This document shows positions 1 to 64,000 of a stretch of 64,000 nt of DNA, piece after piece. The DNA is from Bacteroidales bacterium (GTDB lineage: Bacteria; Bacteroidota; Bacteroidia; Bacteroidales; UBA932). A program made the position numbers and the translations under genes. Below the pieces are notes generated by a model. It worked only from the letters and a program-made list of their open reading frames with translations, did not search any database and was not told where the DNA came from. The stretch lies in contig JAFSOA010000017.1 of the NCBI GenBank assembly GCA_017447265.1, forward strand, positions 62,001-126,000, in the 5' to 3' direction. The first letter of the stretch is position 1; the number at the start of each line of letters is the position of its first letter.

Positions 1-1
1 G

Positions 2-808
2 CACTATGGCCACACCTTCGGCGCTTCCGGGATTGTAGAGTCCATCATCACGATGTGCGCTCTGGACGAAGGCCTGATCCTTCCCGTCCCTGGCTTCGAA
101 GAGCTGGGCGTCAGCGGAAAGATGCACCCGTGCAGCCAGTTGGAAAAAACGGACAAAAAGTCTTTCATCAAGCTGCAGTCCGGGTTCGGCGGTTGCAACG
201 GCGCGATGATCTATGCCAGGGCTCAGGCGCACGCCGCCCGACCGGCCAAAGCCGGTTACGATGTGGTGAAGCGCCTTCGCATCACGGCGGAAGGCCTGTG
301 GGTGGACGATCAGGCGGTAGCGCTGGAAGGTCGCGGCCCCGCCCTCGTCACGGAGATTTTCAAAAAATACCTCGCCGACGGTTCCCGTTTCTTCAAGATG
401 GACCTCTACAGCCGGCTTGCCTATGCCGGTACGAGTCTGCTGGCGAAAGACGCCCTGGAAGGGTATGATCCGGAAGACGTGGCTTTGTTCGTCTTTACGC
501 AGCAGGGTTCCCTCCTGGCCGACCGGAAGCATCTTTCTACGTTCTCCAATCCCGACGAGTTCTTCCCCAGCCCGGCGGTTTTCATCAATACGCTTCCCAA
601 CGTGGTGCTGGGAGAAATCGCCGTCAAGAACAACATCAAGGGCGAAACCACCCTGGTGCTGCTCCCCGATCGTGATGAAGCGGCCATCCAGCGGATCATG
701 GAAGCGTCCCTGGCTGCAACCAGGCCTGCCGTGGTACTCTGCGGCTGGGTGGACTGCGGCGCGGAAGACAATTTTGTGGCGGATCTTAAAATGCTGAAAA
801 TCAAATGA
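2..808 (+). CDS. Beta-ketoacyl synthase, C-terminal part (5' truncated by window edge)
   Basis: The frame is open from base 2, so only about 268 C-terminal residues are visible. They begin at the second active-site His (HYGHTFGASG, the GHT-G-AG motif) and continue to SGFGGCNG, the variant of the FGFGGTN motif that closes a ketosynthase fold. The catalytic Cys and first His lie outside the window. About 150 more residues follow. They have the look of the N-terminal half of a second ketosynthase (FINTLPNVVLGEIAVKNN) with no nucleophilic Cys, like the chain-length-factor family Ketoacyl-synt_2. The next ketosynthase gene starts 4 bases before this stop (ATGA overlap), so the two are probably co-translated. 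Inferred role: chain extension in an aryl-polyene/flexirubin-type pathway. Confident for the KS fold, moderate for the C-terminal domain. Confidence 0.85.
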   Translation, partial: HYGHTFGASGIVESIITMCALDEGLILPVPGFEELGVSGKMHPCSQLEKTDKKSFIKLQSGFGGCNGAMIYARAQAHAARPAKAGYDVVKRLRITAEGLWVDDQAVALEGRGPALVTEIFKKYLADGSRFFKMDLYSRLAYAGTSLLAKDALEGYDPEDVALFVFTQQGSLLADRKHLSTFSNPDEFFPSPAVFINTLPNVVLGEIAVKNNIKGETTLVLLPDRDEAAIQRIMEASLAATRPAVVLCGWVDCGAEDNFVADLKMLKIK

Positions 809-2520
809 ACGGAGTCATATCAATCAGCGGCATGGGCATTATCTGTGCCATCGGCAACAACCAGCAGGAGGTTCTCGACGCACTGAAAAAGAAAAAGTCG
901 GGCATCGGGAAGATGAAGTATCTCCCGTCGGTTCATACCGACATTCCGGTCGGAGAGATCAAACTGTCGACCGAAGAGATGAAGCAGATGCTGGGCATCT
1001 CCGGTGACGAGCCGGTCAGCCGGACCTCCGTCATGGGCGCGATCGCCGTCCGGGAAGCCCTGCAGCAGGCCGGGATCGAAGACGTATCCGGCAAAAGGGT
1101 GGCGCTGATCTCGGGAACCACCGTGGGCGTGATGGACGTGACGGAGCAGCTCTTCGAGAAAACGGGAACCGATCCCGAACTGCTTGGCATGCCCCACAGC
1201 CATGAATGCGGCCGGAGCACCGAGGAGATCGCGCTGTATGCAGGTCTGCAGGGTGCCCGTTGCTGCACCATCTGCACGGCTTGCTCCTCTGCCCTGAATG
1301 CCATCATGATCGGTTCTGAGATGTTGAAGAACGACGAGGTCGACCTGGTGGTCGCCGGCGGTTCGGAGCCCCTGAGCAAGCTTCATCTGAACGGATTCAA
1401 TACGCTGATGATCCTGGACCGGGAGCGCTGCCGACCCTTCGACGAGACGCGCGCCGGCCTCAACCTGGGAGAAGGTGCCGCGTTCGTGGTCCTTCAGAAA
1501 GATGTGCCCGGCGGCCTGGCCTTCATCCGCGGCTACGCAAACCGCTGCGACGCCTTTCACCAGACGGCGACATCCAAGAACGGAGAAGGAGCCTTCCAGG
1601 CCATGACCGAAGCGCTTCGGATGGCCGGACTGCAGCCGGAAGACATCCAGTACATCAATGCGCACGGCACCGGCACGCCCGACAACGACGCCTCCGAGAG
1701 CGCCGCGTTCAAACGGGTGTTCGGCGCGAAACTGCCGGACATGTCCAGTACCAAGTCCTATACGGGACACACCACCTCCGCCGCCGGCTCCGTTGAGACG
1801 GTCATCTGTCTCCTGGCCATGGAGAATGACTTCGTGCCCGCCTCGCTGGGGTGGAAGCATCCCATGCCGGACGGCGTCATCCCCTCCCCGGGGCGCTCGG
1901 GTGTCAAGCTGGACCACGTCATGTGCAACTCCTTCGGTTTCGGGGGAAACGATTCCTCTTTGATCCTCAGCAAGGACAAAGCCCCGGCGGAAGAACAGCC
2001 CCTGCTCGACGAGTCCCGCGTCCGCATCGCCGCCCGGAGCATCGTCTCCAGCGAAGAAGAACTCAGCGGATTGCGGGCGTTTTTGCCGCCCATGGAGACC
2101 CGCCGCATGAGCAAGATCATGAAAGCCAGCCTGCTATCCGCCTTTACGGTCCTGCGGGAAGCCGGCATCGAGCGGCCCGATGCGATCATCGCCGCCACCG
2201 CGAAAGGGATGCTTGAATTGAGCACCCTCTTCCTGCAAAACATCGTCGACAACCAGGAACAGCAGCTCAAGCCGACCGTGTTCATGCAGAGCACACACAA
2301 CACCATCGCTTCCGCCATTGCCATCCAGACGCAGTGCCACGGCTACAACATCACCTACTCCCAGGGAGACGATTCCGCTGCCTGGGCCATACGCGACGCG
2401 AAGATGCTGCTGAGAAAGGGAGAAGCCTGCACCGTGCTCGTCTGCGCTTTCGACGAGGCGCTGCAGGATGGAAAAACGTGCCGCTTCAAGGCCGAAAGTA
2501 CCCTCTATACGATTGCCTAG
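805..2520 (+). CDS. Beta-ketoacyl-ACP synthase with appended degenerate KS half
   Basis: 571 residues. Residues 1-390 are a complete condensing enzyme with Cys160 (TACSSA), His287 (NAHGTGT) and His322 (TGHTTSAAG), closed by NSFGFGGND. Residues about 400-571 are an extra domain (IIAATAKGMLELS, then STHNTIASAIAIQTQ) that resembles the first half of another ketosynthase but has no catalytic Cys. A usual FabF is about 410 residues, so this is a fusion. The preceding truncated gene has the same layout. Role: decarboxylative condensation of malonyl-ACP with a growing acyl chain, in the cytoplasm. The start overlaps the previous stop. Aryl-polyene clusters often encode a separate chain-length factor, and I infer that the C-terminal domain may do that job here. 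Confidence 0.92.
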   Translation: MNGVISISGMGIICAIGNNQQEVLDALKKKKSGIGKMKYLPSVHTDIPVGEIKLSTEEMKQMLGISGDEPVSRTSVMGAIAVREALQQAGIEDVSGKRVALISGTTVGVMDVTEQLFEKTGTDPELLGMPHSHECGRSTEEIALYAGLQGARCCTICTACSSALNAIMIGSEMLKNDEVDLVVAGGSEPLSKLHLNGFNTLMILDRERCRPFDETRAGLNLGEGAAFVVLQKDVPGGLAFIRGYANRCDAFHQTATSKNGEGAFQAMTEALRMAGLQPEDIQYINAHGTGTPDNDASESAAFKRVFGAKLPDMSSTKSYTGHTTSAAGSVETVICLLAMENDFVPASLGWKHPMPDGVIPSPGRSGVKLDHVMCNSFGFGGNDSSLILSKDKAPAEEQPLLDESRVRIAARSIVSSEEELSGLRAFLPPMETRRMSKIMKASLLSAFTVLREAGIERPDAIIAATAKGMLELSTLFLQNIVDNQEQQLKPTVFMQSTHNTIASAIAIQTQCHGYNITYSQGDDSAAWAIRDAKMLLRKGEACTVLVCAFDEALQDGKTCRFKAESTLYTIA

Positions 2521-2530
2521 ACGCCTCTGT

Positions 2531-3310
2531 ATGTCCATTCTCCGGAATATATTGAAATTCGTCAAGACGGTATTTATCCTTCTCCTGTATGTCGTTTTCA
2601 TGCTGGTCTTCGTGACACCCGGCGCCTTCATCTACCTGAAGTGCGGAAGACGGTCTGAAAAAAAGAAAGAGAATCTTCACAAGTTTATCTGCTGGTGCGC
2701 GAAAGCCGGCACATCCCTGCTGGGGCTGTTCGGGAATCCTTTCACGTTTGCAGGCCGTACGGACGAGGATTTTTCCCGCCCGGCCATCATCACCTGCAAC
2801 CACCAGTCGCACCTGGACCTGCTGGCGATGCTCGCCCTGACCCCCAGGATGGTCATCCTCACGGCAGACTGGGTCTGGCACAATCCGCTCTATGGCTTCA
2901 TCATCCGCGAGGCCGATTTCCTTCCGGCATCGAAAGGCCTTGAGGTCATCGCCCCGCGGCTTCGCGAACTGGTGGACAACGGCTACAGCATTGCCGTGTA
3001 TCCGGAGAGTACCCGGTCGCTGGACTGTAGCATCGGCCGCTTCCACCAGGGCGCTTTCTATCTGGCGGAGCAATACCAGATAGACATCCTTCCCGTCGTG
3101 CTGTACGGCGCAGGGAAAGCGCTGCCGAAACACGGGCGTCTGCTCAACCGGGGTCCCATCCGGATGGAGATCGACGAACGGATTTCACCGGAAGAGATGA
3201 GGCGCCACGGCGACACCTTGAAAGACCAGGCCTCCTACCTGCGGAATTATTACGTCGCACGCTACGCCGAGATGGCGGAGCAAATGGAACAGACACTGCC
3301 GACGCCATGA
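2531..3310 (+). CDS. 1-acyl-glycerol-3-phosphate acyltransferase family (PlsC-like)
   Basis: The chosen ATG gives 259 residues beginning MSILRNILKF. An upstream in-frame ATG at 2468 lies inside the previous gene and adds arginine-rich, out-of-family sequence, so it was rejected. Residues 10-38 form a membrane anchor. The acyltransferase HX4D motif is NHQSHLD (His91, Asp96), and YPESTRS replaces the family's FPEGTRS block. Role: transfer of an acyl group to a lipid hydroxyl at the inner membrane. In this cluster it may attach the polyketide chain to a lipid (inferred). Its stop overlaps the exporter's start by 4 bases, which suggests coupled translation. Confidence 0.9.
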   Translation: MSILRNILKFVKTVFILLLYVVFMLVFVTPGAFIYLKCGRRSEKKKENLHKFICWCAKAGTSLLGLFGNPFTFAGRTDEDFSRPAIITCNHQSHLDLLAMLALTPRMVILTADWVWHNPLYGFIIREADFLPASKGLEVIAPRLRELVDNGYSIAVYPESTRSLDCSIGRFHQGAFYLAEQYQIDILPVVLYGAGKALPKHGRLLNRGPIRMEIDERISPEEMRRHGDTLKDQASYLRNYYVARYAEMAEQMEQTLPTP

Positions 3311-6072
3311 AGATCACCGATATCTACGATTTCTTCTCCAGGAACCGGGGAATCCGGCGCGTAAGTCTGGTCGCGCTCTCCATCCTTTTTGCCCTTTTAC
3401 TGGCAAGATTGGATTTCAGCGAGGACATCAGCGATTTCCTGCCGCTCAGAACGAAGGAGCGGGAACAGATGTCCCTCTATCAGAACATCTCCGGCGCCGG
3501 CAAGTTCCTGATCCTTTTTTCCAATCCCGGGGATGCGGATAAGACCGTGGAAGCCATCGACTGTTTTATCGAAGCTGCCGTCGCGAAAGATGCAGACGGA
3601 TGGTGCGGGAGCCTCACCGCCCAGATCGACATGGACGCCATCAACGGCGTCTCACGCTTTGTCTATGACAACATCCCGTACTTCCTGACCGCGGGCGACA
3701 TCGCACGGATGGACAGCCTCCTGGCAGAGCCCGGCCATCTTACATCCGCGCTGGCCAGGGATAAAGAGCTTCTTGCATTCCCCCACCCCTCCCTTGTCAC
3801 GACAAGCATCACCCATGACCCGCTGAACCTCTTCAGTCCGGTTATGGACAGGCTTCAGGCTTCCTCCGGGCAGGTGGGTTTCGAATCGTATGAGGGTTAT
3901 ATCTTCACGCCGGACATGAGCCGTGCGGTCGTGATGCTGGATTCGCCTTTCGGAAACAGCGAAACGAGCAATAACGCCAGGCTCATCCATTACCTGGAAG
4001 AGCGGTCCCGCGAGATGCAGGAAAGCTACCCGGATGTGGCCGTCGACATCATCGGAGGGCCGGCCATCGCCGTCGGGAACTCCTCCCGGATCAAGAAAGA
4101 CAGCCTCCTGGCCATCGCCCTTTCCGTCGTGCTGATGGTCCTGCTCCTGGCTTATTCGTTCAATTCGCTCAAGAACATCCTGCTGATCTTCCTGACCGTC
4201 GGATGGGGCTTGCTCTTCGCCCTGGGAAGCCTGGCGCTGTTCCGCGACAATGTATCCATCATCGTCATCGGCATTTCGAGCGTCATCATCGGCCTGGCCA
4301 TCAATTATCCCCTGCACCTGATCGCCCATTCTGTCTATCAACCCGACAGGCGGGCGGCCATGAAAGAAATCGTATCGCCGCTGGTGGTCGGGAACATCAC
4401 GACCGTGGGCGCTTTCCTGGCGCTGGTCCCGCTCAAGTCGACGGCCCTGCGCGACCTCGGCCTCTTTGCTTCCCTGCTGCTGGTCGGGACGATTCTGTTC
4501 GTACTCATCTACCTGCCCCATTATATCTCCACCCGGCAAGGGAAGAAACGGGCCAACGGCCGTCTCATCGAGCTCCTCTCCGCTTTTTCGCCGGAGAAGT
4601 ACAAAGGGATCGTCGCAGGCACGGTCCTCCTCACGATCGTACTGGCTTTTTTCAGCGTCCGCACCGAATTCGATTCCGACATGTCGCACATGAACTACAT
4701 GACGGCGAATCAAAAGCGCGAGATGCAGTATTTCGAGGCGTTGATGACAAAAGACACCACCCGCACCGCCCGGAGCCTGTATGTCTACGGAAGCGGCCGC
4801 ACGCCGGACGAAGCCTTGCAGGACATTCAGTCCAGCGGGGCGCGCATGGACAGCCTGGCCAGGGCCGGCATCCTGGTCAAGCAGAACGAAGTCTTATCCT
4901 TCCTGACAAGCGAAGCGGAGCAACAGCAGCGCCTGCTGCGCTGGAACCAGTTTGTCGGGCGCCATCGCGAGGCGTTGACCGCTGTCTTTGCGGATGCGGC
5001 GAAGGAGGCCGGCTTTACCCCCGCCGCCTTTGCCTCTTTCAACCAGCTGATTGCAGCTTCACCTTCCTTCTCTACGCACTCTCTCGCGTACTTCGAGCCG
5101 CTCCTGACGACAGTGTTCCGCCAGAATTTTACCGTCTCCGACGACAACGGAATGGCCTATGTGGTAAGTCCGGTCAACATTCAGGCCGAAGACATGGCCC
5201 AGGCGAAAGAAGTCTTCGGAGACCATTGCTTTGAGATCTCCGGCATCAACAAGTCCATGACACGGAGCCTGTCCGACAATTTCAATTACATCGGATGGGC
5301 CTGCTCCCTGATCGTCTTCTTCTTTCTCTGGTTCTCCTTCGGGCGCATCGAACTGGCCCTTATCGCTTTCCTGCCGATGGCCGTCAGCTGGGTCTGGATA
5401 CTCGGCATCATGGCCCTGCTGGGCATCAAGTTCAACATCGTGAACGTCATTCTGGCCACCTTCATCTTTGGCCAGGGCGATGACTACACGATCTTCATGA
5501 CCGAAGGCTGCCAGTATGAGTATGGCCGGCAACGGCCCATTCTCAAGGCCTACAAGAGCAGCATCCTGCAGTCGGCCGCCATCATGTTCGTCGGCATAGG
5601 CACGCTCATCGTCGCCAGGCATCCGGCCATGCACTCCCTGGCGGAAGTGACGATCATCGGCATGTTCTCGGTGGTGCTGATGGCCTACCTGATTCCTCCT
5701 TTCCTGTTCAAGCTGCTGACGACGAAGAAAGGGCAGGTACGTCCGTATCCCATTACGCTCAGGACCCTCTTGCTGGGGCGGCCGAAAGATTTGCGCGCCA
5801 GGGTGGAAGGGCGCTACGCCTACAAGGGGAAGGAGATTGAACGCAGTGTACGTCGCAGCCTGAAAGAAAGGGGCGATTCGGTCATCCACAAGGATTTGGC
5901 GGAACAGCCGACGGCCGATTTTATTGACGAGGGCTATGGGGAACTGTCCCTTCTGCTGGCCTTGTCGCATCCGGATGTGAACGTCGTCTCACATATCGCC
6001 GACGAAGAACGGCGACAGATCGCCGTCGTTGCCGCCCGGGGAATGGCAGATAATGTAATATTTCAAAGTTAG
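3307..6072 (+). CDS. MMPL/RND-family lipid exporter
   Basis: 921 residues with classic two-fold RND architecture. There is one N-terminal membrane helix (about 18-36), a large extracytoplasmic domain, and a helix bundle at about 255-420 that includes VIIGLAINYPLHLI. A second extracytoplasmic domain (about 450-655) and a second bundle (about 660-815) with FIFGQGDDYTIFMT follow, then a soluble tail of about 100 residues. The conserved charged and glycine residues in GQGDDY are typical of MMPL proton relays. Homologues sit in aryl-polyene clusters and are thought to move the product or its lipid across the inner membrane. Here it is placed between acyltransferase and ligase genes in one operon. 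The substrate is inferred. Confidence 0.9.
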   Translation: MKITDIYDFFSRNRGIRRVSLVALSILFALLLARLDFSEDISDFLPLRTKEREQMSLYQNISGAGKFLILFSNPGDADKTVEAIDCFIEAAVAKDADGWCGSLTAQIDMDAINGVSRFVYDNIPYFLTAGDIARMDSLLAEPGHLTSALARDKELLAFPHPSLVTTSITHDPLNLFSPVMDRLQASSGQVGFESYEGYIFTPDMSRAVVMLDSPFGNSETSNNARLIHYLEERSREMQESYPDVAVDIIGGPAIAVGNSSRIKKDSLLAIALSVVLMVLLLAYSFNSLKNILLIFLTVGWGLLFALGSLALFRDNVSIIVIGISSVIIGLAINYPLHLIAHSVYQPDRRAAMKEIVSPLVVGNITTVGAFLALVPLKSTALRDLGLFASLLLVGTILFVLIYLPHYISTRQGKKRANGRLIELLSAFSPEKYKGIVAGTVLLTIVLAFFSVRTEFDSDMSHMNYMTANQKREMQYFEALMTKDTTRTARSLYVYGSGRTPDEALQDIQSSGARMDSLARAGILVKQNEVLSFLTSEAEQQQRLLRWNQFVGRHREALTAVFADAAKEAGFTPAAFASFNQLIAASPSFSTHSLAYFEPLLTTVFRQNFTVSDDNGMAYVVSPVNIQAEDMAQAKEVFGDHCFEISGINKSMTRSLSDNFNYIGWACSLIVFFFLWFSFGRIELALIAFLPMAVSWVWILGIMALLGIKFNIVNVILATFIFGQGDDYTIFMTEGCQYEYGRQRPILKAYKSSILQSAAIMFVGIGTLIVARHPAMHSLAEVTIIGMFSVVLMAYLIPPFLFKLLTTKKGQVRPYPITLRTLLLGRPKDLRARVEGRYAYKGKEIERSVRRSLKERGDSVIHKDLAEQPTADFIDEGYGELSLLLALSHPDVNVVSHIADEERRQIAVVAARGMADNVIFQS

Positions 6073-6078
6073 TATATC

Positions 6079-7614
6079 ATGAAAACAGAAGAAATCAAAA
6101 ACTTGCTAAGAGATGTCCTTCCGGCCGTCAATTTCGATGCTGACTTCCTCTTCACCGAGCTCGACTCGCTGGGCGTCGCCACCATTCTTTTTGTCTTGTC
6201 CGAGAAATACCATATCCACCTTGACGCGCAGGACATCACACCCAAGAATTTCAAGAGCGTCGAATCCATCGCCAACATGGTCCGCGCAAAGATGTCGCTG
6301 GAAAGCAAGATCCGGCAGTTCGCCGTTTCTTCTCCCGATAAGGTCGCCGTCGTCTGCGGCGACGACAGCATGACCTATTCACAGTTGTGGGATGCGATCA
6401 CCCGGAAGGCCGAGGCCCTGAAAGCCGAAGGTCTCAAGCCGCAGCATCCCTATGTATACCGGACCAACCAGGACATCGATTTCCTGGTTACCTACTGCGC
6501 GGTCCATACCCTCAAAGCCGTCGCCGTCCCCATCGTGCATGATGCCTCCGATGAGTTCTTCCAGTCGGTCAAACAGGAAGTGGATTCCTTCTCTTTCCCC
6601 GCCGGCGTCGCGGATGCACTGTTCACGACCGGGACCACGGGCAAGTCGAAAGGGGCCATGCTCTCCGAGCTGAGCCTTACCTCCTGCTCGGAGAATTTCA
6701 CCGACCGCTTCCCGTTCAGCAAGGATCTCTGCTTCATTGTCAGTGGCCCCCTGAACCATATTGCATCCCTGTTCAAGATCCATCCGACCCTCAGTGCAGG
6801 CGGCACCGTTTGCATCGTGGACGGGCTCAAAGATATGAATGTCTTCTTCAAGGCCTTCGACCTCCCCTTCAAGGAGTTCGCCGCGTTCCTGGTTCCGGCC
6901 AGCCTGCGGATCATCATGCAGTACTCCTACGAGAAACTGTGCTCCCTGGCACCCAGAATCGCCTTCATCGAAACGGGCGCTGCCCCCATCTCCAAGGATG
7001 ACATGGAGAGACTGAGCAAGGCGCTGCCGCATTCGCGTCTGTATAATGGTTACGGTTCCACCGAGTTCGGATGTGCCTCGGCCTATGATTTCAATGACGG
7101 AAAATATATGGAAGGATGTGTGGGACGCCCCTATAAGAATGTCACCATTGAAATCGCGCCGGATTCGACCGTCGTGGTCTCCGGCCTGGGCGTGATGAGC
7201 GGTTATGTCAATGACGAGGAGAACACCCGGATTGTTCTCGCTGACGGGAAAATTCACACGTCAGACCTCGGCTATTTTGACGAGGACGGCCTGCTTCATC
7301 TCACCGGCCGCGCCGGCGACGTGATCAACGTAGGTGGCTATAAGGTCAATCCCATCGAGGTCGAAGGCATCGCCTCCTCCTATCCCGGCATCAAAGACAG
7401 CATCTGCATCGCCGCAAAGCATCCGGTCATCGGCCCGGTGTTGAAACTGCTGGTCGTAACCGATGATGCCGCGTCCTTCGACAAACACGCGCTGGCGGTA
7501 TTCATCAAATCCAAGCTGGAAGGATATAAAGTCCCGACGATGTACGAGGTCGTCGATTCAATCCATTATACCTACAACGGGAAAAAAGACAGGAAAGCTT
7601 ACAAGGAAGGATAG
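6079..7614 (+). CDS. Acyl carrier domain fused to AMP-dependent acyl ligase
   Basis: 511 residues. Residues 1-75 look like a carrier protein with the phosphopantetheine-type motif ELDSLG (Ser30). Residues about 80-511 are an adenylate-forming ligase with the P-loop-like FTTGTTGKSKGAM, YNGYGSTEFG, the HTSDLGYFDEDG block and a C-terminal NGKKDRKA carrying the catalytic Lys. The enzyme probably adenylates a carboxylic acid starter and loads it on its own carrier domain. An aromatic acid such as 4-hydroxybenzoate or a cinnamate is known for related clusters, but the substrate cannot be read here. The gene is the last of the first block. Its 3' end overlaps the convergent hydrolase gene by 16 bases. 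Confidence 0.92.
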   Translation: MKTEEIKNLLRDVLPAVNFDADFLFTELDSLGVATILFVLSEKYHIHLDAQDITPKNFKSVESIANMVRAKMSLESKIRQFAVSSPDKVAVVCGDDSMTYSQLWDAITRKAEALKAEGLKPQHPYVYRTNQDIDFLVTYCAVHTLKAVAVPIVHDASDEFFQSVKQEVDSFSFPAGVADALFTTGTTGKSKGAMLSELSLTSCSENFTDRFPFSKDLCFIVSGPLNHIASLFKIHPTLSAGGTVCIVDGLKDMNVFFKAFDLPFKEFAAFLVPASLRIIMQYSYEKLCSLAPRIAFIETGAAPISKDDMERLSKALPHSRLYNGYGSTEFGCASAYDFNDGKYMEGCVGRPYKNVTIEIAPDSTVVVSGLGVMSGYVNDEENTRIVLADGKIHTSDLGYFDEDGLLHLTGRAGDVINVGGYKVNPIEVEGIASSYPGIKDSICIAAKHPVIGPVLKLLVVTDDAASFDKHALAVFIKSKLEGYKVPTMYEVVDSIHYTYNGKKDRKAYKEG

Positions 7615-8522
7615 AGCGACTTCAACCAGGCAAGGAACTCATTCCGCCACTGACGGCACTCGGGGCTTCCTTTCTCATCGCTGGCCCCGAAGCCGTGTCC
7701 CCCTGTTTCGTACTGGATGTATCGATGCGGAACGTTCTTCTGCGTCAGCGCCGCATCCAGCAATTCCGAATTCTGGTATTGCACGATGGGGTCATCCACG
7801 CAATTGATCAGGAAGACGGGCGGACAGTTGTCCGGAATGTGCTTCTCCAGGGAAAGCGAATCCCGCATGGCGCTGTCGGCGACCCGGTTGTCACCCAGGA
7901 GGCCGCGTCTTGAACGCCGGTGCACATAGGGCGGATCCATCGTGACGACAGGGTAAACCGGCACGACGAAGGCAGGACGCAAGTTCACATCCGTCTCAAT
8001 CCCTGCCAGCTGCAGGAAATTGGTCGCGTTAAAGCAGGCCGCGGACATGACCAGGTGGCCGCCGGCAGAAAAGCCCATCATCCCGATCTTGTCAGGGTCG
8101 ATGCCATATTCCGGGGCGTGTTCCCCGACATATTGCAGCGCCCGCTGGGCGTCCGTGATCATGTCGGGATGCCGCTTCCCGCGGAAGACGAGGCGGACGG
8201 GCATCGCAACTTCCACTTTCCCCGCCGTCCTGTACAGCAGCACGAAAGCCGTTATGCCGTTCGCGCTGAGCCACTCGCCCACTTTAAATCCTTCCACTTC
8301 CTGGTCAAGCCAGTGATAACTGCCACCCGGGCAGACAACGACGCTGATTCCGTTGGGGGTCTCGGGCCTGAAGGCATAGAGCGTCACTTGACGGCCGTGG
8401 GGCATTTTTACGCCGTCCCACAGGGCAATCGTATCGGCCGGCTGAGACGCCGCCGGACAATAGACCGGAACGGTCAATAACAACAATACGCACCAAAAAC
8501 AGGCTTTCTTCACGCTCATCAT
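7599..8522 (-). CDS. Exported alpha/beta hydrolase (esterase-like)
   Basis: 307 residues with a hydrophobic N-terminal signal sequence (about 1-27, ending near YCPAASQ). The nucleophile elbow is GFSAGGH (Ser152). The acid is in CVDDPIVQYQ and the catalytic His in GGHGFG, so the triad is complete. CPGGSYHWL supplies the oxyanion hairpin seen in acetyl-xylan-esterase-like and BD-FAE-like enzymes. It is the last gene of the minus-strand block and its start overlaps the preceding stop by 4 bases. It could hydrolyse an ester in the periplasm. Whether it serves the polyene pathway or is a passenger is unknown. Confidence 0.8.
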   Translation of the reverse strand: MMSVKKACFWCVLLLLTVPVYCPAASQPADTIALWDGVKMPHGRQVTLYAFRPETPNGISVVVCPGGSYHWLDQEVEGFKVGEWLSANGITAFVLLYRTAGKVEVAMPVRLVFRGKRHPDMITDAQRALQYVGEHAPEYGIDPDKIGMMGFSAGGHLVMSAACFNATNFLQLAGIETDVNLRPAFVVPVYPVVTMDPPYVHRRSRRGLLGDNRVADSAMRDSLSLEKHIPDNCPPVFLINCVDDPIVQYQNSELLDAALTQKNVPHRYIQYETGGHGFGASDEKGSPECRQWRNEFLAWLKSLYPSL

Positions 8523-9313
8523 TTCAGATTATCTTTCAGGAAGGTTACTACGCTATTGATCAGGCCGGCCTTATTGCCCTTCAGGAAATGGCCCTCATTC
8601 TCCAGTATATATAACTCGCTGTCCTTATAGGATTCATGATACCGCTCAGCGTATGAAACAGGGACAATCTTATCTTTCTTTCCCTGAATGATGCACACTT
8701 TTCCGGAATACCGGGAAGACGTCTCGTAAACAGGCAGTTGCTGCGCTTCAAGAATAAAGCGGCGTCCCAATTTGTGAAACAAGACATTGACGTACGCGGG
8801 AGGATTGGAAGCATCGTACCGGGCATGCATACACCGGCCGGCAATGGCGTCATCCTTCAGTACGGCCGCAGGAGCCAGCAAAACGAGGCATTTCGGCCTC
8901 TGGGGCAAGTCCTCCATCTCTCCGGCGAGCATTCCGGCGATCACGCCGCCTTGCGAGTGACCCAGCAGGGCGATATCCGAAACAAAGGGAAGCTTGCGCG
9001 CATAAGCCATAACCGCCTTGGCATCCGCAATTTCGCTGGAAATTGTCATGTCGATGAACTTGCCTTCGCTTTTGCCGTGCGCGTCAAAATCAAAACAGAT
9101 GGAGGCGATACCGGCTTTTGCCAGCGCACGCGCAAGGGCCGGAATCGGATACATTTCCTTTTTGGAAATAAACCCGTGCATCAATAGAACCAAAGGGCAG
9201 GTATTCTTCTCTCTGTCAAAACCTTCCGGAAGAACCAGCGTAGTTGAAATTCCTCCATGGGGTCCAAATACTTCATAAGGAGAACGCTTCGAAAAGAAAG
9301 GGAGCAACGACAT
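8519..9313 (-). CDS. Alpha/beta hydrolase (S33/serine aminopeptidase-like)
   Basis: 264 residues from the ATG at 9313. A TTG two codons earlier, directly after the preceding stop, is possible but less likely. The nucleophile motif is GHSQGG, the acid is in QGKKDKIVP and the His in NEGHFLKG, an intact triad. HGFISKKEM gives the oxyanion region. There is no signal peptide, so it is probably cytoplasmic. Family members include feruloyl-esterase-like and acyl-thioesterase-like enzymes. Co-transcription with polyketide genes makes a thioesterase/esterase role plausible, but this is inference. Confidence 0.8.
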   Translation of the reverse strand: MSLLPFFSKRSPYEVFGPHGGISTTLVLPEGFDREKNTCPLVLLMHGFISKKEMYPIPALARALAKAGIASICFDFDAHGKSEGKFIDMTISSEIADAKAVMAYARKLPFVSDIALLGHSQGGVIAGMLAGEMEDLPQRPKCLVLLAPAAVLKDDAIAGRCMHARYDASNPPAYVNVLFHKLGRRFILEAQQLPVYETSSRYSGKVCIIQGKKDKIVPVSYAERYHESYKDSELYILENEGHFLKGNKAGLINSVVTFLKDNLK

Positions 9314-9319
9314 GGTCAA

Positions 9320-10054
9320 TTAACGGATCAGTTTATGGATCAACATGCGGGGGTATCCATACACGAGCGCCAGCACGCAGAGCAGCGTGTTTAGGACACT
9401 GATGCGGAAGAAATCGCGGAAGGGGCGGAAACTCGACACGCGGTCCTCCGGATAGCAGACCCGGATGGCCACGGGCGCCAGTTCGATCCCCTTCCAGGCC
9501 GAGAATACCAGCAGCGCCAGTTCCGCTTCATAGCGGGAAGTCAGGAGCCGGAGGCTCGGCAGCCGGTCCAGCGGGTAAGCCCGGTAGCCCGTCTGGGTGT
9601 CGGGCAGCTTGCGGGCTGTCTGCACCCGGAACCAGAAATTGGAAAAACGGTTGGCAAAGGTATTGCCGCCGGGCATGTTCTCGGCCTGCAGGTTGCGGCT
9701 TCCCACGATCAGGGCGCCGGGATGCTGCGTGAGCGCCGCCACCAGTGCCGGAATATCCTCCGGGAAGTGCTGGCCGTCGGCGTCGAGGGTGATGGCGTAG
9801 CGGAAACCTTGCGCGCGCGCATATAAAAAAGCGGTGCGCAGCGCCATGCCCTTGCCGCGGTTGTGCGGGTGGGTCAGGACGGTCAGCGGGAGGCCCGAAG
9901 CGGCCAGCCGCACGGCGGTGTCGTCGGTACTGCCGTCGTTGACGACGATGACCGGACAGCCCTGGGCGACGGAACGGCCGGCGACATCGCACACCGTCCC
10001 GGCATTGTTGAAGGTCGGGATAATGATGCAGATGTTCTCGGAAGCACCTTCCAT
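9320..10054 (-). CDS. Family 2 glycosyltransferase
   Basis: 244 residues. The GT-A fold start CIIIPTFNNAGTV, the nucleotide-binding VNDGSTDDT and the metal-binding LDADGQHFPED are clear. The C-terminus has a hydrophobic stretch (VLNTLLCVLALVYGYP) that probably ties it to the membrane. It resembles dolichyl-phosphate mannosyltransferase-like enzymes that often accompany aryl-polyene genes. The stop is followed closely by the hydrolase gene, and its start overlaps the dehydratase stop, so it is part of the same operon. Inferred role: adding a sugar to the lipid-linked product or an intermediate. Confidence 0.88.
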   Translation of the reverse strand: MEGASENICIIIPTFNNAGTVCDVAGRSVAQGCPVIVVNDGSTDDTAVRLAASGLPLTVLTHPHNRGKGMALRTAFLYARAQGFRYAITLDADGQHFPEDIPALVAALTQHPGALIVGSRNLQAENMPGGNTFANRFSNFWFRVQTARKLPDTQTGYRAYPLDRLPSLRLLTSRYEAELALLVFSAWKGIELAPVAIRVCYPEDRVSSFRPFRDFFRISVLNTLLCVLALVYGYPRMLIHKLIR

Positions 10055-10407
10055 CAGGGCTTCAGGGTGAGCTTCATCCGTGCGCAGAGGGTGTCGCCGG
10101 CGAGAATGTGCACCGACCAGACATCGGGCTGGTCCGCCGGCAGCGGACGGGAATACTGAAACTCCAGCTCAGTGATTTCGGAAGGAAGCACGGGGTGGAC
10201 GAAGCGGATGTCGGAAGCCTCTTCCACATCGAGGGTCCTGCCAAGGCTGGCACCGACCAGTTCACAGGCCATCTGGATCAGGCACGCGCCGGGCGTCACC
10301 GGCATTCCCTTGAAATGGGCCTCATAAATGGGGCTTTCGGGAAGGAGACGGACCCGGGCCGAAGTGGCCGATATGAGCTGCAGGGTATAGAGATAATCTT
10401 TTAACAT
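10054..10407 (-). CDS. FabZ-like hotdog 3-hydroxyacyl-ACP dehydratase
   Basis: 117 residues, a single hotdog domain. AHFKGMPVTPGACLIQMACE carries the FabZ-type catalytic His31 and Glu49, and PVTPG is the expected turn. It should dehydrate 3-hydroxyacyl-ACP to trans-2-enoyl-ACP, which makes the conjugated double bonds. Shorter than housekeeping FabZ (about 145). A second hotdog protein is encoded three genes upstream in the same operon. Confidence 0.85.
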   Translation of the reverse strand: MLKDYLYTLQLISATSARVRLLPESPIYEAHFKGMPVTPGACLIQMACELVGASLGRTLDVEEASDIRFVHPVLPSEITELEFQYSRPLPADQPDVWSVHILAGDTLCARMKLTLKP

Positions 10408-10416
10408 AAGCGGAGG

Positions 10417-11022
10417 TTATGGTTTCTGGAAAAGTCCGGGATCGAGGGTTTCTCCCCGGACCACTGAACTGAGTTCAAGCTGGGTGGTATCGCCCCCCTG
10501 TTCGGAGAGCACGATGGAGCGCAAGGCGCCCGTGCCCACGTCGGTCAGCAGGGTGATGCGGGTGAAAAGCTGGCTGAGATCGCGCCGCAGGGGGATCAGG
10601 TCCACTTGCCAGACCTCGGGCGAGGCGTAGACCGTGACGTTGAAGTCCGTCTCGTTGATCAGGCCTTTTTCTCCGAGTTTTGCGACATGGCGCATGAGGC
10701 TCTGCTGCCGCCGGTCGCCGGGATTGATGCCGTTCATCACGAACAGGCTGGGACGGGGCTTCTCCACCTCCCAGCGCACCTTGTCGGGATAGGCATACGC
10801 AGCCCGGCCGCGACTCACCACGTCTTCGGTGAGCAGGGCGCTATGGCGCGTCATCACGAAGCGGAACTGAAGGGTGGTCCTCAGATCGTTGGCCTGCAGG
10901 ATGGCGGCGATGGCCCGGTCGCGGGCCGCGCCTTCCAATTGTTGCGCCGTCTTCCCGGCCGTCTGCGCGGAAAGGGGCAGGCAGCACAGGCTCAGGAGCA
11001 GAAGCAGGCAGATTCTTTTCAT
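10417..11022 (-). CDS. LolA-like outer membrane lipoprotein carrier protein
   Basis: 201 residues with a signal peptide (MKRICLLLLLSLCCLPLSAQ) and no lipobox Cys at the cleavage site, so probably periplasmic. The TLQFRFVMTRHS and RVRWEVEKPRPSLFVMNG-like segments match the LolA half-barrel pattern of alternating strands. LolA-type carriers are regular members of aryl-polyene clusters, where they are thought to ferry the lipidated product to the outer membrane. Here it lies between the SMR-like protein and the dehydratase in one operon. Confidence 0.85.
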   Translation of the reverse strand: MKRICLLLLLSLCCLPLSAQTAGKTAQQLEGAARDRAIAAILQANDLRTTLQFRFVMTRHSALLTEDVVSRGRAAYAYPDKVRWEVEKPRPSLFVMNGINPGDRRQQSLMRHVAKLGEKGLINETDFNVTVYASPEVWQVDLIPLRRDLSQLFTRITLLTDVGTGALRSIVLSEQGGDTTQLELSSVVRGETLDPGLFQKP

Positions 11023-11028
11023 GGCGGT

Positions 11029-11382
11029 TTATCGAACCATCAGCGCCGAACCGGCCATGATGAGCAGGACGCCCATCCACTGGCTGAAGCTGACGTGTTC
11101 ATGAAAGATGAGAATGGCAGCAATCGTGCCGAAAATGTAGCTGATGCTGGAAAGCGGGTAGGCGATGCTGAAGGGGAAATGCTTGAGGATATACATCCAC
11201 AGCACGGTGGCGACGCCAAACGAGATGCCGCAGCCGAGGAGCCACCAGTTGGTCAACTGGGTCTTGAGGAACGACCAGCTCCAGCTGAACGGGCCGGAAG
11301 CGGCCATTCCCAACTTCAGGAGCACCTGGCCGCCGGCCAGGAAAAGGCTCTGCACGATAGCGAGCGGTATGATTCTCCACAT
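11029..11382 (-). CDS. Small four-helix membrane protein (EamA/SMR-like)
   Basis: 117 residues with four predicted membrane helices, the size and layout of EmrE/ArnE-type proteins. Landmarks are GGQVLLKLG in helix 1, PLSSISYIFGTIAA in helix 3 and a final helix LLIMAGSALMV. Such proteins form dimers that move amphipathic or lipid-linked substrates across the inner membrane. Only 6 bases separate it from the LolA-like gene. I infer a partner role in export or flipping of a pathway intermediate. It has no residue that pins down the substrate. Confidence 0.8.
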   Translation of the reverse strand: MWRIIPLAIVQSLFLAGGQVLLKLGMAASGPFSWSWSFLKTQLTNWWLLGCGISFGVATVLWMYILKHFPFSIAYPLSSISYIFGTIAAILIFHEHVSFSQWMGVLLIMAGSALMVR

Positions 11383-11407
11383 GTCGGTAAATCGCCTGTA
11401 TGATTCT

Positions 11408-11668
11408 TTATTTCTTGCGGTTCTTCGACACGTAGTCGGCCATTACGGCCACCGACTGGAAAACGGCCTTGCCTTCAGCGGGGCTGGAGAGCTTGATGCC
11501 GTAGTTCTTCTCCATCAGCACGATGAGTTCAAGGACATCGATCGAATCCAGGCCGAGGCCTTCATCTCCGAAAAGCGGAGCATTGTCATCGATATCGGCC
11601 GGAGTCATTTCTTCCAGGTTCAGCGCACTGATAATCTGCGTTTTAATCTCTTCAATCAGTTCTTTCAT
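11408..11668 (-). CDS. Acyl carrier protein (pathway-specific)
   Basis: 86 residues, acidic. The phosphopantetheine site is LGLDSIDVLE (Ser42) at the start of helix II. The pattern of hydrophobic residues (LELIVLMEKNYGIKL) is that of a normal ACP. It is one of two free ACPs in the cluster, and a third carrier domain is fused to the AMP ligase. It should carry the growing chain in the cytoplasm. Confidence 0.93.
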   Translation of the reverse strand: MKELIEEIKTQIISALNLEEMTPADIDDNAPLFGDEGLGLDSIDVLELIVLMEKNYGIKLSSPAEGKAVFQSVAVMADYVSKNRKK

Positions 11669-11704
11669 AACGTTACTTTTTGAATCTTTCGGATAGCATG
11701 GGTA

Positions 11705-12154
11705 TCACTCGTCGATCTCCTTGTCACTGCTGGCCGTCTTGATGGCGGCCGTGGCGATGAGTTCGCCCTGGCAGTGGACCTCCACGTCGGTCAGCGTGAT
11801 GCCGAAGATATTTTCCCGGAAAGTCACCGTGGTCTCGAGCAGCTCGCCCGATTTCGGATGACGGTACACCTTGAGCTTGCGGACACTGCCGATATAGCCG
11901 ATGGTCACGGGAATGTGCAGGACATAGCGGGCGATGTAGCCGACCCGGGCCGCACTCGACTGGGCCATGTGCTCCACGAGGCCGCCCGTGGCGAAACGGC
12001 CGTTTTCCACGAAGATGCCCTGTTCGGGAATCCGGAAGGACGTGCGGGTGCACTCTTCCTCGTGATGCAGAAGATGGTCCACAAACACGAAAGGCGGGCG
12101 CTGCGGAAGCAGGTATTCGATCGGAATCTGGTCAAAGGGTGGTATCATTTCCAA
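11705..12154 (-). CDS. Hotdog-fold 3-hydroxyacyl-ACP dehydratase (FabA-like)
   Basis: 149 residues. The N-terminal IEYLLPQRPPFVFVDHLL is the signature block of this dehydratase family in aryl-polyene clusters. GGLVEHMAQSSAARVG forms the central hotdog helix. It presumably dehydrates the beta-hydroxy intermediate. With the FabZ-like gene downstream there are two dehydratases in one operon, possibly for early and late chain lengths or as a heterodimer (inferred). The 5' end overlaps the acyltransferase gene by 10 bases. Confidence 0.85.
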   Translation of the reverse strand: MEMIPPFDQIPIEYLLPQRPPFVFVDHLLHHEEECTRTSFRIPEQGIFVENGRFATGGLVEHMAQSSAARVGYIARYVLHIPVTIGYIGSVRKLKVYRHPKSGELLETTVTFRENIFGITLTDVEVHCQGELIATAAIKTASSDKEIDE

Positions 12155-13035
12155 AAATCATAAAAATTAAACCATTGGGTGGGATACTGGCGCACCACGC
12201 TTTCCAGGCAGGCGGCGAACGCCTGTGCCATGGCTTCCGCGCGCTTGCGTGAAGGCAGGTCCGGGTCGAGTTCCGCTCCGAGCTGCCGGACGTACACATG
12301 GTAGCGGCGGGCGCCTTCCTTCATCACGAAAACAGCGACGATCGGAGCGGAGCGCTGGGCGGCCAGCATGAAAGGGCCGGCCGGAAACGGGGCGGGGTCG
12401 CCGAAAAAAGGGCAGTTGAAACGCTTTTGGGAGCCGAACAGGCGATCGCCGGGCATGCTCACGATACCACCGTCGCGCAAGATCTCATTGAGCCTGAACA
12501 GGTGCGACAGGTCGTCGGAGACAGGCACCATCTCGATGTTGGAACGGCTGAACACGGCGGCCCGTTGTTGCATCACCGTCTCGGTTTCTCCCGAAAAGAC
12601 CAGGACTCCCATCTTTTTGATCGAGCGGAGCTGGTAGCCCACCAGCTCGAAGTTGCCCGTATGGGAGCCCAGTTGCACGAAGCCCGGTTCGGCTTCCGCC
12701 AGCCGGTTGAACACCGGCATTTCGTTTCCTTCCATCTTGAAGGAACGTCCCGCATAAAATGCGAAACGGTCCACCACGATCTGTCCCATGCGGAACTCGT
12801 TGGCATAGACGCTCAGGAACGAATGGATCGGTCCTCTCCCGATGCGGTGGCGGAAAAAACGGTAGGAAGCCTGGTAGCCTCGCCTGTCGAACAACATATA
12901 GAACGGAATGACCGGGACCATGCACCCATAGGCAAACGGAAGGGGCAGGAAGCGAAAAAGCTTCACCAGCGTCCGTTGCATCCATGACGTGCCTCCCGTC
13001 GAGCCATGCCAGTTGCTATGTTCGTATTGCGTCAA
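12145..13035 (-). CDS. LpxL/HtrB-like lysophospholipid acyltransferase
   Basis: 296 residues. An N-terminal hydrophobic segment (about 25-50) is followed by the acyltransferase motif GSHTGNFE (His125, Glu130; HX4E) and a basic block near GDRLFGSQKRF. This is the lipid A late-acyltransferase superfamily, which uses acyl-ACP as donor at the inner membrane. Copies in aryl-polyene clusters are thought to join the polyene to a lipid or an LPS-like acceptor. It lies between an ACP gene and a dehydratase gene. It is unlikely to be the housekeeping lpxL because of its setting, but that is inference. Confidence 0.88.
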   Translation of the reverse strand: MTQYEHSNWHGSTGGTSWMQRTLVKLFRFLPLPFAYGCMVPVIPFYMLFDRRGYQASYRFFRHRIGRGPIHSFLSVYANEFRMGQIVVDRFAFYAGRSFKMEGNEMPVFNRLAEAEPGFVQLGSHTGNFELVGYQLRSIKKMGVLVFSGETETVMQQRAAVFSRSNIEMVPVSDDLSHLFRLNEILRDGGIVSMPGDRLFGSQKRFNCPFFGDPAPFPAGPFMLAAQRSAPIVAVFVMKEGARRYHVYVRQLGAELDPDLPSRKRAEAMAQAFAACLESVVRQYPTQWFNFYDFWK

Positions 13036-13041
13036 ACTCTT

Positions 13042-13275
13042 TTATCCGACTCTTTCCGTGATATAGTCAACGAACTGTCCGAAGGTTTTGATATCCTTGA
13101 ATTCTTCCGATTTCATCTTGAAACCGAACTCGCGTTCCACGAACACCACGGTATCCACCACTTCCAGGCTGTCGATGCCCATGTCTTCTTTCAGGCGGGC
13201 ATCCAACGTGATTTTGGCAGGATTGATTTCCATTTCATCCACCAGAAAGTTCTTGATTCTTTCTTCAATAGTCAT
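13042..13275 (-). CDS. Acyl carrier protein (pathway-specific)
   Basis: 77 residues. DMGIDSLEVVDTVVFVEREF gives the carrier site Ser36 in a textbook ACP helix II. It is the first gene of the ten-gene minus-strand operon, with a TATCTTTG promoter box 46 bases upstream. It differs strongly from the second free ACP in the operon, so each may serve its own ketosynthase. Confidence 0.93.
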   Translation of the reverse strand: MTIEERIKNFLVDEMEINPAKITLDARLKEDMGIDSLEVVDTVVFVEREFGFKMKSEEFKDIKTFGQFVDYITERVG

Positions 13276-13320
13276 TGTCGTACAAATAGGTTTTAGTTAT
13301 ATTTTCTTGGTTTAAAGCCA

Positions 13321-13328
13321 CAAAGATA
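13321..13328 (-). promoter_or_regulatory. Candidate -7 box (TATCTTTG) for the minus-strand polyene operon
   Basis: The minus strand reads TATCTTTG, an exact match to the Bacteroidota -7 consensus TAnnTTTG. It sits 46 bases upstream of the first ACP start. No clear -33 TTTG element was found. A matching box for the opposite strand lies 32 bases away. Confidence 0.6.
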
Positions 13329-13359
13329 CTGATTATTATTTAGAAAACCGAAAAATGCT

Positions 13360-13367
13360 TATCTTTG
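13360..13367 (+). promoter_or_regulatory. Candidate -7 box (TATCTTTG) for the KS/oxidoreductase/FabG operon
   Basis: Exact TAnnTTTG match, 27 bases before the ketosynthase ATG. It faces away from the identical box on the other strand, so this 119-base gap is a divergent promoter for two of the three polyene blocks. Confidence 0.65.
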
Positions 13368-13394
13368 CGCGATTAATCAAAAGATATCGAATAC

Positions 13395-14618
13395 ATGGAC
13401 AAACGTGTCGTCATAACAGGAATGGGCATCTGGTCGTGTCTGGGAACCACTTTGGACGAAGTCCGCGATTCCCTGTACACCGGCAAATCCGGCATCGTCC
13501 TCGACCCCGCCCGCAAAGAAATGGGCTTCCGCTCCGGCCTCACCGGCCGCGTGCCCATGCCCGAATTAAAAGGAGAACTTCCCCGGTCCCAGCGGGTCTA
13601 CATGCCCGAACCGGCCCAATATGCATACTGCGCCACCCGTGACGCCCTGCAGCAGGCCCGCATCGATGCGGATTTCCTGGCTGCCAATGAAATCGGCATC
13701 CTTTACGGCAACGACAGTACCGCCGATGCCGTGTACAGATCCGTAGCTACCATCCACGAGAAAAAAGATACGATGCTCTGCGGCTCGGGAGCCATCTTCC
13801 AGTCGATGAACTCCACCGTGACGATGAACCTGAGCGTGATCTTCAAGCTCAAGGGCATCAACCTCACCGTGTCGGGTGCTTGCGCCAGCGGCTCCCACGC
13901 CATCGGCCTCGGCGCCCTGCTCATCCGCAACGGCCTGCAGGACATCGTGGTCTGCGGCGGCGCCCAGGAGGTGAACGCAGCCGCCACCGGCTCGTTCGAC
14001 GGCATTTCCGCCTTCTCCGTCCGCGAAGATGCGCCGGAAAAGGCCAGCCGCCCCTTCGACCGCGACCGTGACGGCCTTGTGCCGGGCGGCGGTGCCGCAA
14101 CGGTGATTCTCGAGAGCTACGAATCGGCCGTGCGCCGCGGCGTTCCCATCATCGCCGAAGTGCTGGGCTACGGTTTCTCGAGCAACGGCGAGCACATCTC
14201 CAACCCCAATGTCGACGGCCCCCGCCGCGCCCTGGAACGTTCCATCCAACAAGCCGGCCTGGCCATCGACCAGATCGGCTACATCAACGCCCACGCCACG
14301 TCCACGCATGTGGGCGACACCAACGAAGCCAAGGCCATCTACGCCGTCATCGGCGACCACCGCATCCCGGTAACCAGCACCAAGAGCCAGACCGGCCATG
14401 AGATGTGGATGGCCGGAGCCAGCGAAATCGTCTATTCGATCCTGATGATGAAGCACGATTTCATCGGCGCCAACATCAACTTTGAAAACCCGGACGAAGA
14501 CTCCGCGAAGCTGTTCATCCTTCCCGAGCGCCTGTCCTGCCACTTCGATACCTTCCTCTCGAACTCCTTCGGATTCGGCGGCACCAACTCCTCGCTGGTC
14601 ATCCGCGACATCCGCTAG
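13395..14618 (+). CDS. Beta-ketoacyl-ACP synthase II-like (FabF-like)
   Basis: 407 residues, a normal full-length condensing enzyme with Cys163 (SGACASGSHA), His300 (NAHATSTH) and His335 (KSQTGHEMWMAG), ending with NSFGFGGTNSS. Unlike the two ketosynthases at the left edge it has no extra C-terminal domain. It heads an operon with an FAD oxidoreductase and a FabG reductase. Probable job: iterative elongation of the polyene. A housekeeping FabF role is possible but less likely here. Confidence 0.93.
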   Translation: MDKRVVITGMGIWSCLGTTLDEVRDSLYTGKSGIVLDPARKEMGFRSGLTGRVPMPELKGELPRSQRVYMPEPAQYAYCATRDALQQARIDADFLAANEIGILYGNDSTADAVYRSVATIHEKKDTMLCGSGAIFQSMNSTVTMNLSVIFKLKGINLTVSGACASGSHAIGLGALLIRNGLQDIVVCGGAQEVNAAATGSFDGISAFSVREDAPEKASRPFDRDRDGLVPGGGAATVILESYESAVRRGVPIIAEVLGYGFSSNGEHISNPNVDGPRRALERSIQQAGLAIDQIGYINAHATSTHVGDTNEAKAIYAVIGDHRIPVTSTKSQTGHEMWMAGASEIVYSILMMKHDFIGANINFENPDEDSAKLFILPERLSCHFDTFLSNSFGFGGTNSSLVIRDIR

Positions 14619-14619
14619 C

Positions 14620-15681
14620 ATGGCAGGCCGGCACGTCATCATCATCGGCGCCGGACTGGGCGGCCTGATATGCGGAAGAATCCTCTCCCGCCATGGCTAC
14701 GACATCACCCTCCTGGAGCAGGGCACGCAAGCCGGCGGCGCACTGCAGACCTTCGTGCGCGAAGGCATCCGCTTCGACACCGGATTCCACTCCGTCGGCG
14801 GCCTGGCGCCCGGCGAACCGCTCGACCTGATCCTGCGCCAGCTCGACCTGCGCGACCTCCCCTGGTTCCCCATGGAGCCCGATGAATGCGTGGGCTGCCA
14901 AGAGCCTTTCCTCCGCTTGTCCACAGGCTGGGAAGAGGAGCGCAAGCACGTGCTGGAGCCGTATCGTCATGACATCTGGCGCCTGAAAGGCGGTGGCAAG
15001 ACCCTGATCGACGCGCTGGCGAAGGACCAGCGGGTCCTGCTGCGCAAGAAAGTCACGGCCATCGAAGACCGGACCGTATCCTGCGCCGACGGCAGCAGTT
15101 ACCAGGGCGATGTCGTCATCTCCGCCATCCATCCGCTGGTGACCCTGCGCATGGTCCGCGACCACATCCGACCCGCCTATCTGCAGCGCATCGAAGGCCT
15201 TTCCAACGGTCCCGGCGCGTTCACCGTCTACGCCAAGCTGCGTCCGGGAACGATACGCCACCTGCGCCACAGCATCTTCGTCAACAACGATTTCATGATC
15301 CACTTCGGCGACGAAGTCGTGAACGGCCATGCCATTTCGCTCGATATCGTAAGCTTTGTCCAGCCGGACCAGGTGGAAGCTTGCTGCCAGTCGCGGCAGG
15401 CTTTCGCCGAAGCACTCATCCGGAAAGCTGCCCAGCGGCTCCCGGGACTGCCCGAAGCCATCGAAAAATACTGGACCAGCACCCCGAGGACCTGGGAACG
15501 CTATACCAGTACGCCCGGCGGCTCCGCCTACGGCATCCGCAAGAACAGCACCGCCGACTTCCTGGCGCCCCAGACCCCGCTTCCCTGGCTCTTCCTGACC
15601 GGACAGAACCTGGGCCTGCACGGCATTCTGGGAACCTCGGTCTCGGCCATCAATACCTGTAACTCCATCTTTCTGTTATGA
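14620..15681 (+). CDS. FAD/NAD(P)-dependent oxidoreductase (CrtI/phytoene desaturase-like)
   Basis: The ATG one base after the ketosynthase stop gives 353 residues beginning MAGRHVIIIGAGLGGLI. Longer reading frames start inside the ketosynthase and were rejected. The dinucleotide-binding motif GAGLGGL and LEQGTQAGG are those of the phytoene-desaturase/NAD(P)-binding Rossmann family. The C-terminal FLTGQNLGLHGILGTS closes the FAD site. It is shorter than carotenoid CrtI (about 490). Role inferred: a redox step on the polyene, such as desaturation or isomerisation. The downstream gene overlaps its stop by 4 bases. Confidence 0.82.
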   Translation: MAGRHVIIIGAGLGGLICGRILSRHGYDITLLEQGTQAGGALQTFVREGIRFDTGFHSVGGLAPGEPLDLILRQLDLRDLPWFPMEPDECVGCQEPFLRLSTGWEEERKHVLEPYRHDIWRLKGGGKTLIDALAKDQRVLLRKKVTAIEDRTVSCADGSSYQGDVVISAIHPLVTLRMVRDHIRPAYLQRIEGLSNGPGAFTVYAKLRPGTIRHLRHSIFVNNDFMIHFGDEVVNGHAISLDIVSFVQPDQVEACCQSRQAFAEALIRKAAQRLPGLPEAIEKYWTSTPRTWERYTSTPGGSAYGIRKNSTADFLAPQTPLPWLFLTGQNLGLHGILGTSVSAINTCNSIFLL

Positions 15682-16406
15682 ACTACGCACTCGTTACCGG
15701 CGGCAGCCGGGGCATCGGCCGCGCGGCCTGCATCCGTCTGGCAGCACAAGGCTTCGCCATCCTGATCAACTATGTATCCAACGAACAGAAGGCCCGCGAG
15801 ACCGCGGAGCTGGTCGAACAGGCCGGCGGACAAGCCACGCTCCTGAAGTTCGACGTCGCCAATGCCGAAGAGACAGCCGCCGTGCTCGGTGGCTGGATGC
15901 AGTCGCACCCCGACGATTTCATCGAAGTGCTGGTCAACAATGCGGGTATCCGCCGCGACGGCCTGCTCATCTGGACGGAGCCGGAAGACTGGCACAAGGT
16001 ACTGGACACGACGCTCAACGGCTTCTACAACGTGACCCGTCCCCTGCTCCAGCCCATGCTGCTGAAGAAACGCGGCCGCATCATCAATGTCGCTTCGCTG
16101 TCCGGCCTCAAAGGCATGCCCGGCCAGACCAACTATTCGGCGGCCAAGGGCGGCCTGATCGCCGCCACGAAGGCGCTGGCCCAGGAAGTCGGCCGCAAGA
16201 AAGTGACGGTCAACGCCATTGCGCCCGGTTTTGTCAACACCGACATGGTGGAAGGCCTCGACGAGGCGACCCTCAAGAAGGAAGTTCCCCTGCAGCGCTT
16301 CGGCGAACCGGAAGAAGTGGCTGCCCTGATCGGCTTCCTTGCCTCTCCCGACGCCGCCTACATCACCGGCGAATGCATCTCCATCAACGGCGGCCTGTAT
16401 TCGTAG
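15678..16406 (+). CDS. 3-oxoacyl-ACP reductase (FabG-like SDR)
   Basis: 242 residues, short-chain dehydrogenase. TGGSRGIGRAA is the NADPH-binding loop, NNAGIRRDG the NNAG motif, and Tyr153/Lys157 (YSAAKGG) the catalytic pair. It should reduce 3-oxoacyl-ACP to 3-hydroxyacyl-ACP between the condensation and dehydration steps. Last gene of the third polyene block, convergent with the deoxynucleoside kinase gene 21 bases away. Confidence 0.92.
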   Translation: MNYALVTGGSRGIGRAACIRLAAQGFAILINYVSNEQKARETAELVEQAGGQATLLKFDVANAEETAAVLGGWMQSHPDDFIEVLVNNAGIRRDGLLIWTEPEDWHKVLDTTLNGFYNVTRPLLQPMLLKKRGRIINVASLSGLKGMPGQTNYSAAKGGLIAATKALAQEVGRKKVTVNAIAPGFVNTDMVEGLDEATLKKEVPLQRFGEPEEVAALIGFLASPDAAYITGECISINGGLYS

Positions 16407-16427
16407 GCCCGCTTCCCCGACGTCCCG

Positions 16428-17042
16428 TCAGAACAGGCCGTTGATCTGCGCCTCGATCAGGTCGCAGATGGTACTGAAGTCTTCGGGGTTTTCCTCGTAG
16501 TTGAGTTTGTCGACATCGAGGATCAGCAGTTTGCCGTCCTTGTAGTCTTTGATCCAGTCCTCGTAGAGGGCGTTGAGGCCCTTGAGATAATCGAGGCGGA
16601 TGCTGCTTTCGTATTCGCGGCCCCGCTTCTGGATGTTGCCCACGAGGTGGGGAATAGAACTGCGCAGGTAGATCAGCAGGTCGGGTGCCTTGACCAGCGA
16701 CACCATCAGGGAGAACAGGGATGCATAGTTCTCGTAATCGCGGGTCGACATGAGGCCCATGTTGTGCAGGTTGGGCGCGAAGATGCAGGCGTCTTCATAG
16801 ATGCTGCGGTCCTGGATGATGATCTCTTCGTGCTTGCTGATCTCCACGACGTCAAGGAAGCGCTTGTTGAGGAAGTAGATCTGGATGTTGAAGGACCAGC
16901 GCTCCATATCGTTGTAGAAGTCAGCCAGATAGGGATTGAACTCCACGGATTCGAATTTCGGGGTCCAGTGGAAATGGCTGGCCAGCATCCGGGTGAGGGT
17001 GGTCTTTCCGCTGCCGATGTTGCCTGCTATCGCGATATGCAT
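16428..17042 (-). CDS. Deoxynucleoside kinase family protein
   Basis: 204 residues. Walker A is AGNIGSGKTTL at the N-terminus. QDRSIYEDACIFA is the DRS catalytic motif of deoxyadenosine/deoxyguanosine kinases, and YLRSSIPHLVGNIQKRGREYE resembles the lid. It phosphorylates deoxynucleosides for salvage in the cytoplasm. It is transcribed divergently from the metallo-hydrolase gene with back-to-back promoter boxes. Confidence 0.9.
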   Translation of the reverse strand: MHIAIAGNIGSGKTTLTRMLASHFHWTPKFESVEFNPYLADFYNDMERWSFNIQIYFLNKRFLDVVEISKHEEIIIQDRSIYEDACIFAPNLHNMGLMSTRDYENYASLFSLMVSLVKAPDLLIYLRSSIPHLVGNIQKRGREYESSIRLDYLKGLNALYEDWIKDYKDGKLLILDVDKLNYEENPEDFSTICDLIEAQINGLF

Positions 17043-17069
17043 AATCTCTGTGCGTTTCGGGTTTCCTTA

Positions 17070-17077
17070 CAAAATTA
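17070..17077 (-). promoter_or_regulatory. Candidate -7 box (TAATTTTG) for the deoxynucleoside kinase
   Basis: The minus strand reads TAATTTTG, matching TAnnTTTG, 27 bases upstream of the start codon. It lies only 13 bases from the opposing box at 17091. Confidence 0.55.
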
Positions 17078-17090
17078 CAACTTCTTTTCG

Positions 17091-17098
17091 TATTTTTG
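17091..17098 (+). promoter_or_regulatory. Candidate -7 box (TATTTTTG) for the metallo-hydrolase/uvrA unit
   Basis: Matches TAnnTTTG. A transcript start a few bases downstream would fall at or after an earlier in-frame ATG (17100). This is one reason to prefer the ATG at 17118. Confidence 0.6.
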
Positions 17099-17117
17099 TA
17101 TGTTCAAAGGAAAAAAT

Positions 17118-17759
17118 ATGGAAATCAAGACCTTCTACTTCAATCCGCTTCGAGAATGCTGCTACCTGGCCTGGGACGACACCCGGGAATGCGTGTTCAT
17201 CGATCCGGGCAATTACGGCGAGGGAGAACTGCGGCGCCTGCAGGACTTCGTGGCGGAACACCAGCTCAAGCCGGTCAAAATCCTGCTGACGCACGCCCAT
17301 TTCGACCATGTGCTCGGACTGGAGGGGGTGGCCAGGACCTGGAAACTGGAGGTCTGGATGCATCCCGGCGATCAGGAGCAGCTGGCCCATCTGAACGAGT
17401 GGTGCGCGCAGCTGGGCCTTGACTACCATTCCTTTTCAGGCACCTTCCACGACCTGGCGGACGGCGACCTGATCGAATTCGGGCACACGACGCTGAAAGT
17501 GCTGGCCACGCCGGGGCATACCCGGGGCTGCGTCTGCTTTTACAACGAAAAAGACGGCACGCTGTTTACCGGCGACACCCTGTTTGCGGGCAGCATCGGC
17601 CGTACCGACCATCTCGGCGGCGACTACGACCAGCTGATCGAAAGCATCAACAAGAAGCTCCTGCCGCTCAACGGCGACGTAGCCATCTATCCCGGTCACG
17701 GACCGGCCAGCTCCATCGGCTACGAGCGGGCGACCAATCCTTTCCTGCACAGCGCTTAG
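17118..17759 (+). CDS. Metallo-beta-lactamase-fold hydrolase (glyoxalase II-like)
   Basis: 213 residues from ATG 17118, which is preceded by AAAGGA. Upstream starts overlap the promoter box or run into the antisense kinase gene. The metal ligands are clear: [26 protein letters not shown] and YPGHGP. This set matches the MBL-fold glyoxalase II-like group, which hydrolyses thioesters. The exact substrate is not determined. One base separates it from uvrA, so the two are likely one transcript. Confidence 0.88.
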
Positions 17760-17760
17760 C

Positions 17761-20576
<2,816 letters not shown>

Positions 20577-20580
<4 letters not shown>

Positions 20581-21554
20581 TCAAGGAAATGTCGATGTGG
20601 CGGACCCTGTTCCGCGAAAACAACGTAAGTACGCTCAATGAAGCGACGGCCTGTGGCAAAATCCGCTATGTGGTCAACCTGTCGGAGACGCTTCACGACC
20701 ACCGCTATGCGGAAATCGCCAACGAGATTGCCGGGCAGCCGGGCGTGAAGCTCGTGCTGATTGCAGGACCGTCGAGCAGCGGCAAAACCACCTCGTCGAA
20801 GCGTCTGGCCATGCACATGCGGGTCAACGGCCTGAACCCCATCATCATCTCGCTGGACGATTATTTCCGCAACCGCGAAGATACCCCGCGCGACGAGAAC
20901 GGCGACTACGATTTCGAATGCCTGGAAGCGCTCGACGTCCCGTTCCTCAATCAGCAGCTGGAGGAGCTGCTGCGCGGCAAGCGGGTGGAAATTCCGAGAT
21001 TCGACTTTGCTTCGGGAACGCGGAAGTTCGTCGGACAGTTCCTGCAGCTGACCGACAACGACGTGCTGATCATGGAAGGCATCCATGGCCTGAACCCGGC
21101 GCTGACACCCCAGATTTCCGACAAAGATAAATTCAAGTTGTACGTCTCCGTGCTGACGCCGCTTTCCATCGACGAGAAAACCCGGATGTCGGCGGCGGAC
21201 TATCGGCTTCTGCGCCGCATGGTGCGCGACAATCAATATCGCGGCATGACGGCCGCGGATACCATCCTGCGCTGGCCGAGCGTCCGTTCCGGAGAAGAAA
21301 AGTACATCCAGCCCTTCAAGAAACTGGCGAATGCCGAGTTCAATTCAGGCCTTCTCTATGAGATTCCGATGCTGAAATGCTACGCCGAGCCGCTGCTGCA
21401 GGTCATTCCGAAATCTTCGCCTGCCGCTGCGGAGGCGCACAGGCTGCTCAGCCTGATCCGCAGCGTCATCGCCATGACGCCAGCGGACGTCCGCCATATC
21501 CCGCCGACATCCATCATCCGGGAGTTCATCGGCGGCTCGAGTTTTCACTATTGA
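20577..21554 (+). CDS. Uridine kinase/phosphoribulokinase-family nucleoside kinase, short form
   Basis: 325 residues from the ATG overlapping the uvrA stop. Earlier in-frame starts lie inside uvrA. Walker A is AGPSSSGKTTSSKRL. SLDDYFRNREDTPRDENGDYDFE is the substrate loop typical of Bacteroidota nucleoside kinases. The usual homologue in this phylum is about 550 residues with N-terminal TGS and threonyl-tRNA-synthetase-like domains. Here only the kinase part and a short lead-in are present. Likely role: phosphorylation of uridine or another nucleoside in salvage. Confidence 0.85.
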
Positions 21555-21565
21555 TTCCGTCCTCT

Positions 21566-22561
21566 CTAGGATTCCACAATACCCATCAGCTGCCGTATCT
21601 CCTGCTTGGCGACGCGCCAGCGGGGGATGTCGATTTTCGTGCCGATGACTTCGACAACTTTGGCGGCGAGGGCAGAGCCCACCTCCCCACAAACCTTGAG
21701 CGGCATGTCGTTGGCGTGTGCATAGAGGAAGCCGGCCGCATAGGTGTCGCCGGCGCCCGTTGCATCGACGGCTTCGCCCGGCCAAGCCTCGACGAAATGG
21801 AACTCGTCGCCATGCTGGATCATCGAGCCGTCCTTGCCGATCTTCACCACCGCGATGTCGGCCATTTCCGACATGGCCTGCAGCGCCTCGCGCGGCGGAC
21901 AGTGCACAAAGGCCGCCGCCTCCGTCTCATTGGCGAAGACGATGTTGACATAGTTCTTCACGATGTCCTGCAGGAACACGTTGTTTGACTCCACCACGTT
22001 GTAGGAGGCCATGTCGAGCGAGATGATCATGCCGCGCTCCTTGCCCATCTCCACGGCCCGCCGCACCAGATACTGGTTCTGCACCAGATAGCCCTCGATG
22101 TGCAGATAGTCATAACCTTCGAAGTATTCGGGCTTCAGGTCTTCGGGACCAAGCTGCAGCGCCGCGCCCAGATAGGTGGCGAAGGTGCGGTCGGCATTGG
22201 GCGCCGTGATGAAAACCATGGCGCGGCCCGAAGCCACCGTACCCACCAGCAGGTTCGACTTGATGCCGTTCTGCAGCTGCGACTGGCGGAAAAGCGAGCC
22301 CAGCTCGTCGTCGCCCACCTTGCCGATGTAGCCCGAGGGCATGCCCAGAATGGCTGTCGCCGACACGGTGTTGGCGGCCGAACCGCCGGCCACGTACTGC
22401 ACGCCGATCTCCTTGAGGTCTGTCCAGATGGTGTTGCCCGTCTTGGCGTCCACGTGCTGCATGCTGCCCAGCGGCAGGTTGTATTTCTTGAGAAGGGTGT
22501 CGTCGGGGAGCACCGCCAGAATATCGGTCAAGGCATTCCCGATGCCGAGGATTGCTTTCAT
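21566..22561 (-). CDS. PfkB-family carbohydrate/adenosine kinase
   Basis: 331 residues, ribokinase fold. GGSAANTVSATAILG is the first PfkB signature and DATGAGDTYAAGFLYA the second, with the catalytic Asp. Overall it resembles adenosine-kinase-like proteins of Bacteroidota. The exact substrate is unclear. Its start overlaps the stop of the upstream membrane-protein gene by 4 bases. It converges with the nucleoside kinase gene across only 11 bases. Confidence 0.88.
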   Translation of the reverse strand: MKAILGIGNALTDILAVLPDDTLLKKYNLPLGSMQHVDAKTGNTIWTDLKEIGVQYVAGGSAANTVSATAILGMPSGYIGKVGDDELGSLFRQSQLQNGIKSNLLVGTVASGRAMVFITAPNADRTFATYLGAALQLGPEDLKPEYFEGYDYLHIEGYLVQNQYLVRRAVEMGKERGMIISLDMASYNVVESNNVFLQDIVKNYVNIVFANETEAAAFVHCPPREALQAMSEMADIAVVKIGKDGSMIQHGDEFHFVEAWPGEAVDATGAGDTYAAGFLYAHANDMPLKVCGEVGSALAAKVVEVIGTKIDIPRWRVAKQEIRQLMGIVES

Positions 22562-23577
22562 TGCAAGGTATTGGTTTTCAATTTTCTACGATAAATCGCC
22601 CAGCTGACGAGCGAGACGAGGCCGCACAGCAGCATCTGGACGATCTGCGATTCGTGCGAGAGCGTGGCGAAGAGCAGGCCGGTCTGGCGGTCAACGCCAT
22701 AGACCGGCATGAGGGTCATCGCGACGATGAAATGGTACGCGCCGAATCCGCCCTGCACCGGCACGATCCAGCCGAAGGAGCCTACCACCATCAGGAAAAG
22801 GGCGTCCCAGCCGTCCAGGGCGTCGAACGCCGGCAAGGCCCGCATGGTCCAGAGACTGCAGAGCCAGTAGCCGATCCAGATGACCAGCGTATAGGCGAAA
22901 AAGCCCCATTTGTTCTGCATGCGGAACGCGGCGGTGATGCCTTCGCCCAGTCCCTTGAAGAACTTCAGGAAGGCGGCGCCCACCTTGCTCCGGCCGATCG
23001 GTTCGCGGAAAGTGCGGATCAGGTACACCAGGCCCACGATGACGGCGATGACGATCAGCACGATCCAGAACCAGCCCAAATGCATGGAGCTGGCGGCGGG
23101 ACGAAACATTTTCTCCACGATGAAATCGCGGAAACGACCGAAGAAGAGCAGCGGCACGCCGGCCAGCAGCATGCAGAGCATGTCCCAGGTCCGCTCGATC
23201 ACCACCGTGCCGAGCGAGCCCTGGAAGGTCGTCTTGCGCGTCTCCCCCATCAGGCCGCAGCGTACCACCTCGCCCGAACGCGGGAAAGCGATGTTGGAGA
23301 GGTAGCAGATGGCGTAGGCGTCGTAGGTCTCGCGCCGCGTGATGGGCTTCGTGCCTTTCGTGCGGATGGGCTGCAGCATGATGCGCCAGCGGTTGCCCCG
23401 GAGCCAGGTGATGATCCACTGGACGGCGATGATGGCGACGACCCAGCCCCAGCGGCACTGCTTCATGTCGGCGAAGAAGGCATTCCAGTCCAGGCCGCGG
23501 AACGAGAAAAAGAGAAGCACTGCCACCAGGATGAGCAGCAGTGCATATTTCAAGACTTTCTTCAGCTTGTCGTTCAT
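22558..23577 (-). CDS. Flippase-like membrane protein (lysylphosphatidylglycerol synthetase TM-domain family)
   Basis: 339 residues with about eight membrane helices. FPRSGEVVRCGLM and the later GGFGAYHFIVAMTL are the conserved blocks of the UPF0104/LPG_synthase_TM family. No catalytic aminoacyl-transfer domain is present, so it is the stand-alone membrane part. Such proteins are often called flippases, but few have proven substrates. It sits between the sugar nucleotidyltransferase and the PfkB kinase in one operon. Confidence 0.82.
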   Translation of the reverse strand: MNDKLKKVLKYALLLILVAVLLFFSFRGLDWNAFFADMKQCRWGWVVAIIAVQWIITWLRGNRWRIMLQPIRTKGTKPITRRETYDAYAICYLSNIAFPRSGEVVRCGLMGETRKTTFQGSLGTVVIERTWDMLCMLLAGVPLLFFGRFRDFIVEKMFRPAASSMHLGWFWIVLIVIAVIVGLVYLIRTFREPIGRSKVGAAFLKFFKGLGEGITAAFRMQNKWGFFAYTLVIWIGYWLCSLWTMRALPAFDALDGWDALFLMVVGSFGWIVPVQGGFGAYHFIVAMTLMPVYGVDRQTGLLFATLSHESQIVQMLLCGLVSLVSWAIYRRKLKTNTLQ

Positions 23578-23580
23578 GGC

Positions 23581-24495
23581 TTATCCCCAGAGGCTGCGCG
23601 GATAGACGCCTTTTTCAATGAGTTCGCCTATCTTGGAGACCACGAACGGACGGTCTTCCTTGTACGTGACGCCGAACCACTTGGCATCACAGTTGAGCAC
23701 CTTGAACGTGGCGTCGTTGCGCTTGATCAGCACGTCGGCCACGTAAGGGATGAAGAACTCGGCCTTCGGATTGGTCTTCACGTCGTCGGAGTTGAGGAAG
23801 TTCTTGAAGAGTTCCCCGGACCAGCCGAAATAGTCGGGCGTAAAGCCCCAGAAATTCATGGAAACGACACTGTCTTCCGACACGGCATGGTCGACGCCTT
23901 TCTCGGAATAATAGACCTTTCCGTCCTCCTTGCGCTGGATCGACGTCCGCTCGGTCACCGTCGAGAGGCAGCCGTTGTCGTCAATGCCGCAGACGCCGCG
24001 GGAGACGCTGCCGAAATCGGAGAGGGTGTTCTTCAGGAAATAGCCCACAAGGGCGTACCGGCCCCGCATCCCTTCGACACTGCGGAGAAAATCCGCGATG
24101 GCGGCAAAGCCTTCCCTGCCATAGAAGTCATCGGAATTGATCACGGCAAAAGGCTCATGGATCACGTCTTTGGCCATCATCACGGCATGGTTCGTCCCCC
24201 AGGGTTTTTCGCGGCCCTCCGGCACGGAATAGCCTTCCGGCAGGCAATCCAGTTCCTGATAGACAAATTCCACGTCGATTTTACCGCCAAAGCGTTCCTT
24301 CGAATAAATCTGCTGGAAAGCCTCGGCAAACGAGTGACGGATGACAAAGACCACCTTGCCGAAACCGGCCTGGATGGCATCGTAGATCGAGTAGTCGATG
24401 ATGGCCTCGCCGCACGGGCCGAGACCGTCCATCTGCTTGAGGGAGCCGTAGCGGGAACCCATCCCGGCAGCCAGAACTAAGAGTGTAGGTTTCAC
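23581..24495 (-). CDS. Sugar-phosphate nucleotidyltransferase
   Basis: The GTG at 24495 gives 304 residues beginning (M)KPTLLVLAAGMGSRYG, which places the nucleotide-binding motif at the N-terminus as the family requires. The longer frame from 24549 reads back into the upstream amylase gene. NSDDFYG is the metal-binding motif. It probably makes an NDP-sugar from a sugar 1-phosphate and an NTP. It follows the GH13 genes by 10 bases, so it may share their transcript and use starch-derived glucose 1-phosphate (inferred). Confidence 0.82.
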   Translation of the reverse strand: MKPTLLVLAAGMGSRYGSLKQMDGLGPCGEAIIDYSIYDAIQAGFGKVVFVIRHSFAEAFQQIYSKERFGGKIDVEFVYQELDCLPEGYSVPEGREKPWGTNHAVMMAKDVIHEPFAVINSDDFYGREGFAAIADFLRSVEGMRGRYALVGYFLKNTLSDFGSVSRGVCGIDDNGCLSTVTERTSIQRKEDGKVYYSEKGVDHAVSEDSVVSMNFWGFTPDYFGWSGELFKNFLNSDDVKTNPKAEFFIPYVADVLIKRNDATFKVLNCDAKWFGVTYKEDRPFVVSKIGELIEKGVYPRSLWG

Positions 24496-24505
24496 GATCT
24501 TCTGT

Positions 24506-26347
24506 TTATTTGAATTCAAGGACCATCGATTCGCCCGGTGCCACGACAAGCTTGTCGCCCAGCCGGAAACGTTCGCCGGTCATGATGTTTTTGCCTTTTT
24601 TCGCAAAGTTAGCGGTTATTTCCGAGAAATGGGGCCAGTCGACCACATAATCCTCCTTGCCTCCGTTGAGAATGGTCATGACGCTCTCCCCTTTCACGGT
24701 ACGGAAATACACGTACACGTTGGCGGCGTCAGGACGGAAATGGATGAAATTTCCCTGTGCCACGGCTTTCGAGCTCTTGCGCCAGGTGAAGAGGTCGGAG
24801 ACATACTTGCGCAGCACGATCTGCTCGCGCGTAAACTGCCCCCACGGCATGTCGACGCGCTCCTGCGAGTGGCCCACCGTACCGTCGGCGCTCTGCAGGC
24901 CATATTCGTCGCCGTAATAAAGCTGAGGTACGCCGCGCATGGTGGCCAGCAGGGTGTAAGCCATCTTGATCTTGCCGGGGTCGCCGCCCAGCTCATGGGC
25001 CAGGCGCGCCGTGTCGTGGTTGCCGATGAAGACCAGGATGTCGGAGGGATCGTCGTAGAGGCGGTCCAGGGCGAGGGAGTTGTAGATGCGCAGCATGCTC
25101 GGTTCCCAGGACGTGCCTTCGTCATTGAGGGCGCTCAGGGTGGCGAACATCAGCGGGAAATCCATCACCGAAGGAAGGTGGGAGTTGTAGCCGTCCTTCT
25201 GCTTGACGCCTTCCCAATAGGCGCAGGAAGCTACGTCGCCGAACCAGACTTCGCCGACGATGTTGAGCCGCTTGTACTCGTTGCGGATGGCCTTCGTCCA
25301 GGCGGCGATGCCGGCCTTGTCAGAATACGGGAAAGTGTCGACGCGCAGGCCGTCCAGGTCGGCATATTCCACCCACCAGACGGCCATCTGCTCGAGGTAG
25401 TGCCGCACGAGCGGATCAGCCAGGTTCATGTCGGGCATCGTGGTGTCGAACCATCCCTTCACGCAGCTTTCCTTGTCCACCTCCGCGGCATGGGGATCGC
25501 TGTGGGTCGACATGGCGGCATTGGTGCGGATGAGCTTGTCGCCGCCGCGCTTCAGGTTTTCGGGATAGTTGATCCAGGTGGAGGAAGGCAGGTCCTTCAT
25601 CCACCAGTGTGCCGTACCGCAGTGGTTCGGCACCATGTCCATGATGACTTTCAGGCCCTTGTTGTGGGCTTTCTCCACGAATTCGCAGTAAAGCTCGTTG
25701 GTGCCGTAGCGCGGGTCGATGCGGTAGTAATCGGCGCAGGCATAGCCGTGGTAGGAGTAGGTCTTCTCGTTGTCGAAGGTCAGCGGCGTGGGCCAGATGG
25801 TGGTCACGCCCAGGCTCACCAGATCATCGAGGTGGTCGATGATGCCCTGGATGTCACCGCCGTGGCGGCCGCCCAGATTCTTCGGATTGGCTTTCTCGGC
25901 GGCTTCCGGCGAAGAGTCGTTCTTCTTGTCGCCGTTGGCGAAGCGGTCGGGCATCAGCAGGTAGACGGCGTCGGACGGGCCGAAGGACTCGCGCCGGGCC
26001 GAACCTTCGCGCCGCTTGTACAGGATGTAGTCGAAGTCGAACTGGCGGCCGTCGGGCGTCACCAGGTTGAAGGTATAGCTTCCCGGCTCCAGCCGGTTTC
26101 CGATCTTCACTTCCACGAAAAGGTAGTTCGGGTTGTCGGTCGAAACGACTTTGCCGACCGAAAGGCCCTTGACGGTGGCGTCGACCGACACCGTCGAGCC
26201 GGCGATACGGTCGCCATGGATCATCAGCTGGAGATCCGTCTCCATGCCGATCCACCAGCAGGGCGGTTCCACCCTGTCGATTTTCTCTGCCCGAAGGGTC
26301 GTCATACACAGCAGGGCTGCCATCAGCAGCAGGATCTTAGTCTTCAT
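24506..26347 (-). CDS. Neopullulanase/cyclomaltodextrinase (SusA-like, GH13)
   Basis: 613 residues from ATG 26347, which begins a signal peptide (MKTKILLLMAALLCMTTLRA). A longer frame lacks one. VEPPCWWIGMETDLQLMIHG is the N-terminal cyclomaltodextrinase domain found in SusA. The GH13 catalytic residues lie in GLRVDTFPYSD (nucleophile Asp), IVGEVWFGD (acid Glu) and FIGNHDTARL (Asp). There is no lipobox, so it should be periplasmic and cut imported maltooligosaccharides. Its start overlaps the upstream amylase stop by 11 bases. Confidence 0.92.
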   Translation of the reverse strand: MKTKILLLMAALLCMTTLRAEKIDRVEPPCWWIGMETDLQLMIHGDRIAGSTVSVDATVKGLSVGKVVSTDNPNYLFVEVKIGNRLEPGSYTFNLVTPDGRQFDFDYILYKRREGSARRESFGPSDAVYLLMPDRFANGDKKNDSSPEAAEKANPKNLGGRHGGDIQGIIDHLDDLVSLGVTTIWPTPLTFDNEKTYSYHGYACADYYRIDPRYGTNELYCEFVEKAHNKGLKVIMDMVPNHCGTAHWWMKDLPSSTWINYPENLKRGGDKLIRTNAAMSTHSDPHAAEVDKESCVKGWFDTTMPDMNLADPLVRHYLEQMAVWWVEYADLDGLRVDTFPYSDKAGIAAWTKAIRNEYKRLNIVGEVWFGDVASCAYWEGVKQKDGYNSHLPSVMDFPLMFATLSALNDEGTSWEPSMLRIYNSLALDRLYDDPSDILVFIGNHDTARLAHELGGDPGKIKMAYTLLATMRGVPQLYYGDEYGLQSADGTVGHSQERVDMPWGQFTREQIVLRKYVSDLFTWRKSSKAVAQGNFIHFRPDAANVYVYFRTVKGESVMTILNGGKEDYVVDWPHFSEITANFAKKGKNIMTGERFRLGDKLVVAPGESMVLEFK

Positions 26348-27707
26348 TTTCCAATTCGCTTTCGTCGCAGTCGCCGAAACAGTCACCGACGCTGAAGATG
26401 ATGTGATAGCCGTGTGCCGGCAGCGTGAACTCGCAGTCCGTCGTCACGAGATGGTTCTCCACCTTGTAGGTTACCACCTCGTCGGAGAAGTTGAACATGG
26501 CCAGGCACATGTCGCCCTCCTCTTCCCGCTCGAAAGCGAAGATCTGTTCCGGATGGTCGGTCGGCAGGACGGCCATCGTGCCACCCCAGGGTGCCGCCCA
26601 AAGACAGGCGTGCAGGTCGCGCAGGGCAATGAGTTCCTTGTAGAGCTTGGTCATCTCGAACGGGTCGCGGCTCCAGTCGATCGGATCTTTCTCGAAGAAC
26701 TGCAGACGCTTGGACAGGCAGATCTCGTCTCCGTTGTAGAGCATCGGGATGCCGGGCAGCAGGAAACTCAGGACCGTGAACTGCTTGAGAGTGGGACCGA
26801 ACATCTCCAGGTTCGTGCCCGACCAGGAGTTCTGGTCATGGTTGGAGACGAAGTTCATGGCCCAGGTACCGGCGGGCATGCCGACGCTGTCGGCATAACT
26901 CACGTAGAAATCGGCCAGGTCGTTGGCATTCACCTTGCCGGCGGCCAGGTCATACCACAGATGCATCTGGCGCCAGGCGTAATAGGCGTCGAAGGCGTCC
27001 ACCTGCAGGGCGGGCGTCTCCGCTTCGGCCAGGAAGAAGAGTTCTCCGGGGCGCTGGGCGCGGAAATCGGCGAAGGTCTTGTCCCAGAAGTCGGTCGGCA
27101 CCTCGCTCGCCACGTCGCAGCGGAATCCGTCCACGCCGCGGTCCACCCAGAACTTCATCTGCTGTTCCATCGCATCATAGACCTCGGGGTGATTCACGTA
27201 GTCGAGGTGGGCGATGTCGGTCCAGTCGTACTGCGTGGCCAGGTTGCCCTCCGCGTCAAGGTGGTACCAGTCGCGGTGCTCGCGAGTCCAGGCATGGTCG
27301 CGGCCCGTATGGTTGGCCACCCAGTCGAGAATCACCTTGAAGCCCTTTTCATGGGCAGCGGCCAGGAAATGGTCGAAGTCTTCCAGCGTGCCGAACTCCG
27401 GGTTCACGGCACAGTAATCTTTCACAGCATAGTAGCTGCCGAGCGTACCCTTGCGGCCTTCCACGCCGATGGGATGGATGGGCATCAGCCAGAGAATGTC
27501 GACACCCAGCTCCGCGAGACGGTCGAGTTGCGGCTCCACGGCGGCAAAGGTGCCCTCGGGCGAGAACTGGCGCACGTTCACCTGATAGATGACGGCGTTC
27601 TTCGCCCATTCGGGATGCACGACATGGGTCACATTGCCTTCCGGAACGGCCTTCTTGCAGGCCGCCAGGCAGAAGAGGATGAGCAGGAAACTCAGAATCT
27701 TTTTCAT
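26337..27707 (-). CDS. GH13 alpha-amylase lipoprotein
   Basis: 456 residues with a lipoprotein signal (LILFCLAACKK; Cys at about 17). The GH13 barrel has GFRCDVASEV (nucleophile), FLAEAETPA (acid) and FVSNHDQNSW. It is a compact enzyme with few accessory domains, suited to short oligosaccharides. The lipidated N-terminus puts it on a membrane, either periplasm-facing or surface-exposed. Third of four consecutive GH13 genes. Confidence 0.9.
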   Translation of the reverse strand: MKKILSFLLILFCLAACKKAVPEGNVTHVVHPEWAKNAVIYQVNVRQFSPEGTFAAVEPQLDRLAELGVDILWLMPIHPIGVEGRKGTLGSYYAVKDYCAVNPEFGTLEDFDHFLAAAHEKGFKVILDWVANHTGRDHAWTREHRDWYHLDAEGNLATQYDWTDIAHLDYVNHPEVYDAMEQQMKFWVDRGVDGFRCDVASEVPTDFWDKTFADFRAQRPGELFFLAEAETPALQVDAFDAYYAWRQMHLWYDLAAGKVNANDLADFYVSYADSVGMPAGTWAMNFVSNHDQNSWSGTNLEMFGPTLKQFTVLSFLLPGIPMLYNGDEICLSKRLQFFEKDPIDWSRDPFEMTKLYKELIALRDLHACLWAAPWGGTMAVLPTDHPEQIFAFEREEEGDMCLAMFNFSDEVVTYKVENHLVTTDCEFTLPAHGYHIIFSVGDCFGDCDESELENED

Positions 27708-27716
27708 ATTTCGCGA

Positions 27717-29753
27717 TTATTTGATGATTGCATAGGAAATGGGCGCGACTTCCACGGAGAGGGTCGAGCTGCCGTCGATGGCCAGGCCGCAGGGCAGGCT
27801 GAGTTCGACCGTACGCGGTTCCCGGCCCTTGTTGAGCACGGTCACCACGGTCTCGCCCATGTAGCTGCGGCTGTAGGCCAGCACGTCGGTGTCGGCGTAA
27901 AGCAGTTTGTAGTCGCCGTAGATCAGCGGCATCGACGCGTTGTGCATCCGGGCCAGGGACTCCGTCTCCGCCAGGGTGGCCTGTTCGTCGGCCGTCAGGC
28001 CCTCGAACTGCATCCAGCGGCGGTTGTCCGGGTCGTTGGCGCCGGGCTGGCCGTATTCGTCGCCGTAGTAGATGCAGGGCACGCCCGGAATCGTGAAGTT
28101 CAGCGCGTGGAGCATCTTCAGGTATTCGTAACCCACCGGGTCGGTCACGCGAATGTCGCGGTGCCAGCCGGCGGCCTTGTTGTCCTCGTCCCGGCGGACG
28201 TCGCCGCTGGCCAGGCAGATATAGCGCGGCCTGTCGTGGTTGCCCGTGATGTTGCCCATCAGGTGGTGCGAACCGTAGACCGCCATGTCTTCGGCGATGC
28301 GCTTGGCCAGGCCCTCGAACGAGCCGTCCCCGTCGACCGTCGCCCAGGTGAAGGTGTCATAGACATTGAAGTCGAACTGCGCATCCTGCATGCCGGGCTT
28401 GATATACGAATTGATCAGCGAGGTGGAACCGTAGGTCTCGCCGATCTGGTAGAAGGTCCGGCCGGGCAGGCTGTCGTACAGTTTGCGCGTGAGCATGCGC
28501 CAGTACTGCTCGGGCACATGCTTGGTGGCGTCGTGGCGGAAGCCGTCGAAGTCGAAGTGCTGCACCCAGTAGAGGGCCGAGTCGGTGAGCTGGGCGCAGA
28601 TGTCGGCCCGCTCCAGGTCGAGCGTGGGAATGTGGTCGTCAAACCAGGTGGTCAGGCGGAACTCGTCGTAGAGCTGGCGGTTCGGGCGGCCGTCCGGCGT
28701 GTCGGAGGGCGTGGTCCAGTCGGGATGCGCGGTCAGCGTCGGGCTCTCGATATGCATGTGGTTCGACACGTAGTCGAGGATCACGTTCTTGTTGTCGGCG
28801 TGCGCCTTGTCGAGGAGTTCGCGGAGTTCCGCTTCCGTGCCGTAGCGCACGTCCACGGCCGTGGCATAGTACGGCCAGTAGCCGTGGTAGCCGCTGAACT
28901 GCGTCTCCGGATCATGGATCTGTCCCCAGGCGTTGAAGGGGTTCTGGGTGATGGGCGACAGCCAGATGGTGGTCACGCCCAGTTCGTCGAAATAGCCGCT
29001 TTCCAGGGTCCTGGTCACGCCGGCGATGTCGCCGCCCCAGTAGTCGACCTTCGGGTGCACGTTCGGGACGTTCAGGGGTCTGTCGTTGTCCGCGCGGCCG
29101 TTGACGAAGCGGTCGATCATCAGGGAGTAGAGCACCTGCGCATGCTTGTCCGTGCGCTGGAGTTCCTCCGTCTGGCGCATGACCCGGCCGTAGCGGAGCG
29201 GGACGAAGACATCGTTGCCGATGCCGGCGTCGTTGGCCGCGTAGGCGCGGATATAGGAGCGTTCCATCTTGCGGGCGTTCCGGGGGACGGTGATCTCGAG
29301 CCGGCTGCGGTCGATCACGCGGATGCCGTGCTCCTTGTCAAGCAGGGTGTTCTGCCAGAGCACCTGCACGTCTTCCGCCCGGTTTTCGATGAGCAGGTAG
29401 AATTGGTCGTCCCGGCCGGGAACGGGGGCCGTGGTGATGAACGGCGCCCGGGCCGGATCGGCACCTTCAAGCTTGGCGGGCAGCCGGTTCTTGAGCACAA
29501 GGGCGGCTTTCTGGCCGCCGGCGGTGATTTCCAGATACCGAAGCCACGGGTCGCCGGGCGTCGAGACAATCTCGAGCGTATCCATCGAAGGCAGCGTGGG
29601 GAAATAGTCGCGGAGAATCACGACGCTGGTATCCTGTTCCAGCAGGCAGGGACTGGCCAGCGGACCCGCATCAAAGAGCGGTGCCGGCGCCACCTTCACG
29701 TGGCTGCATCCCGCCGCCAAAAGTATCGTGAAGAAAAGAAATGCGTTTCGCAT
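27717..29753 (-). CDS. GH13 alpha-amylase lipoprotein with N-terminal beta domain
   Basis: 678 residues. Lipobox LLAAGC. About 190 residues of beta-rich sequence precede the barrel, perhaps a carbohydrate-binding or Ig-like module. The barrel shows VDYWGGDIAGV, FDGFRHDATKHV (nucleophile Asp), QIGETYGS (acid Glu) and NITGNHDRPRY. It resembles the long neopullulanase/alpha-amylase lipoproteins of Bacteroidota starch loci. Twelve bases separate it from the SusG-like gene upstream. Confidence 0.9.
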   Translation of the reverse strand: MRNAFLFFTILLAAGCSHVKVAPAPLFDAGPLASPCLLEQDTSVVILRDYFPTLPSMDTLEIVSTPGDPWLRYLEITAGGQKAALVLKNRLPAKLEGADPARAPFITTAPVPGRDDQFYLLIENRAEDVQVLWQNTLLDKEHGIRVIDRSRLEITVPRNARKMERSYIRAYAANDAGIGNDVFVPLRYGRVMRQTEELQRTDKHAQVLYSLMIDRFVNGRADNDRPLNVPNVHPKVDYWGGDIAGVTRTLESGYFDELGVTTIWLSPITQNPFNAWGQIHDPETQFSGYHGYWPYYATAVDVRYGTEAELRELLDKAHADNKNVILDYVSNHMHIESPTLTAHPDWTTPSDTPDGRPNRQLYDEFRLTTWFDDHIPTLDLERADICAQLTDSALYWVQHFDFDGFRHDATKHVPEQYWRMLTRKLYDSLPGRTFYQIGETYGSTSLINSYIKPGMQDAQFDFNVYDTFTWATVDGDGSFEGLAKRIAEDMAVYGSHHLMGNITGNHDRPRYICLASGDVRRDEDNKAAGWHRDIRVTDPVGYEYLKMLHALNFTIPGVPCIYYGDEYGQPGANDPDNRRWMQFEGLTADEQATLAETESLARMHNASMPLIYGDYKLLYADTDVLAYSRSYMGETVVTVLNKGREPRTVELSLPCGLAIDGSSTLSVEVAPISYAIIK

Positions 29754-29765
29754 ACTATCTGGTAT

Positions 29766-31718
29766 TTACTGCAGGAATACCGCCGATGAATAGGCCCCCA
29801 GCGCCACGGCGCCGTTGGAGACCGTCACCATGCCGTTCGAGACAATCAGTTTGTCGGTCTTGTAGTTGCTGAGCGGAAGGACCGGGCCTGCGGAGCCGAA
29901 GTTGTGGAGCACCAACACCGTCTGGCCTTCGTAACTCATCTTCCACATGGCCACGGCCGCGTTGGGGCTGATGATTTCCTCGATCTGGCCCTTGGCCAGC
30001 GCCTTCCAGCCGTTGCGCGCTTTCGCGAAATCGCGGTACACGCGGAGGACGGAGGCCTGGTTCTGTTCCTGCGCCTCCACCGAGATTTCGGCATTCAGCA
30101 TGCTGTTGTCCACCTTGCCGTTCAAGGCCGAGGAAGGCACGCTGCCGCTGCGCGTCCACTTGATGGGCGTGCGGACATATTCGTCGCCCCGGCTCTTGGT
30201 GCCCCAGTAACCGAGTTCCTCGCCCTGATAGATGAAGGGCTTGCCCGGCGAAGTCAACAGCACGGCGGCGGCCAGTTTCTCTTTGGCGATGTCGCGGCCC
30301 AGGTCGCTGGCAAAGCGGTCCTGGTCGTGGTTGGAGAGGAAGGTGGCATCGATGAAGTCGCTTCGGTAAGCGCGGAACAGGTTCTGGAAATAGATGACGG
30401 TCTTGGCGAAGTCGTCTCCCTTGCCCTTGCCGATGCGGTCCTTGAGGGTAAATCCGTAGTAGAAATTGAAATTCGACGGCAGGCCTTCATAATAGGGCGC
30501 CATCTTCTCGGCATTGTCGCACCAGGATTCACCGACCATGTAGAAGTCGCCCTTGCCGCCACGGGCCTTCCAGCTGGTGTTGCAGCGCTCGTACCACTGC
30601 TTGAGGAACGACACGTTGGCGGCGGTGTTGTTCTGGTAGATCCAGATTACGGCGTCAAGGCGCAGCCCCGCCACGCCCATGTCGATCCATTTGTCTGCCG
30701 CGGCGGCCAGATCCTTGAAGGTCGACGATTCGGAAGCCTTGGCATGCGGGCCATAATACAGGTCGGGCATCGAAGCATCGAAACTGGCCCAGTAAGAGAG
30801 GGATTCTCCGCCGAAGGTGATGTCGGCGGCCGGATTGCTGTTGATGGCGTAGGGTGTGCCGAACTGAACTTTCTTGCCGGCGGTTCCGCCCCACTTGGTG
30901 CCGCTGTCCCAACTGGTGGTGGAAGTGCGGATGAGGAAGCCCCACTCGGATTTGAAATCGAGGGTGATCTCGAAAATGCCGGAGGATGTCTCGTAGAGTC
31001 CCGCCAGCTTGCCGTCGCCGTAGTATAGCCACTTGCTGGCGGAGCTGCTGGGTCCCTGTGCGGCATCGGTGGTTTCCGTCACGGTGACCGTCTTCTTGCC
31101 CCAGTCCAGCTTGAAATGCAGCCGGCCTTCATAGCCCACATTGCCGGAGCTGGTGGAGCACCAGGTACCCATGCCGCCGGTGACAGACTCTCCCGGTTTG
31201 TCTTCAAACACATAATAGTTCCCGTAAATGCCGGAGGGATCGGACATCGCCTGCTTGAACCAAATGTTGTCCTTGCCGGAATGGTTGAGCACGAAGTCGA
31301 GATAGATGTCGATATTCCGGGTTTTTGCCTGGGAAATCAGGTCTTGCAGATCCGCCTCCGAGCCCAGCCTCGGATTCACGGAACAATAGTCGTTCACGTT
31401 GTAGCCGTGGTACGACATGGACTCGTGGATGGGCGAGAGCCAGAGCGCCGTGGCGCCGATGCTGTCGAGGTAGTCGAGGTGCTGCGTGATGCCGCGGATA
31501 TCGCCCCAGCCGTCGCCGTCGCTGTCGGCGAAACTGTAGACGTTGAGCTGGTAGGTGATCCCGGAGAGCTTCTCCTTCGAGGCTTGGTTCCGCCAGGAAT
31601 CGTCGGGGGTAACCGGCGGGACCGGGCCGTCCGGACCGTCGGGGTCCACGTGCGGGCACGCCGTGAGCACCAGTGTCGCAAACACCAGCGCGAAAATATG
31701 GAAAAATCGTTTCGTCAT
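29766..31718 (-). CDS. susG: SusG-like surface alpha-amylase with CBM58-like insertion
   Basis: 650 residues from ATG 31718. A TTG three codons upstream is less likely. Lipobox LVLTAC, followed by a GPDGPVPP linker. Catalytic Asp355 (GLRLDAV), Glu397 (MVGESW) and Asp465 (LSNHDQDRF). A beta-rich insertion of about 120 residues (about 177-297, rich in aromatics such as KWLYYGDG) splits the barrel where CBM58 sits in SusG. SusG is the outer-surface enzyme that cuts starch before SusC import. It has its own candidate promoter after a hairpin. Confidence 0.9.
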   Translation of the reverse strand: MTKRFFHIFALVFATLVLTACPHVDPDGPDGPVPPVTPDDSWRNQASKEKLSGITYQLNVYSFADSDGDGWGDIRGITQHLDYLDSIGATALWLSPIHESMSYHGYNVNDYCSVNPRLGSEADLQDLISQAKTRNIDIYLDFVLNHSGKDNIWFKQAMSDPSGIYGNYYVFEDKPGESVTGGMGTWCSTSSGNVGYEGRLHFKLDWGKKTVTVTETTDAAQGPSSSASKWLYYGDGKLAGLYETSSGIFEITLDFKSEWGFLIRTSTTSWDSGTKWGGTAGKKVQFGTPYAINSNPAADITFGGESLSYWASFDASMPDLYYGPHAKASESSTFKDLAAAADKWIDMGVAGLRLDAVIWIYQNNTAANVSFLKQWYERCNTSWKARGGKGDFYMVGESWCDNAEKMAPYYEGLPSNFNFYYGFTLKDRIGKGKGDDFAKTVIYFQNLFRAYRSDFIDATFLSNHDQDRFASDLGRDIAKEKLAAAVLLTSPGKPFIYQGEELGYWGTKSRGDEYVRTPIKWTRSGSVPSSALNGKVDNSMLNAEISVEAQEQNQASVLRVYRDFAKARNGWKALAKGQIEEIISPNAAVAMWKMSYEGQTVLVLHNFGSAGPVLPLSNYKTDKLIVSNGMVTVSNGAVALGAYSSAVFLQ

Positions 31719-31752
31719 AACTTTCAAATATACAAAAATGTTATGACTTTAA

Positions 31753-31760
31753 CAAAATTA
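31753..31760 (-). promoter_or_regulatory. Candidate -7 box (TAATTTTG) for the susG-amylase operon
   Basis: Minus strand TAATTTTG matches TAnnTTTG, 34 bases upstream of the susG ATG and directly downstream of the hairpin. A second match, TATATTTG (31725-31732), is only 6 bases from the ATG. Confidence 0.5.
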
Positions 31761-31791
31761 GATGCCCGGTCGCGCTGCGCGGCCGGGCATC
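31761..31791 (-). terminator. Hairpin after the SusE/F gene
   Basis: GATGCCCGG at 31761 pairs with CCGGGCATC ending at 31791, with a further five pairs inside after one mismatch. On the minus strand it is followed by TAATTTTGTT, U-rich enough for an intrinsic terminator. It may end or thin the susCDE transcript and let susG use its own promoter. Confidence 0.6.
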
Positions 31792-31812
31792 ATCATTATG
31801 TAACAGGTACGA

Positions 31813-34800
31813 CTACTCGACGGTAGCGGTGCCTGCGTTGAAGTCAAGAGTAACCGTCTTGCCGGCTTCGACAGTGACACGTTCCTGGTCGCCGCCATTG
31901 CCACGGTAAGCGATCTGTCCGTTGAAGAATACGAACTCGCGCGTCCACCAGTCGCTGGTAGCGATGCTGCTGGCCGCGTAGATACGAATGTCGCCGGCAG
32001 CCGTCGTCTTGCCGACCAGCTTGCCGTTGCTCTCCGTGAACAGGGCGCCGGACATGGCCTCGGTCCAGCCGCCGAAGCAGTCGCCGATGCCATAGACCTT
32101 GGCTCTCTCGACACAGATCTTCTTGTTGTCCGTATCGACATAGATCATGTAGACACCCGTCTCGGCCACGACGCAGTTGCCTTCGACAACCGTATAGCCC
32201 GTATCGGTGCCAAGACTGTTGAAGTCACCGCTCCAAGCCTTCTGGGCGCAGAACTTGAAGCCCTTTCCGGCTTCGAGGTTGCGGATGGCCCAGAACTGGC
32301 CTGCCTTGGTGTTGACCGGCGTCATATTGACGATATAGCTGGCATCCCAGTCCCAACCGCCGATAGCCTCACCGATCATATACATGGTCGTCGGGAGTTC
32401 GGACTGCTGGCCTTCGCCACCGACCGCTGCGGTACCCGCATTGAAGTCGAGCGATACCTCCTGACCCTTGAGTACCTTGACGCGCTCCTGGTCGCCGCCG
32501 TTGCCACGGTAGGCGATCTTGCCGTCGAAGAAGACGAACTCACGGGTCCACCAGGCAGAAGTGGCGATGGAAGAGGCCACATACATTCGTACGTCGCCTT
32601 CGGCAGCGGCCGTTGCCTTCAGCTGCTTACCGTCAGCTTTGAAAAGGGCCGCCTCCATGGCTTCATCCCAACCGCCGAAGCAGTCACCGATACCATATAC
32701 GCGAGCGGGTTCCACATGAACCATTTCACGCTTGAGGTCGATGTGCACGAGATAGAAGCCATCTTCCGTCACGGTGCAGTTGCCACCAGACTCGACAAAG
32801 CCGTCGTTAGTGGTCAAGCCCCAGAAGTCGCCCTTCCAATCCCGGACCGAGCAGAATTTGAAGCCCTTGCCGGCCGTAAAGTAACGGACTGTCCAGAACT
32901 GGCCTTCTGCCTCTGCGCCCCAGTCAGGGTTGTGCAGGACAGGGATCATCTCGACGACACCGTTGGAGTTCCAGTCCCAGCCGCCGAATTCTTCGCCGAT
33001 CATGTAGAGTTGCTCAGGGAAAGCAACAGCCTTGATCGTCACTTCTTTCGTGGCAGGATTGAAGACAACGCGGTAGTTGCCCACCTCGGCCAGTTTGATA
33101 TCCTTGCCGGGCTGCGCCAGCGTGAACGGTTCACCGAGAGGTGCGACGAATCCATCTTCAGCAGCGCCATACGTCTTGTCATCATCCCAGGAATAGTCGT
33201 ACCGGATCTTGAAGCCGCCTTCGATGGAGACGACAGGGCTGGTCCACACGCCATTGTCTTCCGTCATCGGAACGTCCACGTTCCAGGAAGTACCGTTGAT
33301 CTGGCCGATGAGCGAGAACGCAGCCACGTGCTCCTCGATGAGGATGGTCAGGTTCGCATAGTCGAAGGTCACGTCGTAATTGCCGGCTTTGCCGATACGG
33401 ATGTTCTTGTCACCGGCAGGGAAAGTCACGCCCAGTTCCGGCTTGTACACATCGTACGGATTGCCAGGATCGATGGTGCTGTGGTCGTTGGCTTCAGGGC
33501 CGCCGTAGTTGGTGCCCCAGTCATGGTCAGCGCGGATCTTGAACTCGTCGTTCTCCGTCACCGCCACGTTGCGGATCAACCAGATGTCACCGCTCGTGTT
33601 GCTGAGGTCGAAATCCTTGTCCCAGCTGGAACCGCTCAGGGTACCGATGAGAGACCATGCCTCCGGCTTCTCCGGACCAGGTTCGCCACGGTCCACCGGG
33701 CTCTTGCCGCCCAGCGACTCGACGACCTTGAACAGGCCGGCGGAAGGATTGACCAGGAGGTCATAGGTACCGTCGGCAGGAACCGCGATATTCTTACCGT
33801 TGGCAACGGCGTCGAATTCCGCGTCGATCGTCACGACGAACGGTTCCACGTCGCCGGCAGCACCCAGGTTCTCATTCCAGCTCCTGTCGTTGCGGAACTT
33901 GAACTGGTCACCGGTCGTCAGCACGACGCCCTCGGCCACATGCCATTCACCGTCGGTGGTCATCGTCACGTCGACATCCCAGTTGATCTCTTCCGAAGCG
34001 ATGGAACCGGTCACACCCCAGGTACTGGCCTGATCGAAGCCCGGATAAGCCAGGTAGGCCTCGTAGAGCGTAAGGGTTCCGGCCGCCTCGTCCAGGAGGA
34101 GGTCATAAGCGCCCTCGGCAGGAACACTCAGGTTCTTGCCGCCCGCCGTAGCCGCGATGGATTCGCCTACGGTCATCACATACGGTTCCGTGTCGCCGGG
34201 AGCACCGAAGTTGGTATCCCAGCCGCCGTCCTTGCGGACCTTGAACTGGTCGCTCGGGGTGAGTTTGACGTTGCGGGCCACGTGCTTGGTACCGTCGGTC
34301 GTGCAATACATCGGATCATCGGCATTCCAGGCATTTCCTGTGCTGGCGATGGAACCGATCAGGCCCCAAGGGCTGTTCTGCGTATATTCCGCCCAAGGAT
34401 TGCCCTGCGGGAAGATAATCTCGAAACTAGGAATATCAATGGTGCCGTCCGAATCGACGAAGCCGTTGCGGCCGTTATCGCCGGCATTGGTCTGCATCGA
34501 AGCGCGGATGCGCATCGTGAGGCTCACGACGTCGCCCTCGGCATAACCCATCGAAATGAGAGCATTGTTGATGCTCGTAATGCTGGCCGACAGCTGGCCG
34601 TCTTTATTGGAAGTCGTAATCGCTTTGCTGACGACTTTATTGTCCACGTTCGTGATGACGAAGAAGTGGTTCGGAGTAACGGCCTTGTTGAAATTCTGGT
34701 TGAAGGAACCCGGGGTGAAGTCCGCTGTAATGGCTTTTTCGCCCACCTCGTAGTCACCCAGCACAGGGGCCGTGGCCTTGGAGGTGTCGAACACCGCCAG

Positions 34801-34872
34801 TTCGTCCGGATAGCAGGAGACTGCCATCAGGGCAATCACACTGGCAAAGAGAATGGAAAAAATCTTTTTCAT
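31813..34872 (-). CDS. Giant SusE/SusF-like starch-binding lipoprotein, eight modules
   Basis: 1019 residues. Lipobox LMAVSC (Cys20). Residues about 30-155 resemble the SusE N-terminal Ig-like domain. Eight beta-sandwich modules follow at about 168-272, 284-385, 405-513, 518-614, 621-722, 725-815, 829-922 and 925-1018. Modules 1-4 open with WGLIGS/WSLIGT/FSLIGQ-type motifs and DQFKxR. Modules 5 and 7 open YMIGE, and 6 and 8 VYGIGDCFGGW. Modules 5-6 and 7-8 are a tandem duplication, with stretches such as AYRGNGGDQERV kept exactly. SusE and SusF have two and three binding modules and are about 390 and 485 residues long. It should sit on the cell surface and hold starch for SusCD. No enzyme motif seen. 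Confidence 0.88.
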   Translation of the reverse strand: MKKIFSILFASVIALMAVSCYPDELAVFDTSKATAPVLGDYEVGEKAITADFTPGSFNQNFNKAVTPNHFFVITNVDNKVVSKAITTSNKDGQLSASITSINNALISMGYAEGDVVSLTMRIRASMQTNAGDNGRNGFVDSDGTIDIPSFEIIFPQGNPWAEYTQNSPWGLIGSIASTGNAWNADDPMYCTTDGTKHVARNVKLTPSDQFKVRKDGGWDTNFGAPGDTEPYVMTVGESIAATAGGKNLSVPAEGAYDLLLDEAAGTLTLYEAYLAYPGFDQASTWGVTGSIASEEINWDVDVTMTTDGEWHVAEGVVLTTGDQFKFRNDRSWNENLGAAGDVEPFVVTIDAEFDAVANGKNIAVPADGTYDLLVNPSAGLFKVVESLGGKSPVDRGEPGPEKPEAWSLIGTLSGSSWDKDFDLSNTSGDIWLIRNVAVTENDEFKIRADHDWGTNYGGPEANDHSTIDPGNPYDVYKPELGVTFPAGDKNIRIGKAGNYDVTFDYANLTILIEEHVAAFSLIGQINGTSWNVDVPMTEDNGVWTSPVVSIEGGFKIRYDYSWDDDKTYGAAEDGFVAPLGEPFTLAQPGKDIKLAEVGNYRVVFNPATKEVTIKAVAFPEQLYMIGEEFGGWDWNSNGVVEMIPVLHNPDWGAEAEGQFWTVRYFTAGKGFKFCSVRDWKGDFWGLTTNDGFVESGGNCTVTEDGFYLVHIDLKREMVHVEPARVYGIGDCFGGWDEAMEAALFKADGKQLKATAAAEGDVRMYVASSIATSAWWTREFVFFDGKIAYRGNGGDQERVKVLKGQEVSLDFNAGTAAVGGEGQQSELPTTMYMIGEAIGGWDWDASYIVNMTPVNTKAGQFWAIRNLEAGKGFKFCAQKAWSGDFNSLGTDTGYTVVEGNCVVAETGVYMIYVDTDNKKICVERAKVYGIGDCFGGWTEAMSGALFTESNGKLVGKTTAAGDIRIYAASSIATSDWWTREFVFFNGQIAYRGNGGDQERVTVEAGKTVTLDFNAGTATVE

Positions 34873-34884
34873 TGCTTGATCCTC

Positions 34885-36438
34885 CTATTTACTGTAACCG
34901 GTGTTCTGTTTAAGACCCGTGTTGGCCAGGCGGTCGGAATCCGGAATCGGGAAGAGCGTCCGGTAGGACTCCACGTCCGTTCCTTCTTTCACATTGCCCT
35001 TCCACTGCCAGTTGTAACCGGAAGTGAACTGGCCGAAACGGATGAGGTCGTTGCGGCGCCAGCACTCCTGATAGAGTTCACGGCCGCGCTCGTCGAGGAT
35101 CAGCTGGGCGGTGAGTCCGTTGACATCCGGCTGGTTGGCGCGGGCGCGCACCTGGTTGAAAGCACCCAGACCATCGATCGAAGCGCCGTTGAGCTGGCAC
35201 TCGGCCGCCATCAGCAGCACGTCGGCGTAACGCATCATCGGGAAGTCGGTGTCCACGAAACCAAGCTCCTTGCCCGGCGTGCCGTCGCTCTTGATGTTGC
35301 GGAACTTCATGAAGGCATAGCCGTTGGTGAATTCACCGATGTCGTCGATGCTCTTCTGCTGCGTAGCCGTGTAGAAGAGGTTGCGGGCGTCACTCGCGCT
35401 GAACTTGTCGTAGAACTCAGGCGTGGTGCGGAGACCGCCCCAGCCGGAAGAAATACCCAGTTCCGCAGGGTCCATCTCGCCGCCCGTGGAGGCGAAGATC
35501 AGGTAGTTGGTCGCACCGTAGCTGGTGGTGTTGACACCGTCCTGCTCCACGGCGAAGATGATCTCGTCGGAGCAGCGGTCGTTGTCGGCCAGGAAGAGTT
35601 CCTGATAAGGCGAGAAGAGGCCTTCCGAAGTGGTGTGGAGGGAATAGCCGTCGTCCATCAGGTCTTTCAGGACGTTGGCGCACTCGTTCCAGCGGGCCGT
35701 GCCCGTATAGACCTGTGCGTTCAGATAAAGCTTTGCGAGCAGGAACTTCGCCACACCCTTGTCGGCGCGGGCGAAACCGTTGGCGCGCGGAGCGGCCAGG
35801 GCGCTGTTGTTGATCAGGTCCGTCAACTCGGTTTCCAGCCAGGTGAAGAGCTCGTCGCGCATGATCTGCTCGGGGAAGGAGCCAACGACCGATGTCTCGT
35901 CGGCAAACGGCACGTTGCCGAAGTTGTCGATGGCGTGGAAATAGGCAATCGCACGGAGCACGCGGGCCTCGGCGATGTATTCATCTTTGTTGGCGAAGGT
36001 CAGGTTGGAGGCCTGTGCCTCACGGATGAACTCGTTGGCGGCGGACACCTGCATGAAGATGCGGGAATAGAACGCGTAGATGAAGGTATCGTCGGTCGTC
36101 CAGTTCATCCAGTGGAAATTCTTGATGGTCTGGTCGTTCCAGCCGCAGACCGCCTCGTCGGTGGTCAGTTCGCTGTGGTGGAACAGGCCGCGGATGTACT
36201 GCGATGCACCGCCGTCAAGACCGGAGATCGAAGGACCGCCGTTGGCTCCGTAGTAACCGGAGGTGGCGAAGCCCGTGTAGACACCGGCCAGGAAAGAAGT
36301 GAAGGACGCCTCATTGACGAGGGCCTTGTCCGCCGTGTTGGCATTCGGATCGATCGGGGTGACGTTCAGGTCGCCGATGCAGGAAGCCAGAAGTGCGGAG
36401 ACTGCAAGTATGCTGAGGAAATATTTGATTGTTTTCAT
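34885..36438 (-). CDS. susD: SusD-like starch-binding lipoprotein
   Basis: 517 residues from ATG 36438. A GTG three codons earlier is less likely. Signal with lipobox ALLASC. The RagB/SusD fold is shown by the N-terminal DLNVTPIDPN block and the C-terminal block LILDERGRELYQECWRRNDL, which is diagnostic. It caps the SusC barrel and binds glycans at the surface. The position directly after susC and before the SusE/F-like gene matches sus operon order. Confidence 0.95.
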   Translation of the reverse strand: MKTIKYFLSILAVSALLASCIGDLNVTPIDPNANTADKALVNEASFTSFLAGVYTGFATSGYYGANGGPSISGLDGGASQYIRGLFHHSELTTDEAVCGWNDQTIKNFHWMNWTTDDTFIYAFYSRIFMQVSAANEFIREAQASNLTFANKDEYIAEARVLRAIAYFHAIDNFGNVPFADETSVVGSFPEQIMRDELFTWLETELTDLINNSALAAPRANGFARADKGVAKFLLAKLYLNAQVYTGTARWNECANVLKDLMDDGYSLHTTSEGLFSPYQELFLADNDRCSDEIIFAVEQDGVNTTSYGATNYLIFASTGGEMDPAELGISSGWGGLRTTPEFYDKFSASDARNLFYTATQQKSIDDIGEFTNGYAFMKFRNIKSDGTPGKELGFVDTDFPMMRYADVLLMAAECQLNGASIDGLGAFNQVRARANQPDVNGLTAQLILDERGRELYQECWRRNDLIRFGQFTSGYNWQWKGNVKEGTDVESYRTLFPIPDSDRLANTGLKQNTGYSK

Positions 36439-36452
36439 AAGGCACACCTGAA

Positions 36453-39434
36453 TTAGAAGTTAAACTTGATTCCGAGGATGAAGGTGCGCGGGCGCGGATA
36501 GACCGTGCCGTCGACTCCGTTGAACACCTCGGGGTCGATGCCGGTGTACTTCGTGAGAGTGCAGATATTCTGCACGGTACCGAAGATATTGAGAGAAGCG
36601 TCGTTCTCTGCCACCCGGAAGAGTTTCGGGAAGGTATAGCCCAGCGTGAAGTTGTCGAGCTTCAGGAACGAAGCGTTCTCCAGGTAGTAGTCCGAAAGAT
36701 ACTGGGCCTGCGAGAACATCGAAACCGGGGCCGAAGCGACACGGTTGCTGATGAAGCTGTTGGTCCAGAGGTCGGCGAGCATTTCCGTATCGGAAGCCAC
36801 GTTGTTGTACACGTAGTTGCCCACGGATGCGTGGCCGGAGAGGGCCGCCGTCCAGTTCTTCCAGGTGATGCTGGTGTTGAAGCCGAAGGTGAAGTCGGGC
36901 GCCGCCTTGAAGCGCTTGTCCATGTACTTGTCGTCGGCCGTGATCTGGCCGTCGTTGTTGCGGTCTACGTAAACACCGTTCACGGGATAGCCGAATTCGT
37001 CATACACCTGCTGGTAGAGGTTGAAGGTGCGCATCGGATACCCCACCTGGAACATCTGCACGTTGTTGCCGGTACCGCCCGAGATGCCGCCCGTCTCAAC
37101 GCCCGTAGCGTTCTCGTCGGAAGCCGTCAGCTTGGTGATCTTGTTGTGGTTGTAGGCCACATTGAAGCCGAGATCCCAGTGCAGGTCGCGTTTCGCAAGG
37201 AGAATGGCGTTCAGGTCGAGCTCGACGCCCAGGTTGGTCATGTTGCCGATGTTGGTGTTCAGGTAGTTGGTCAGGTTCGAGAGCGCCGGCACCGGGATGT
37301 AGTTCAGGATGTCCTTGGTGTCACGCTTGTAGAGGTCGATGGCAGCTGTCAGGCGATCGTTCCAGAAGCCCAGGTCGAAACCGATGTTGTACGTCGTGGT
37401 GGTCTCCCAGCGGAGGTCGGCGCTGTAGCCCAATGCGGAAATCGGGATGATCAGCTGGTCGTTGAAATAATAGTAGGAACCCAACTGGTTCGTGAGGAAC
37501 TGCGCGAAGGTATCGTAGTAGCCGCCCACTTCCTGCTGGCCGGTCTGGCCCCAGGAGAGACGCAGCTTCAAGGAACTCATACCCTTCACTTCACTCATGA
37601 AGTCTTCATTCATCACGTTCCAGGCGAAAGCCGCGGACGGGAAGAGGCCCCATTTGTGGTTCTGGAAGCGCGAGGTACCGTCGGCGCGGAACGTGGCGGT
37701 GAGCAGATACCGGTCGGCGAAGCTGTAGTTGGCGCGGCCGAAGAAGGAGAGGAGGTAAAGCTCACCTCTTCCGACAGACGATCCCAGCGTGGCCTTGTCG
37801 CTGATGCGATAGGTATCACTGCTGCTCTCGTTGTAGAAGTGCTGCCAGGAATAACCGGCCAGCAGATTGACGTTGTGACGGCCGAAATCCTGATTCCAGT
37901 TGCCGTAGAACTCGAGGGTCGTATTCCGGCGCATATAGTCGTAATCGGTATGGGAACCGCCACCACTCTGGTTGGTGTTGTGATAGGAGGCCTCGGATCC
38001 CATCGCCAGCTCGGTGACGCCTTTACTCTTCGCCCAGTCGAGACCGACGTTCAGGTTGAAGCGAAGCGCTTCCAGGCCATGGACCTTGTAGTCGGCCTGC
38101 ACATTACCGATGAAACGATAGGCGCCTGCCACGTCGTTCTTGGCATCCAACAGGGCCACCGGGTTCATCGTGGCCATCGTGTTGATGTTGCCGGACTGGT
38201 CGTACCAGGTGGTATATTTGTTCAGGTTATAACCCGGAACATTGTTATATACCGGCTTGGTCGGATCGTAGTGGTTGGCTGCGCCGATGGCGTCCTGGTT
38301 GGCATATTGGTTGGCCGAATAGGTTCCCTTACCGTTCAGGTTGATGATCAGGTGTTTATTGAGGAACGTCGGCGAGAGGTTGACGGAAGCCGTTGCACGG
38401 TCCATCTGGGAACCGCGAAGGGTACCCACCTGGCGGGTATAACCACCCGACACACGATACGGGAAAATCTCGCCGATGCGGCCCGTGACGCTCAGGTTGA
38501 CGTCATGGGACGGAGCGATCTGGTAGATCTCACGCTGCCAGTCGGTGTTGTAGAGCTTCTGCTCTCCGTTCTCGTAGATACCGAGGTTGGCTTCAGCGGC
38601 GGAGTTCTCACCATAGAAGTCACGGATCAGATCCACGATGCCGTCCCGGTCAAGCAGCTGGTTGTACTTGGCGATCGTGTTCACGGAACCGGTGTAGTCG
38701 AGGGCTACATGGGGAATGTTGCTACCCACCTTGGAGCCTTTCTTGGTCGTGATCACGATGACGCCGTTGGATGCGCGGGAACCGTAGATAGCGGTCGCCG
38801 ACGCGTCTTTCAGGACGGTGAAACTCTCGATGTCTTCCGGGTTGATGGAAGAGAGCGGGTCGGACATGCCGCTGATGCCGTCGTTCGACACGGGCAGGCC
38901 GTCGATGACGACGAGCGGGTCGTTCGACGCGTTGAGGGAAGAACCGCCGCGGATACGGATCGTCGCGCCGGAGCCCGGCATACCGGAACCCGAGGTGACG
39001 ACCACGCCGGCGCTCTTGCCGCGCAGCAAGTCGGCAGGCGTCGTGATGACACCCTTGTTGATTTCGTCTGCCTTGACGGTGGCGACGGAACCGGTCAGGT
39101 CGCTCTTCTTGACCGTACCGTAACCGATGACGACCACCTCGTCGAGGTATTCTTGATCATCTTCCATCAGGACGCGGCCGGCCTTGCCGGCTTCGACCAC
39201 CACGGTCTTCAGGCCCAGGAAGCTGATCTCGATCAGCGTGTTGGCGGATGGAACGTTCAGTGTCCACTGTCCGTCCAGATCCGTCTGCACGCCGTTGCTG
39301 GTACCCATCTGGATAACAGCAGCCCCGATCACCGGACCGAACTTGTCTTCCACGACACCTTTGGCGGTATACTGCGCAAAGGCGGTGGCAGAAGTCAGTG
39401 CCAGGACCGAGAGCAGAATCAGAATCTTCTTCAT
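36453..39434 (-). CDS. susC: SusC-like TonB-dependent outer membrane transporter
   Basis: 993 residues. Signal peptide ending TSATAFAQ, a carboxypeptidase-regulatory-like N-terminal domain (about 22-100, GVVEDKFGPVIGAAVIQMG), and the linker DEVVVIGYGTVKKSDLTGSV. The plug domain has IRIRGGSSLNASNDPLVVID, and a long TonB barrel ends in FNF. It imports malto-oligosaccharides using TonB energy. Twenty-six bases separate it from the sugar symporter gene upstream. Confidence 0.96.
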   Translation of the reverse strand: MKKILILLSVLALTSATAFAQYTAKGVVEDKFGPVIGAAVIQMGTSNGVQTDLDGQWTLNVPSANTLIEISFLGLKTVVVEAGKAGRVLMEDDQEYLDEVVVIGYGTVKKSDLTGSVATVKADEINKGVITTPADLLRGKSAGVVVTSGSGMPGSGATIRIRGGSSLNASNDPLVVIDGLPVSNDGISGMSDPLSSINPEDIESFTVLKDASATAIYGSRASNGVIVITTKKGSKVGSNIPHVALDYTGSVNTIAKYNQLLDRDGIVDLIRDFYGENSAAEANLGIYENGEQKLYNTDWQREIYQIAPSHDVNLSVTGRIGEIFPYRVSGGYTRQVGTLRGSQMDRATASVNLSPTFLNKHLIINLNGKGTYSANQYANQDAIGAANHYDPTKPVYNNVPGYNLNKYTTWYDQSGNINTMATMNPVALLDAKNDVAGAYRFIGNVQADYKVHGLEALRFNLNVGLDWAKSKGVTELAMGSEASYHNTNQSGGGSHTDYDYMRRNTTLEFYGNWNQDFGRHNVNLLAGYSWQHFYNESSSDTYRISDKATLGSSVGRGELYLLSFFGRANYSFADRYLLTATFRADGTSRFQNHKWGLFPSAAFAWNVMNEDFMSEVKGMSSLKLRLSWGQTGQQEVGGYYDTFAQFLTNQLGSYYYFNDQLIIPISALGYSADLRWETTTTYNIGFDLGFWNDRLTAAIDLYKRDTKDILNYIPVPALSNLTNYLNTNIGNMTNLGVELDLNAILLAKRDLHWDLGFNVAYNHNKITKLTASDENATGVETGGISGGTGNNVQMFQVGYPMRTFNLYQQVYDEFGYPVNGVYVDRNNDGQITADDKYMDKRFKAAPDFTFGFNTSITWKNWTAALSGHASVGNYVYNNVASDTEMLADLWTNSFISNRVASAPVSMFSQAQYLSDYYLENASFLKLDNFTLGYTFPKLFRVAENDASLNIFGTVQNICTLTKYTGIDPEVFNGVDGTVYPRPRTFILGIKFNF

Positions 39435-39460
39435 ATAAACTGCTTTAGTTAAAAATAAGG

Positions 39461-40795
39461 TTATTGTTGCTTATGCTTCAATTCTTGGATGGCATACACG
39501 GACAAGGCGCCGCAGAGCAGCAGCACACCGGCGGCGGCCAGCATCCCGGCCTGGGAGCCGACGAGCTTGAGCACCAGGCCGCCGAAGGCGGCGGCCACGA
39601 TCTGCGGCAGGCAGATGGTGCAGTTGAACAGGCCCAGGTACTCACCCATGTGCGAAGTGCCCTTCAGGGCGTTGGTCAGGATCGAGAAAGGCAGCGCGAG
39701 CATGGCAGCCCAGGCGAAGCCGACCAGGAAATACGAGACGAAGAGCAGGTATTTGTCATGGATGAAAAGGATGGAGATGAAGCCCAGGGCGCCGATCACC
39801 AGCGAGGTGACGTAGGCAGCCCGGTCGGACTTGAATTTCGGAATGAAGAGGGCCCAGCAGAGGGAACCGACCGCCTGGATGGCGAAGACCACGCCGACCC
39901 AGTTGCCGGCAGCCTGATAGCCTTCCGAAGCCACGTCGGTGGTGCCCCATACATTGTTGGCGATGGCACCGTTGGAATAGGTCCACATGAAAAGGAAAGC
40001 CGCCCAGCAGAAGAACTGCACCAGGCCCACCGTCCAGAAGGCCTTCGGTGCTTCCACCAGGAGTTTGATGAAGCCCTCTTTCTTGCCTTCCTGCTGCTTC
40101 TGGGGGTCGATGCCGTGGAACTCGGCATATTCCTGCGGGTTCATCTCTTTCACCTTGACGAAGGTATAGAGCACGCAGAGGATGAGAATGGCGGCGCCGC
40201 AATAGAAACTCCAGATCACCGAATCGGGGATCACGCCCTTGGGGGCGGTGTTGGCGATGCCGATCCAGGTGAAGAATATCGGGAAAAGGTAGCCGAAGAG
40301 CGAACCGGCGTTGCACAGGAAACTCTGGATGGAATAGGCCTGGGTCTTCTGCTCCTCGCCCACCATGTCGCCCACCATCATCTTGAAGGGCTGCATGGCC
40401 ACGTTGATGGAAGTATCGAGGAAAATCAGGGAGAAGAGCCCGAACCACATGGCCCCGTTGAGCCCGAGGAGGAGCCGCTGGCTGAAATTGAGGCTGCCGG
40501 CGTTGGGCAGGAAGATCATGACCAGCACGGCCACGATGGCGCCCACCAGCAGGTAGGGCTTGCGGCGGCCCATGCGGCACCAGGTGCGGTCGGACCAGTG
40601 GCCGATGAGCGGCTGCACGAGCATTCCCATGAGCGGCGGAAGGATCCAGAAGAAACTGAGCTGGTGCGGATCGGCGCCCAGCGTAGCGAAAATCCGGCTG
40701 ATGTTGGCACTCTGCAACGCATAGGCGATCTGCACGCCGAAGAACCCGAAACTCAGGTTGAACATCTGCCAGAACGAAAGTCTTTTCTTTTCCAT
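39461..40795 (-). CDS. Sugar/cation symporter (MFS, GPH/SLC45-like)
   Basis: 444 residues from ATG 40795 (MEKKRLSFWQMFNLSFGFFG). The longer frame starts inside the promoter region. Twelve membrane helices are expected. IGHWSDRTWCRMGRRKPYL is the MFS loop 2-3 motif with the sucrose/maltose symporter pattern. It should carry maltose or short maltodextrins from periplasm to cytoplasm. Being first in the operon it links SusC import with cytoplasmic use. A similar MFS gene flanks sus loci in flavobacteria. Confidence 0.88.
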   Translation of the reverse strand: MEKKRLSFWQMFNLSFGFFGVQIAYALQSANISRIFATLGADPHQLSFFWILPPLMGMLVQPLIGHWSDRTWCRMGRRKPYLLVGAIVAVLVMIFLPNAGSLNFSQRLLLGLNGAMWFGLFSLIFLDTSINVAMQPFKMMVGDMVGEEQKTQAYSIQSFLCNAGSLFGYLFPIFFTWIGIANTAPKGVIPDSVIWSFYCGAAILILCVLYTFVKVKEMNPQEYAEFHGIDPQKQQEGKKEGFIKLLVEAPKAFWTVGLVQFFCWAAFLFMWTYSNGAIANNVWGTTDVASEGYQAAGNWVGVVFAIQAVGSLCWALFIPKFKSDRAAYVTSLVIGALGFISILFIHDKYLLFVSYFLVGFAWAAMLALPFSILTNALKGTSHMGEYLGLFNCTICLPQIVAAAFGGLVLKLVGSQAGMLAAAGVLLLCGALSVYAIQELKHKQQ

Positions 40796-40831
40796 GGTAT
40801 CAATTGGGGCTTTTTCGCCAAAATAAACCAT

Positions 40832-40839
40832 CAAAAGTA
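40832..40839 (-). promoter_or_regulatory. Candidate -7 box (TACTTTTG) for the sus operon
   Basis: Minus strand TACTTTTG matches TAnnTTTG, 36 bases upstream of the symporter ATG. This is the only good match ahead of the whole symporter-susC-susD-susE/F unit. No obvious operator palindrome was seen nearby. Confidence 0.55.
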
Positions 40840-40900
40840 AACATTTTTTTTCAATTGTGTATCTTGCGTGAAATTTTAACAGTTTTTTCGCTTTTTTCCT

Positions 40901-40908
40901 TATCTTTA
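40901..40908 (+). promoter_or_regulatory. Candidate -7 box (TATCTTTA) for the serine hydrolase gene
   Basis: One mismatch to TAnnTTTG, ending 4 bases before the ATG at 40913. If used, the mRNA would be leaderless or nearly so. Confidence 0.4.
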
Positions 40909-40912
40909 TGGA

Positions 40913-42493
40913 ATGAAACGATTATTCACCCTCTGGGCGCTGCTGGCGCTGCTGGCCGCCCCCGCGTGGAGCCAGACCACGAAGAACATCCCCGAGCGGC
41001 ATCCCGTCCTGACCCGGGACCAGATTCTCGCCAACATCGAACAGACCATCGAGCAGGTACGCGCCGACTGGAAGATTCCCGGCCTGGGCGTGGCCCTCTA
41101 TAAAGACGGGGACATCCTGCTCTGCAAGGGCTACGGCGTGAAGAGCTACGACAGCGGCGCACCCGTCGACGCGCATACCGTCTTCCAGATCGGCTCCGTG
41201 TCGAAATCGTTCACGGCCGCCATCCTCGCACAACTCGCCGACGAAGGGCTGCTGAAATGGACGGACCGCGTGAAGGACCACCTTCCCGACTTCGAGATGT
41301 ACGACCCCTGGGTCACGGAACATATCGAGATCCAGGACCTCACCTCGCACCGCAGCGGCATGCGCGACGACATCGGCACCTACCTGGGCAACCTGGGCTA
41401 CAACCGCGACGACATCTACCGGATGTTCCGGCTGATGCCGCCGGCCTATACCTTCCGGGGCGACTACCAGTACAACAACATCACCTTCATCCCCGCCGCG
41501 AAGATCATCGAGAAAGTGACGGGCAAAAGCTGGGAGGAGAACGTCCGCGAGCGTATCTTCGAGCCGCTCGGGATGACGGAGTCGACCCTCAACGGCGAAG
41601 GCTTCGGCGCCGCGCTGGAAGCCGGCACGGCCGCCCTTCCCTACGCCTTTGAGCGCAAGGGCCGCGAGATGGACGTCTTTCCCATGTACGGCGACGAGCA
41701 GTCGCTCTGGTGGCTGACCGTCGTAGGGCCCGCCGGCAGCCTCTGCTGCCCGCCCGCCGACCTGATCAAATGGGCCGTGTTCCACCTCAAGGGCGACGGC
41801 AAGGCCGGCGAACGGCAGCTCATCTCCCCCAGGCAGATGAACTTCCTGCACCGCGGCGTGACCATCACTTCGCAGACTCCCGACAAGACCAATCTCTACG
41901 GCCACTGCTGGTTCATCGAGCAGACCCGCAAGGGCCGCCTCTATTTCCATACAGGCACCACCTGGGGCATGACCACGATGTGCGCATTCATCCCCGAGAT
42001 GGACTTCGCCATGACCATCCAGGTCAACAGCGAAGCGCCTTCCGAGGCCCGGCACGCCATCCTGCGCCGCGCCATCGACCTCTTCCTCGGCTATGAGGAC
42101 TACGACTACAACGCCGAGTATCTCGCTGCCTGGTACAAGCGGGCCGACGAACGGGCAAGTGCCGACGAGAAAGCCGCGGCGGAGCGCGTGGCCGTCCCCG
42201 CCCCCGCCTGGTCGCGCCTCCAGGGCCATTATGTCGGACAGCACGACGTCCTGGGCGACATCGACATCTTCATGGAAGACGGGCAGCTTTGCATCCAGCT
42301 CCACAACGAGAAGGCCTGGAAGCGCACGCTCAAGCACGTGAACGGCAACGTCTTCAACTTCCGCGCCGACGGCTGGGGCTTCGACGTCACCTTCCATTTC
42401 GACAAGCCCGACGAGTGGGGTTCCCTCGCCCAGGGTCTCTCCATCACCGTCGGTTCCGGCGAAGAATTTGCGAATTGGGACAGAAAACCGTAA
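40913..42493 (+). CDS. Exported serine hydrolase (class C beta-lactamase/PBP4* family)
   Basis: 526 residues with a signal peptide (MKRLFTLWALLALLAAPAWSQ). The SxxK motif is Ser95-Lys98 (GSVSKSF). YQYNN gives the Tyr-X-Asn-like motif and HTGTTWG replaces KTG, as in class C-like esterases and D-aminopeptidases. Residues about 410-526 form a beta-rich C-terminal domain of the DUF3471 kind. It could be a D-amino-acid peptidase, an esterase or a beta-lactamase; the sequence does not decide. Likely periplasmic. Confidence 0.85.
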   Translation: MKRLFTLWALLALLAAPAWSQTTKNIPERHPVLTRDQILANIEQTIEQVRADWKIPGLGVALYKDGDILLCKGYGVKSYDSGAPVDAHTVFQIGSVSKSFTAAILAQLADEGLLKWTDRVKDHLPDFEMYDPWVTEHIEIQDLTSHRSGMRDDIGTYLGNLGYNRDDIYRMFRLMPPAYTFRGDYQYNNITFIPAAKIIEKVTGKSWEENVRERIFEPLGMTESTLNGEGFGAALEAGTAALPYAFERKGREMDVFPMYGDEQSLWWLTVVGPAGSLCCPPADLIKWAVFHLKGDGKAGERQLISPRQMNFLHRGVTITSQTPDKTNLYGHCWFIEQTRKGRLYFHTGTTWGMTTMCAFIPEMDFAMTIQVNSEAPSEARHAILRRAIDLFLGYEDYDYNAEYLAAWYKRADERASADEKAAAERVAVPAPAWSRLQGHYVGQHDVLGDIDIFMEDGQLCIQLHNEKAWKRTLKHVNGNVFNFRADGWGFDVTFHFDKPDEWGSLAQGLSITVGSGEEFANWDRKP

Positions 42494-42498
42494 TTTTG
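42491..42498 (+). promoter_or_regulatory. Candidate -7 box (TAATTTTG) overlapping a stop codon
   Basis: TAATTTTG contains the TAA stop of the serine hydrolase and ends 7 bases before the next ATG. It would let the downstream operon start on its own. Confidence 0.45.
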
Positions 42499-42505
42499 GG
42501 CCATC

Positions 42506-43309
42506 ATGAAACTGAAATTTATGTTGGCCGGCATGCTGCTGGGTGCAGCAACCTGCCTCTTTGCACAAAAGCCTGTCATCGGCATTTCCGCCTTCAGCGA
42601 GAACGGTCGCTGCCAGGTCAACAATACCTATGTTAACTCTGTCCGGCTGGGAGGCGGTGTTCCGCTGGTGATTCCCGTCACGGACGACGACGCCCAGATC
42701 GATGTCATCCTTTCGTCCATCGACGGACTGGTCATGACCGGCGGCGAGGATTTCGACCCGCTGAAATGGTTTGGCGAAGAACCCATCCGCGGACTGGGCG
42801 AAGTGGTTCCCGAACGCGACGCGTACGACGTGAAGCTAGTGCGGGCGGCCGTGGCCAAGGGCATTCCGGTGCTGGGCATCTGCCGCGGCGAACAACTGCT
42901 GGCCGTCGCCTTCGGCGGCTCGCTCTGGCAGGATATCCCTTCGCAGCTGAAAGACAGTTATGTAAAACACCGCCAGAGTCCTACCACCGGCACATACGGC
43001 ACGCACTCCATCTCCATCGAAAAAGGCTCGCTGCTCTCCCGGGTATTGGGTAACCGGACCGCTGCCGTGGTCAACAGTTTCCACCACCAGGCCATCAAGC
43101 AGGTGCCGCAGGGCCTCCGCGTCGTGGCGAAGTCGGCCGACGGCATCATTGAAGGCGTCGAACGCAGCGGCCGGCTCGCCCCGCAGTTTGCGGACGGCGG
43201 CGCCATGATTCTCGGCGTCCAGTTCCACCCCGAAATCATCACCAACGCCGGGAGTCCGGAATTCCTGCCCCTTTTCCAGAAGCTGGTCGAGGAGGCAGCC
43301 CGCCAGTAA
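42506..43309 (+). CDS. Exported class I glutamine amidotransferase-like hydrolase (peptidase C26, PuuD-like)
   Basis: 267 residues. The fold is that of gamma-glutamyl-GABA hydrolase: MTGGEDFDPLKW, nucleophile Cys126 in GICRGEQLL, and His/Glu in GVQFHPEI. An N-terminal signal sequence (MLAGMLLGAATCLFAQ) puts it in the periplasm, unlike cytoplasmic PuuD. It may split gamma-glutamyl bonds in peptides. It lies between an exported serine hydrolase and an unknown lipoprotein. Confidence 0.85.
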   Translation: MKLKFMLAGMLLGAATCLFAQKPVIGISAFSENGRCQVNNTYVNSVRLGGGVPLVIPVTDDDAQIDVILSSIDGLVMTGGEDFDPLKWFGEEPIRGLGEVVPERDAYDVKLVRAAVAKGIPVLGICRGEQLLAVAFGGSLWQDIPSQLKDSYVKHRQSPTTGTYGTHSISIEKGSLLSRVLGNRTAAVVNSFHHQAIKQVPQGLRVVAKSADGIIEGVERSGRLAPQFADGGAMILGVQFHPEIITNAGSPEFLPLFQKLVEEAARQ

Positions 43310-43315
43310 ACGGTC

Positions 43316-45055
43316 ATGACTTTTCGTGCTTTCCGGCGCAGCGCCAGCCTCTTGCTGGCGATGGCGGTCCTGACGGCCTGCGTCAATCATTCCTATGACT
43401 TCGACAAGCTCGAGCACGCCGTCACCCTGGGCGGCGACGAGCTGGTGCTGCCCCTGGTCAACACCGGGCAGCTGACGGTCGAAGACCTGGTCGGAGACAA
43501 GCTGGGGGACTATCTCGTGCTGAACGACGACCGGTCCTATGCCCTTACCTACGATTCCGACCCCTTTTCCTTCACCTTCGACCAACTGAAGGACTACGAC
43601 ACCTCCGGACCGTTCCGCCGCTATGTCGACTACCCCATCAGTTACGGCTTCGACCTCTTTGAAAAGCCGGCGTCACTTCCTTTCGACGAAAAGGGCGAGG
43701 CGAGCCTCGACACCATCTTCCCGGCTGTCGTCCCCCTGCCCGACCTGAGCAAGACGGCCAGCCTCAGCGTCCCGCGCCTGCCGGACGAACTGGTCGAAGT
43801 ACGGTCCATCACCCTGAGCGAAGACTCCCACTTCGACGTGACGATCTCCCTGCCGGACTGCATGTTTACGGAGGGAACGCTCCAGCCCGACTTCAACGTG
43901 GACCTGAGCCAGTTCTTCGAGAGCGACGACGCGGAGGGCGGCGTGCTCCATTTCGACACCCCGCTCACCGAAAGCAACGGCTATTCGGTCACCCGGTCCT
44001 ACCGCCTGAACAAGGTTGTGTTCAATCCCGACGACTTCGATCCCAGAACCCATACCCTGACCCTTCATGCCGGCGTTACGATCAACGGCAGCTGCGCGTT
44101 TTCAGGCCTGAAAACAGACCGCGAGCACTTTGAGCAGGCCGGCGCCACCACCCTGCTGCTGGTCCAGGTCATTCTCCGGACCGTCAACTGCGTCGCCTTC
44201 GAAGGGGCCTACGACTACACGGTCAAGGACCTCAGCACGTCGGTCGACGTCAAGGGCATGGTGGATCAATTCACCGCTCTTTTCGACAGCCAGGATTTCA
44301 CCATCCAGCTCAACGATCCCGAGATCCTGCTCGACGTGGAGACCAACGTCCCCATCCCCACCCGCGCCGACCTCAACCTGGTCGCCCGCAAGAACGGGGT
44401 GCGCTATGCCGACATCAAGAACATCCTGATCGACTTCCCCTACGCTGAACCCGGCCAGACCGTCCGCCACGGCATCCGGCTCGCAGGCGAAGCCAGGCAT
44501 GAGGAAGGCATCGACGACGTCATCGTCGATTTCTCGAAGATCACCACCCGCGTTCCCGACGAAATCCGGGTCAACGCAACGGCCTCCACCATCAAGGACC
44601 GCATCGCGGAAGTCCGTTTCGGAGAGACCTATTCCATGAACCTGCAGCCTACGCTCCGCATCCCCCTGTCTTTCGGCCCGAACACGAAGATCGGGCTGTG
44701 CGACACCGTCGCCATGCCGTCGGAGCTGGGCAAGGTTCTCAGGGACAATACAGTCATCCTGGCCGGAGAAATGACCAACACCCTGCCGCTGGAAGTGGAT
44801 TTCAGCCTGGTGATGCTCAACGACGCCGGCATCATGGTCACGGAGCAGGTGACGCAGCATCTCAGGGCGAACGCCACGACCGCCATCCGGATTCCGCTGG
44901 TCAACAAGGTGGAAGAAGGCATTGTGAACCTGTCGAAAGCCGTCCTGACCTTCCAGGTAAAAGGCGTGGTCGATGCCCGTCCCGTCAAGGCCGACGACTA
45001 TCTGCAGACCTCCCTTCATGCCGAGATACCCGGCGGCTACCATGTCAACTTTTAA
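43316..45055 (+). CDS. Unknown lipoprotein, beta-rich
   Basis: 579 residues. I do not recognise the family. The signal sequence ends in lipobox LTAC (Cys about 22), so it is membrane-anchored. The rest is beta-strand-rich with repeated patterns of the kind D-F-x-K/V and several stretches like SMNLQPTLRIPLSFGP that could be stacked beta-sandwich domains. It is followed after 12 bases by the DUF5723-like barrel gene, so the two probably work together at the outer membrane. No catalytic motif was seen. Confidence 0.8.
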   Translation: MTFRAFRRSASLLLAMAVLTACVNHSYDFDKLEHAVTLGGDELVLPLVNTGQLTVEDLVGDKLGDYLVLNDDRSYALTYDSDPFSFTFDQLKDYDTSGPFRRYVDYPISYGFDLFEKPASLPFDEKGEASLDTIFPAVVPLPDLSKTASLSVPRLPDELVEVRSITLSEDSHFDVTISLPDCMFTEGTLQPDFNVDLSQFFESDDAEGGVLHFDTPLTESNGYSVTRSYRLNKVVFNPDDFDPRTHTLTLHAGVTINGSCAFSGLKTDREHFEQAGATTLLLVQVILRTVNCVAFEGAYDYTVKDLSTSVDVKGMVDQFTALFDSQDFTIQLNDPEILLDVETNVPIPTRADLNLVARKNGVRYADIKNILIDFPYAEPGQTVRHGIRLAGEARHEEGIDDVIVDFSKITTRVPDEIRVNATASTIKDRIAEVRFGETYSMNLQPTLRIPLSFGPNTKIGLCDTVAMPSELGKVLRDNTVILAGEMTNTLPLEVDFSLVMLNDAGIMVTEQVTQHLRANATTAIRIPLVNKVEEGIVNLSKAVLTFQVKGVVDARPVKADDYLQTSLHAEIPGGYHVNF

Positions 45056-45067
45056 CCCGCGGCAGCC

Positions 45068-46429
45068 ATGAAACGATCCCTTCTCTCAACAATCCTGCTG
45101 CTTGCCTTGCCGGTGCTGCTCGCCGCCCAGTCGCGCGGCAGCTACTTCTTTGAGAACTCCCTGTTGCGCCACAAGCTCAATCCGGCTTTCGCGCCGCAGA
45201 CCTGCTATATCTCCGTGCCCGTGCTCGGCAGCAGTTCGGTTGACGCCGCCAGCAACGTCGGGCTCGGCAACTTTATCTTCCAGTACCGCAACAAGCCCTA
45301 TACCTTCCTCAACGAGCATATCGACGCGAAAACCTTCCTGAACAAGCTGCCCAGGCGGGATCCCTACGTCACGGAACGCATCGAAACCGACCTGCTCGGC
45401 GCCGGCATGCCCGTAGGCGGGAACGGCTATGCAACGGTCAGCCTTTCGCTGGTAGAAAGCGGGAAGCTGGTGGTTCCGTCGTCTTTACTCCGCTTTGCCA
45501 AACTGGGGCGCACCGGCGGTGAAGAGGCCTGGGACCTCGAAGGCCCGCTGGGCCGTCTCTACGGCTACGTCTCGCTGGCCGCGGGCTACAGCCACGATCT
45601 GGACTGGCTCGTCGAGGGACTCCGCGTCGGCGGACGCGTGAAACTGCTGCTCGGCGTCACCGCCGCCCAGGCCGGCATCGACAAGCTTTCGGTACGGATG
45701 GAGGAGAATCTGTTCTCCGTGAATACGCTCGGCAGCGGCCGTCTGTCCGGCTTCGGCTACCAGGCAGCGGACAACGCCTTCCGCTGGCTGGGCTTCGGGC
45801 TGCGCGGCCTCGGCACGGCCATCGACCTGGGCGCCGAATACGGCCTTCCGCTCGACGGCTTCTTCGACGGCATCAACTTCTCGGCTTCGGTCAACGACCT
45901 GGGTTTCATCTGGTTCAACCGCAAGCTCCTGGATGCTTCCACCCAGGGTGCCTTCTCCTTCTCCGGCTTTGAAAACCTCGGCGACGGCGGTATCCAGAAA
46001 GACATCGACGCGCTGACCGACGAACTGGGGAACCTGATCCGGCCGGACGTCTCCCGGGGACGGTCCTTCGTCCAGGCGCTCACGCCCAGCGTCTATGTGG
46101 GTGCGGATGCGCCTTTCTACGTGTACGCTTTCCGCATGCATGCAGGCCTGCTGTACTACCGTACGGTGGGACGCGACAATCTGATGGCTTCCTATGGCAT
46201 TTCGCCCTTCGAGTGGCTCAATCTGGGCATCAACTGGACCTTCCTCGGTCCGGCCGGCCGCTTCGGCTTCTACGCCGAATTCATCCCGCAGAAATACGTT
46301 TCCGTCTTCTTCGGCATGGAACGCGCCGGTTACCGCCGCAACAGCGACCACCTCGCCATCCGAAACTTCACCGACAGTTTCTCCTTCGGCCTGAACGTCC
46401 TGCTGGGCGATTATTCCTTCTGGCGCTAG
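45068..46429 (+). CDS. Outer membrane protein of DUF5723 type
   Basis: 453 residues. Signal peptide MKRSLLSTILLLALPVLLAAQ. The start of the mature protein, SYFFENSLLRHKLNPAFAP, is the usual opening of the Bacteroidales DUF5723 proteins. The body has alternating aromatic strands (GVTAAQAGIDKLSVRMEEN, FRMHAGLLYYRT) and a final SFSFGLNVLLGDYSFWR that looks like a last barrel strand. Probably an outer membrane beta-barrel of unknown function. Convergent with the symporter gene across a palindromic repeat. Confidence 0.75.
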   Translation: MKRSLLSTILLLALPVLLAAQSRGSYFFENSLLRHKLNPAFAPQTCYISVPVLGSSSVDAASNVGLGNFIFQYRNKPYTFLNEHIDAKTFLNKLPRRDPYVTERIETDLLGAGMPVGGNGYATVSLSLVESGKLVVPSSLLRFAKLGRTGGEEAWDLEGPLGRLYGYVSLAAGYSHDLDWLVEGLRVGGRVKLLLGVTAAQAGIDKLSVRMEENLFSVNTLGSGRLSGFGYQAADNAFRWLGFGLRGLGTAIDLGAEYGLPLDGFFDGINFSASVNDLGFIWFNRKLLDASTQGAFSFSGFENLGDGGIQKDIDALTDELGNLIRPDVSRGRSFVQALTPSVYVGADAPFYVYAFRMHAGLLYYRTVGRDNLMASYGISPFEWLNLGINWTFLGPAGRFGFYAEFIPQKYVSVFFGMERAGYRRNSDHLAIRNFTDSFSFGLNVLLGDYSFWR

Positions 46430-46467
46430 TACTCTTGCGCGGCCACGCGGCGGCCGCCCGTCGCCTC

Positions 46468-46499
46468 CCGGCCACAGTTTGAGCCCCCAGCGTGGCCGG
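46468..46499. repeat. Palindromic repeat CCGGCCAC-16-GTGGCCGG between convergent genes
   Basis: Perfect 8-base arms around a 16-base loop. The loop AGTTTGAGCCCCCAGC is the reverse complement (15 of 16) of the loop in the copy at 51413-51444. It separates the 3' ends of the barrel-protein and symporter genes, so it could end transcription from both sides. Confidence 0.8.
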
Positions 46500-46503
46500 C
46501 GGC

Positions 46504-47760
46504 TCAGATTGTCAGCTGCTCTCCTTCGGAATGGGCAATGATGACGGCGCCGCAGGAGTCGCCGTAGGTGTTGATGCAGGTGCGGGGCATGTCGCAGAGC
46601 TGCTCGACGGCCAGCACCAGGCCGATGCCTTCGAGCGGCAGGCCGACGGCGCTGAGGACAATCGTCAGCATCACCATGCCGGCCATCGGGATGCCGGCCG
46701 TGCCGATGGCGGCCAGCAGCGCCGTGAAGATGATCATGATCTGCTGGACCAGGGTCAGGTCGATTCCGTAGGCCTGGGCGATGAAAATCGCCGTCACGCA
46801 TTCATAGAGAGCCGTTCCGTTCATGTTGATGGTGCTGCCCAACGGCAGGACGAAGCTGGCGATCTTGTTGGAGATGCCGCACTTCTCCTGGGAATCACGG
46901 ATGTTGATCGGCAGCGCCGCGCCGGACGAACAGGTGGAAAAGGCCGTCAGCAGCACCGTGGACATCTTGGAGATGTGCCGCCAGGGATTCTGCTTGCCCA
47001 GCACGCGGACCAGCGTCGGCAGTACCACGGCCCCCTGGATCAGCAGTCCTCCCCACACCACCAGCACGAAGACGCCGAGCGAACCAGCCATGTTGATGAG
47101 CGCCTGCGGGTCATTGGCCTGCTTGCCCACCACATTGGCCACGATGGAGAATACGCCGACCGGAGCGAGGCGGATGAGGAAGAACGTGATCTTCATGATG
47201 ACCTCGTAGATGGCCGTGAACAGGTCCGACAGGGTTCCGGTGTGCTTCTTGTCCACCTTGTTCATGAACAGGCCGAAGAGGATGGCGAAGAAAATGATGG
47301 GCAGCAGGTCGCCTTTGGCCATCGATTCGAAGATGTTCGACGGCACGATCGCCACGATCTGATCGATGAACGACACTTCGCCGGTGCCGATCGACGTGAC
47401 TTTCTCGGCCAGGTTGAGGTTGGCGCCCACACCGGGCTTGACAATATTGACCAGGGTCAGGCCGATGGCGGCGGCAATGGCGGTCGTGACGATGTAATAG
47501 AGGATGGTTTTGCCGGCGATGCGTCCCAGCGCCGCCGAATTGCCCATGCCGGCCACACCCAGCGCGATGGAAGTGAAGACCAGCGGGATGACGATCATCC
47601 GCAGGCCCCGCAGGAAGATATCGCCCGCCCATTTGATGTAGGGACTCCAGTTTTCATAGGGCGTTATCCGGCACAGCAGGATGCCTGTCGCGATGCCCAG
47701 GCCGATGCCGATGAGGATCTGCCAGTGCAGCGCCAGCCCTTTTTTCTTGGCCTCTTCCAT
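46504..47760 (-). CDS. Dicarboxylate/amino-acid:cation symporter (DAACS family)
   Basis: 418 residues, eight membrane helices plus two re-entrant loops. The family motif FSTCSSGAALPINI is the first hairpin. Conserved elements near the second are GSTINMNGTALYE and AAIGTAGIPMAG. It takes up glutamate, aspartate or C4-dicarboxylates with Na+ or H+. Only 4 bases separate it from malQ, so they share a transcript, though the functions look unrelated. Confidence 0.92.
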   Translation of the reverse strand: MEEAKKKGLALHWQILIGIGLGIATGILLCRITPYENWSPYIKWAGDIFLRGLRMIVIPLVFTSIALGVAGMGNSAALGRIAGKTILYYIVTTAIAAAIGLTLVNIVKPGVGANLNLAEKVTSIGTGEVSFIDQIVAIVPSNIFESMAKGDLLPIIFFAILFGLFMNKVDKKHTGTLSDLFTAIYEVIMKITFFLIRLAPVGVFSIVANVVGKQANDPQALINMAGSLGVFVLVVWGGLLIQGAVVLPTLVRVLGKQNPWRHISKMSTVLLTAFSTCSSGAALPINIRDSQEKCGISNKIASFVLPLGSTINMNGTALYECVTAIFIAQAYGIDLTLVQQIMIIFTALLAAIGTAGIPMAGMVMLTIVLSAVGLPLEGIGLVLAVEQLCDMPRTCINTYGDSCGAVIIAHSEGEQLTI

Positions 47761-47764
47761 GGGA

Positions 47765-49795
47765 CTAGGCTTTTCGTCCGCTGCGGTCGATCATGCCGGC
47801 CACTTTCTTGCTGAAAGCCTTGTTGGCGATCATGTCCTCGAGGGTGAGGTGCATGCGCCAGCGCCAGTAATGCTTCGGATTGGCCGGGATATTGATGCGT
47901 TCCCCGTCGATGTCCTTCACACGCAGGTCCGTCACCAGCGAGAACCAGTCCTGCAGCGGCAGGATGGTCAGCATGGCCGGCGAATAGAGATGCTCGGCCA
48001 CGATCCATTCGCAAACCTCCAAGGGGCAGTCTTCCCCGTCGTGGTGCTCTCCCCACCAGCCGCGCAGCGTGCTGGTATCGTGGGACCCCGTGGTGCAGAC
48101 GCTCATGTACGGATACTCGGACGGGTTGCCGAGCAGCTGCTTCGGGTCTTTCGGCATGCGCTGCACTTCCAGCGAGAGGATGTGCAGTTCATCGAGCACC
48201 TGCGGCACGCAGGCGGGAATCATGCCCAGGTCTTCGGCGCAGGTCAGCATGTTGGTCGCGCCGATCAGCTCGGGCAGCTTGCGCATGGCCTGCTCGCGCC
48301 AGAAATCCGTGTTGCGGGTATAGAAGAATTCGTCGTAGATGTGATTGAAGGCATCTTTCTCCCACTGCTGCAGGTCTTCGTAGCTGCGGGTATACTGGGC
48401 GCTGATGCGCGGGTGCCACATGCCCTGTTGCACGGGATCTTCCACGAAGAGGACTTCGGTGGGATTGTCGTCGGTATACGGGCGGGCGTGGCGTCCCTCA
48501 TCGAAGGGGAAGCCGCGCCAGCGGAGGTCGTCGGCCGAATACGGCTGCGCCGGGCTGAAGTGGCCCATCAGGCCCGACTTGTGCGGGAGGGGTATCTCCC
48601 AGATACGGAAGAAGCCCAGCACATGGTCGATGCGGTAGGCGTCGAAATACTCGGCCATCTTGCGGAAGCGGCGCTTCCACCAGGCATAGCCGTCCTCGGC
48701 CATGCGGTCCCAGTTGTAGGTCGGGAAGCCCCAGTTCTGGCCGTCCACGGCAAAGGCATCCGGCGGAGCACCCGCCTGTTCGCCCATGTTGAAGTATTGC
48801 GGCTCGGCCCAGGCTTCCACGCTGTGCGGCGTGATGCCGATGGGAATGTCGCCCTTGAGCGCCACACCCTTCGAGCGGGCGTAGTCATGCACCTCGCGTA
48901 GCTGGCGGTCAAGGTGATACTGCACAAAGAAATAATAGTTCATCTCGGCCTTCTTCTCCTCGTAGAGCCGCTCGACCCCGGCCTTACTGTATTTCTTCAG
49001 TTTTTTCCACGCCGAAAAGTCGGCGGTGCCGAACTCGTCGCGGAGCACGCAGAAGGCAGCGTAGGGCATCAGCCACGCCCGGTTCGCCTGGAAGAACGCC
49101 TGAAAGGCCTTGGAGGCCATGGTCCGGGTACCCTTCTGCGAGAAAATGGCACGGGTGTACTGTTCTTTCAAGAGAAACACCTGTTCGTAGCTCAGCTGCG
49201 GCAGCGCGTTGAGCCGGGCGGCTTCCTCTTCGAACGCAGCTTGCTTCTTCGCGTCGCGGAGCGGGCCGATATCCTGCAGGTTCAGGTAGATGGGGTGCAG
49301 GGCCATGATGGAGATGCCGCCGTAGGGATACGAGTCGGTCCAGGTCTTGGTGGAGGTGGTGTCGTTGACCGGCAGCAGCTGCAGCACGGCCTGCCCGGTG
49401 GAGGCAGCCCAGTCGATCATCAGCTTGACATCGAGGAAGTCACCGATACCGGCGCTCTGCTGGCTGCGGAGCGAGAACACGGGGATGGCGGTGCCGGCGT
49501 AGCGGGGATGCTGGCCCGGGAACGTGGTTTCCGTCACCTCATAAGGGTTGCTGCGGTTGAAGCAGTTCTCCCAGGTAAAACTCCCGTCGAGTTCCTTGCG
49601 CAGGAATTTGTATTCGAAGGTCTCGGGCAGTTTTTCGGCGTCGAGATCAATGTGCCAGATGATGCCCTGGGTGGCTGTCATGGGGAGGGCTTTTTTCGGG
49701 TTCCAGGAGCCCAGTTCGGGACAGCTGCCCACGATATACACTTGCTGGCCGTGGGGCATCCACGGGCCGATGGTCTTGATGGTGAGGGTTTCCAT
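47765..49795 (-). CDS. malQ: 4-alpha-glucanotransferase with N-terminal CBM20 (GH77)
   Basis: 676 residues. Residues 1-100 are a starch-binding CBM20 (VYIVGSCPELGSWNPKKALPM). The GH77 barrel carries AYRIDHVLGFFRIWEIP (nucleophile Asp), LTCAEDLGMIP (acid Glu) and TTGSHDTSTLRGWW. Bacteroides MalQ-type proteins usually have two CBM20 domains and are near 890 residues, so this one is shorter. No signal peptide; it disproportionates maltodextrins in the cytoplasm and completes the Sus pathway. The transcript leader is about 180 bases and holds two palindromic repeats. Confidence 0.94.
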   Translation of the reverse strand: METLTIKTIGPWMPHGQQVYIVGSCPELGSWNPKKALPMTATQGIIWHIDLDAEKLPETFEYKFLRKELDGSFTWENCFNRSNPYEVTETTFPGQHPRYAGTAIPVFSLRSQQSAGIGDFLDVKLMIDWAASTGQAVLQLLPVNDTTSTKTWTDSYPYGGISIMALHPIYLNLQDIGPLRDAKKQAAFEEEAARLNALPQLSYEQVFLLKEQYTRAIFSQKGTRTMASKAFQAFFQANRAWLMPYAAFCVLRDEFGTADFSAWKKLKKYSKAGVERLYEEKKAEMNYYFFVQYHLDRQLREVHDYARSKGVALKGDIPIGITPHSVEAWAEPQYFNMGEQAGAPPDAFAVDGQNWGFPTYNWDRMAEDGYAWWKRRFRKMAEYFDAYRIDHVLGFFRIWEIPLPHKSGLMGHFSPAQPYSADDLRWRGFPFDEGRHARPYTDDNPTEVLFVEDPVQQGMWHPRISAQYTRSYEDLQQWEKDAFNHIYDEFFYTRNTDFWREQAMRKLPELIGATNMLTCAEDLGMIPACVPQVLDELHILSLEVQRMPKDPKQLLGNPSEYPYMSVCTTGSHDTSTLRGWWGEHHDGEDCPLEVCEWIVAEHLYSPAMLTILPLQDWFSLVTDLRVKDIDGERINIPANPKHYWRWRMHLTLEDMIANKAFSKKVAGMIDRSGRKA

Positions 49796-49817
49796 ATGAT
49801 GTATTATTTATTGTCAG

Positions 49818-49899
49818 TTGACGCTTCGCGTCGCTCTGGTTTTTGTCCCGCTCGCGAAAAATGCTCGCGGCTCCAAAAACCACCCGCTCCGCTTCGCTT
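49818..49899 (-). repeat. Palindromic element, malQ leader copy
   Basis: Read on the minus strand it contains AGCGGGTGGT, GAGCATTTTT, ACCAGAGC and GCGTCAA in order, the same four blocks as the element inside prmC. The outer arms GGTTTTTG (49838-49845) and CAAAAACC (49874-49881) pair perfectly; the inner stem is imperfect. It lies in the untranslated leader of malQ. Confidence 0.75.
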
Positions 49900-49932
49900 T
49901 TCATCCCATCATGCGGGGTTATACCTGACGTC

Positions 49933-49953
49933 ATGCCGGGCTTGTCCCGGCAT
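49933..49953. repeat. Palindrome ATGCCGGG-CTTGT-CCCGGCAT
   Basis: Perfect 8-base arms around 5 bases. The sequence CGTCATGCCGGGCTTGTCCC is familiar as a dispersed intergenic repeat in many unrelated bacterial genomes. Here it lies between malQ and radA, on the malQ side of the promoters. Confidence 0.7.
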
Positions 49954-49972
49954 CTCATTCGTCTGTAATGTT

Positions 49973-49980
49973 CAAAGATA
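49973..49980 (-). promoter_or_regulatory. Candidate -7 box (TATCTTTG) for malQ
   Basis: Exact TAnnTTTG match on the minus strand, 177 bases upstream of the malQ ATG. It would produce a long, structured leader. Confidence 0.55.
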
Positions 49981-49993
49981 GCGATTTTTTTCG

Positions 49994-50001
49994 TATGTTT
50001 G
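49994..50001 (+). promoter_or_regulatory. Candidate -7 box (TATGTTTG) for radA
   Basis: TAnnTTTG match ending 4 bases before the radA ATG, which points to a leaderless or near-leaderless mRNA. The opposing malQ box is 13 bases away. Confidence 0.5.
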
Positions 50002-50005
50002 TCGT

Positions 50006-51409
50006 ATGGCAACGAAAATCAAAACGGTGTGGTATTGCACGTCGTGCGGAAACGAGAGTGCGAAGTGGATGGGGCGCTGCCCTGCCTGTGGAGAATGGAA
50101 TACGATGGTGGAAGAACCCAAGGCACCGAAGGCCGCTTCCGGCGCGGCAAGCGCGGCTTCGCGTGCCCGGGCCTATATCGATGCGTCCGATGCGAAGCCG
50201 ACCCGCCTGCGCGAGATCGACCTGTCCCGCGACAACCGCTTTTCCGTCGGCATCGGCGAGCTCGACCGGGTGCTGGGCGGCGGCATGGTCGAGGGTTCGA
50301 TGATCCTCATCGGCGGCGAGCCGGGCATCGGAAAATCCACGCTTTCGTTGCAGATTCCCCTCTGCTGCCAGGACCTCAAAACCCTCTACGTGTCGGGCGA
50401 GGAGAGCCCGAAGCAGATCAAGCTGCGCGCCGACCGCCTCGGCGGCAGCCACGACGACTGCTTCATCCTCAGCGAGACCGTCCTGGAGAACATCCTGGCC
50501 CAGGCCCGCGAGATCAGGCCCGCCCTGCTGATCGTCGACTCCATCCAGACCATCTACAGCGAAGCCCTCGACTCTTCGGCGGGCAGCGTGTCGCAGGTCC
50601 GCGAATGCGCTTCAGCGCTGCTGCGTTTCGCCAAGGAGACCGGCACCCCCGTTATCCTCATCGGCCACATCACCAAGGACGGCACCATCGCCGGTCCGAA
50701 GGTACTGGAGCACATCGTCGACGTGGTGCTGCAGTTCGAGGGCGACACCAAAGGCTCCTACCGCATCCTGCGCAGCATCAAGAACCGCTTCGGCTCGACC
50801 GACGAACTGGCTGTCTTCGAGATGACCGGCGCCGGCCTGCGCGAAGTGCGCAATCCCTCGGAGATCCTGATTCCGATGCACCAGGACGACCTGTCCGGCA
50901 TCGCCATCGCAGCCATGATGGACGGCACGCGTCCTTTCCTCATCGAGATCCAGGCCCTGGTCAGTACCGCCGCCTACGGCACGCCGCAGCGTTCCGCCAC
51001 GGGCTTCGACGGGCGCAGGCTCAACATGCTGCTGGCCGTGCTCGAGAAGCGTGCCGGCTTCAAGCTGGCAGCCAAGGACGTGTTCCTCAACATCGCCGGC
51101 GGCCTGCGGGTTTCCGATCCGGCCTGCGACCTGGCCATCGTCGCCTCGATCCTTTCGTCGAATTTCGACCTGTTCATCTCGCCGAAGGTCTGCTTTGCCG
51201 CCGAGGTGGGACTCAGCGGGGAAATCCGTCCCGTCAGCCAGGTGGAACGACGGATCGCCGAAGCCGAAAAACTCGGGTTCGAACAAATCTACATTTCCTC
51301 TTTTAATAAAGAGTCTTCCTTCGCCCGGCGCAAGAAAGCGTCCGCTGGCGGCATCACTGTCACGCCTGTCGCCGACATCGCGGCGCTTTGCCGGAAGCTG
51401 TTTCAATAA
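50006..51409 (+). CDS. radA: DNA repair protein RadA/Sms
   Basis: 467 residues. N-terminal zinc finger CTSCGNESAKWMGRCPAC, Walker A GGEPGIGKSTLS at about 105, the RadA-specific KNRFGSTDE motif, and a C-terminal Lon-like domain with GLSGEIRPV. It is a hexameric helicase that extends branch migration with RecA. Convergent with prmC; the gap holds two palindromic repeats. Confidence 0.96.
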   Translation: MATKIKTVWYCTSCGNESAKWMGRCPACGEWNTMVEEPKAPKAASGAASAASRARAYIDASDAKPTRLREIDLSRDNRFSVGIGELDRVLGGGMVEGSMILIGGEPGIGKSTLSLQIPLCCQDLKTLYVSGEESPKQIKLRADRLGGSHDDCFILSETVLENILAQAREIRPALLIVDSIQTIYSEALDSSAGSVSQVRECASALLRFAKETGTPVILIGHITKDGTIAGPKVLEHIVDVVLQFEGDTKGSYRILRSIKNRFGSTDELAVFEMTGAGLREVRNPSEILIPMHQDDLSGIAIAAMMDGTRPFLIEIQALVSTAAYGTPQRSATGFDGRRLNMLLAVLEKRAGFKLAAKDVFLNIAGGLRVSDPACDLAIVASILSSNFDLFISPKVCFAAEVGLSGEIRPVSQVERRIAEAEKLGFEQIYISSFNKESSFARRKKASAGGITVTPVADIAALCRKLFQ

Positions 51410-51412
51410 GTG

Positions 51413-51444
51413 CCGGCCACGCTGGGGGCTCAAACGGTGGCCGG
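51413..51444. repeat. Palindromic repeat CCGGCCAC-16-GTGGCCGG, copy A
   Basis: Perfect 8-base arms. The loop GCTGGGGGCTCAAACG is shared, inverted, with 46468-46499. It begins 4 bases after the radA stop. Confidence 0.8.
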
Positions 51445-51464
51445 GGACGGTCGGAAACGACTGC

Positions 51465-51494
51465 CGGCCACGCTGGGGGCTTCTGGCGTGGCCG
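51465..51494. repeat. Palindromic repeat CGGCCACGC-12-GCGTGGCCG, copy B
   Basis: Perfect 9-base arms. The left half, GCCGGCCACGCTGGGGGCT, is a direct repeat of copy A, 51 bases earlier. The loop then diverges, and the right arm has changed in step with the left so pairing is kept. Confidence 0.8.
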
Positions 51495-51532
51495 ACGGGT
51501 GACGGACGACGGGTGACGGCCGCGAGGGGAAA

Positions 51533-52513
51533 TCAGCGGATGACGAAGCGGTCGCGGCCGCTGATGTCGGGGACGACGTGGCTGCCGGGGAAGAGTGCGG
51601 CCACTTCGGGGCCGAAGCGCTCGTTGATTTCAAGATAGAGATGGCCGTCGGGGCGCAGCAGCGCCTCGGACCAACGGGCGATGGCGGCATAGAAGCGAAG
51701 CGGATCGTCGTCCGGGACGAACAGCGCCTCGGCCGGCTCGAAATCCTTTACGTTGGGCCGCATCAAGGCACGCTCGCGCTCGCAGACATACGGCGGATTC
51801 GACACGATGACATCGAACTTCGGCAGTCCGGCCGGCGGCGACGCCAGCACGTCGGCCGAAAAGAAAATGGGCTTGGCGCCGCCGACTTTCACCCGTTGCC
51901 GGCAGGCATAGCGAAGGGCCGCTTCCGACAGATCGCAACCGTAGACCATCGCCTCGGGAAACTCGGCCGCCAGCGACCAGGCAATGCAACCCGATCCGGT
52001 GCAGATGTCGAGGATGCTGAAGGGACTGTCATCGTCGTACGGATCCAAAGCGGCATCAGCCGCTAGCGGAGGCCGTGCGGGCCAGCCTTGCGGAATAGCA
52101 GGCTGGAGCGGCGAAGTTAGGGGCGGCGCCTCGTAACTCAGATCATCGATGATGCGCGATACCAGTTCCTCGGTCTCCGGCCGCGGAATCAGGCAACCCT
52201 CGCCCACCTTGAAACGGTGGCCGCAGAACTCCGTGACGCCCAGCACATACTGCAGCGGCCGTCCCGTCGCCAACTCATCTAGAGCGGAGCAGAGCGGGTG
52301 GTATTCCGTCCCAAGAGCATTTTTTCGCTCTTGGGACGGAATACCAGAGCTCAGCGGAGCGTCAATAACGAGATCCGGCTCCGAAACAAACTTATAAGAA
52401 GGAATGTCCGTGTAATGCGCCAGCAGCCGGCAGGCGATGGACTTCGCCTCCGGCTCCGGATACAGCGGCGCGAGCCGGGTTACACACGCGTTGAAAAAAT
52501 CTCGAATCGTCAT
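51533..52513 (-). CDS. prmC: Release factor glutamine methyltransferase, with in-frame palindromic insertions
   Basis: 326 residues against about 280 for the family. IPRPETEELV, DICTGSGCIAWSLA (SAM site) and SNPPYVCERE (catalytic NPPY) are intact, so it is probably functional. It methylates the GGQ glutamine of RF1/RF2. Two segments look inserted: about residues 50-77 (SGIPSQERKNALGTEYH), encoded by a palindromic element, and about 125-157 (proline- and alanine-rich), encoded by a second palindrome-rich stretch. The first lies in the N-terminal substrate-binding domain, the second just before the SAM fold. Downstream of ddl in the same direction. Confidence 0.92.
   Translation of the reverse strand: MTIRDFFNACVTRLAPLYPEPEAKSIACRLLAHYTDIPSYKFVSEPDLVIDAPLSSGIPSQERKNALGTEYHPLCSALDELATGRPLQYVLGVTEFCGHRFKVGEGCLIPRPETEELVSRIIDDLSYEAPPLTSPLQPAIPQGWPARPPLAADAALDPYDDDSPFSILDICTGSGCIAWSLAAEFPEAMVYGCDLSEAALRYACRQRVKVGGAKPIFFSADVLASPPAGLPKFDVIVSNPPYVCERERALMRPNVKDFEPAEALFVPDDDPLRFYAAIARWSEALLRPDGHLYLEINERFGPEVAALFPGSHVVPDISGRDRFVIR
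52049..52132. repeat. Second palindrome-rich insertion inside prmC
   Basis: Contains AGCGGC-4-GCCGCT (52049-52064). It also has nested arms GAGGC (52069-52073) with GCCTC (52128-52132), and CCAGCCT (52082-52088) with AGGCTGG (52100-52106). It encodes a low-complexity, proline-rich segment absent from typical PrmC. Confidence 0.6.
52283..52365 (+). repeat. Palindromic element, copy inside prmC
   Basis: A perfect 19-base inverted repeat, GGTATTCCGTCCCAAGAGC (52300-52318) and its complement (52327-52345), around 8 bases (ATTTTTTC). Flanking blocks AGCGGGTGGT and ACCAGAGC...GCGTCAA match the malQ-leader copy, which lies in the opposite orientation. It is translated as part of prmC. Confidence 0.85.
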
Positions 52514-52544
52514 TTGACAAAGGCCAGCGAAACGCAGCTGAGCG

Positions 52545-53519
52545 TTATGGATTGACCGACGACAGCGCCTCTTCGATCAGGCAGTCCAGGACGTCCTCGA
52601 CCTTCATGCCCGCCTGGCGGATCTGCGCCGGAACCAGCGACATCTTCGTCATGCCCGGGACCGGATTGATCTCCAGGAAGAAGACCTTACCCGACTCCGT
52701 CATGATATAGTCACAGCGGATCAGGCCCCGGCAGCCGAAGTGCTGGTAGATGCGGCGCGTCTGCTCACGCACCACCTGCGCCTGCTCCGGCGTGATCTGC
52801 GCCGGGCACACCTCGTCGCTCTTGCCCAGGTACTTGGCCTCGTAATCGAAATACTCGTTGTGCGATATGATCTCCGTCACCGGCAGCGGAATGATCTCCC
52901 CGTTCCGGTTGAACACACCCTCCGTCAACTCACGGCCGGGAATGTAACTCTCGATCAACACATCGTCGCTTTCCGAAAAAGCATTGGCCACGGCAGCCGC
53001 CAGGTCTTCCATGCGCTTGACCTTCGTCACGCCAAAGGAACTGCCGCCGTCGTTCGGCTTGACGAACACGGGAAGGCCCAGCTTCTCCACGACCTCCTCC
53101 GGATCGAAGGGCTGGCCTCGGTGCAGGAAGAATTCGGGCGCCAGGGGAATGCCTAGCCCTTGCAGACCCTTCTTGCAGGCGTGCTTGTCGAAGGTCAGGG
53201 CCGCCACCCGGGAAGAGCAGGTCGTGAAAGGAATCTCATGCTTCTCCAGTTCCGCCTGCAGAATGCCGTTCTCACCCGGCGTTCCGTGGATCATGATCAT
53301 CGCCACGTCGAAATTCCGCAGTTCAGAAGGAAGGAAAGGCTTCACCGGGACGGCGACGTCTTTCACCGCCGGGTCACAGACAGACCACTGGCCGCCGCGC
53401 AGGAGCAGTTCCGTCACTTCGTAACGCTGCGCGAGGCAGCTCGCCACGAACTTGCCGCTGAGTACGGAGATACCCCATTCCGAGGAGTCCCCGCCGTAAA
53501 TCAATGCTATTTTTTTCAT
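52545..53519 (-). CDS. ddl: D-alanine--D-alanine ligase
   Basis: 324 residues, ATP-grasp fold. N-terminal KIALIYGGDSSEWGISVLSG (the family usually has GG-S-E), HGTPGENG, the central VKPNDGGSSFGVTKV, and the metal site FLEINPVPGMTKMS. It makes the D-Ala-D-Ala dipeptide for peptidoglycan. It lies between a class A PBP and prmC, all in one direction, a cell-wall-centred operon. Confidence 0.95.
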   Translation of the reverse strand: MKKIALIYGGDSSEWGISVLSGKFVASCLAQRYEVTELLLRGGQWSVCDPAVKDVAVPVKPFLPSELRNFDVAMIMIHGTPGENGILQAELEKHEIPFTTCSSRVAALTFDKHACKKGLQGLGIPLAPEFFLHRGQPFDPEEVVEKLGLPVFVKPNDGGSSFGVTKVKRMEDLAAAVANAFSESDDVLIESYIPGRELTEGVFNRNGEIIPLPVTEIISHNEYFDYEAKYLGKSDEVCPAQITPEQAQVVREQTRRIYQHFGCRGLIRCDYIMTESGKVFFLEINPVPGMTKMSLVPAQIRQAGMKVEDVLDCLIEEALSSVNP

Positions 53520-53528
53520 ATATGCGTA

Positions 53529-55868
53529 TCAGTTGAAGTAGTCGTTGGAAGCCGCCGGGTTCGTATCCGTCGCATCGTCGGCCGAACCGTCGCACAACTG
53601 GTCGGCCGTCCAGCCCAGCGGTGCCACGAACACATCTTCCGGCCCCATCGGGATGGAAGGGTCCGCATAGATCTTCTGCATGAAGATGGCCCAGATGGGC
53701 AGCGCCATGTTGTTGCCGCCGCCGAGGGCCGTGCTCGTGAAGTGCACCTGACGGTCTTCTGCGCCCACCCAGACACCTGCCGTCAGTTTCGGTGTATAGC
53801 CGATGAACCAGCCGTCGGAGTTTTCGTTGGTGGTACCGGTCTTGCCGGCGATGTCACCCTGGATGTTGTAGCGCCAGCGGATGCGGCCCGCCGTACCGTC
53901 GTTGACCACGCCCTGCATCATGTTGATCATCTTGTAGGCCGTGATCTCGCTGATGGCCTCGCGCTTGCGCGTCGAGAAAGTGGCCAGCACATTGCCCGCA
54001 TTGTCTTCGATGCGGGTGACAAAGGTCGGATAGCAGTACACGCCGCGGCCCGGATAGGTGTTGTAGGCCGCCACCATCTCCATCACGGAGAGGTCGCAGG
54101 AGCCCACGCAGAGCGAGACCACGGGATCGAGGTAACTGCTGATGCCCATCTTGCGGCAGAGATCTACCAGCGCGAAAGGCCCGAACTGCTTCATGAGATA
54201 GGCCGAGATGTTGTTGCGGCTGTTGGTCAGGCCCCATTTGAGGGTCACGATGCGGTCGTCCACCTCGCTCTTCGGCGCCCAGTCGGTGCCGTTGACGTCG
54301 ATGGTATAGGTCGTATTGGCTACTTTGTCGCAAGGGGTGTAGCCCTCCTGCATGGCCAGGGTATAGAGGAAGGGCTTGAAGGTCGAACCGACCTGGCGCT
54401 TGCCCTGCCCCACGTTGTCGTATTTGAAATAATGGTAGTCCGGCCCGCCGACATAGGCCTTCACGTTGCCGGTGTTGGGCTCGATGGCCACGAGCGCCGC
54501 CCGCAGGAAGGACTTGTAGTAGCGGATGGAGTCGTTGGGCGTCATGGTGGTGTCGACGTAGCCCTTCTGGTTCCACGCGAAGACGCGCATGGGCACCGGT
54601 TCGTCGAAAGCCCTGGCGATATCGGCGTCGGAGCGGCCGGCTTCCTTCATCTCGCGGTAGCGGTCGCTCCAGCGGCGGCCGTTGCGCATCAGGCGGTCGA
54701 CATCTTCTTTCGACACATCGTTGGAGAAGGGAAAATGGGTGCGGTACCTGAGCTCGTTGTTGAGCGTTTTCTGGAGCTCTTTGCCCAGGTGCTGCGCCAC
54801 GGCCTGTTCGGCATATTTCTGCATGCGGGAATCCAGGGTCGTGTAGATGCGCAGGCCGTCGCGGTCGAGGTCGTACTGCGTGCCGTCCGGCTTGCGGTTC
54901 TTGTTGAGCCAGCCGTAGAGCGGATTGTCCCGCCAGGCCAGGGAGTCGGCCCGGTAGTCTTCCACCTGCGTATAGGAGGAGCGCTTGGGCTCGGTGGCGT
55001 TCATGAAACGGCGGAGCATGTCGCGGAAGTACGGCCCGTAACCGGAGTTGTGGTCCTGCTGGCGGTAGGTCACCACGATGGGAATCTGCACGATGGAATC
55101 GAGGTCGTGCTTCGACAGATAGTCGTATTTTTCCATCTGCCGGAGCACATGGTTGCGGCGGGAGAGGGACTGTTCGGGATTGATGGCGGGGTTGTAGCGC
55201 GTCGGCTTGTTGACCATGCCCACCAGGCAGGCGCCCTCTTCGACGGTCAGGTCGCAGGGGTCCTTGGCGAAGAAGGTGTTGGAGGCGGCCTTGATGCCAT
55301 AGGCGTTGCCGCCGAAGAAGATCTGGTTGAGATACATGGTCACGATCTCGTTCTTCGTGTAGTTGCGCTCGATCTTGACGGCGGTGATCCACTCCTTGAG
55401 CTTGATGCCGATCATCTTCAGCTGCCGGCCGCCGGGTATCCTGCTGCGCACGTCCTGCCGGGGATAGAGGGTCTTGGCCAGCTGCTGGGTGATGGTGCTG
55501 CCGCCGCCCTGCGACGAGTCGCCCAGCAACAGGGTCTTGACGGCCACGCGGCCCAGGCCGCGGAAGTCGATGCCGGAGTGGCGGTAGAAGCGTGCGTCCT
55601 CCGTGGCGACGGCCGCGTCGATGAGGTGGCGCGGAATATCGTCGTAGCTCACATAGGAGCGGTTTTCAATATGATAGGTATTGAGGACCTTGCCGTCTTC
55701 TGAGATCAGCAGGGTAGCCAGGTTGCTGTCCGGATTCTCAATCTGTTCGAACGATGGAATCTTGGCAAAAAGCGCCACCAGCAGCAGCGCAAAGAGCAGG
55801 CCGACGACCGGAATGGCGATCAGGATCCAGAACCACCTGGTTATTTTTTTCTGCAGGGAAGCCTTCAT
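53529..55868 (-). CDS. Penicillin-binding protein 1A (class A, glycosyltransferase-transpeptidase)
   Basis: 779 residues. One N-terminal membrane helix (about 12-34). The GT51 domain has EDARFYRHSGIDFRG and GGSTITQQLAKTLY. The transpeptidase has Ser495 in GSTFKPFLYT, SRNN as the SxN motif and KTGTTNENSDGW. It polymerises glycan strands and cross-links them. The promoter box is 45 bases upstream, in the divergent gap with topA. Downstream genes are ddl and prmC. Confidence 0.95.
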   Translation of the reverse strand: MKASLQKKITRWFWILIAIPVVGLLFALLLVALFAKIPSFEQIENPDSNLATLLISEDGKVLNTYHIENRSYVSYDDIPRHLIDAAVATEDARFYRHSGIDFRGLGRVAVKTLLLGDSSQGGGSTITQQLAKTLYPRQDVRSRIPGGRQLKMIGIKLKEWITAVKIERNYTKNEIVTMYLNQIFFGGNAYGIKAASNTFFAKDPCDLTVEEGACLVGMVNKPTRYNPAINPEQSLSRRNHVLRQMEKYDYLSKHDLDSIVQIPIVVTYRQQDHNSGYGPYFRDMLRRFMNATEPKRSSYTQVEDYRADSLAWRDNPLYGWLNKNRKPDGTQYDLDRDGLRIYTTLDSRMQKYAEQAVAQHLGKELQKTLNNELRYRTHFPFSNDVSKEDVDRLMRNGRRWSDRYREMKEAGRSDADIARAFDEPVPMRVFAWNQKGYVDTTMTPNDSIRYYKSFLRAALVAIEPNTGNVKAYVGGPDYHYFKYDNVGQGKRQVGSTFKPFLYTLAMQEGYTPCDKVANTTYTIDVNGTDWAPKSEVDDRIVTLKWGLTNSRNNISAYLMKQFGPFALVDLCRKMGISSYLDPVVSLCVGSCDLSVMEMVAAYNTYPGRGVYCYPTFVTRIEDNAGNVLATFSTRKREAISEITAYKMINMMQGVVNDGTAGRIRWRYNIQGDIAGKTGTTNENSDGWFIGYTPKLTAGVWVGAEDRQVHFTSTALGGGNNMALPIWAIFMQKIYADPSIPMGPEDVFVAPLGWTADQLCDGSADDATDTNPAASNDYFN

Positions 55869-55913
55869 TTTTTTTAACTTCGTTAAAGCCAGCAGGGTGC
55901 TTCAACAATCGTG

Positions 55914-55921
55914 CAAATTTA
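55914..55921 (-). promoter_or_regulatory. Candidate -7 box (TAAATTTG) for the PBP1A-ddl-prmC operon
   Basis: TAnnTTTG on the minus strand, 45 bases upstream of the PBP1A ATG. Confidence 0.55.
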
Positions 55922-55956
55922 GGAAAAAAGATTTGGAAAGTTCGCGTGATTATCCG

Positions 55957-55964
55957 TTACTTTG
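55957..55964 (+). promoter_or_regulatory. Candidate -7 box (TTACTTTG) for topA
   Basis: A variant of TAnnTTTG with T at the second position, 16 bases before the chosen topA ATG. Confidence 0.45.
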
Positions 55965-55980
55965 CACTCCCAAAACAAAA

Positions 55981-58269
55981 ATGAAGGAGATGGGAGAGAA
56001 TTTAGTCATTGTGGAGTCGCCGGCCAAGGCAAAGACGATAGAGAAGTTTCTCGGGAAAGGTTTTACAGTCAAATCGAGTTTCGGACACATCCGGGATCTG
56101 AAGAAAAACGGACTGGGCATCGACATCGAACATGGTTTCGTGCCCCAGTACGAGATTTCTTCCGACAAGAAGAAAACGGTGTCCGAGCTGAGCAGCGCCG
56201 CCGCCCGGGCGGACATGATCTGGCTGGCTTCCGATGAAGACCGCGAAGGAGAGGCCATTGCCTGGCACCTCGCCGAGACCCTCGGCCTGCCGGTCGAAAA
56301 GACCCGCCGCATCGTCTTCCACGAGATTACCAAACCGGCCATCCTCGAAGCCATCGAGAACCCGCGCGACATCGACATGAACCTGGTCAAGGCCCAGCAG
56401 GCCCGCCGCGTGCTCGACCGCCTCGTCGGTTTCGAACTCTCCCCCATCCTCTGGAAAAAGATCCAGCCGAAGCTCTCGGCCGGCCGTGTCCAGTCGGTGG
56501 CCCTGAAACTCATCGTCGACCGCGAGCGCGAAATCGCCGCCTTCGACAGCAAGCCCTACTTCCGCGTGGAGGGAATCTTCGTCCCCGAAGGCGCCCACAA
56601 GGCAGTCCACGCCACCCTTGACCGCAAATTCGACAACGAAGAGCAGGCCCGCGCGTTCCTCGAACGCTGCAAGGGCGCCAGCTTCCAGATCGATACCATT
56701 GATAAGAAAGAGGCCCACCGCTCGCCGGCGCCGCCCTTCACCACTTCCACCCTGCAGCAGGAAGCCGCCCGCAAGCTGGGGTTCTCCGTCAGCCAGACCA
56801 TGTCGATCGCGCAGCGCCTCTACGAGGCCGGTCTGATCACCTACATGCGTACCGACTCCATGAACCTCTCTTCGCTGGCCATCGGCACGACCAAAGAGAC
56901 CGTCACCCGGCTCTACGGCGCCGAATATTCCAAGACGCGCAACTACCACACCCGCGTCAAGGGTGCCCAGGAGGCCCACGAAGCCATCCGCCCGACCTAT
57001 GTCAGCAACCTGGACATCGAAGGCACCGCCACCGAAAAGAAACTCTACAACCTCATCTGGAAACGCACCGTCGCCTGCCAGATGGCCGACGCCCGGGTCG
57101 AGAAAACCGACGTGACGATCCGCGGCGACCGCTTCGAAGAGCGCTTCCTCGTCTCCGGCGAACAAATCCTGTTCGACGGTTTCCTGAAAGTCTATATCGA
57201 AGGCCGCGACGACGAAGAGGAGGAAGTGCAGGCCGTGCTGCCGCGCCTTGAAAAAGGCCAGTCCCTCCGCTGCGACGGCATCACCGCCCAGGAAAAATAC
57301 ACGCCGCATCCGCCCCGCTACAGCGAGGCCAGCCTCGTCAAGAAGCTTGAGGAACTCGGCATCGGCCGTCCTTCGACCTATGCTTCGACCGTGAGCACCA
57401 TCACCACCCGCGGCTACATCATCAAAGGCGACAAGGCCGGTACCGAACACGACCTGGCCGTCCTGACGCTCAAGGACGGCGTCATCACCCACAGTTTCCG
57501 GCGCGAGGTCATCGGCGCCGAGAAAAAGAAGCTCCTGCCCGAGAACATCGGCATGGTGGTGACCGACTTCCTGGCCGCCAACTTCGCCGACATCCTCAAC
57601 TACGGCTTCACCGCCCGGGTGGAAGAGTCGTTCGACAAAGTGGCCAAAGGCAAACTCGCCTGGGACAAGGTCATCAGCGATTTCTACGGCCCGTTCCACC
57701 AGGAAGTGGAAGGCAGTCTCCAGGACCGCGAACACACACATGCCGAACGCTTCATCGGCAACGATCCGGCCACCGGCAAGCCCATCACGGCCCGCATCGG
57801 CCGCTTCGGCCCGCTGCTCCAGAAAGGCGCCAACGACGATCCCGACAAGCATTTCGTCAGCCTGAAGAAAGGCCAGCTCATCGAGTCGGTGACCCTGGAA
57901 GACGCCTTGCAGCTCTTCGCCCTGCCGCGCGTCGTGGGCCAGTACAACGGCGCGGAGATCACCACCGCCATCGGCCGCTTCGGCCCCTATGTGAAATGCA
58001 ACGGCCAGTTCGTTTCGCTCGCCAAGGGACAGGATCCCTACACGATCACCGAGGCGCAGGCCATCGCCCTGATCGAAGGGAAAAAGGAGCAGGAAGAGAA
58101 GAAAGTGATTGCCGAATTCGCCGCTTCGGGCATCCAGATCCTCAACGGCCGCTACGGCCCGTATCTCAAACAGGGAAAAGAAAACTATAAGATCCCTCGG
58201 CGGACCGATCCTTCCACCCTCACGGAAGAGGACTGCCTGGCCCTGATCGCCAAATCGCGCAAGAAATAG
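55981..58269 (+). CDS. topA: DNA topoisomerase I
   Basis: 762 residues from ATG 55981. A long upstream extension runs through the divergent promoter and was rejected; an ATG at 55990 is also possible. TOPRIM domain: VIVESPAKAKTIEKFLG and WLASDEDREGEAIAWHL. Active Tyr288 lies in GLITYMRTDS. The C-terminus has no zinc ribbons but repeated GRFGPxxx units (GRFGPLLQKG, GRFGPYVKC, GRYGPYLKQG), typical of Bacteroidota TopA. It relaxes negative supercoils. An intrinsic terminator follows. Confidence 0.95.
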   Translation: MKEMGENLVIVESPAKAKTIEKFLGKGFTVKSSFGHIRDLKKNGLGIDIEHGFVPQYEISSDKKKTVSELSSAAARADMIWLASDEDREGEAIAWHLAETLGLPVEKTRRIVFHEITKPAILEAIENPRDIDMNLVKAQQARRVLDRLVGFELSPILWKKIQPKLSAGRVQSVALKLIVDREREIAAFDSKPYFRVEGIFVPEGAHKAVHATLDRKFDNEEQARAFLERCKGASFQIDTIDKKEAHRSPAPPFTTSTLQQEAARKLGFSVSQTMSIAQRLYEAGLITYMRTDSMNLSSLAIGTTKETVTRLYGAEYSKTRNYHTRVKGAQEAHEAIRPTYVSNLDIEGTATEKKLYNLIWKRTVACQMADARVEKTDVTIRGDRFEERFLVSGEQILFDGFLKVYIEGRDDEEEEVQAVLPRLEKGQSLRCDGITAQEKYTPHPPRYSEASLVKKLEELGIGRPSTYASTVSTITTRGYIIKGDKAGTEHDLAVLTLKDGVITHSFRREVIGAEKKKLLPENIGMVVTDFLAANFADILNYGFTARVEESFDKVAKGKLAWDKVISDFYGPFHQEVEGSLQDREHTHAERFIGNDPATGKPITARIGRFGPLLQKGANDDPDKHFVSLKKGQLIESVTLEDALQLFALPRVVGQYNGAEITTAIGRFGPYVKCNGQFVSLAKGQDPYTITEAQAIALIEGKKEQEEKKVIAEFAASGIQILNGRYGPYLKQGKENYKIPRRTDPSTLTEEDCLALIAKSRKK

Positions 58270-58279
58270 CGCTTACAAT

Positions 58280-58302
58280 TTGAAAGTTTTCTTTCAATTT
58301 TT
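58280..58302 (+). terminator. Intrinsic terminator of topA
   Basis: TTGAAAG-TTTT-CTTTCAA hairpin (7 pairs) directly followed by TTTTTC, 11 bases after the stop codon. The stem is AT-rich and weak. Confidence 0.6.
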
Positions 58303-58336
58303 CACGGTTTTTCTTGTCTGCAAAAAGATAAATACC

Positions 58337-58344
58337 TATTTTTG
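58337..58344 (+). promoter_or_regulatory. Candidate -7 box (TATTTTTG) for the Lrp-like gene
   Basis: TAnnTTTG match ending 8 bases before the ATG, so the leader would be only a few bases. Confidence 0.5.
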
Positions 58345-58352
58345 CAGACATT

Positions 58353-58868
58353 ATGTCAAAGATTGATTTTCAAGTAGACGAGATCGACCAGAAGATTCTG
58401 GCCTTCCTTGTCAAGAACGCCAGGATGCCGTTCCTGGAGATTGCACGTGAATGCGGCGTTTCCGGAGCCGCCATTCATCAGCGTGTCAAAAAGATGGAAA
58501 ATGCCGGCGTGATCACTGGTTCCCGGCTGCTCGTCAAACCCGAAGCCCTCGGCCTCAACGTCTGTGTTTTCATCTGCGTTTCGCTGGCGGAAGCCAACGC
58601 CTACCCCAAGGTGATCGAAGCGCTCCGGAAGATCCCCGAAGTCGTCGAGTGTCATTTCGTAACCGGTCAGCATTCCCTGCTCCTGAAGCTCTATTGCTTC
58701 GACCAGGACCATCTGATGAAGATCCTGATCGACACCATCCAGAACATTCCGGGCATCGGCAAGACCGAGACGCTGGTCTCTCTCGACCAGGCCATCGAAC
58801 GGCAGGTATGGGTCAAGGACTACGACTACGTCAAGGCTCCGGCACAACCGGCGCAAAAGAAGAAATAG
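58353..58868 (+). CDS. Lrp/AsnC-family transcriptional regulator
   Basis: 171 residues. N-terminal winged helix (DEIDQKILAFLVKNARMPFL, then GVSGAAIHQRVKKME as recognition region) and a C-terminal RAM effector domain (VFICVSLAEANAYPKVIEAL). Such proteins sense amino acids and control metabolism. A lysine-rich tail ends the protein. The 3' end overlaps the convergent ispD gene by 38 bases, so each tail is encoded opposite the other. Confidence 0.92.
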   Translation: MSKIDFQVDEIDQKILAFLVKNARMPFLEIARECGVSGAAIHQRVKKMENAGVITGSRLLVKPEALGLNVCVFICVSLAEANAYPKVIEALRKIPEVVECHFVTGQHSLLLKLYCFDQDHLMKILIDTIQNIPGIGKTETLVSLDQAIERQVWVKDYDYVKAPAQPAQKKK

Positions 58869-59526
58869 CCAGCAGCGCCGCTGCATAATCCATATCGTCC
58901 GGCGTCGTGATCTTCAGATTGATCCGGTCGCCGGGCACGATGTGCACCTTTCCGCCCGCAGCCTCGTACACGGAAGCGTCGTCGGTGAACGCCGGCGAGA
59001 AAGGCTGCCGGTAAGCTTCCTTCAAAGAACGGGCATCGAACAGCTGGGGCGTCTGCACCAGCACCAGTCCGTCGCGGCTGACAGGCACGGACGTTTCACC
59101 GTCCACCCGCCGCACCGACTCCACCACCGGAATGGCCGGAATCACGGCCGGGTGGTCTTCCGCAGCTTCATACAGTCTTTGCAACAGGCTGTCCGACAGA
59201 AGCGGCCGCACACCGTCGTGGACGGCCACCACGCCGTCTCCGGTCACATACTGCAAGGCATTCTGCACGGAGTGAAAACGGGTGATGCCGCCCGCCACCA
59301 TGGTATAGCGGTCCAGGAAGCCGCTCTGCCGGCAGTAATCGCGCCACCAGCCCTTCTGCGCCTCCGGGAGCACAAGGATGATGTCGACCTTCGGATCGAA
59401 GGCCTTGAAACGCTCGATCGTATGGCGCAGGATGGGTTTCCCGCCGATTTCCAGGAACTGTTTCGGCCGGTCGGCGCCCATCCGGACACCTTGTCCGCCA
59501 GCAACGATGACTGCGTATCGCTTCAT
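58831..59526 (-). CDS. ispD: 2-C-methyl-D-erythritol 4-phosphate cytidylyltransferase
   Basis: 231 residues. AGGQGVRMGADRPKQFLEIGGKPIL is the nucleotide-binding start; VAVHDGVRPLLS and DDASVYEAAGG follow in the right order. It makes CDP-methylerythritol in the non-mevalonate isoprenoid pathway. It lies alone, divergent from mreB and overlapping the Lrp-like gene at its 3' end. Confidence 0.94.
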   Translation of the reverse strand: MKRYAVIVAGGQGVRMGADRPKQFLEIGGKPILRHTIERFKAFDPKVDIILVLPEAQKGWWRDYCRQSGFLDRYTMVAGGITRFHSVQNALQYVTGDGVVAVHDGVRPLLSDSLLQRLYEAAEDHPAVIPAIPVVESVRRVDGETSVPVSRDGLVLVQTPQLFDARSLKEAYRQPFSPAFTDDASVYEAAGGKVHIVPGDRINLKITTPDDMDYAAALLAISSFAPVVPEP

Positions 59527-59553
59527 GTGTATAACTCGTTTATATCTGCTCTA

Positions 59554-59561
59554 CAAAAGTA
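59554..59561 (-). promoter_or_regulatory. Candidate -7 box (TACTTTTG) for ispD
   Basis: TAnnTTTG on the minus strand, 27 bases upstream of the ispD ATG. Confidence 0.55.
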
Positions 59562-59584
59562 GCGAATTATCGCGAGATTATTCC

Positions 59585-59592
59585 TAATTTTG
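59585..59592 (+). promoter_or_regulatory. Candidate -7 box (TAATTTTG) for the mre operon
   Basis: TAnnTTTG, 35 bases before the mreB ATG, paired with the opposing ispD box 23 bases away. Confidence 0.6.
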
Positions 59593-59627
59593 TCTTTCTG
59601 AATCAACTGAATAAATATTTACATCAT

Positions 59628-60640
<1,013 letters not shown>

Positions 60641-60644
<4 letters not shown>

Positions 60645-61456
60645 ACATCCGCCGCGGTCTCCTATCCACGATCTCCGCCATCACCCTGTTCCTCGTGCTC
60701 GCCGCTTTCGCCATCGTACTGGTGGCGGAGAATGGTGTCGTGCAGCGATACAGGATCCTGGGGACCGCACGCGACATGCAGGCCTGGCTCTGGACCCGGA
60801 GCAGCAACATCGGCACTTTCTTCAACTATCGCGTTGAGAACAAACGGCTTGTGGCGGAGAACCTCGCGCTCCGGCAGCAGTTGGCGCGCTACCAGGCAGC
60901 CGGGCGCGCGCTCGACAGTGTCGCCGTCCGGGTGGAGCCCGATTTCAGTTACCTCAGCGCCAACATCGTCAAGCAGACCGTCAACCGGCAGCGCAACCAC
61001 CTGATCCTCGACCGGGGCCGCAAGGACGGCATCGAGCCGGGCCTGGGCGTGGTAACCGCCCGCGGCGTGGTCGGCATCGTCGGCGCGGTGGGCGAACACT
61101 ACGCCTACGTGATCTCCATCCTCGGCGCCGGGCAGACCGTCAGTGTCAAACTGGCCGGCAGCGGAGCCTTCGGCCCCATGATCTGGCCCGGCACCCGGCC
61201 TGACCACATGCTCCTGCGGGAGATTCCCGTACACATCCAGGCCGCTCCCGGCGACACCGTACTCACCAGCGGCTTTTCCACCCTCTATCCGCCCGACATC
61301 CCCGTCGGCAGCGTCGTCTCCGCCCAGGTCAGCCAGGGATCGTCCCAGGAACTGACCGTCGCGCTGTTCGAGGATTTCCGGACCCTCCACTCCGTCTACG
61401 TGGTCCGCAACAACCACCAGGCCGAAATCGAAGCATTGTATGAGCAGGTCCCGTAG
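60641..61456 (+). CDS. mreC: Rod-shape protein MreC
   Basis: 271 residues. One membrane helix near the N-terminus (about 10-30), a coiled-coil segment (NKRLVAENLALRQQLARYQ) and two beta-barrel subdomains with LDRGRKDGIEPGLGVVTARGVVG. It links the cytoskeleton to periplasmic wall synthases. Overlaps mreD by 17 bases. Confidence 0.94.
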
Positions 61457-61946
61457 CATACTCTTCTTCGTAATGGTTTTCCTGATTCAGCTGGCCATCT
61501 CCAACTTCCTGAACCTGGGACCCTGGATCACGATCAGCCTGATCCCCTTCCTGATCCTGCAGATCCCCCTGCAGCGCACGCCCCATGTCGTGATGCTCTC
61601 TGCCTTCGGGCTGGGCCTGCTGCTCGACTGGCTGTCCGCCGGTGTCCTGGGCCTCAACGCTTTCGCGGCCCTCATGGCCGCCGCGCCGCGCCGGCTTCTC
61701 TATCGCCTGATCATCAACGGCGAGCGGAAGGATGTCCTCTGGATTCCGCTTCTGCGGGACACCGGGCTGCCCAAGTACCTCAACTACCTGCTCAGCCTGA
61801 CGGCCATTTACCTGGCCGCCTTCATCCTGCTCGACTGCGTGAGCGTCCGGCCCTTCGGCTTCATCCTGGTCAAATTCGTCGCCAGCACCCTGGTCAGCAG
61901 CCTGCTGGGCCTGCTGCTGGCCTATGCTTTCCAACGCCGGAGCTGA
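61440..61946 (+). CDS. mreD: Rod-shape protein MreD
   Basis: 168 residues, about five membrane helices and little else. Recognised by size, hydrophobicity and its fixed place between mreC and PBP2. GLLLDWLSAGVLGLNAFAAL is a good family match. Confidence 0.9.
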   Translation: MSRSRSILFFVMVFLIQLAISNFLNLGPWITISLIPFLILQIPLQRTPHVVMLSAFGLGLLLDWLSAGVLGLNAFAALMAAAPRRLLYRLIINGERKDVLWIPLLRDTGLPKYLNYLLSLTAIYLAAFILLDCVSVRPFGFILVKFVASTLVSSLLGLLLAYAFQRRS

Positions 61947-61949
61947 GCC

Positions 61950-63794
61950 ATGGACGCCTACAAGAACCGCCGCGGCATCCTGGTCATCGCCATCGTCATC
62001 ATCTTTGGCGTGATCGCCTTCCGCTTGTTCCAGGTACAGATCCTCGACAAGGACTACCGGGTCACGGCCGAAAACAACGCCCTCAAGTACGAAACCCTCT
62101 ACCCGGCCCGTGGCCGCATCCTCGACCGCAACGGCGACGTGCTCGTCGACAACAAGATGACCTACGACATCATGGTCACGCCCTACGACGTGCGCCCGTT
62201 CGACACCCTCGCCTTCTGCCGCATCTTCGACCTGGACACGGCTTTCGTGCACGACAAGTTCCGGGAGTACCGCCGCTACCGCCGGCGCATCGGCTACCAG
62301 AGCCTGGCCTTCTGCCGGCAGGTGACCAGCGAGCAATACAACATGTTCATTGAGAAGAGCTACCAGTTCCCCGGCTTCTCAGGCGTTCGCCGCAGTTCCC
62401 GCGCCTACCCCCATGCCGGCGGCGGAAACCTGTACGGATACATCTCCGAAGTCGATCCGGCCTATCTCAGGGAACACCCCGAATACCGGAGCGGCGACTA
62501 CGTGGGCAAGACCGGCATGGAAGAATCCTACGAGACGCTGCTGCGCGGCGAAAAGGGCTACGTCATCTACCTGCGCGATGCCCGCGGCCGCATCAAGCAA
62601 CACTACGAGAACGGAGAATACGACAAGGAAGCCGTCGCAGGCACCGACGTGACCACCACGATCGACGGTACATTGCAGGCCTACGGGGAGCAGCTCATGA
62701 AGAACAAGGTGGGTTCGCTGGTGGCCATCGAGCCGGCCACGGGCGAGATCCTCACCATGGTGTCGAGCCCGGGCATCGACGTCAGCCTGCTGGCCGACAT
62801 CAACAAGCACTACAAGGACATCGTGAGCGACCCGTACAAGCCCATGTTCAACCGGGCCGTCCAGTCGCCCCAGCCGCCGGGCAGTGTCTTCAAGCTGGTC
62901 AACGGACTGATCGGCCTGCAGGAAGGCGTCCTCACCCCGGACACCCGCTACGGCTGCAACCGCGGCTATGTGGTGGGCAACCTGCGGGTGGGCTGCCACG
63001 GGCACCCGAGCCCCATCGACCTGTACCAGTCCATCATGATGTCGTGCAACGCCTACTACTGCTATGTGTTCCGCTCGATCCTCGACAACCCGAAATACGG
63101 CTCGGTGCGCGAGGGTTTCGAAAAGTGGAAAGAATACACCGCCAGTTTCGGCTTCGGCCACAGGCTCGACACGGACATCCCCGGCGAGAAGGCCGGCACC
63201 ATGCCGAGCGCAGAACGCTACGACCGGATCCACGGAAAGGACCGCTGGCGTTCTCTCTCCATCATCTCGCTGTCGATCGGGCAGGGAGAGATCGGCTGCA
63301 CGCCGCTGCACCTGGCCAACCTCGCCGCCACCATCGCCAACCGGGGCTGGTACTACACCCCGCACCTGCAGAAAGACATGCCCGACTGCCCTATCGACGA
63401 ACGCTTCAAGGAGCGGCACTACACCCTGGTCGACACCACCCACTTCGCGGATATCGTCAAGGGCATGGAACTGGCCATCAACTACACGGGCGGCGGCGCC
63501 ACCGCCACCGTGGCCCGCATTCCCGGCATCATCGCCTGCGGCAAGACCGGCACCGCGCAGAACCCGCACGGCGACGACCACTCCGTCTTCATCACCTTCG
63601 CCCCGAAAGACAATCCGCAGATCGCCGTGGTGGCCTACGTGGAAAACGGCGGCTTCGGCGCCACGTGGGCGGCGCCCATCGCCTCCCTGCTGGTGGAGAA
63701 ATACCTCAAAGGCGAGATTTCACCGGAGCGGAAGGCGCTGGAGCAGCGTGTACTCGAGGGCAGTCTTCTCCACAAAGTCAAAGTGAAACGCTAG
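61950..63794 (+). CDS. mrdA: Penicillin-binding protein 2 (MrdA)
   Basis: 614 residues. One N-terminal helix, a dimerisation/pedestal domain starting YPARGRILDRNGDVLVDN, and a transpeptidase with Ser312 (PPGSVFKLVNG), SCNAYYC as SxN and KTGTAQNPHG. It is the elongasome class B transpeptidase, partner of RodA. Three bases separate it from mreD and rodA follows after 3 bases. Confidence 0.95.
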   Translation: MDAYKNRRGILVIAIVIIFGVIAFRLFQVQILDKDYRVTAENNALKYETLYPARGRILDRNGDVLVDNKMTYDIMVTPYDVRPFDTLAFCRIFDLDTAFVHDKFREYRRYRRRIGYQSLAFCRQVTSEQYNMFIEKSYQFPGFSGVRRSSRAYPHAGGGNLYGYISEVDPAYLREHPEYRSGDYVGKTGMEESYETLLRGEKGYVIYLRDARGRIKQHYENGEYDKEAVAGTDVTTTIDGTLQAYGEQLMKNKVGSLVAIEPATGEILTMVSSPGIDVSLLADINKHYKDIVSDPYKPMFNRAVQSPQPPGSVFKLVNGLIGLQEGVLTPDTRYGCNRGYVVGNLRVGCHGHPSPIDLYQSIMMSCNAYYCYVFRSILDNPKYGSVREGFEKWKEYTASFGFGHRLDTDIPGEKAGTMPSAERYDRIHGKDRWRSLSIISLSIGQGEIGCTPLHLANLAATIANRGWYYTPHLQKDMPDCPIDERFKERHYTLVDTTHFADIVKGMELAINYTGGGATATVARIPGIIACGKTGTAQNPHGDDHSVFITFAPKDNPQIAVVAYVENGGFGATWAAPIASLLVEKYLKGEISPERKALEQRVLEGSLLHKVKVKR

Positions 63795-63797
63795 CCT

Positions 63798-64000
63798 ATG
63801 TCCGATATCGTCTACAAGAAAATCGACTGGGTGATCGCCGGGATCTGGCTGCTGCTGGTGGTCTTCGGCTGGATGAACATCTACGCTTCGTCCGTGTCGG
63901 AAGACGGTTTCACATTCAGCCTGAAAGAGAAATACATCATGGACCTGATCTGGGTCGCCACCGCGATGATGCTGGGCTTCCTGATCCTGTTCATCATCCC
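63798..64000 (+). CDS. rodA: RodA (3' truncated by window edge)
   Basis: 67 visible residues, MSDIVYKKIDWVIAGIWLLL onward. A first membrane helix, then NIYASSVSEDGF, the usual extracytoplasmic loop of the SEDS family, then a second helix. Position after PBP2 supports RodA over FtsW. It would be the SEDS glycan polymerase. Confidence 0.9.
   Translation, partial: MSDIVYKKIDWVIAGIWLLLVVFGWMNIYASSVSEDGFTFSLKEKYIMDLIWVATAMMLGFLILFII

Follow-up and report, generated by a model that had tools for sequence, protein, structure and literature searches.

Palindromic repeats that lie in frame inside unrelated genes are described for the Rickettsia palindromic elements (RPE), as outlined in the relevant part of PMC3733652. 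The portions of PMC3733652 and PMC6006769 considered here present REPs, REPINs and BIMEs as dispersed hairpin repeats, both intergenic and intragenic and at times arranged as inverted pairs, with GTGG occurring in REP guide sequences (PMC6006769). For the Bacteroidetes, the passages of PMC6006769 on TnpA-Y1 subclass 2.6 report atypical secondary structures that are repeated in the genome and flank their transposase gene. The window analysed here, a 64-kb stretch of DNA, carries two copies of R1, a dispersed repeat of about 87 nt composed of a 5' tag (GCGGGTGG), self-complementary arms, a T-rich loop and a CCAGAGC tag. The best reading of its genic copies is that they behave like Rickettsia palindromic elements, yet R1 departs on two criteria from the GTAG/GTRG REPs that are served by RAYT transposases.

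The two copies in the window

The first-pass annotation had described two related palindromes, and a check of the sequence finds both where it had placed them. Scanning of the 64-kb window with the R1 model returned these two matches and no third at E values up to 1. Both copies pair with themselves on the strands originally named (fold z -3.3 and -10.0), and none of 200 dinucleotide shuffles folds as well as either of them. The first copy and its surroundings comprise the following features:

49817..49903, minus strand: R1 copy with a type A arm and the tags GCGGGTGG and CCAGAGC, between malQ and radA (R1 model, 92.0 bits; site comparison across 18 syntenic genomes)
47765..49795, minus strand: malQ (4-alpha-glucanotransferase), 676 aa, downstream of this R1 copy (ORF; NCBIfam malQ above cut-off)
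50006..51409, plus strand: radA (DNA repair protein RadA), 467 aa, divergent neighbour (ORF; NCBIfam sms/RadA above cut-off)
49929..49956, no strand assigned: CGTC-type REP-like palindrome CGTCATGCCGGGCTTGTCCCGGCATCTC, adjoining the R1 copy (pattern match)

malQ and radA are divergent, and 21 nt separate the repeat from the malQ start codon downstream of it. Among the 18 syntenic genomes, six carry R1 between the two start codons. By eye, the gap measures about 50-70 nt and is free of palindromes in five genomes (G034, G035, G046, G050 and G051), and a CGTC-like unit is the sole palindrome seen in four others (G038, G048, G039 and G006).

The second copy lies within a coding sequence that contains two distinct repeats:

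51533..52513, minus strand: prmC/hemK-family glutamine methyltransferase gene, 326 aa, with two in-frame repeats (ORF; NCBIfam; PDB)
52278..52366, plus strand: R1 copy with a private, perfect 20-bp stem, spanning about 29 codons of prmC, whose frame it keeps on the minus strand (R1 model, 77.9 bits; stem)
52042..52135, minus strand, ends approximate: second in-frame repeat, unrelated to R1, at residues of about 127-157 (contains GGCCTCCGCTAGCGGCTGATGCCGC at 52050-52074)

The product scores above the NCBIfam hemK_fam cut-off and matches HemK/PrmC structures in the PDB; against RF_mod_PrmC it reaches 182.8 bits, below the cut-off of 199.1, with the match split into two stretches. As previously claimed, the frame stays open through the R1 copy, and the perfect stem was likewise correctly recognised, although it measures 20 bp and not 19. 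Most of the 29 other PrmC loci in the alignment lack the residues encoded by this copy. At this site the stem is perfect over 20 bp in G000 and over 21 bp in G049, which belong to two species; the arms differ at seven positions and all seven differences are compensated (7/7). A third genome, G006, holds a tag-bounded core with a different stem. Since G000 and G049 have the insert in common and G006 has a tag-bounded core at the same place, an old insertion followed by change in place explains the prmC site without recent mobility.

The second prmC repeat, which the first-pass annotation does not mention, was not seen by eye in the other aligned PrmC loci. Its GGCCTCCGCTAGCGGCTGATGCCGC segment has 11 matches in the window's own genome (up to two mismatches) and is present in 19 of the 40 genomes of the genus.

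The R1 family and its covarying arms

Beyond the window, the family model finds 47 strong R1 copies in the same genome, and R1 is present in 19 of the 40 genus genomes surveyed. A pattern scan of GTDB gave at least 46 R1-pattern matches in at least 40 stretches, and the hosts of those listed are, without exception, nine Bacteroidales/Bacteroidia MAGs. The host of R1 is a gut bacterium, and the repeats are placed in rumen Bacteroidales. One own-genome pattern match (C19:53987) was dropped by eye, as it has no R1-type hairpin. Viral carriage of R1 found no support: a single 32-nt core that forms no hairpin is common to the three viral_contigs matches, which were attributed to chance.

In alignment A3 (29 copies), the two tags are invariant, as are some positions of the T run; for the tags this follows by construction, since the copies were picked by tag pattern. 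CGTC is absent from the invariant columns of A3, which separates R1 from REPs with CGTC end tags. Furthermore, the TGG of the 5' tag can pair with CCA in all 29 copies; R1 consequently has no unpaired GT[AG]G foot.

The claim that the arms covary was originally drawn from two copies, which by themselves prove little, and it holds genome-wide in a tag-anchored test. This test counts the 33 of 47 R1 copies with both tags intact enough (the other 14 model-found copies do not satisfy the tag pattern), of which 26 are distinct; in these, 7.0 of 10 arm positions are paired, against 4.58 in re-dealt arms (maximum of 5.42 in 1000). It replaces a first version (12.3 of 20 versus 7.1) that was flattering, because the best-pairing centre was chosen for each copy and not in the re-dealt control. 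G-T pairs amount to 9, compared with 182 Watson-Crick pairs, or about 5% of paired cells, a value not clearly below that of tRNA (8%).

In the window's own genome, ten copies are embedded in genes without disrupting the frame, five of them sense and five antisense. Nine were assigned by Pfam matches spanning or flanking the site and PrmC by orthologue alignment; a codon-usage coding score served solely for choosing the ORFs submitted to Pfam. In HydF the copy accounts for 28 residues (326-353), where a solved homologue has 6, and in RsmF 19 of the 20 stem positions are paired.

The covariation might be purely mutational and unselected, arising from arm-templated quasi-palindrome repair, with the copies as inert relics of an old spread. 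The perfect private stems of prmC in G000 and G049, the nearly perfect RsmF stem and the scarcity of G-T intermediates in the related element R2 are in line with this explanation, which we nevertheless regard as doubtful. Arm pairing offers no explanation for the invariance of the tags and of a portion of the T run, as judged from the 29 tag-selected A3 copies, and stem types are genome-specific, with G010 holding three identical R1 copies and two close ones. Such near-identical copies with genome-specific stems indicate recent copying.

The pseudoknotted relative R2

A larger element, R2, which escaped mention in the earlier description of this DNA, contains an H-type pseudoknot, and some of its copies are bracketed by R1 tags. 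It is present in 21 copies in the window's genome, in 32 of the 40 genus genomes and in other Bacteroidales families; a scan of the order, with strict filters and up to ten candidates scored per genome, found it in at least 6 of 393. Four of the 15 R2 copies listed, out of the 21, lie 19-32 nt from an R1 copy in opposite orientation. Inverted pairs of the kind seen in REPINs and BIMEs are therefore formed by R1 with R2 and not by two like units. The covariation score of R2 is 0.536, against 0.150 after shuffling. The R2 model was made without three of the 16 aligned copies (L095, L130 and L184). G-T pairs are rare, at 51 of 2097 counted cells, compared with 40 of 512 in 24 tRNAs. None of 4227 Rfam families matched nine loci at gathering thresholds, one R2 copy had no Rfam match at E values up to 5, and the single R2 copy used as query against phages and plasmids returned no match. 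R1 and R2 are probably sister modules that share their mobilising machinery.

Mobilisation and comparison with known systems

The window's genome contains four Y1 genes and the genus gives 68 Y1 matches. The expected RAYT-type partner beside the repeat was not borne out: neither R1 nor R2 occurs in any of the 32 Y1 loci examined out of these 68 (98,574 bases, up to about 1.5 kb on each side, 9 of the 32 from R1-free genomes), so that copies of R1 do not flank a Y1 gene in those loci, as REPs do. What else the earlier reading proposed is upheld: the palindromes form a dispersed family, their tags are conserved, their arms covary and some copies sit in frame within genes. It also withstood the two outcomes named beforehand as fatal to it, since the genome holds many further copies and the prmC residues are missing from most orthologous loci.

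R1 could still be a REP mobilised in trans by a Y1 (RAYT/TnpA-REP class 2) transposase of the same genome whose gene lies elsewhere. This is compatible with the DHuH and Y---NP motifs of the genome's own Y1 proteins (by eye), with the GTGG in the 5' tag, recalling the REP guide sequences treated in part of PMC6006769, and with the higher frequency of Y1 matches in R1-bearing genomes (18/19) than in R1-free ones (9/21, counting G041 and G042, whose matches fall short of the Pfam cut-off; P 0.0006 by Fisher's test, uncorrected for relatedness). We consider it unlikely, taking into account that all 32 loci lack both elements, that other hairpins adjoin the four own Y1 genes (by eye), that the tag is pairable and not a free foot, and that G017, a genome 87% complete, has eight R1 matches and no Y1 match. 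Improbable is the proposal that R1 and R2 act as structured regulatory RNAs, whether leaders, terminators or processing sites, and owe their spread to selection on such an RNA role: one window copy does lie just before the malQ start codon, and the multi-helix pseudoknotted fold of R2 is of a type found in many RNAs, but the equal sense/antisense split of the genic copies weighs against any role that depends on a single RNA strand, the R1 T run sits in the loop rather than 3' of the stem and makes no standard terminator, and both the missing Rfam matches in the loci searched and the rarity of G-T pairs in R2 speak against it.

Collectively, 47 copies with fixed end tags, arms changing in step, patchy orthologous sites and in-frame copies in both orientations suggest, with a probability of roughly 0.6, that R1 is a mobile DNA repeat of REP-like character, lineage-specific and non-autonomous, which acts as a folded single strand. 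An enzyme would recognise the tags at the hairpin foot in single-stranded DNA (the lagging strand or a replication intermediate) and would copy or move the hairpin; since it would read the tags at the foot, the hairpin would be kept while its sequence drifts. Arm-templated repair (quasi-palindrome correction) may help to hold the arms complementary. Insertion of R1 may occur anywhere; the genic copies observed preserve the reading frame and occupy positions where the protein accepts additional residues. This reading has to reckon with the 32 Y1 loci that hold neither element, with G017, which bears R1 and has no Y1 match, with the prmC site, where no recent mobility is needed, and with an R1 share of G-T pairs not clearly below that of tRNA. 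Insertion of R1 into flanking inverted repeats, or their creation by R1, was also considered; a few cases are striking, but beyond 14 nt the signal in 103 distinct copies is not above chance (8.48, against a re-dealt value of 8.23 that rises to 8.95 at most), and no copy attains the 9-bp score. The same comparison bears on the inverted termini that, together with a target-site duplication, characterise a MITE. A tentative extension is that R1 and R2 may represent a single new class of Bacteroidales mobile element in two versions, a tagged-end folded single DNA strand with a conserved pseudoknot in R2, driven by an enzyme as yet unrecognised and repeatedly feeding in-frame linkers into conserved proteins. 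Together, the two elements make it testable whether the palindrome fold is kept by selection or by arm-templated repair, and by which route in-frame repeats enter conserved genes.

Among structured RNAs, R2 resembles Rfam families in its covarying helices and H-type pseudoknot and differs in having matched none of them in the loci searched, which exposes a dispersed pseudoknotted element without a match in that collection. With the structures of TnpA-Y1 subclass 2.6, R1 and R2 share a Bacteroidetes host and genome-wide repetition; whereas the structures described in PMC6006769 flank their transposase gene, neither R1 nor R2 lay next to any of the 32 Y1 loci examined, and R1 or R2 may be identical with those structures. 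Like GTAG/CGTC REPs, RAYT-associated REPs and REPINs/BIMEs, R1 forms dispersed hairpins in genic and intergenic positions and has GTGG within its tag. Unlike REPs, it is longer, at about 87 nt, its tag is paired rather than a free foot, and it has a second conserved tag at its 3' end; unlike the RAYT-associated ones, it was absent from the surroundings of the 32 Y1 loci examined. With RPE, R1 shares in-frame insertion into unrelated protein genes, seen here in 10 genes, and it differs in its phylum, in its fixed tags around arms that are replaced wholesale and in its tag-sharing pseudoknotted companion. R1 thereby extends RPE-like behaviour from Rickettsia to Bacteroidales of the gut, with an orthologous site at which all seven stem changes are compensated.

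R1 copies and their covarying arms

The two palindromic stretches described in the first-pass annotation were confirmed in the sequence at the positions it had assigned. Both are copies of R1, a dispersed palindromic repeat of about 87 nt whose self-complementary arms surround a T-rich loop; the prmC frame also contains an unrelated repeat.

49817-49903 (-): leader copy of R1, between malQ and radA
52278-52366 (+): prmC copy of R1
52042-52135 (-): second in-frame repeat of prmC, from another family, core GGCCTCCGCTAGCGGCTGATGCCGC

Folded alone on the strand named, the leader copy reaches -35.5 kcal/mol (z -3.3) and the prmC copy -52.9 kcal/mol (z -10.0), values equalled in each case by 0 of 200 dinucleotide shuffles. 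The R1 covariance model, built from 29 copies, recovers these two known copies in the window at E up to 1 and no third one.

In the window's own genome (G000; 2.13 Mb, 79% complete), the pattern derived from the shared blocks gives 8 matches and its reversed form 0, and the tags alone, GCGGGTGG-N28-50-CCAGAGC, give 32 (one discarded by eye) vs 2 for the control. With the covariance model, 50 matches are obtained at E up to 0.1; 47 of these score at least 45 bits and each cover model positions 1-87, so that many copies exist beyond the window pair; the other three are weak and two of them overlap elements of R2, a larger relative. Independent loci are slightly fewer than this count, because C8:91244-92636 and C9:24394-25786 hold identical R1 pairs at identical spacing, reflecting a duplicated region or an assembly overlap.

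In the alignment of 29 copies the arms vary; GCGGGTGG, CCAGAGC and a portion of the T run do not change, the tag invariance arising by construction since the copies were picked via the tags. Changes on both sides are observed at 8 of the 14 consensus pairs. When the tags alone set the arm positions, without any optimisation, a count for which 33 of 47 copies had tags near enough, 26 distinct G000 copies pair at 7.0/10 positions; re-dealing the 3' arms gives 4.58/10 (at most 5.42 in 1000 rounds), a difference that substantiates the arm covariation first proposed from two copies. Two arm types are common, GAGCCGCGAGCATTTTT and GCGAAGCGACCTTTTTT, accompanied by several private ones; another genome of the genus, G010, has its own common type, a GGGCCAGGCGC stem found, from four loci, in five of the seven copies read (lying in 6 of 7 fetched loci).

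R1 matches occur in 19 of the 40 genus genomes and in 0 of 12 genomes from other genera of the order. A scan of GTDB species genomes, using a pattern stricter than the R1 family on a set from which the own genome is perhaps absent, returned at least 40 stretches with 46 R1 matches among those listed, all of them from nine MAGs whose titles say Bacteroidales or Bacteroidia (rumen in three titles, red deer in one). On the evidence of these literature and database searches R1, a real REP-like family restricted to its lineage, is new.

R1 in prmC, other genes and the radA leader

PrmC was matched in 39 of 40 genomes, and 30 loci were aligned. Where the window's PrmC locus carries its R1 insert, G049 also has an R1 copy (48.4 bits) whose arms differ from those of the window at 7 positions, 7/7 being compensated. 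Seven loci were fetched for the 31 matches in G049, and none of the six further copies read there shares this G049 stem; nor, by eye, does any other of 48 listed G000 sequences share the window's prmC stem. At the same site G006 has both tags around yet another stem, and G007 (16.4 bits) and G010 apparently have a single flank, by eye. On these comparisons an old insertion, with the hairpin rebuilt in place, is probable; repeated insertion at this one site would be the less likely reading.

The NCBIfam PrmC model scores 182.8 bits in two stretches on the window's host protein, short of its 199.1 cut-off; the broader NCBIfam HemK family exceeds its own cut-off. The core GGCCTCCGCTAGCGGCTGATGCCGC has 11 matches in G000 (up to 2 mismatches) and is present in 19/40 genus genomes. 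Across the genus (PrmC loci L170-L199), two linkers are highly variable, with different repeats at the same two places, including apparent translated CGTC-type units, RHSGLDPES and VIPGLTGHL.

Open frames were listed for 48 G000 copies, and 20 were sent to Pfam, three without match. By position, ten G000 copies lie within genes (HI0933-like flavoprotein, aminotransferase, RsmF-like methyltransferase, SpoU methyltransferase, two ABC-F proteins, FGGY kinase, HydF, PrmC and cobalamin adenosyltransferase), in agreement with the earlier proposal that the element can live inside genes. Nine hosts are assigned from Pfam matches spanning the copy or on both sides of it (the aminotransferase and SpoU each have a second stretch reported without coordinates), and PrmC from the alignment of orthologues. 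DnaX is probably an eleventh host, and further hosts near gene ends are possible. Relative to the element, five of the ten genes are read sense and five antisense. HydF has 28 residues at the R1 site vs 6 in the best solved homologue, and alignment gaps of 12 residues in FGGY and 8 in HI0933 fall at or near the repeat.

radA was matched in 37 of 40 genomes; malQ is divergent beside it in 18 of the 30 loci examined, and six of these carry R1 between the start codons of the two genes (G000, G001, G049, G047, G017 and, with two copies, G010). By eye, about 50-70 nt and no palindrome separate the genes in G034, G035, G046, G050 and G051, and a CGTC-type palindrome only is present in G038, G048, G039 and G006. 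As radA is 77-91% alike between the species, site boundaries are inexact. Upstream of radA, G007 and G014 (L344, L356) show by eye a different long palindrome, GTAGCCTGTGAAACCCCTTCAC-like, in place of G000's R1.

The larger relative R2

Cores of 99-105 nt bracketed by R1 tags constitute R2, which folds into a closing helix, an H-type pseudoknot and two hairpins; the tags are missing from several copies. The R2 model (13 copies) has no match in the window and 21 in G000; R2 is present in 32/40 genus genomes. A sample of 393 genomes from the order, searched at E up to 1e-5, contains it in at least 6, own genome included, from four families. Among the pair cells of 75 distinct copies, 93.8% hold standard pairs, vs <50% for slid structures, and the covariation score, from an alignment fitted to the tested structure, is 0.536 vs 0.150 shuffled (0/500 reach 0.536). 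The pseudoknot helix, left out of the model, averages 3.97 bp over 36 distinct cases (72/76 rows parsable) vs 2.73 bp shuffled, maximum 3.22 in 500. G-T pairs occupy 51/2097 cells vs 40/512 in 24 tRNAs from the same loci, a low level, consistent with DNA-level selection or repair. The pseudoknotted R2 is the most novel part of the finding.

Of the 21 R2 copies in G000, 15 were listed, and 4 of those stand 19-32 nt from an R1 in opposite orientation; similar pairs are readable from coordinates in G001, G048 and G050. R2 was seen in L284, L074, L077, L119, L177, L314 and other loci, dispersed in Bacteroidales and with no Rfam match in the loci searched. Two R2-like loci, L108 and L265, carry other sequence within one hairpin; in L108 this sequence includes the second prmC repeat's core, and the repeats thus nest.

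Y1 transposases and known systems

G000 has four Y1_Tnp genes (RAYT-type transposases). Y1 matches occur in 18/19 R1-bearing vs 9/21 R1-free genus genomes (Fisher P 0.0006, relatedness ignored). The RAYT-type partner envisaged beside the repeat did not emerge: the genus has 68 Y1 matches, and the 32 loci examined among them contain neither R1 nor R2. By eye, the own Y1 genes are flanked by hairpins other than R1 and R2. These adjoining hairpins (L009-L012) are perfect or near-perfect, each gene having its own stem; CTGAAAATCAG/CTGATAATCAG-like motifs occur at some of them, again by eye. R1 failed two tests for RAYT-served REPs. We infer that R1 is mobile as well as dispersed.

The literature, searched in open-licence papers, yielded nothing closer to the R1 setting or the R2 motif than the following. 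Intragenic REPs are described in PMC3733652 and PMC6006769. The latter also mentions atypical Bacteroidetes structures that adjoin their transposase, and states that a REP is usually recognised by lying next to its RAYT. Unlike the RAYT-served REPs of that paper, R1 and R2 show no adjacency to Y1 in the loci examined; R1 works as Rickettsia palindromic elements do.
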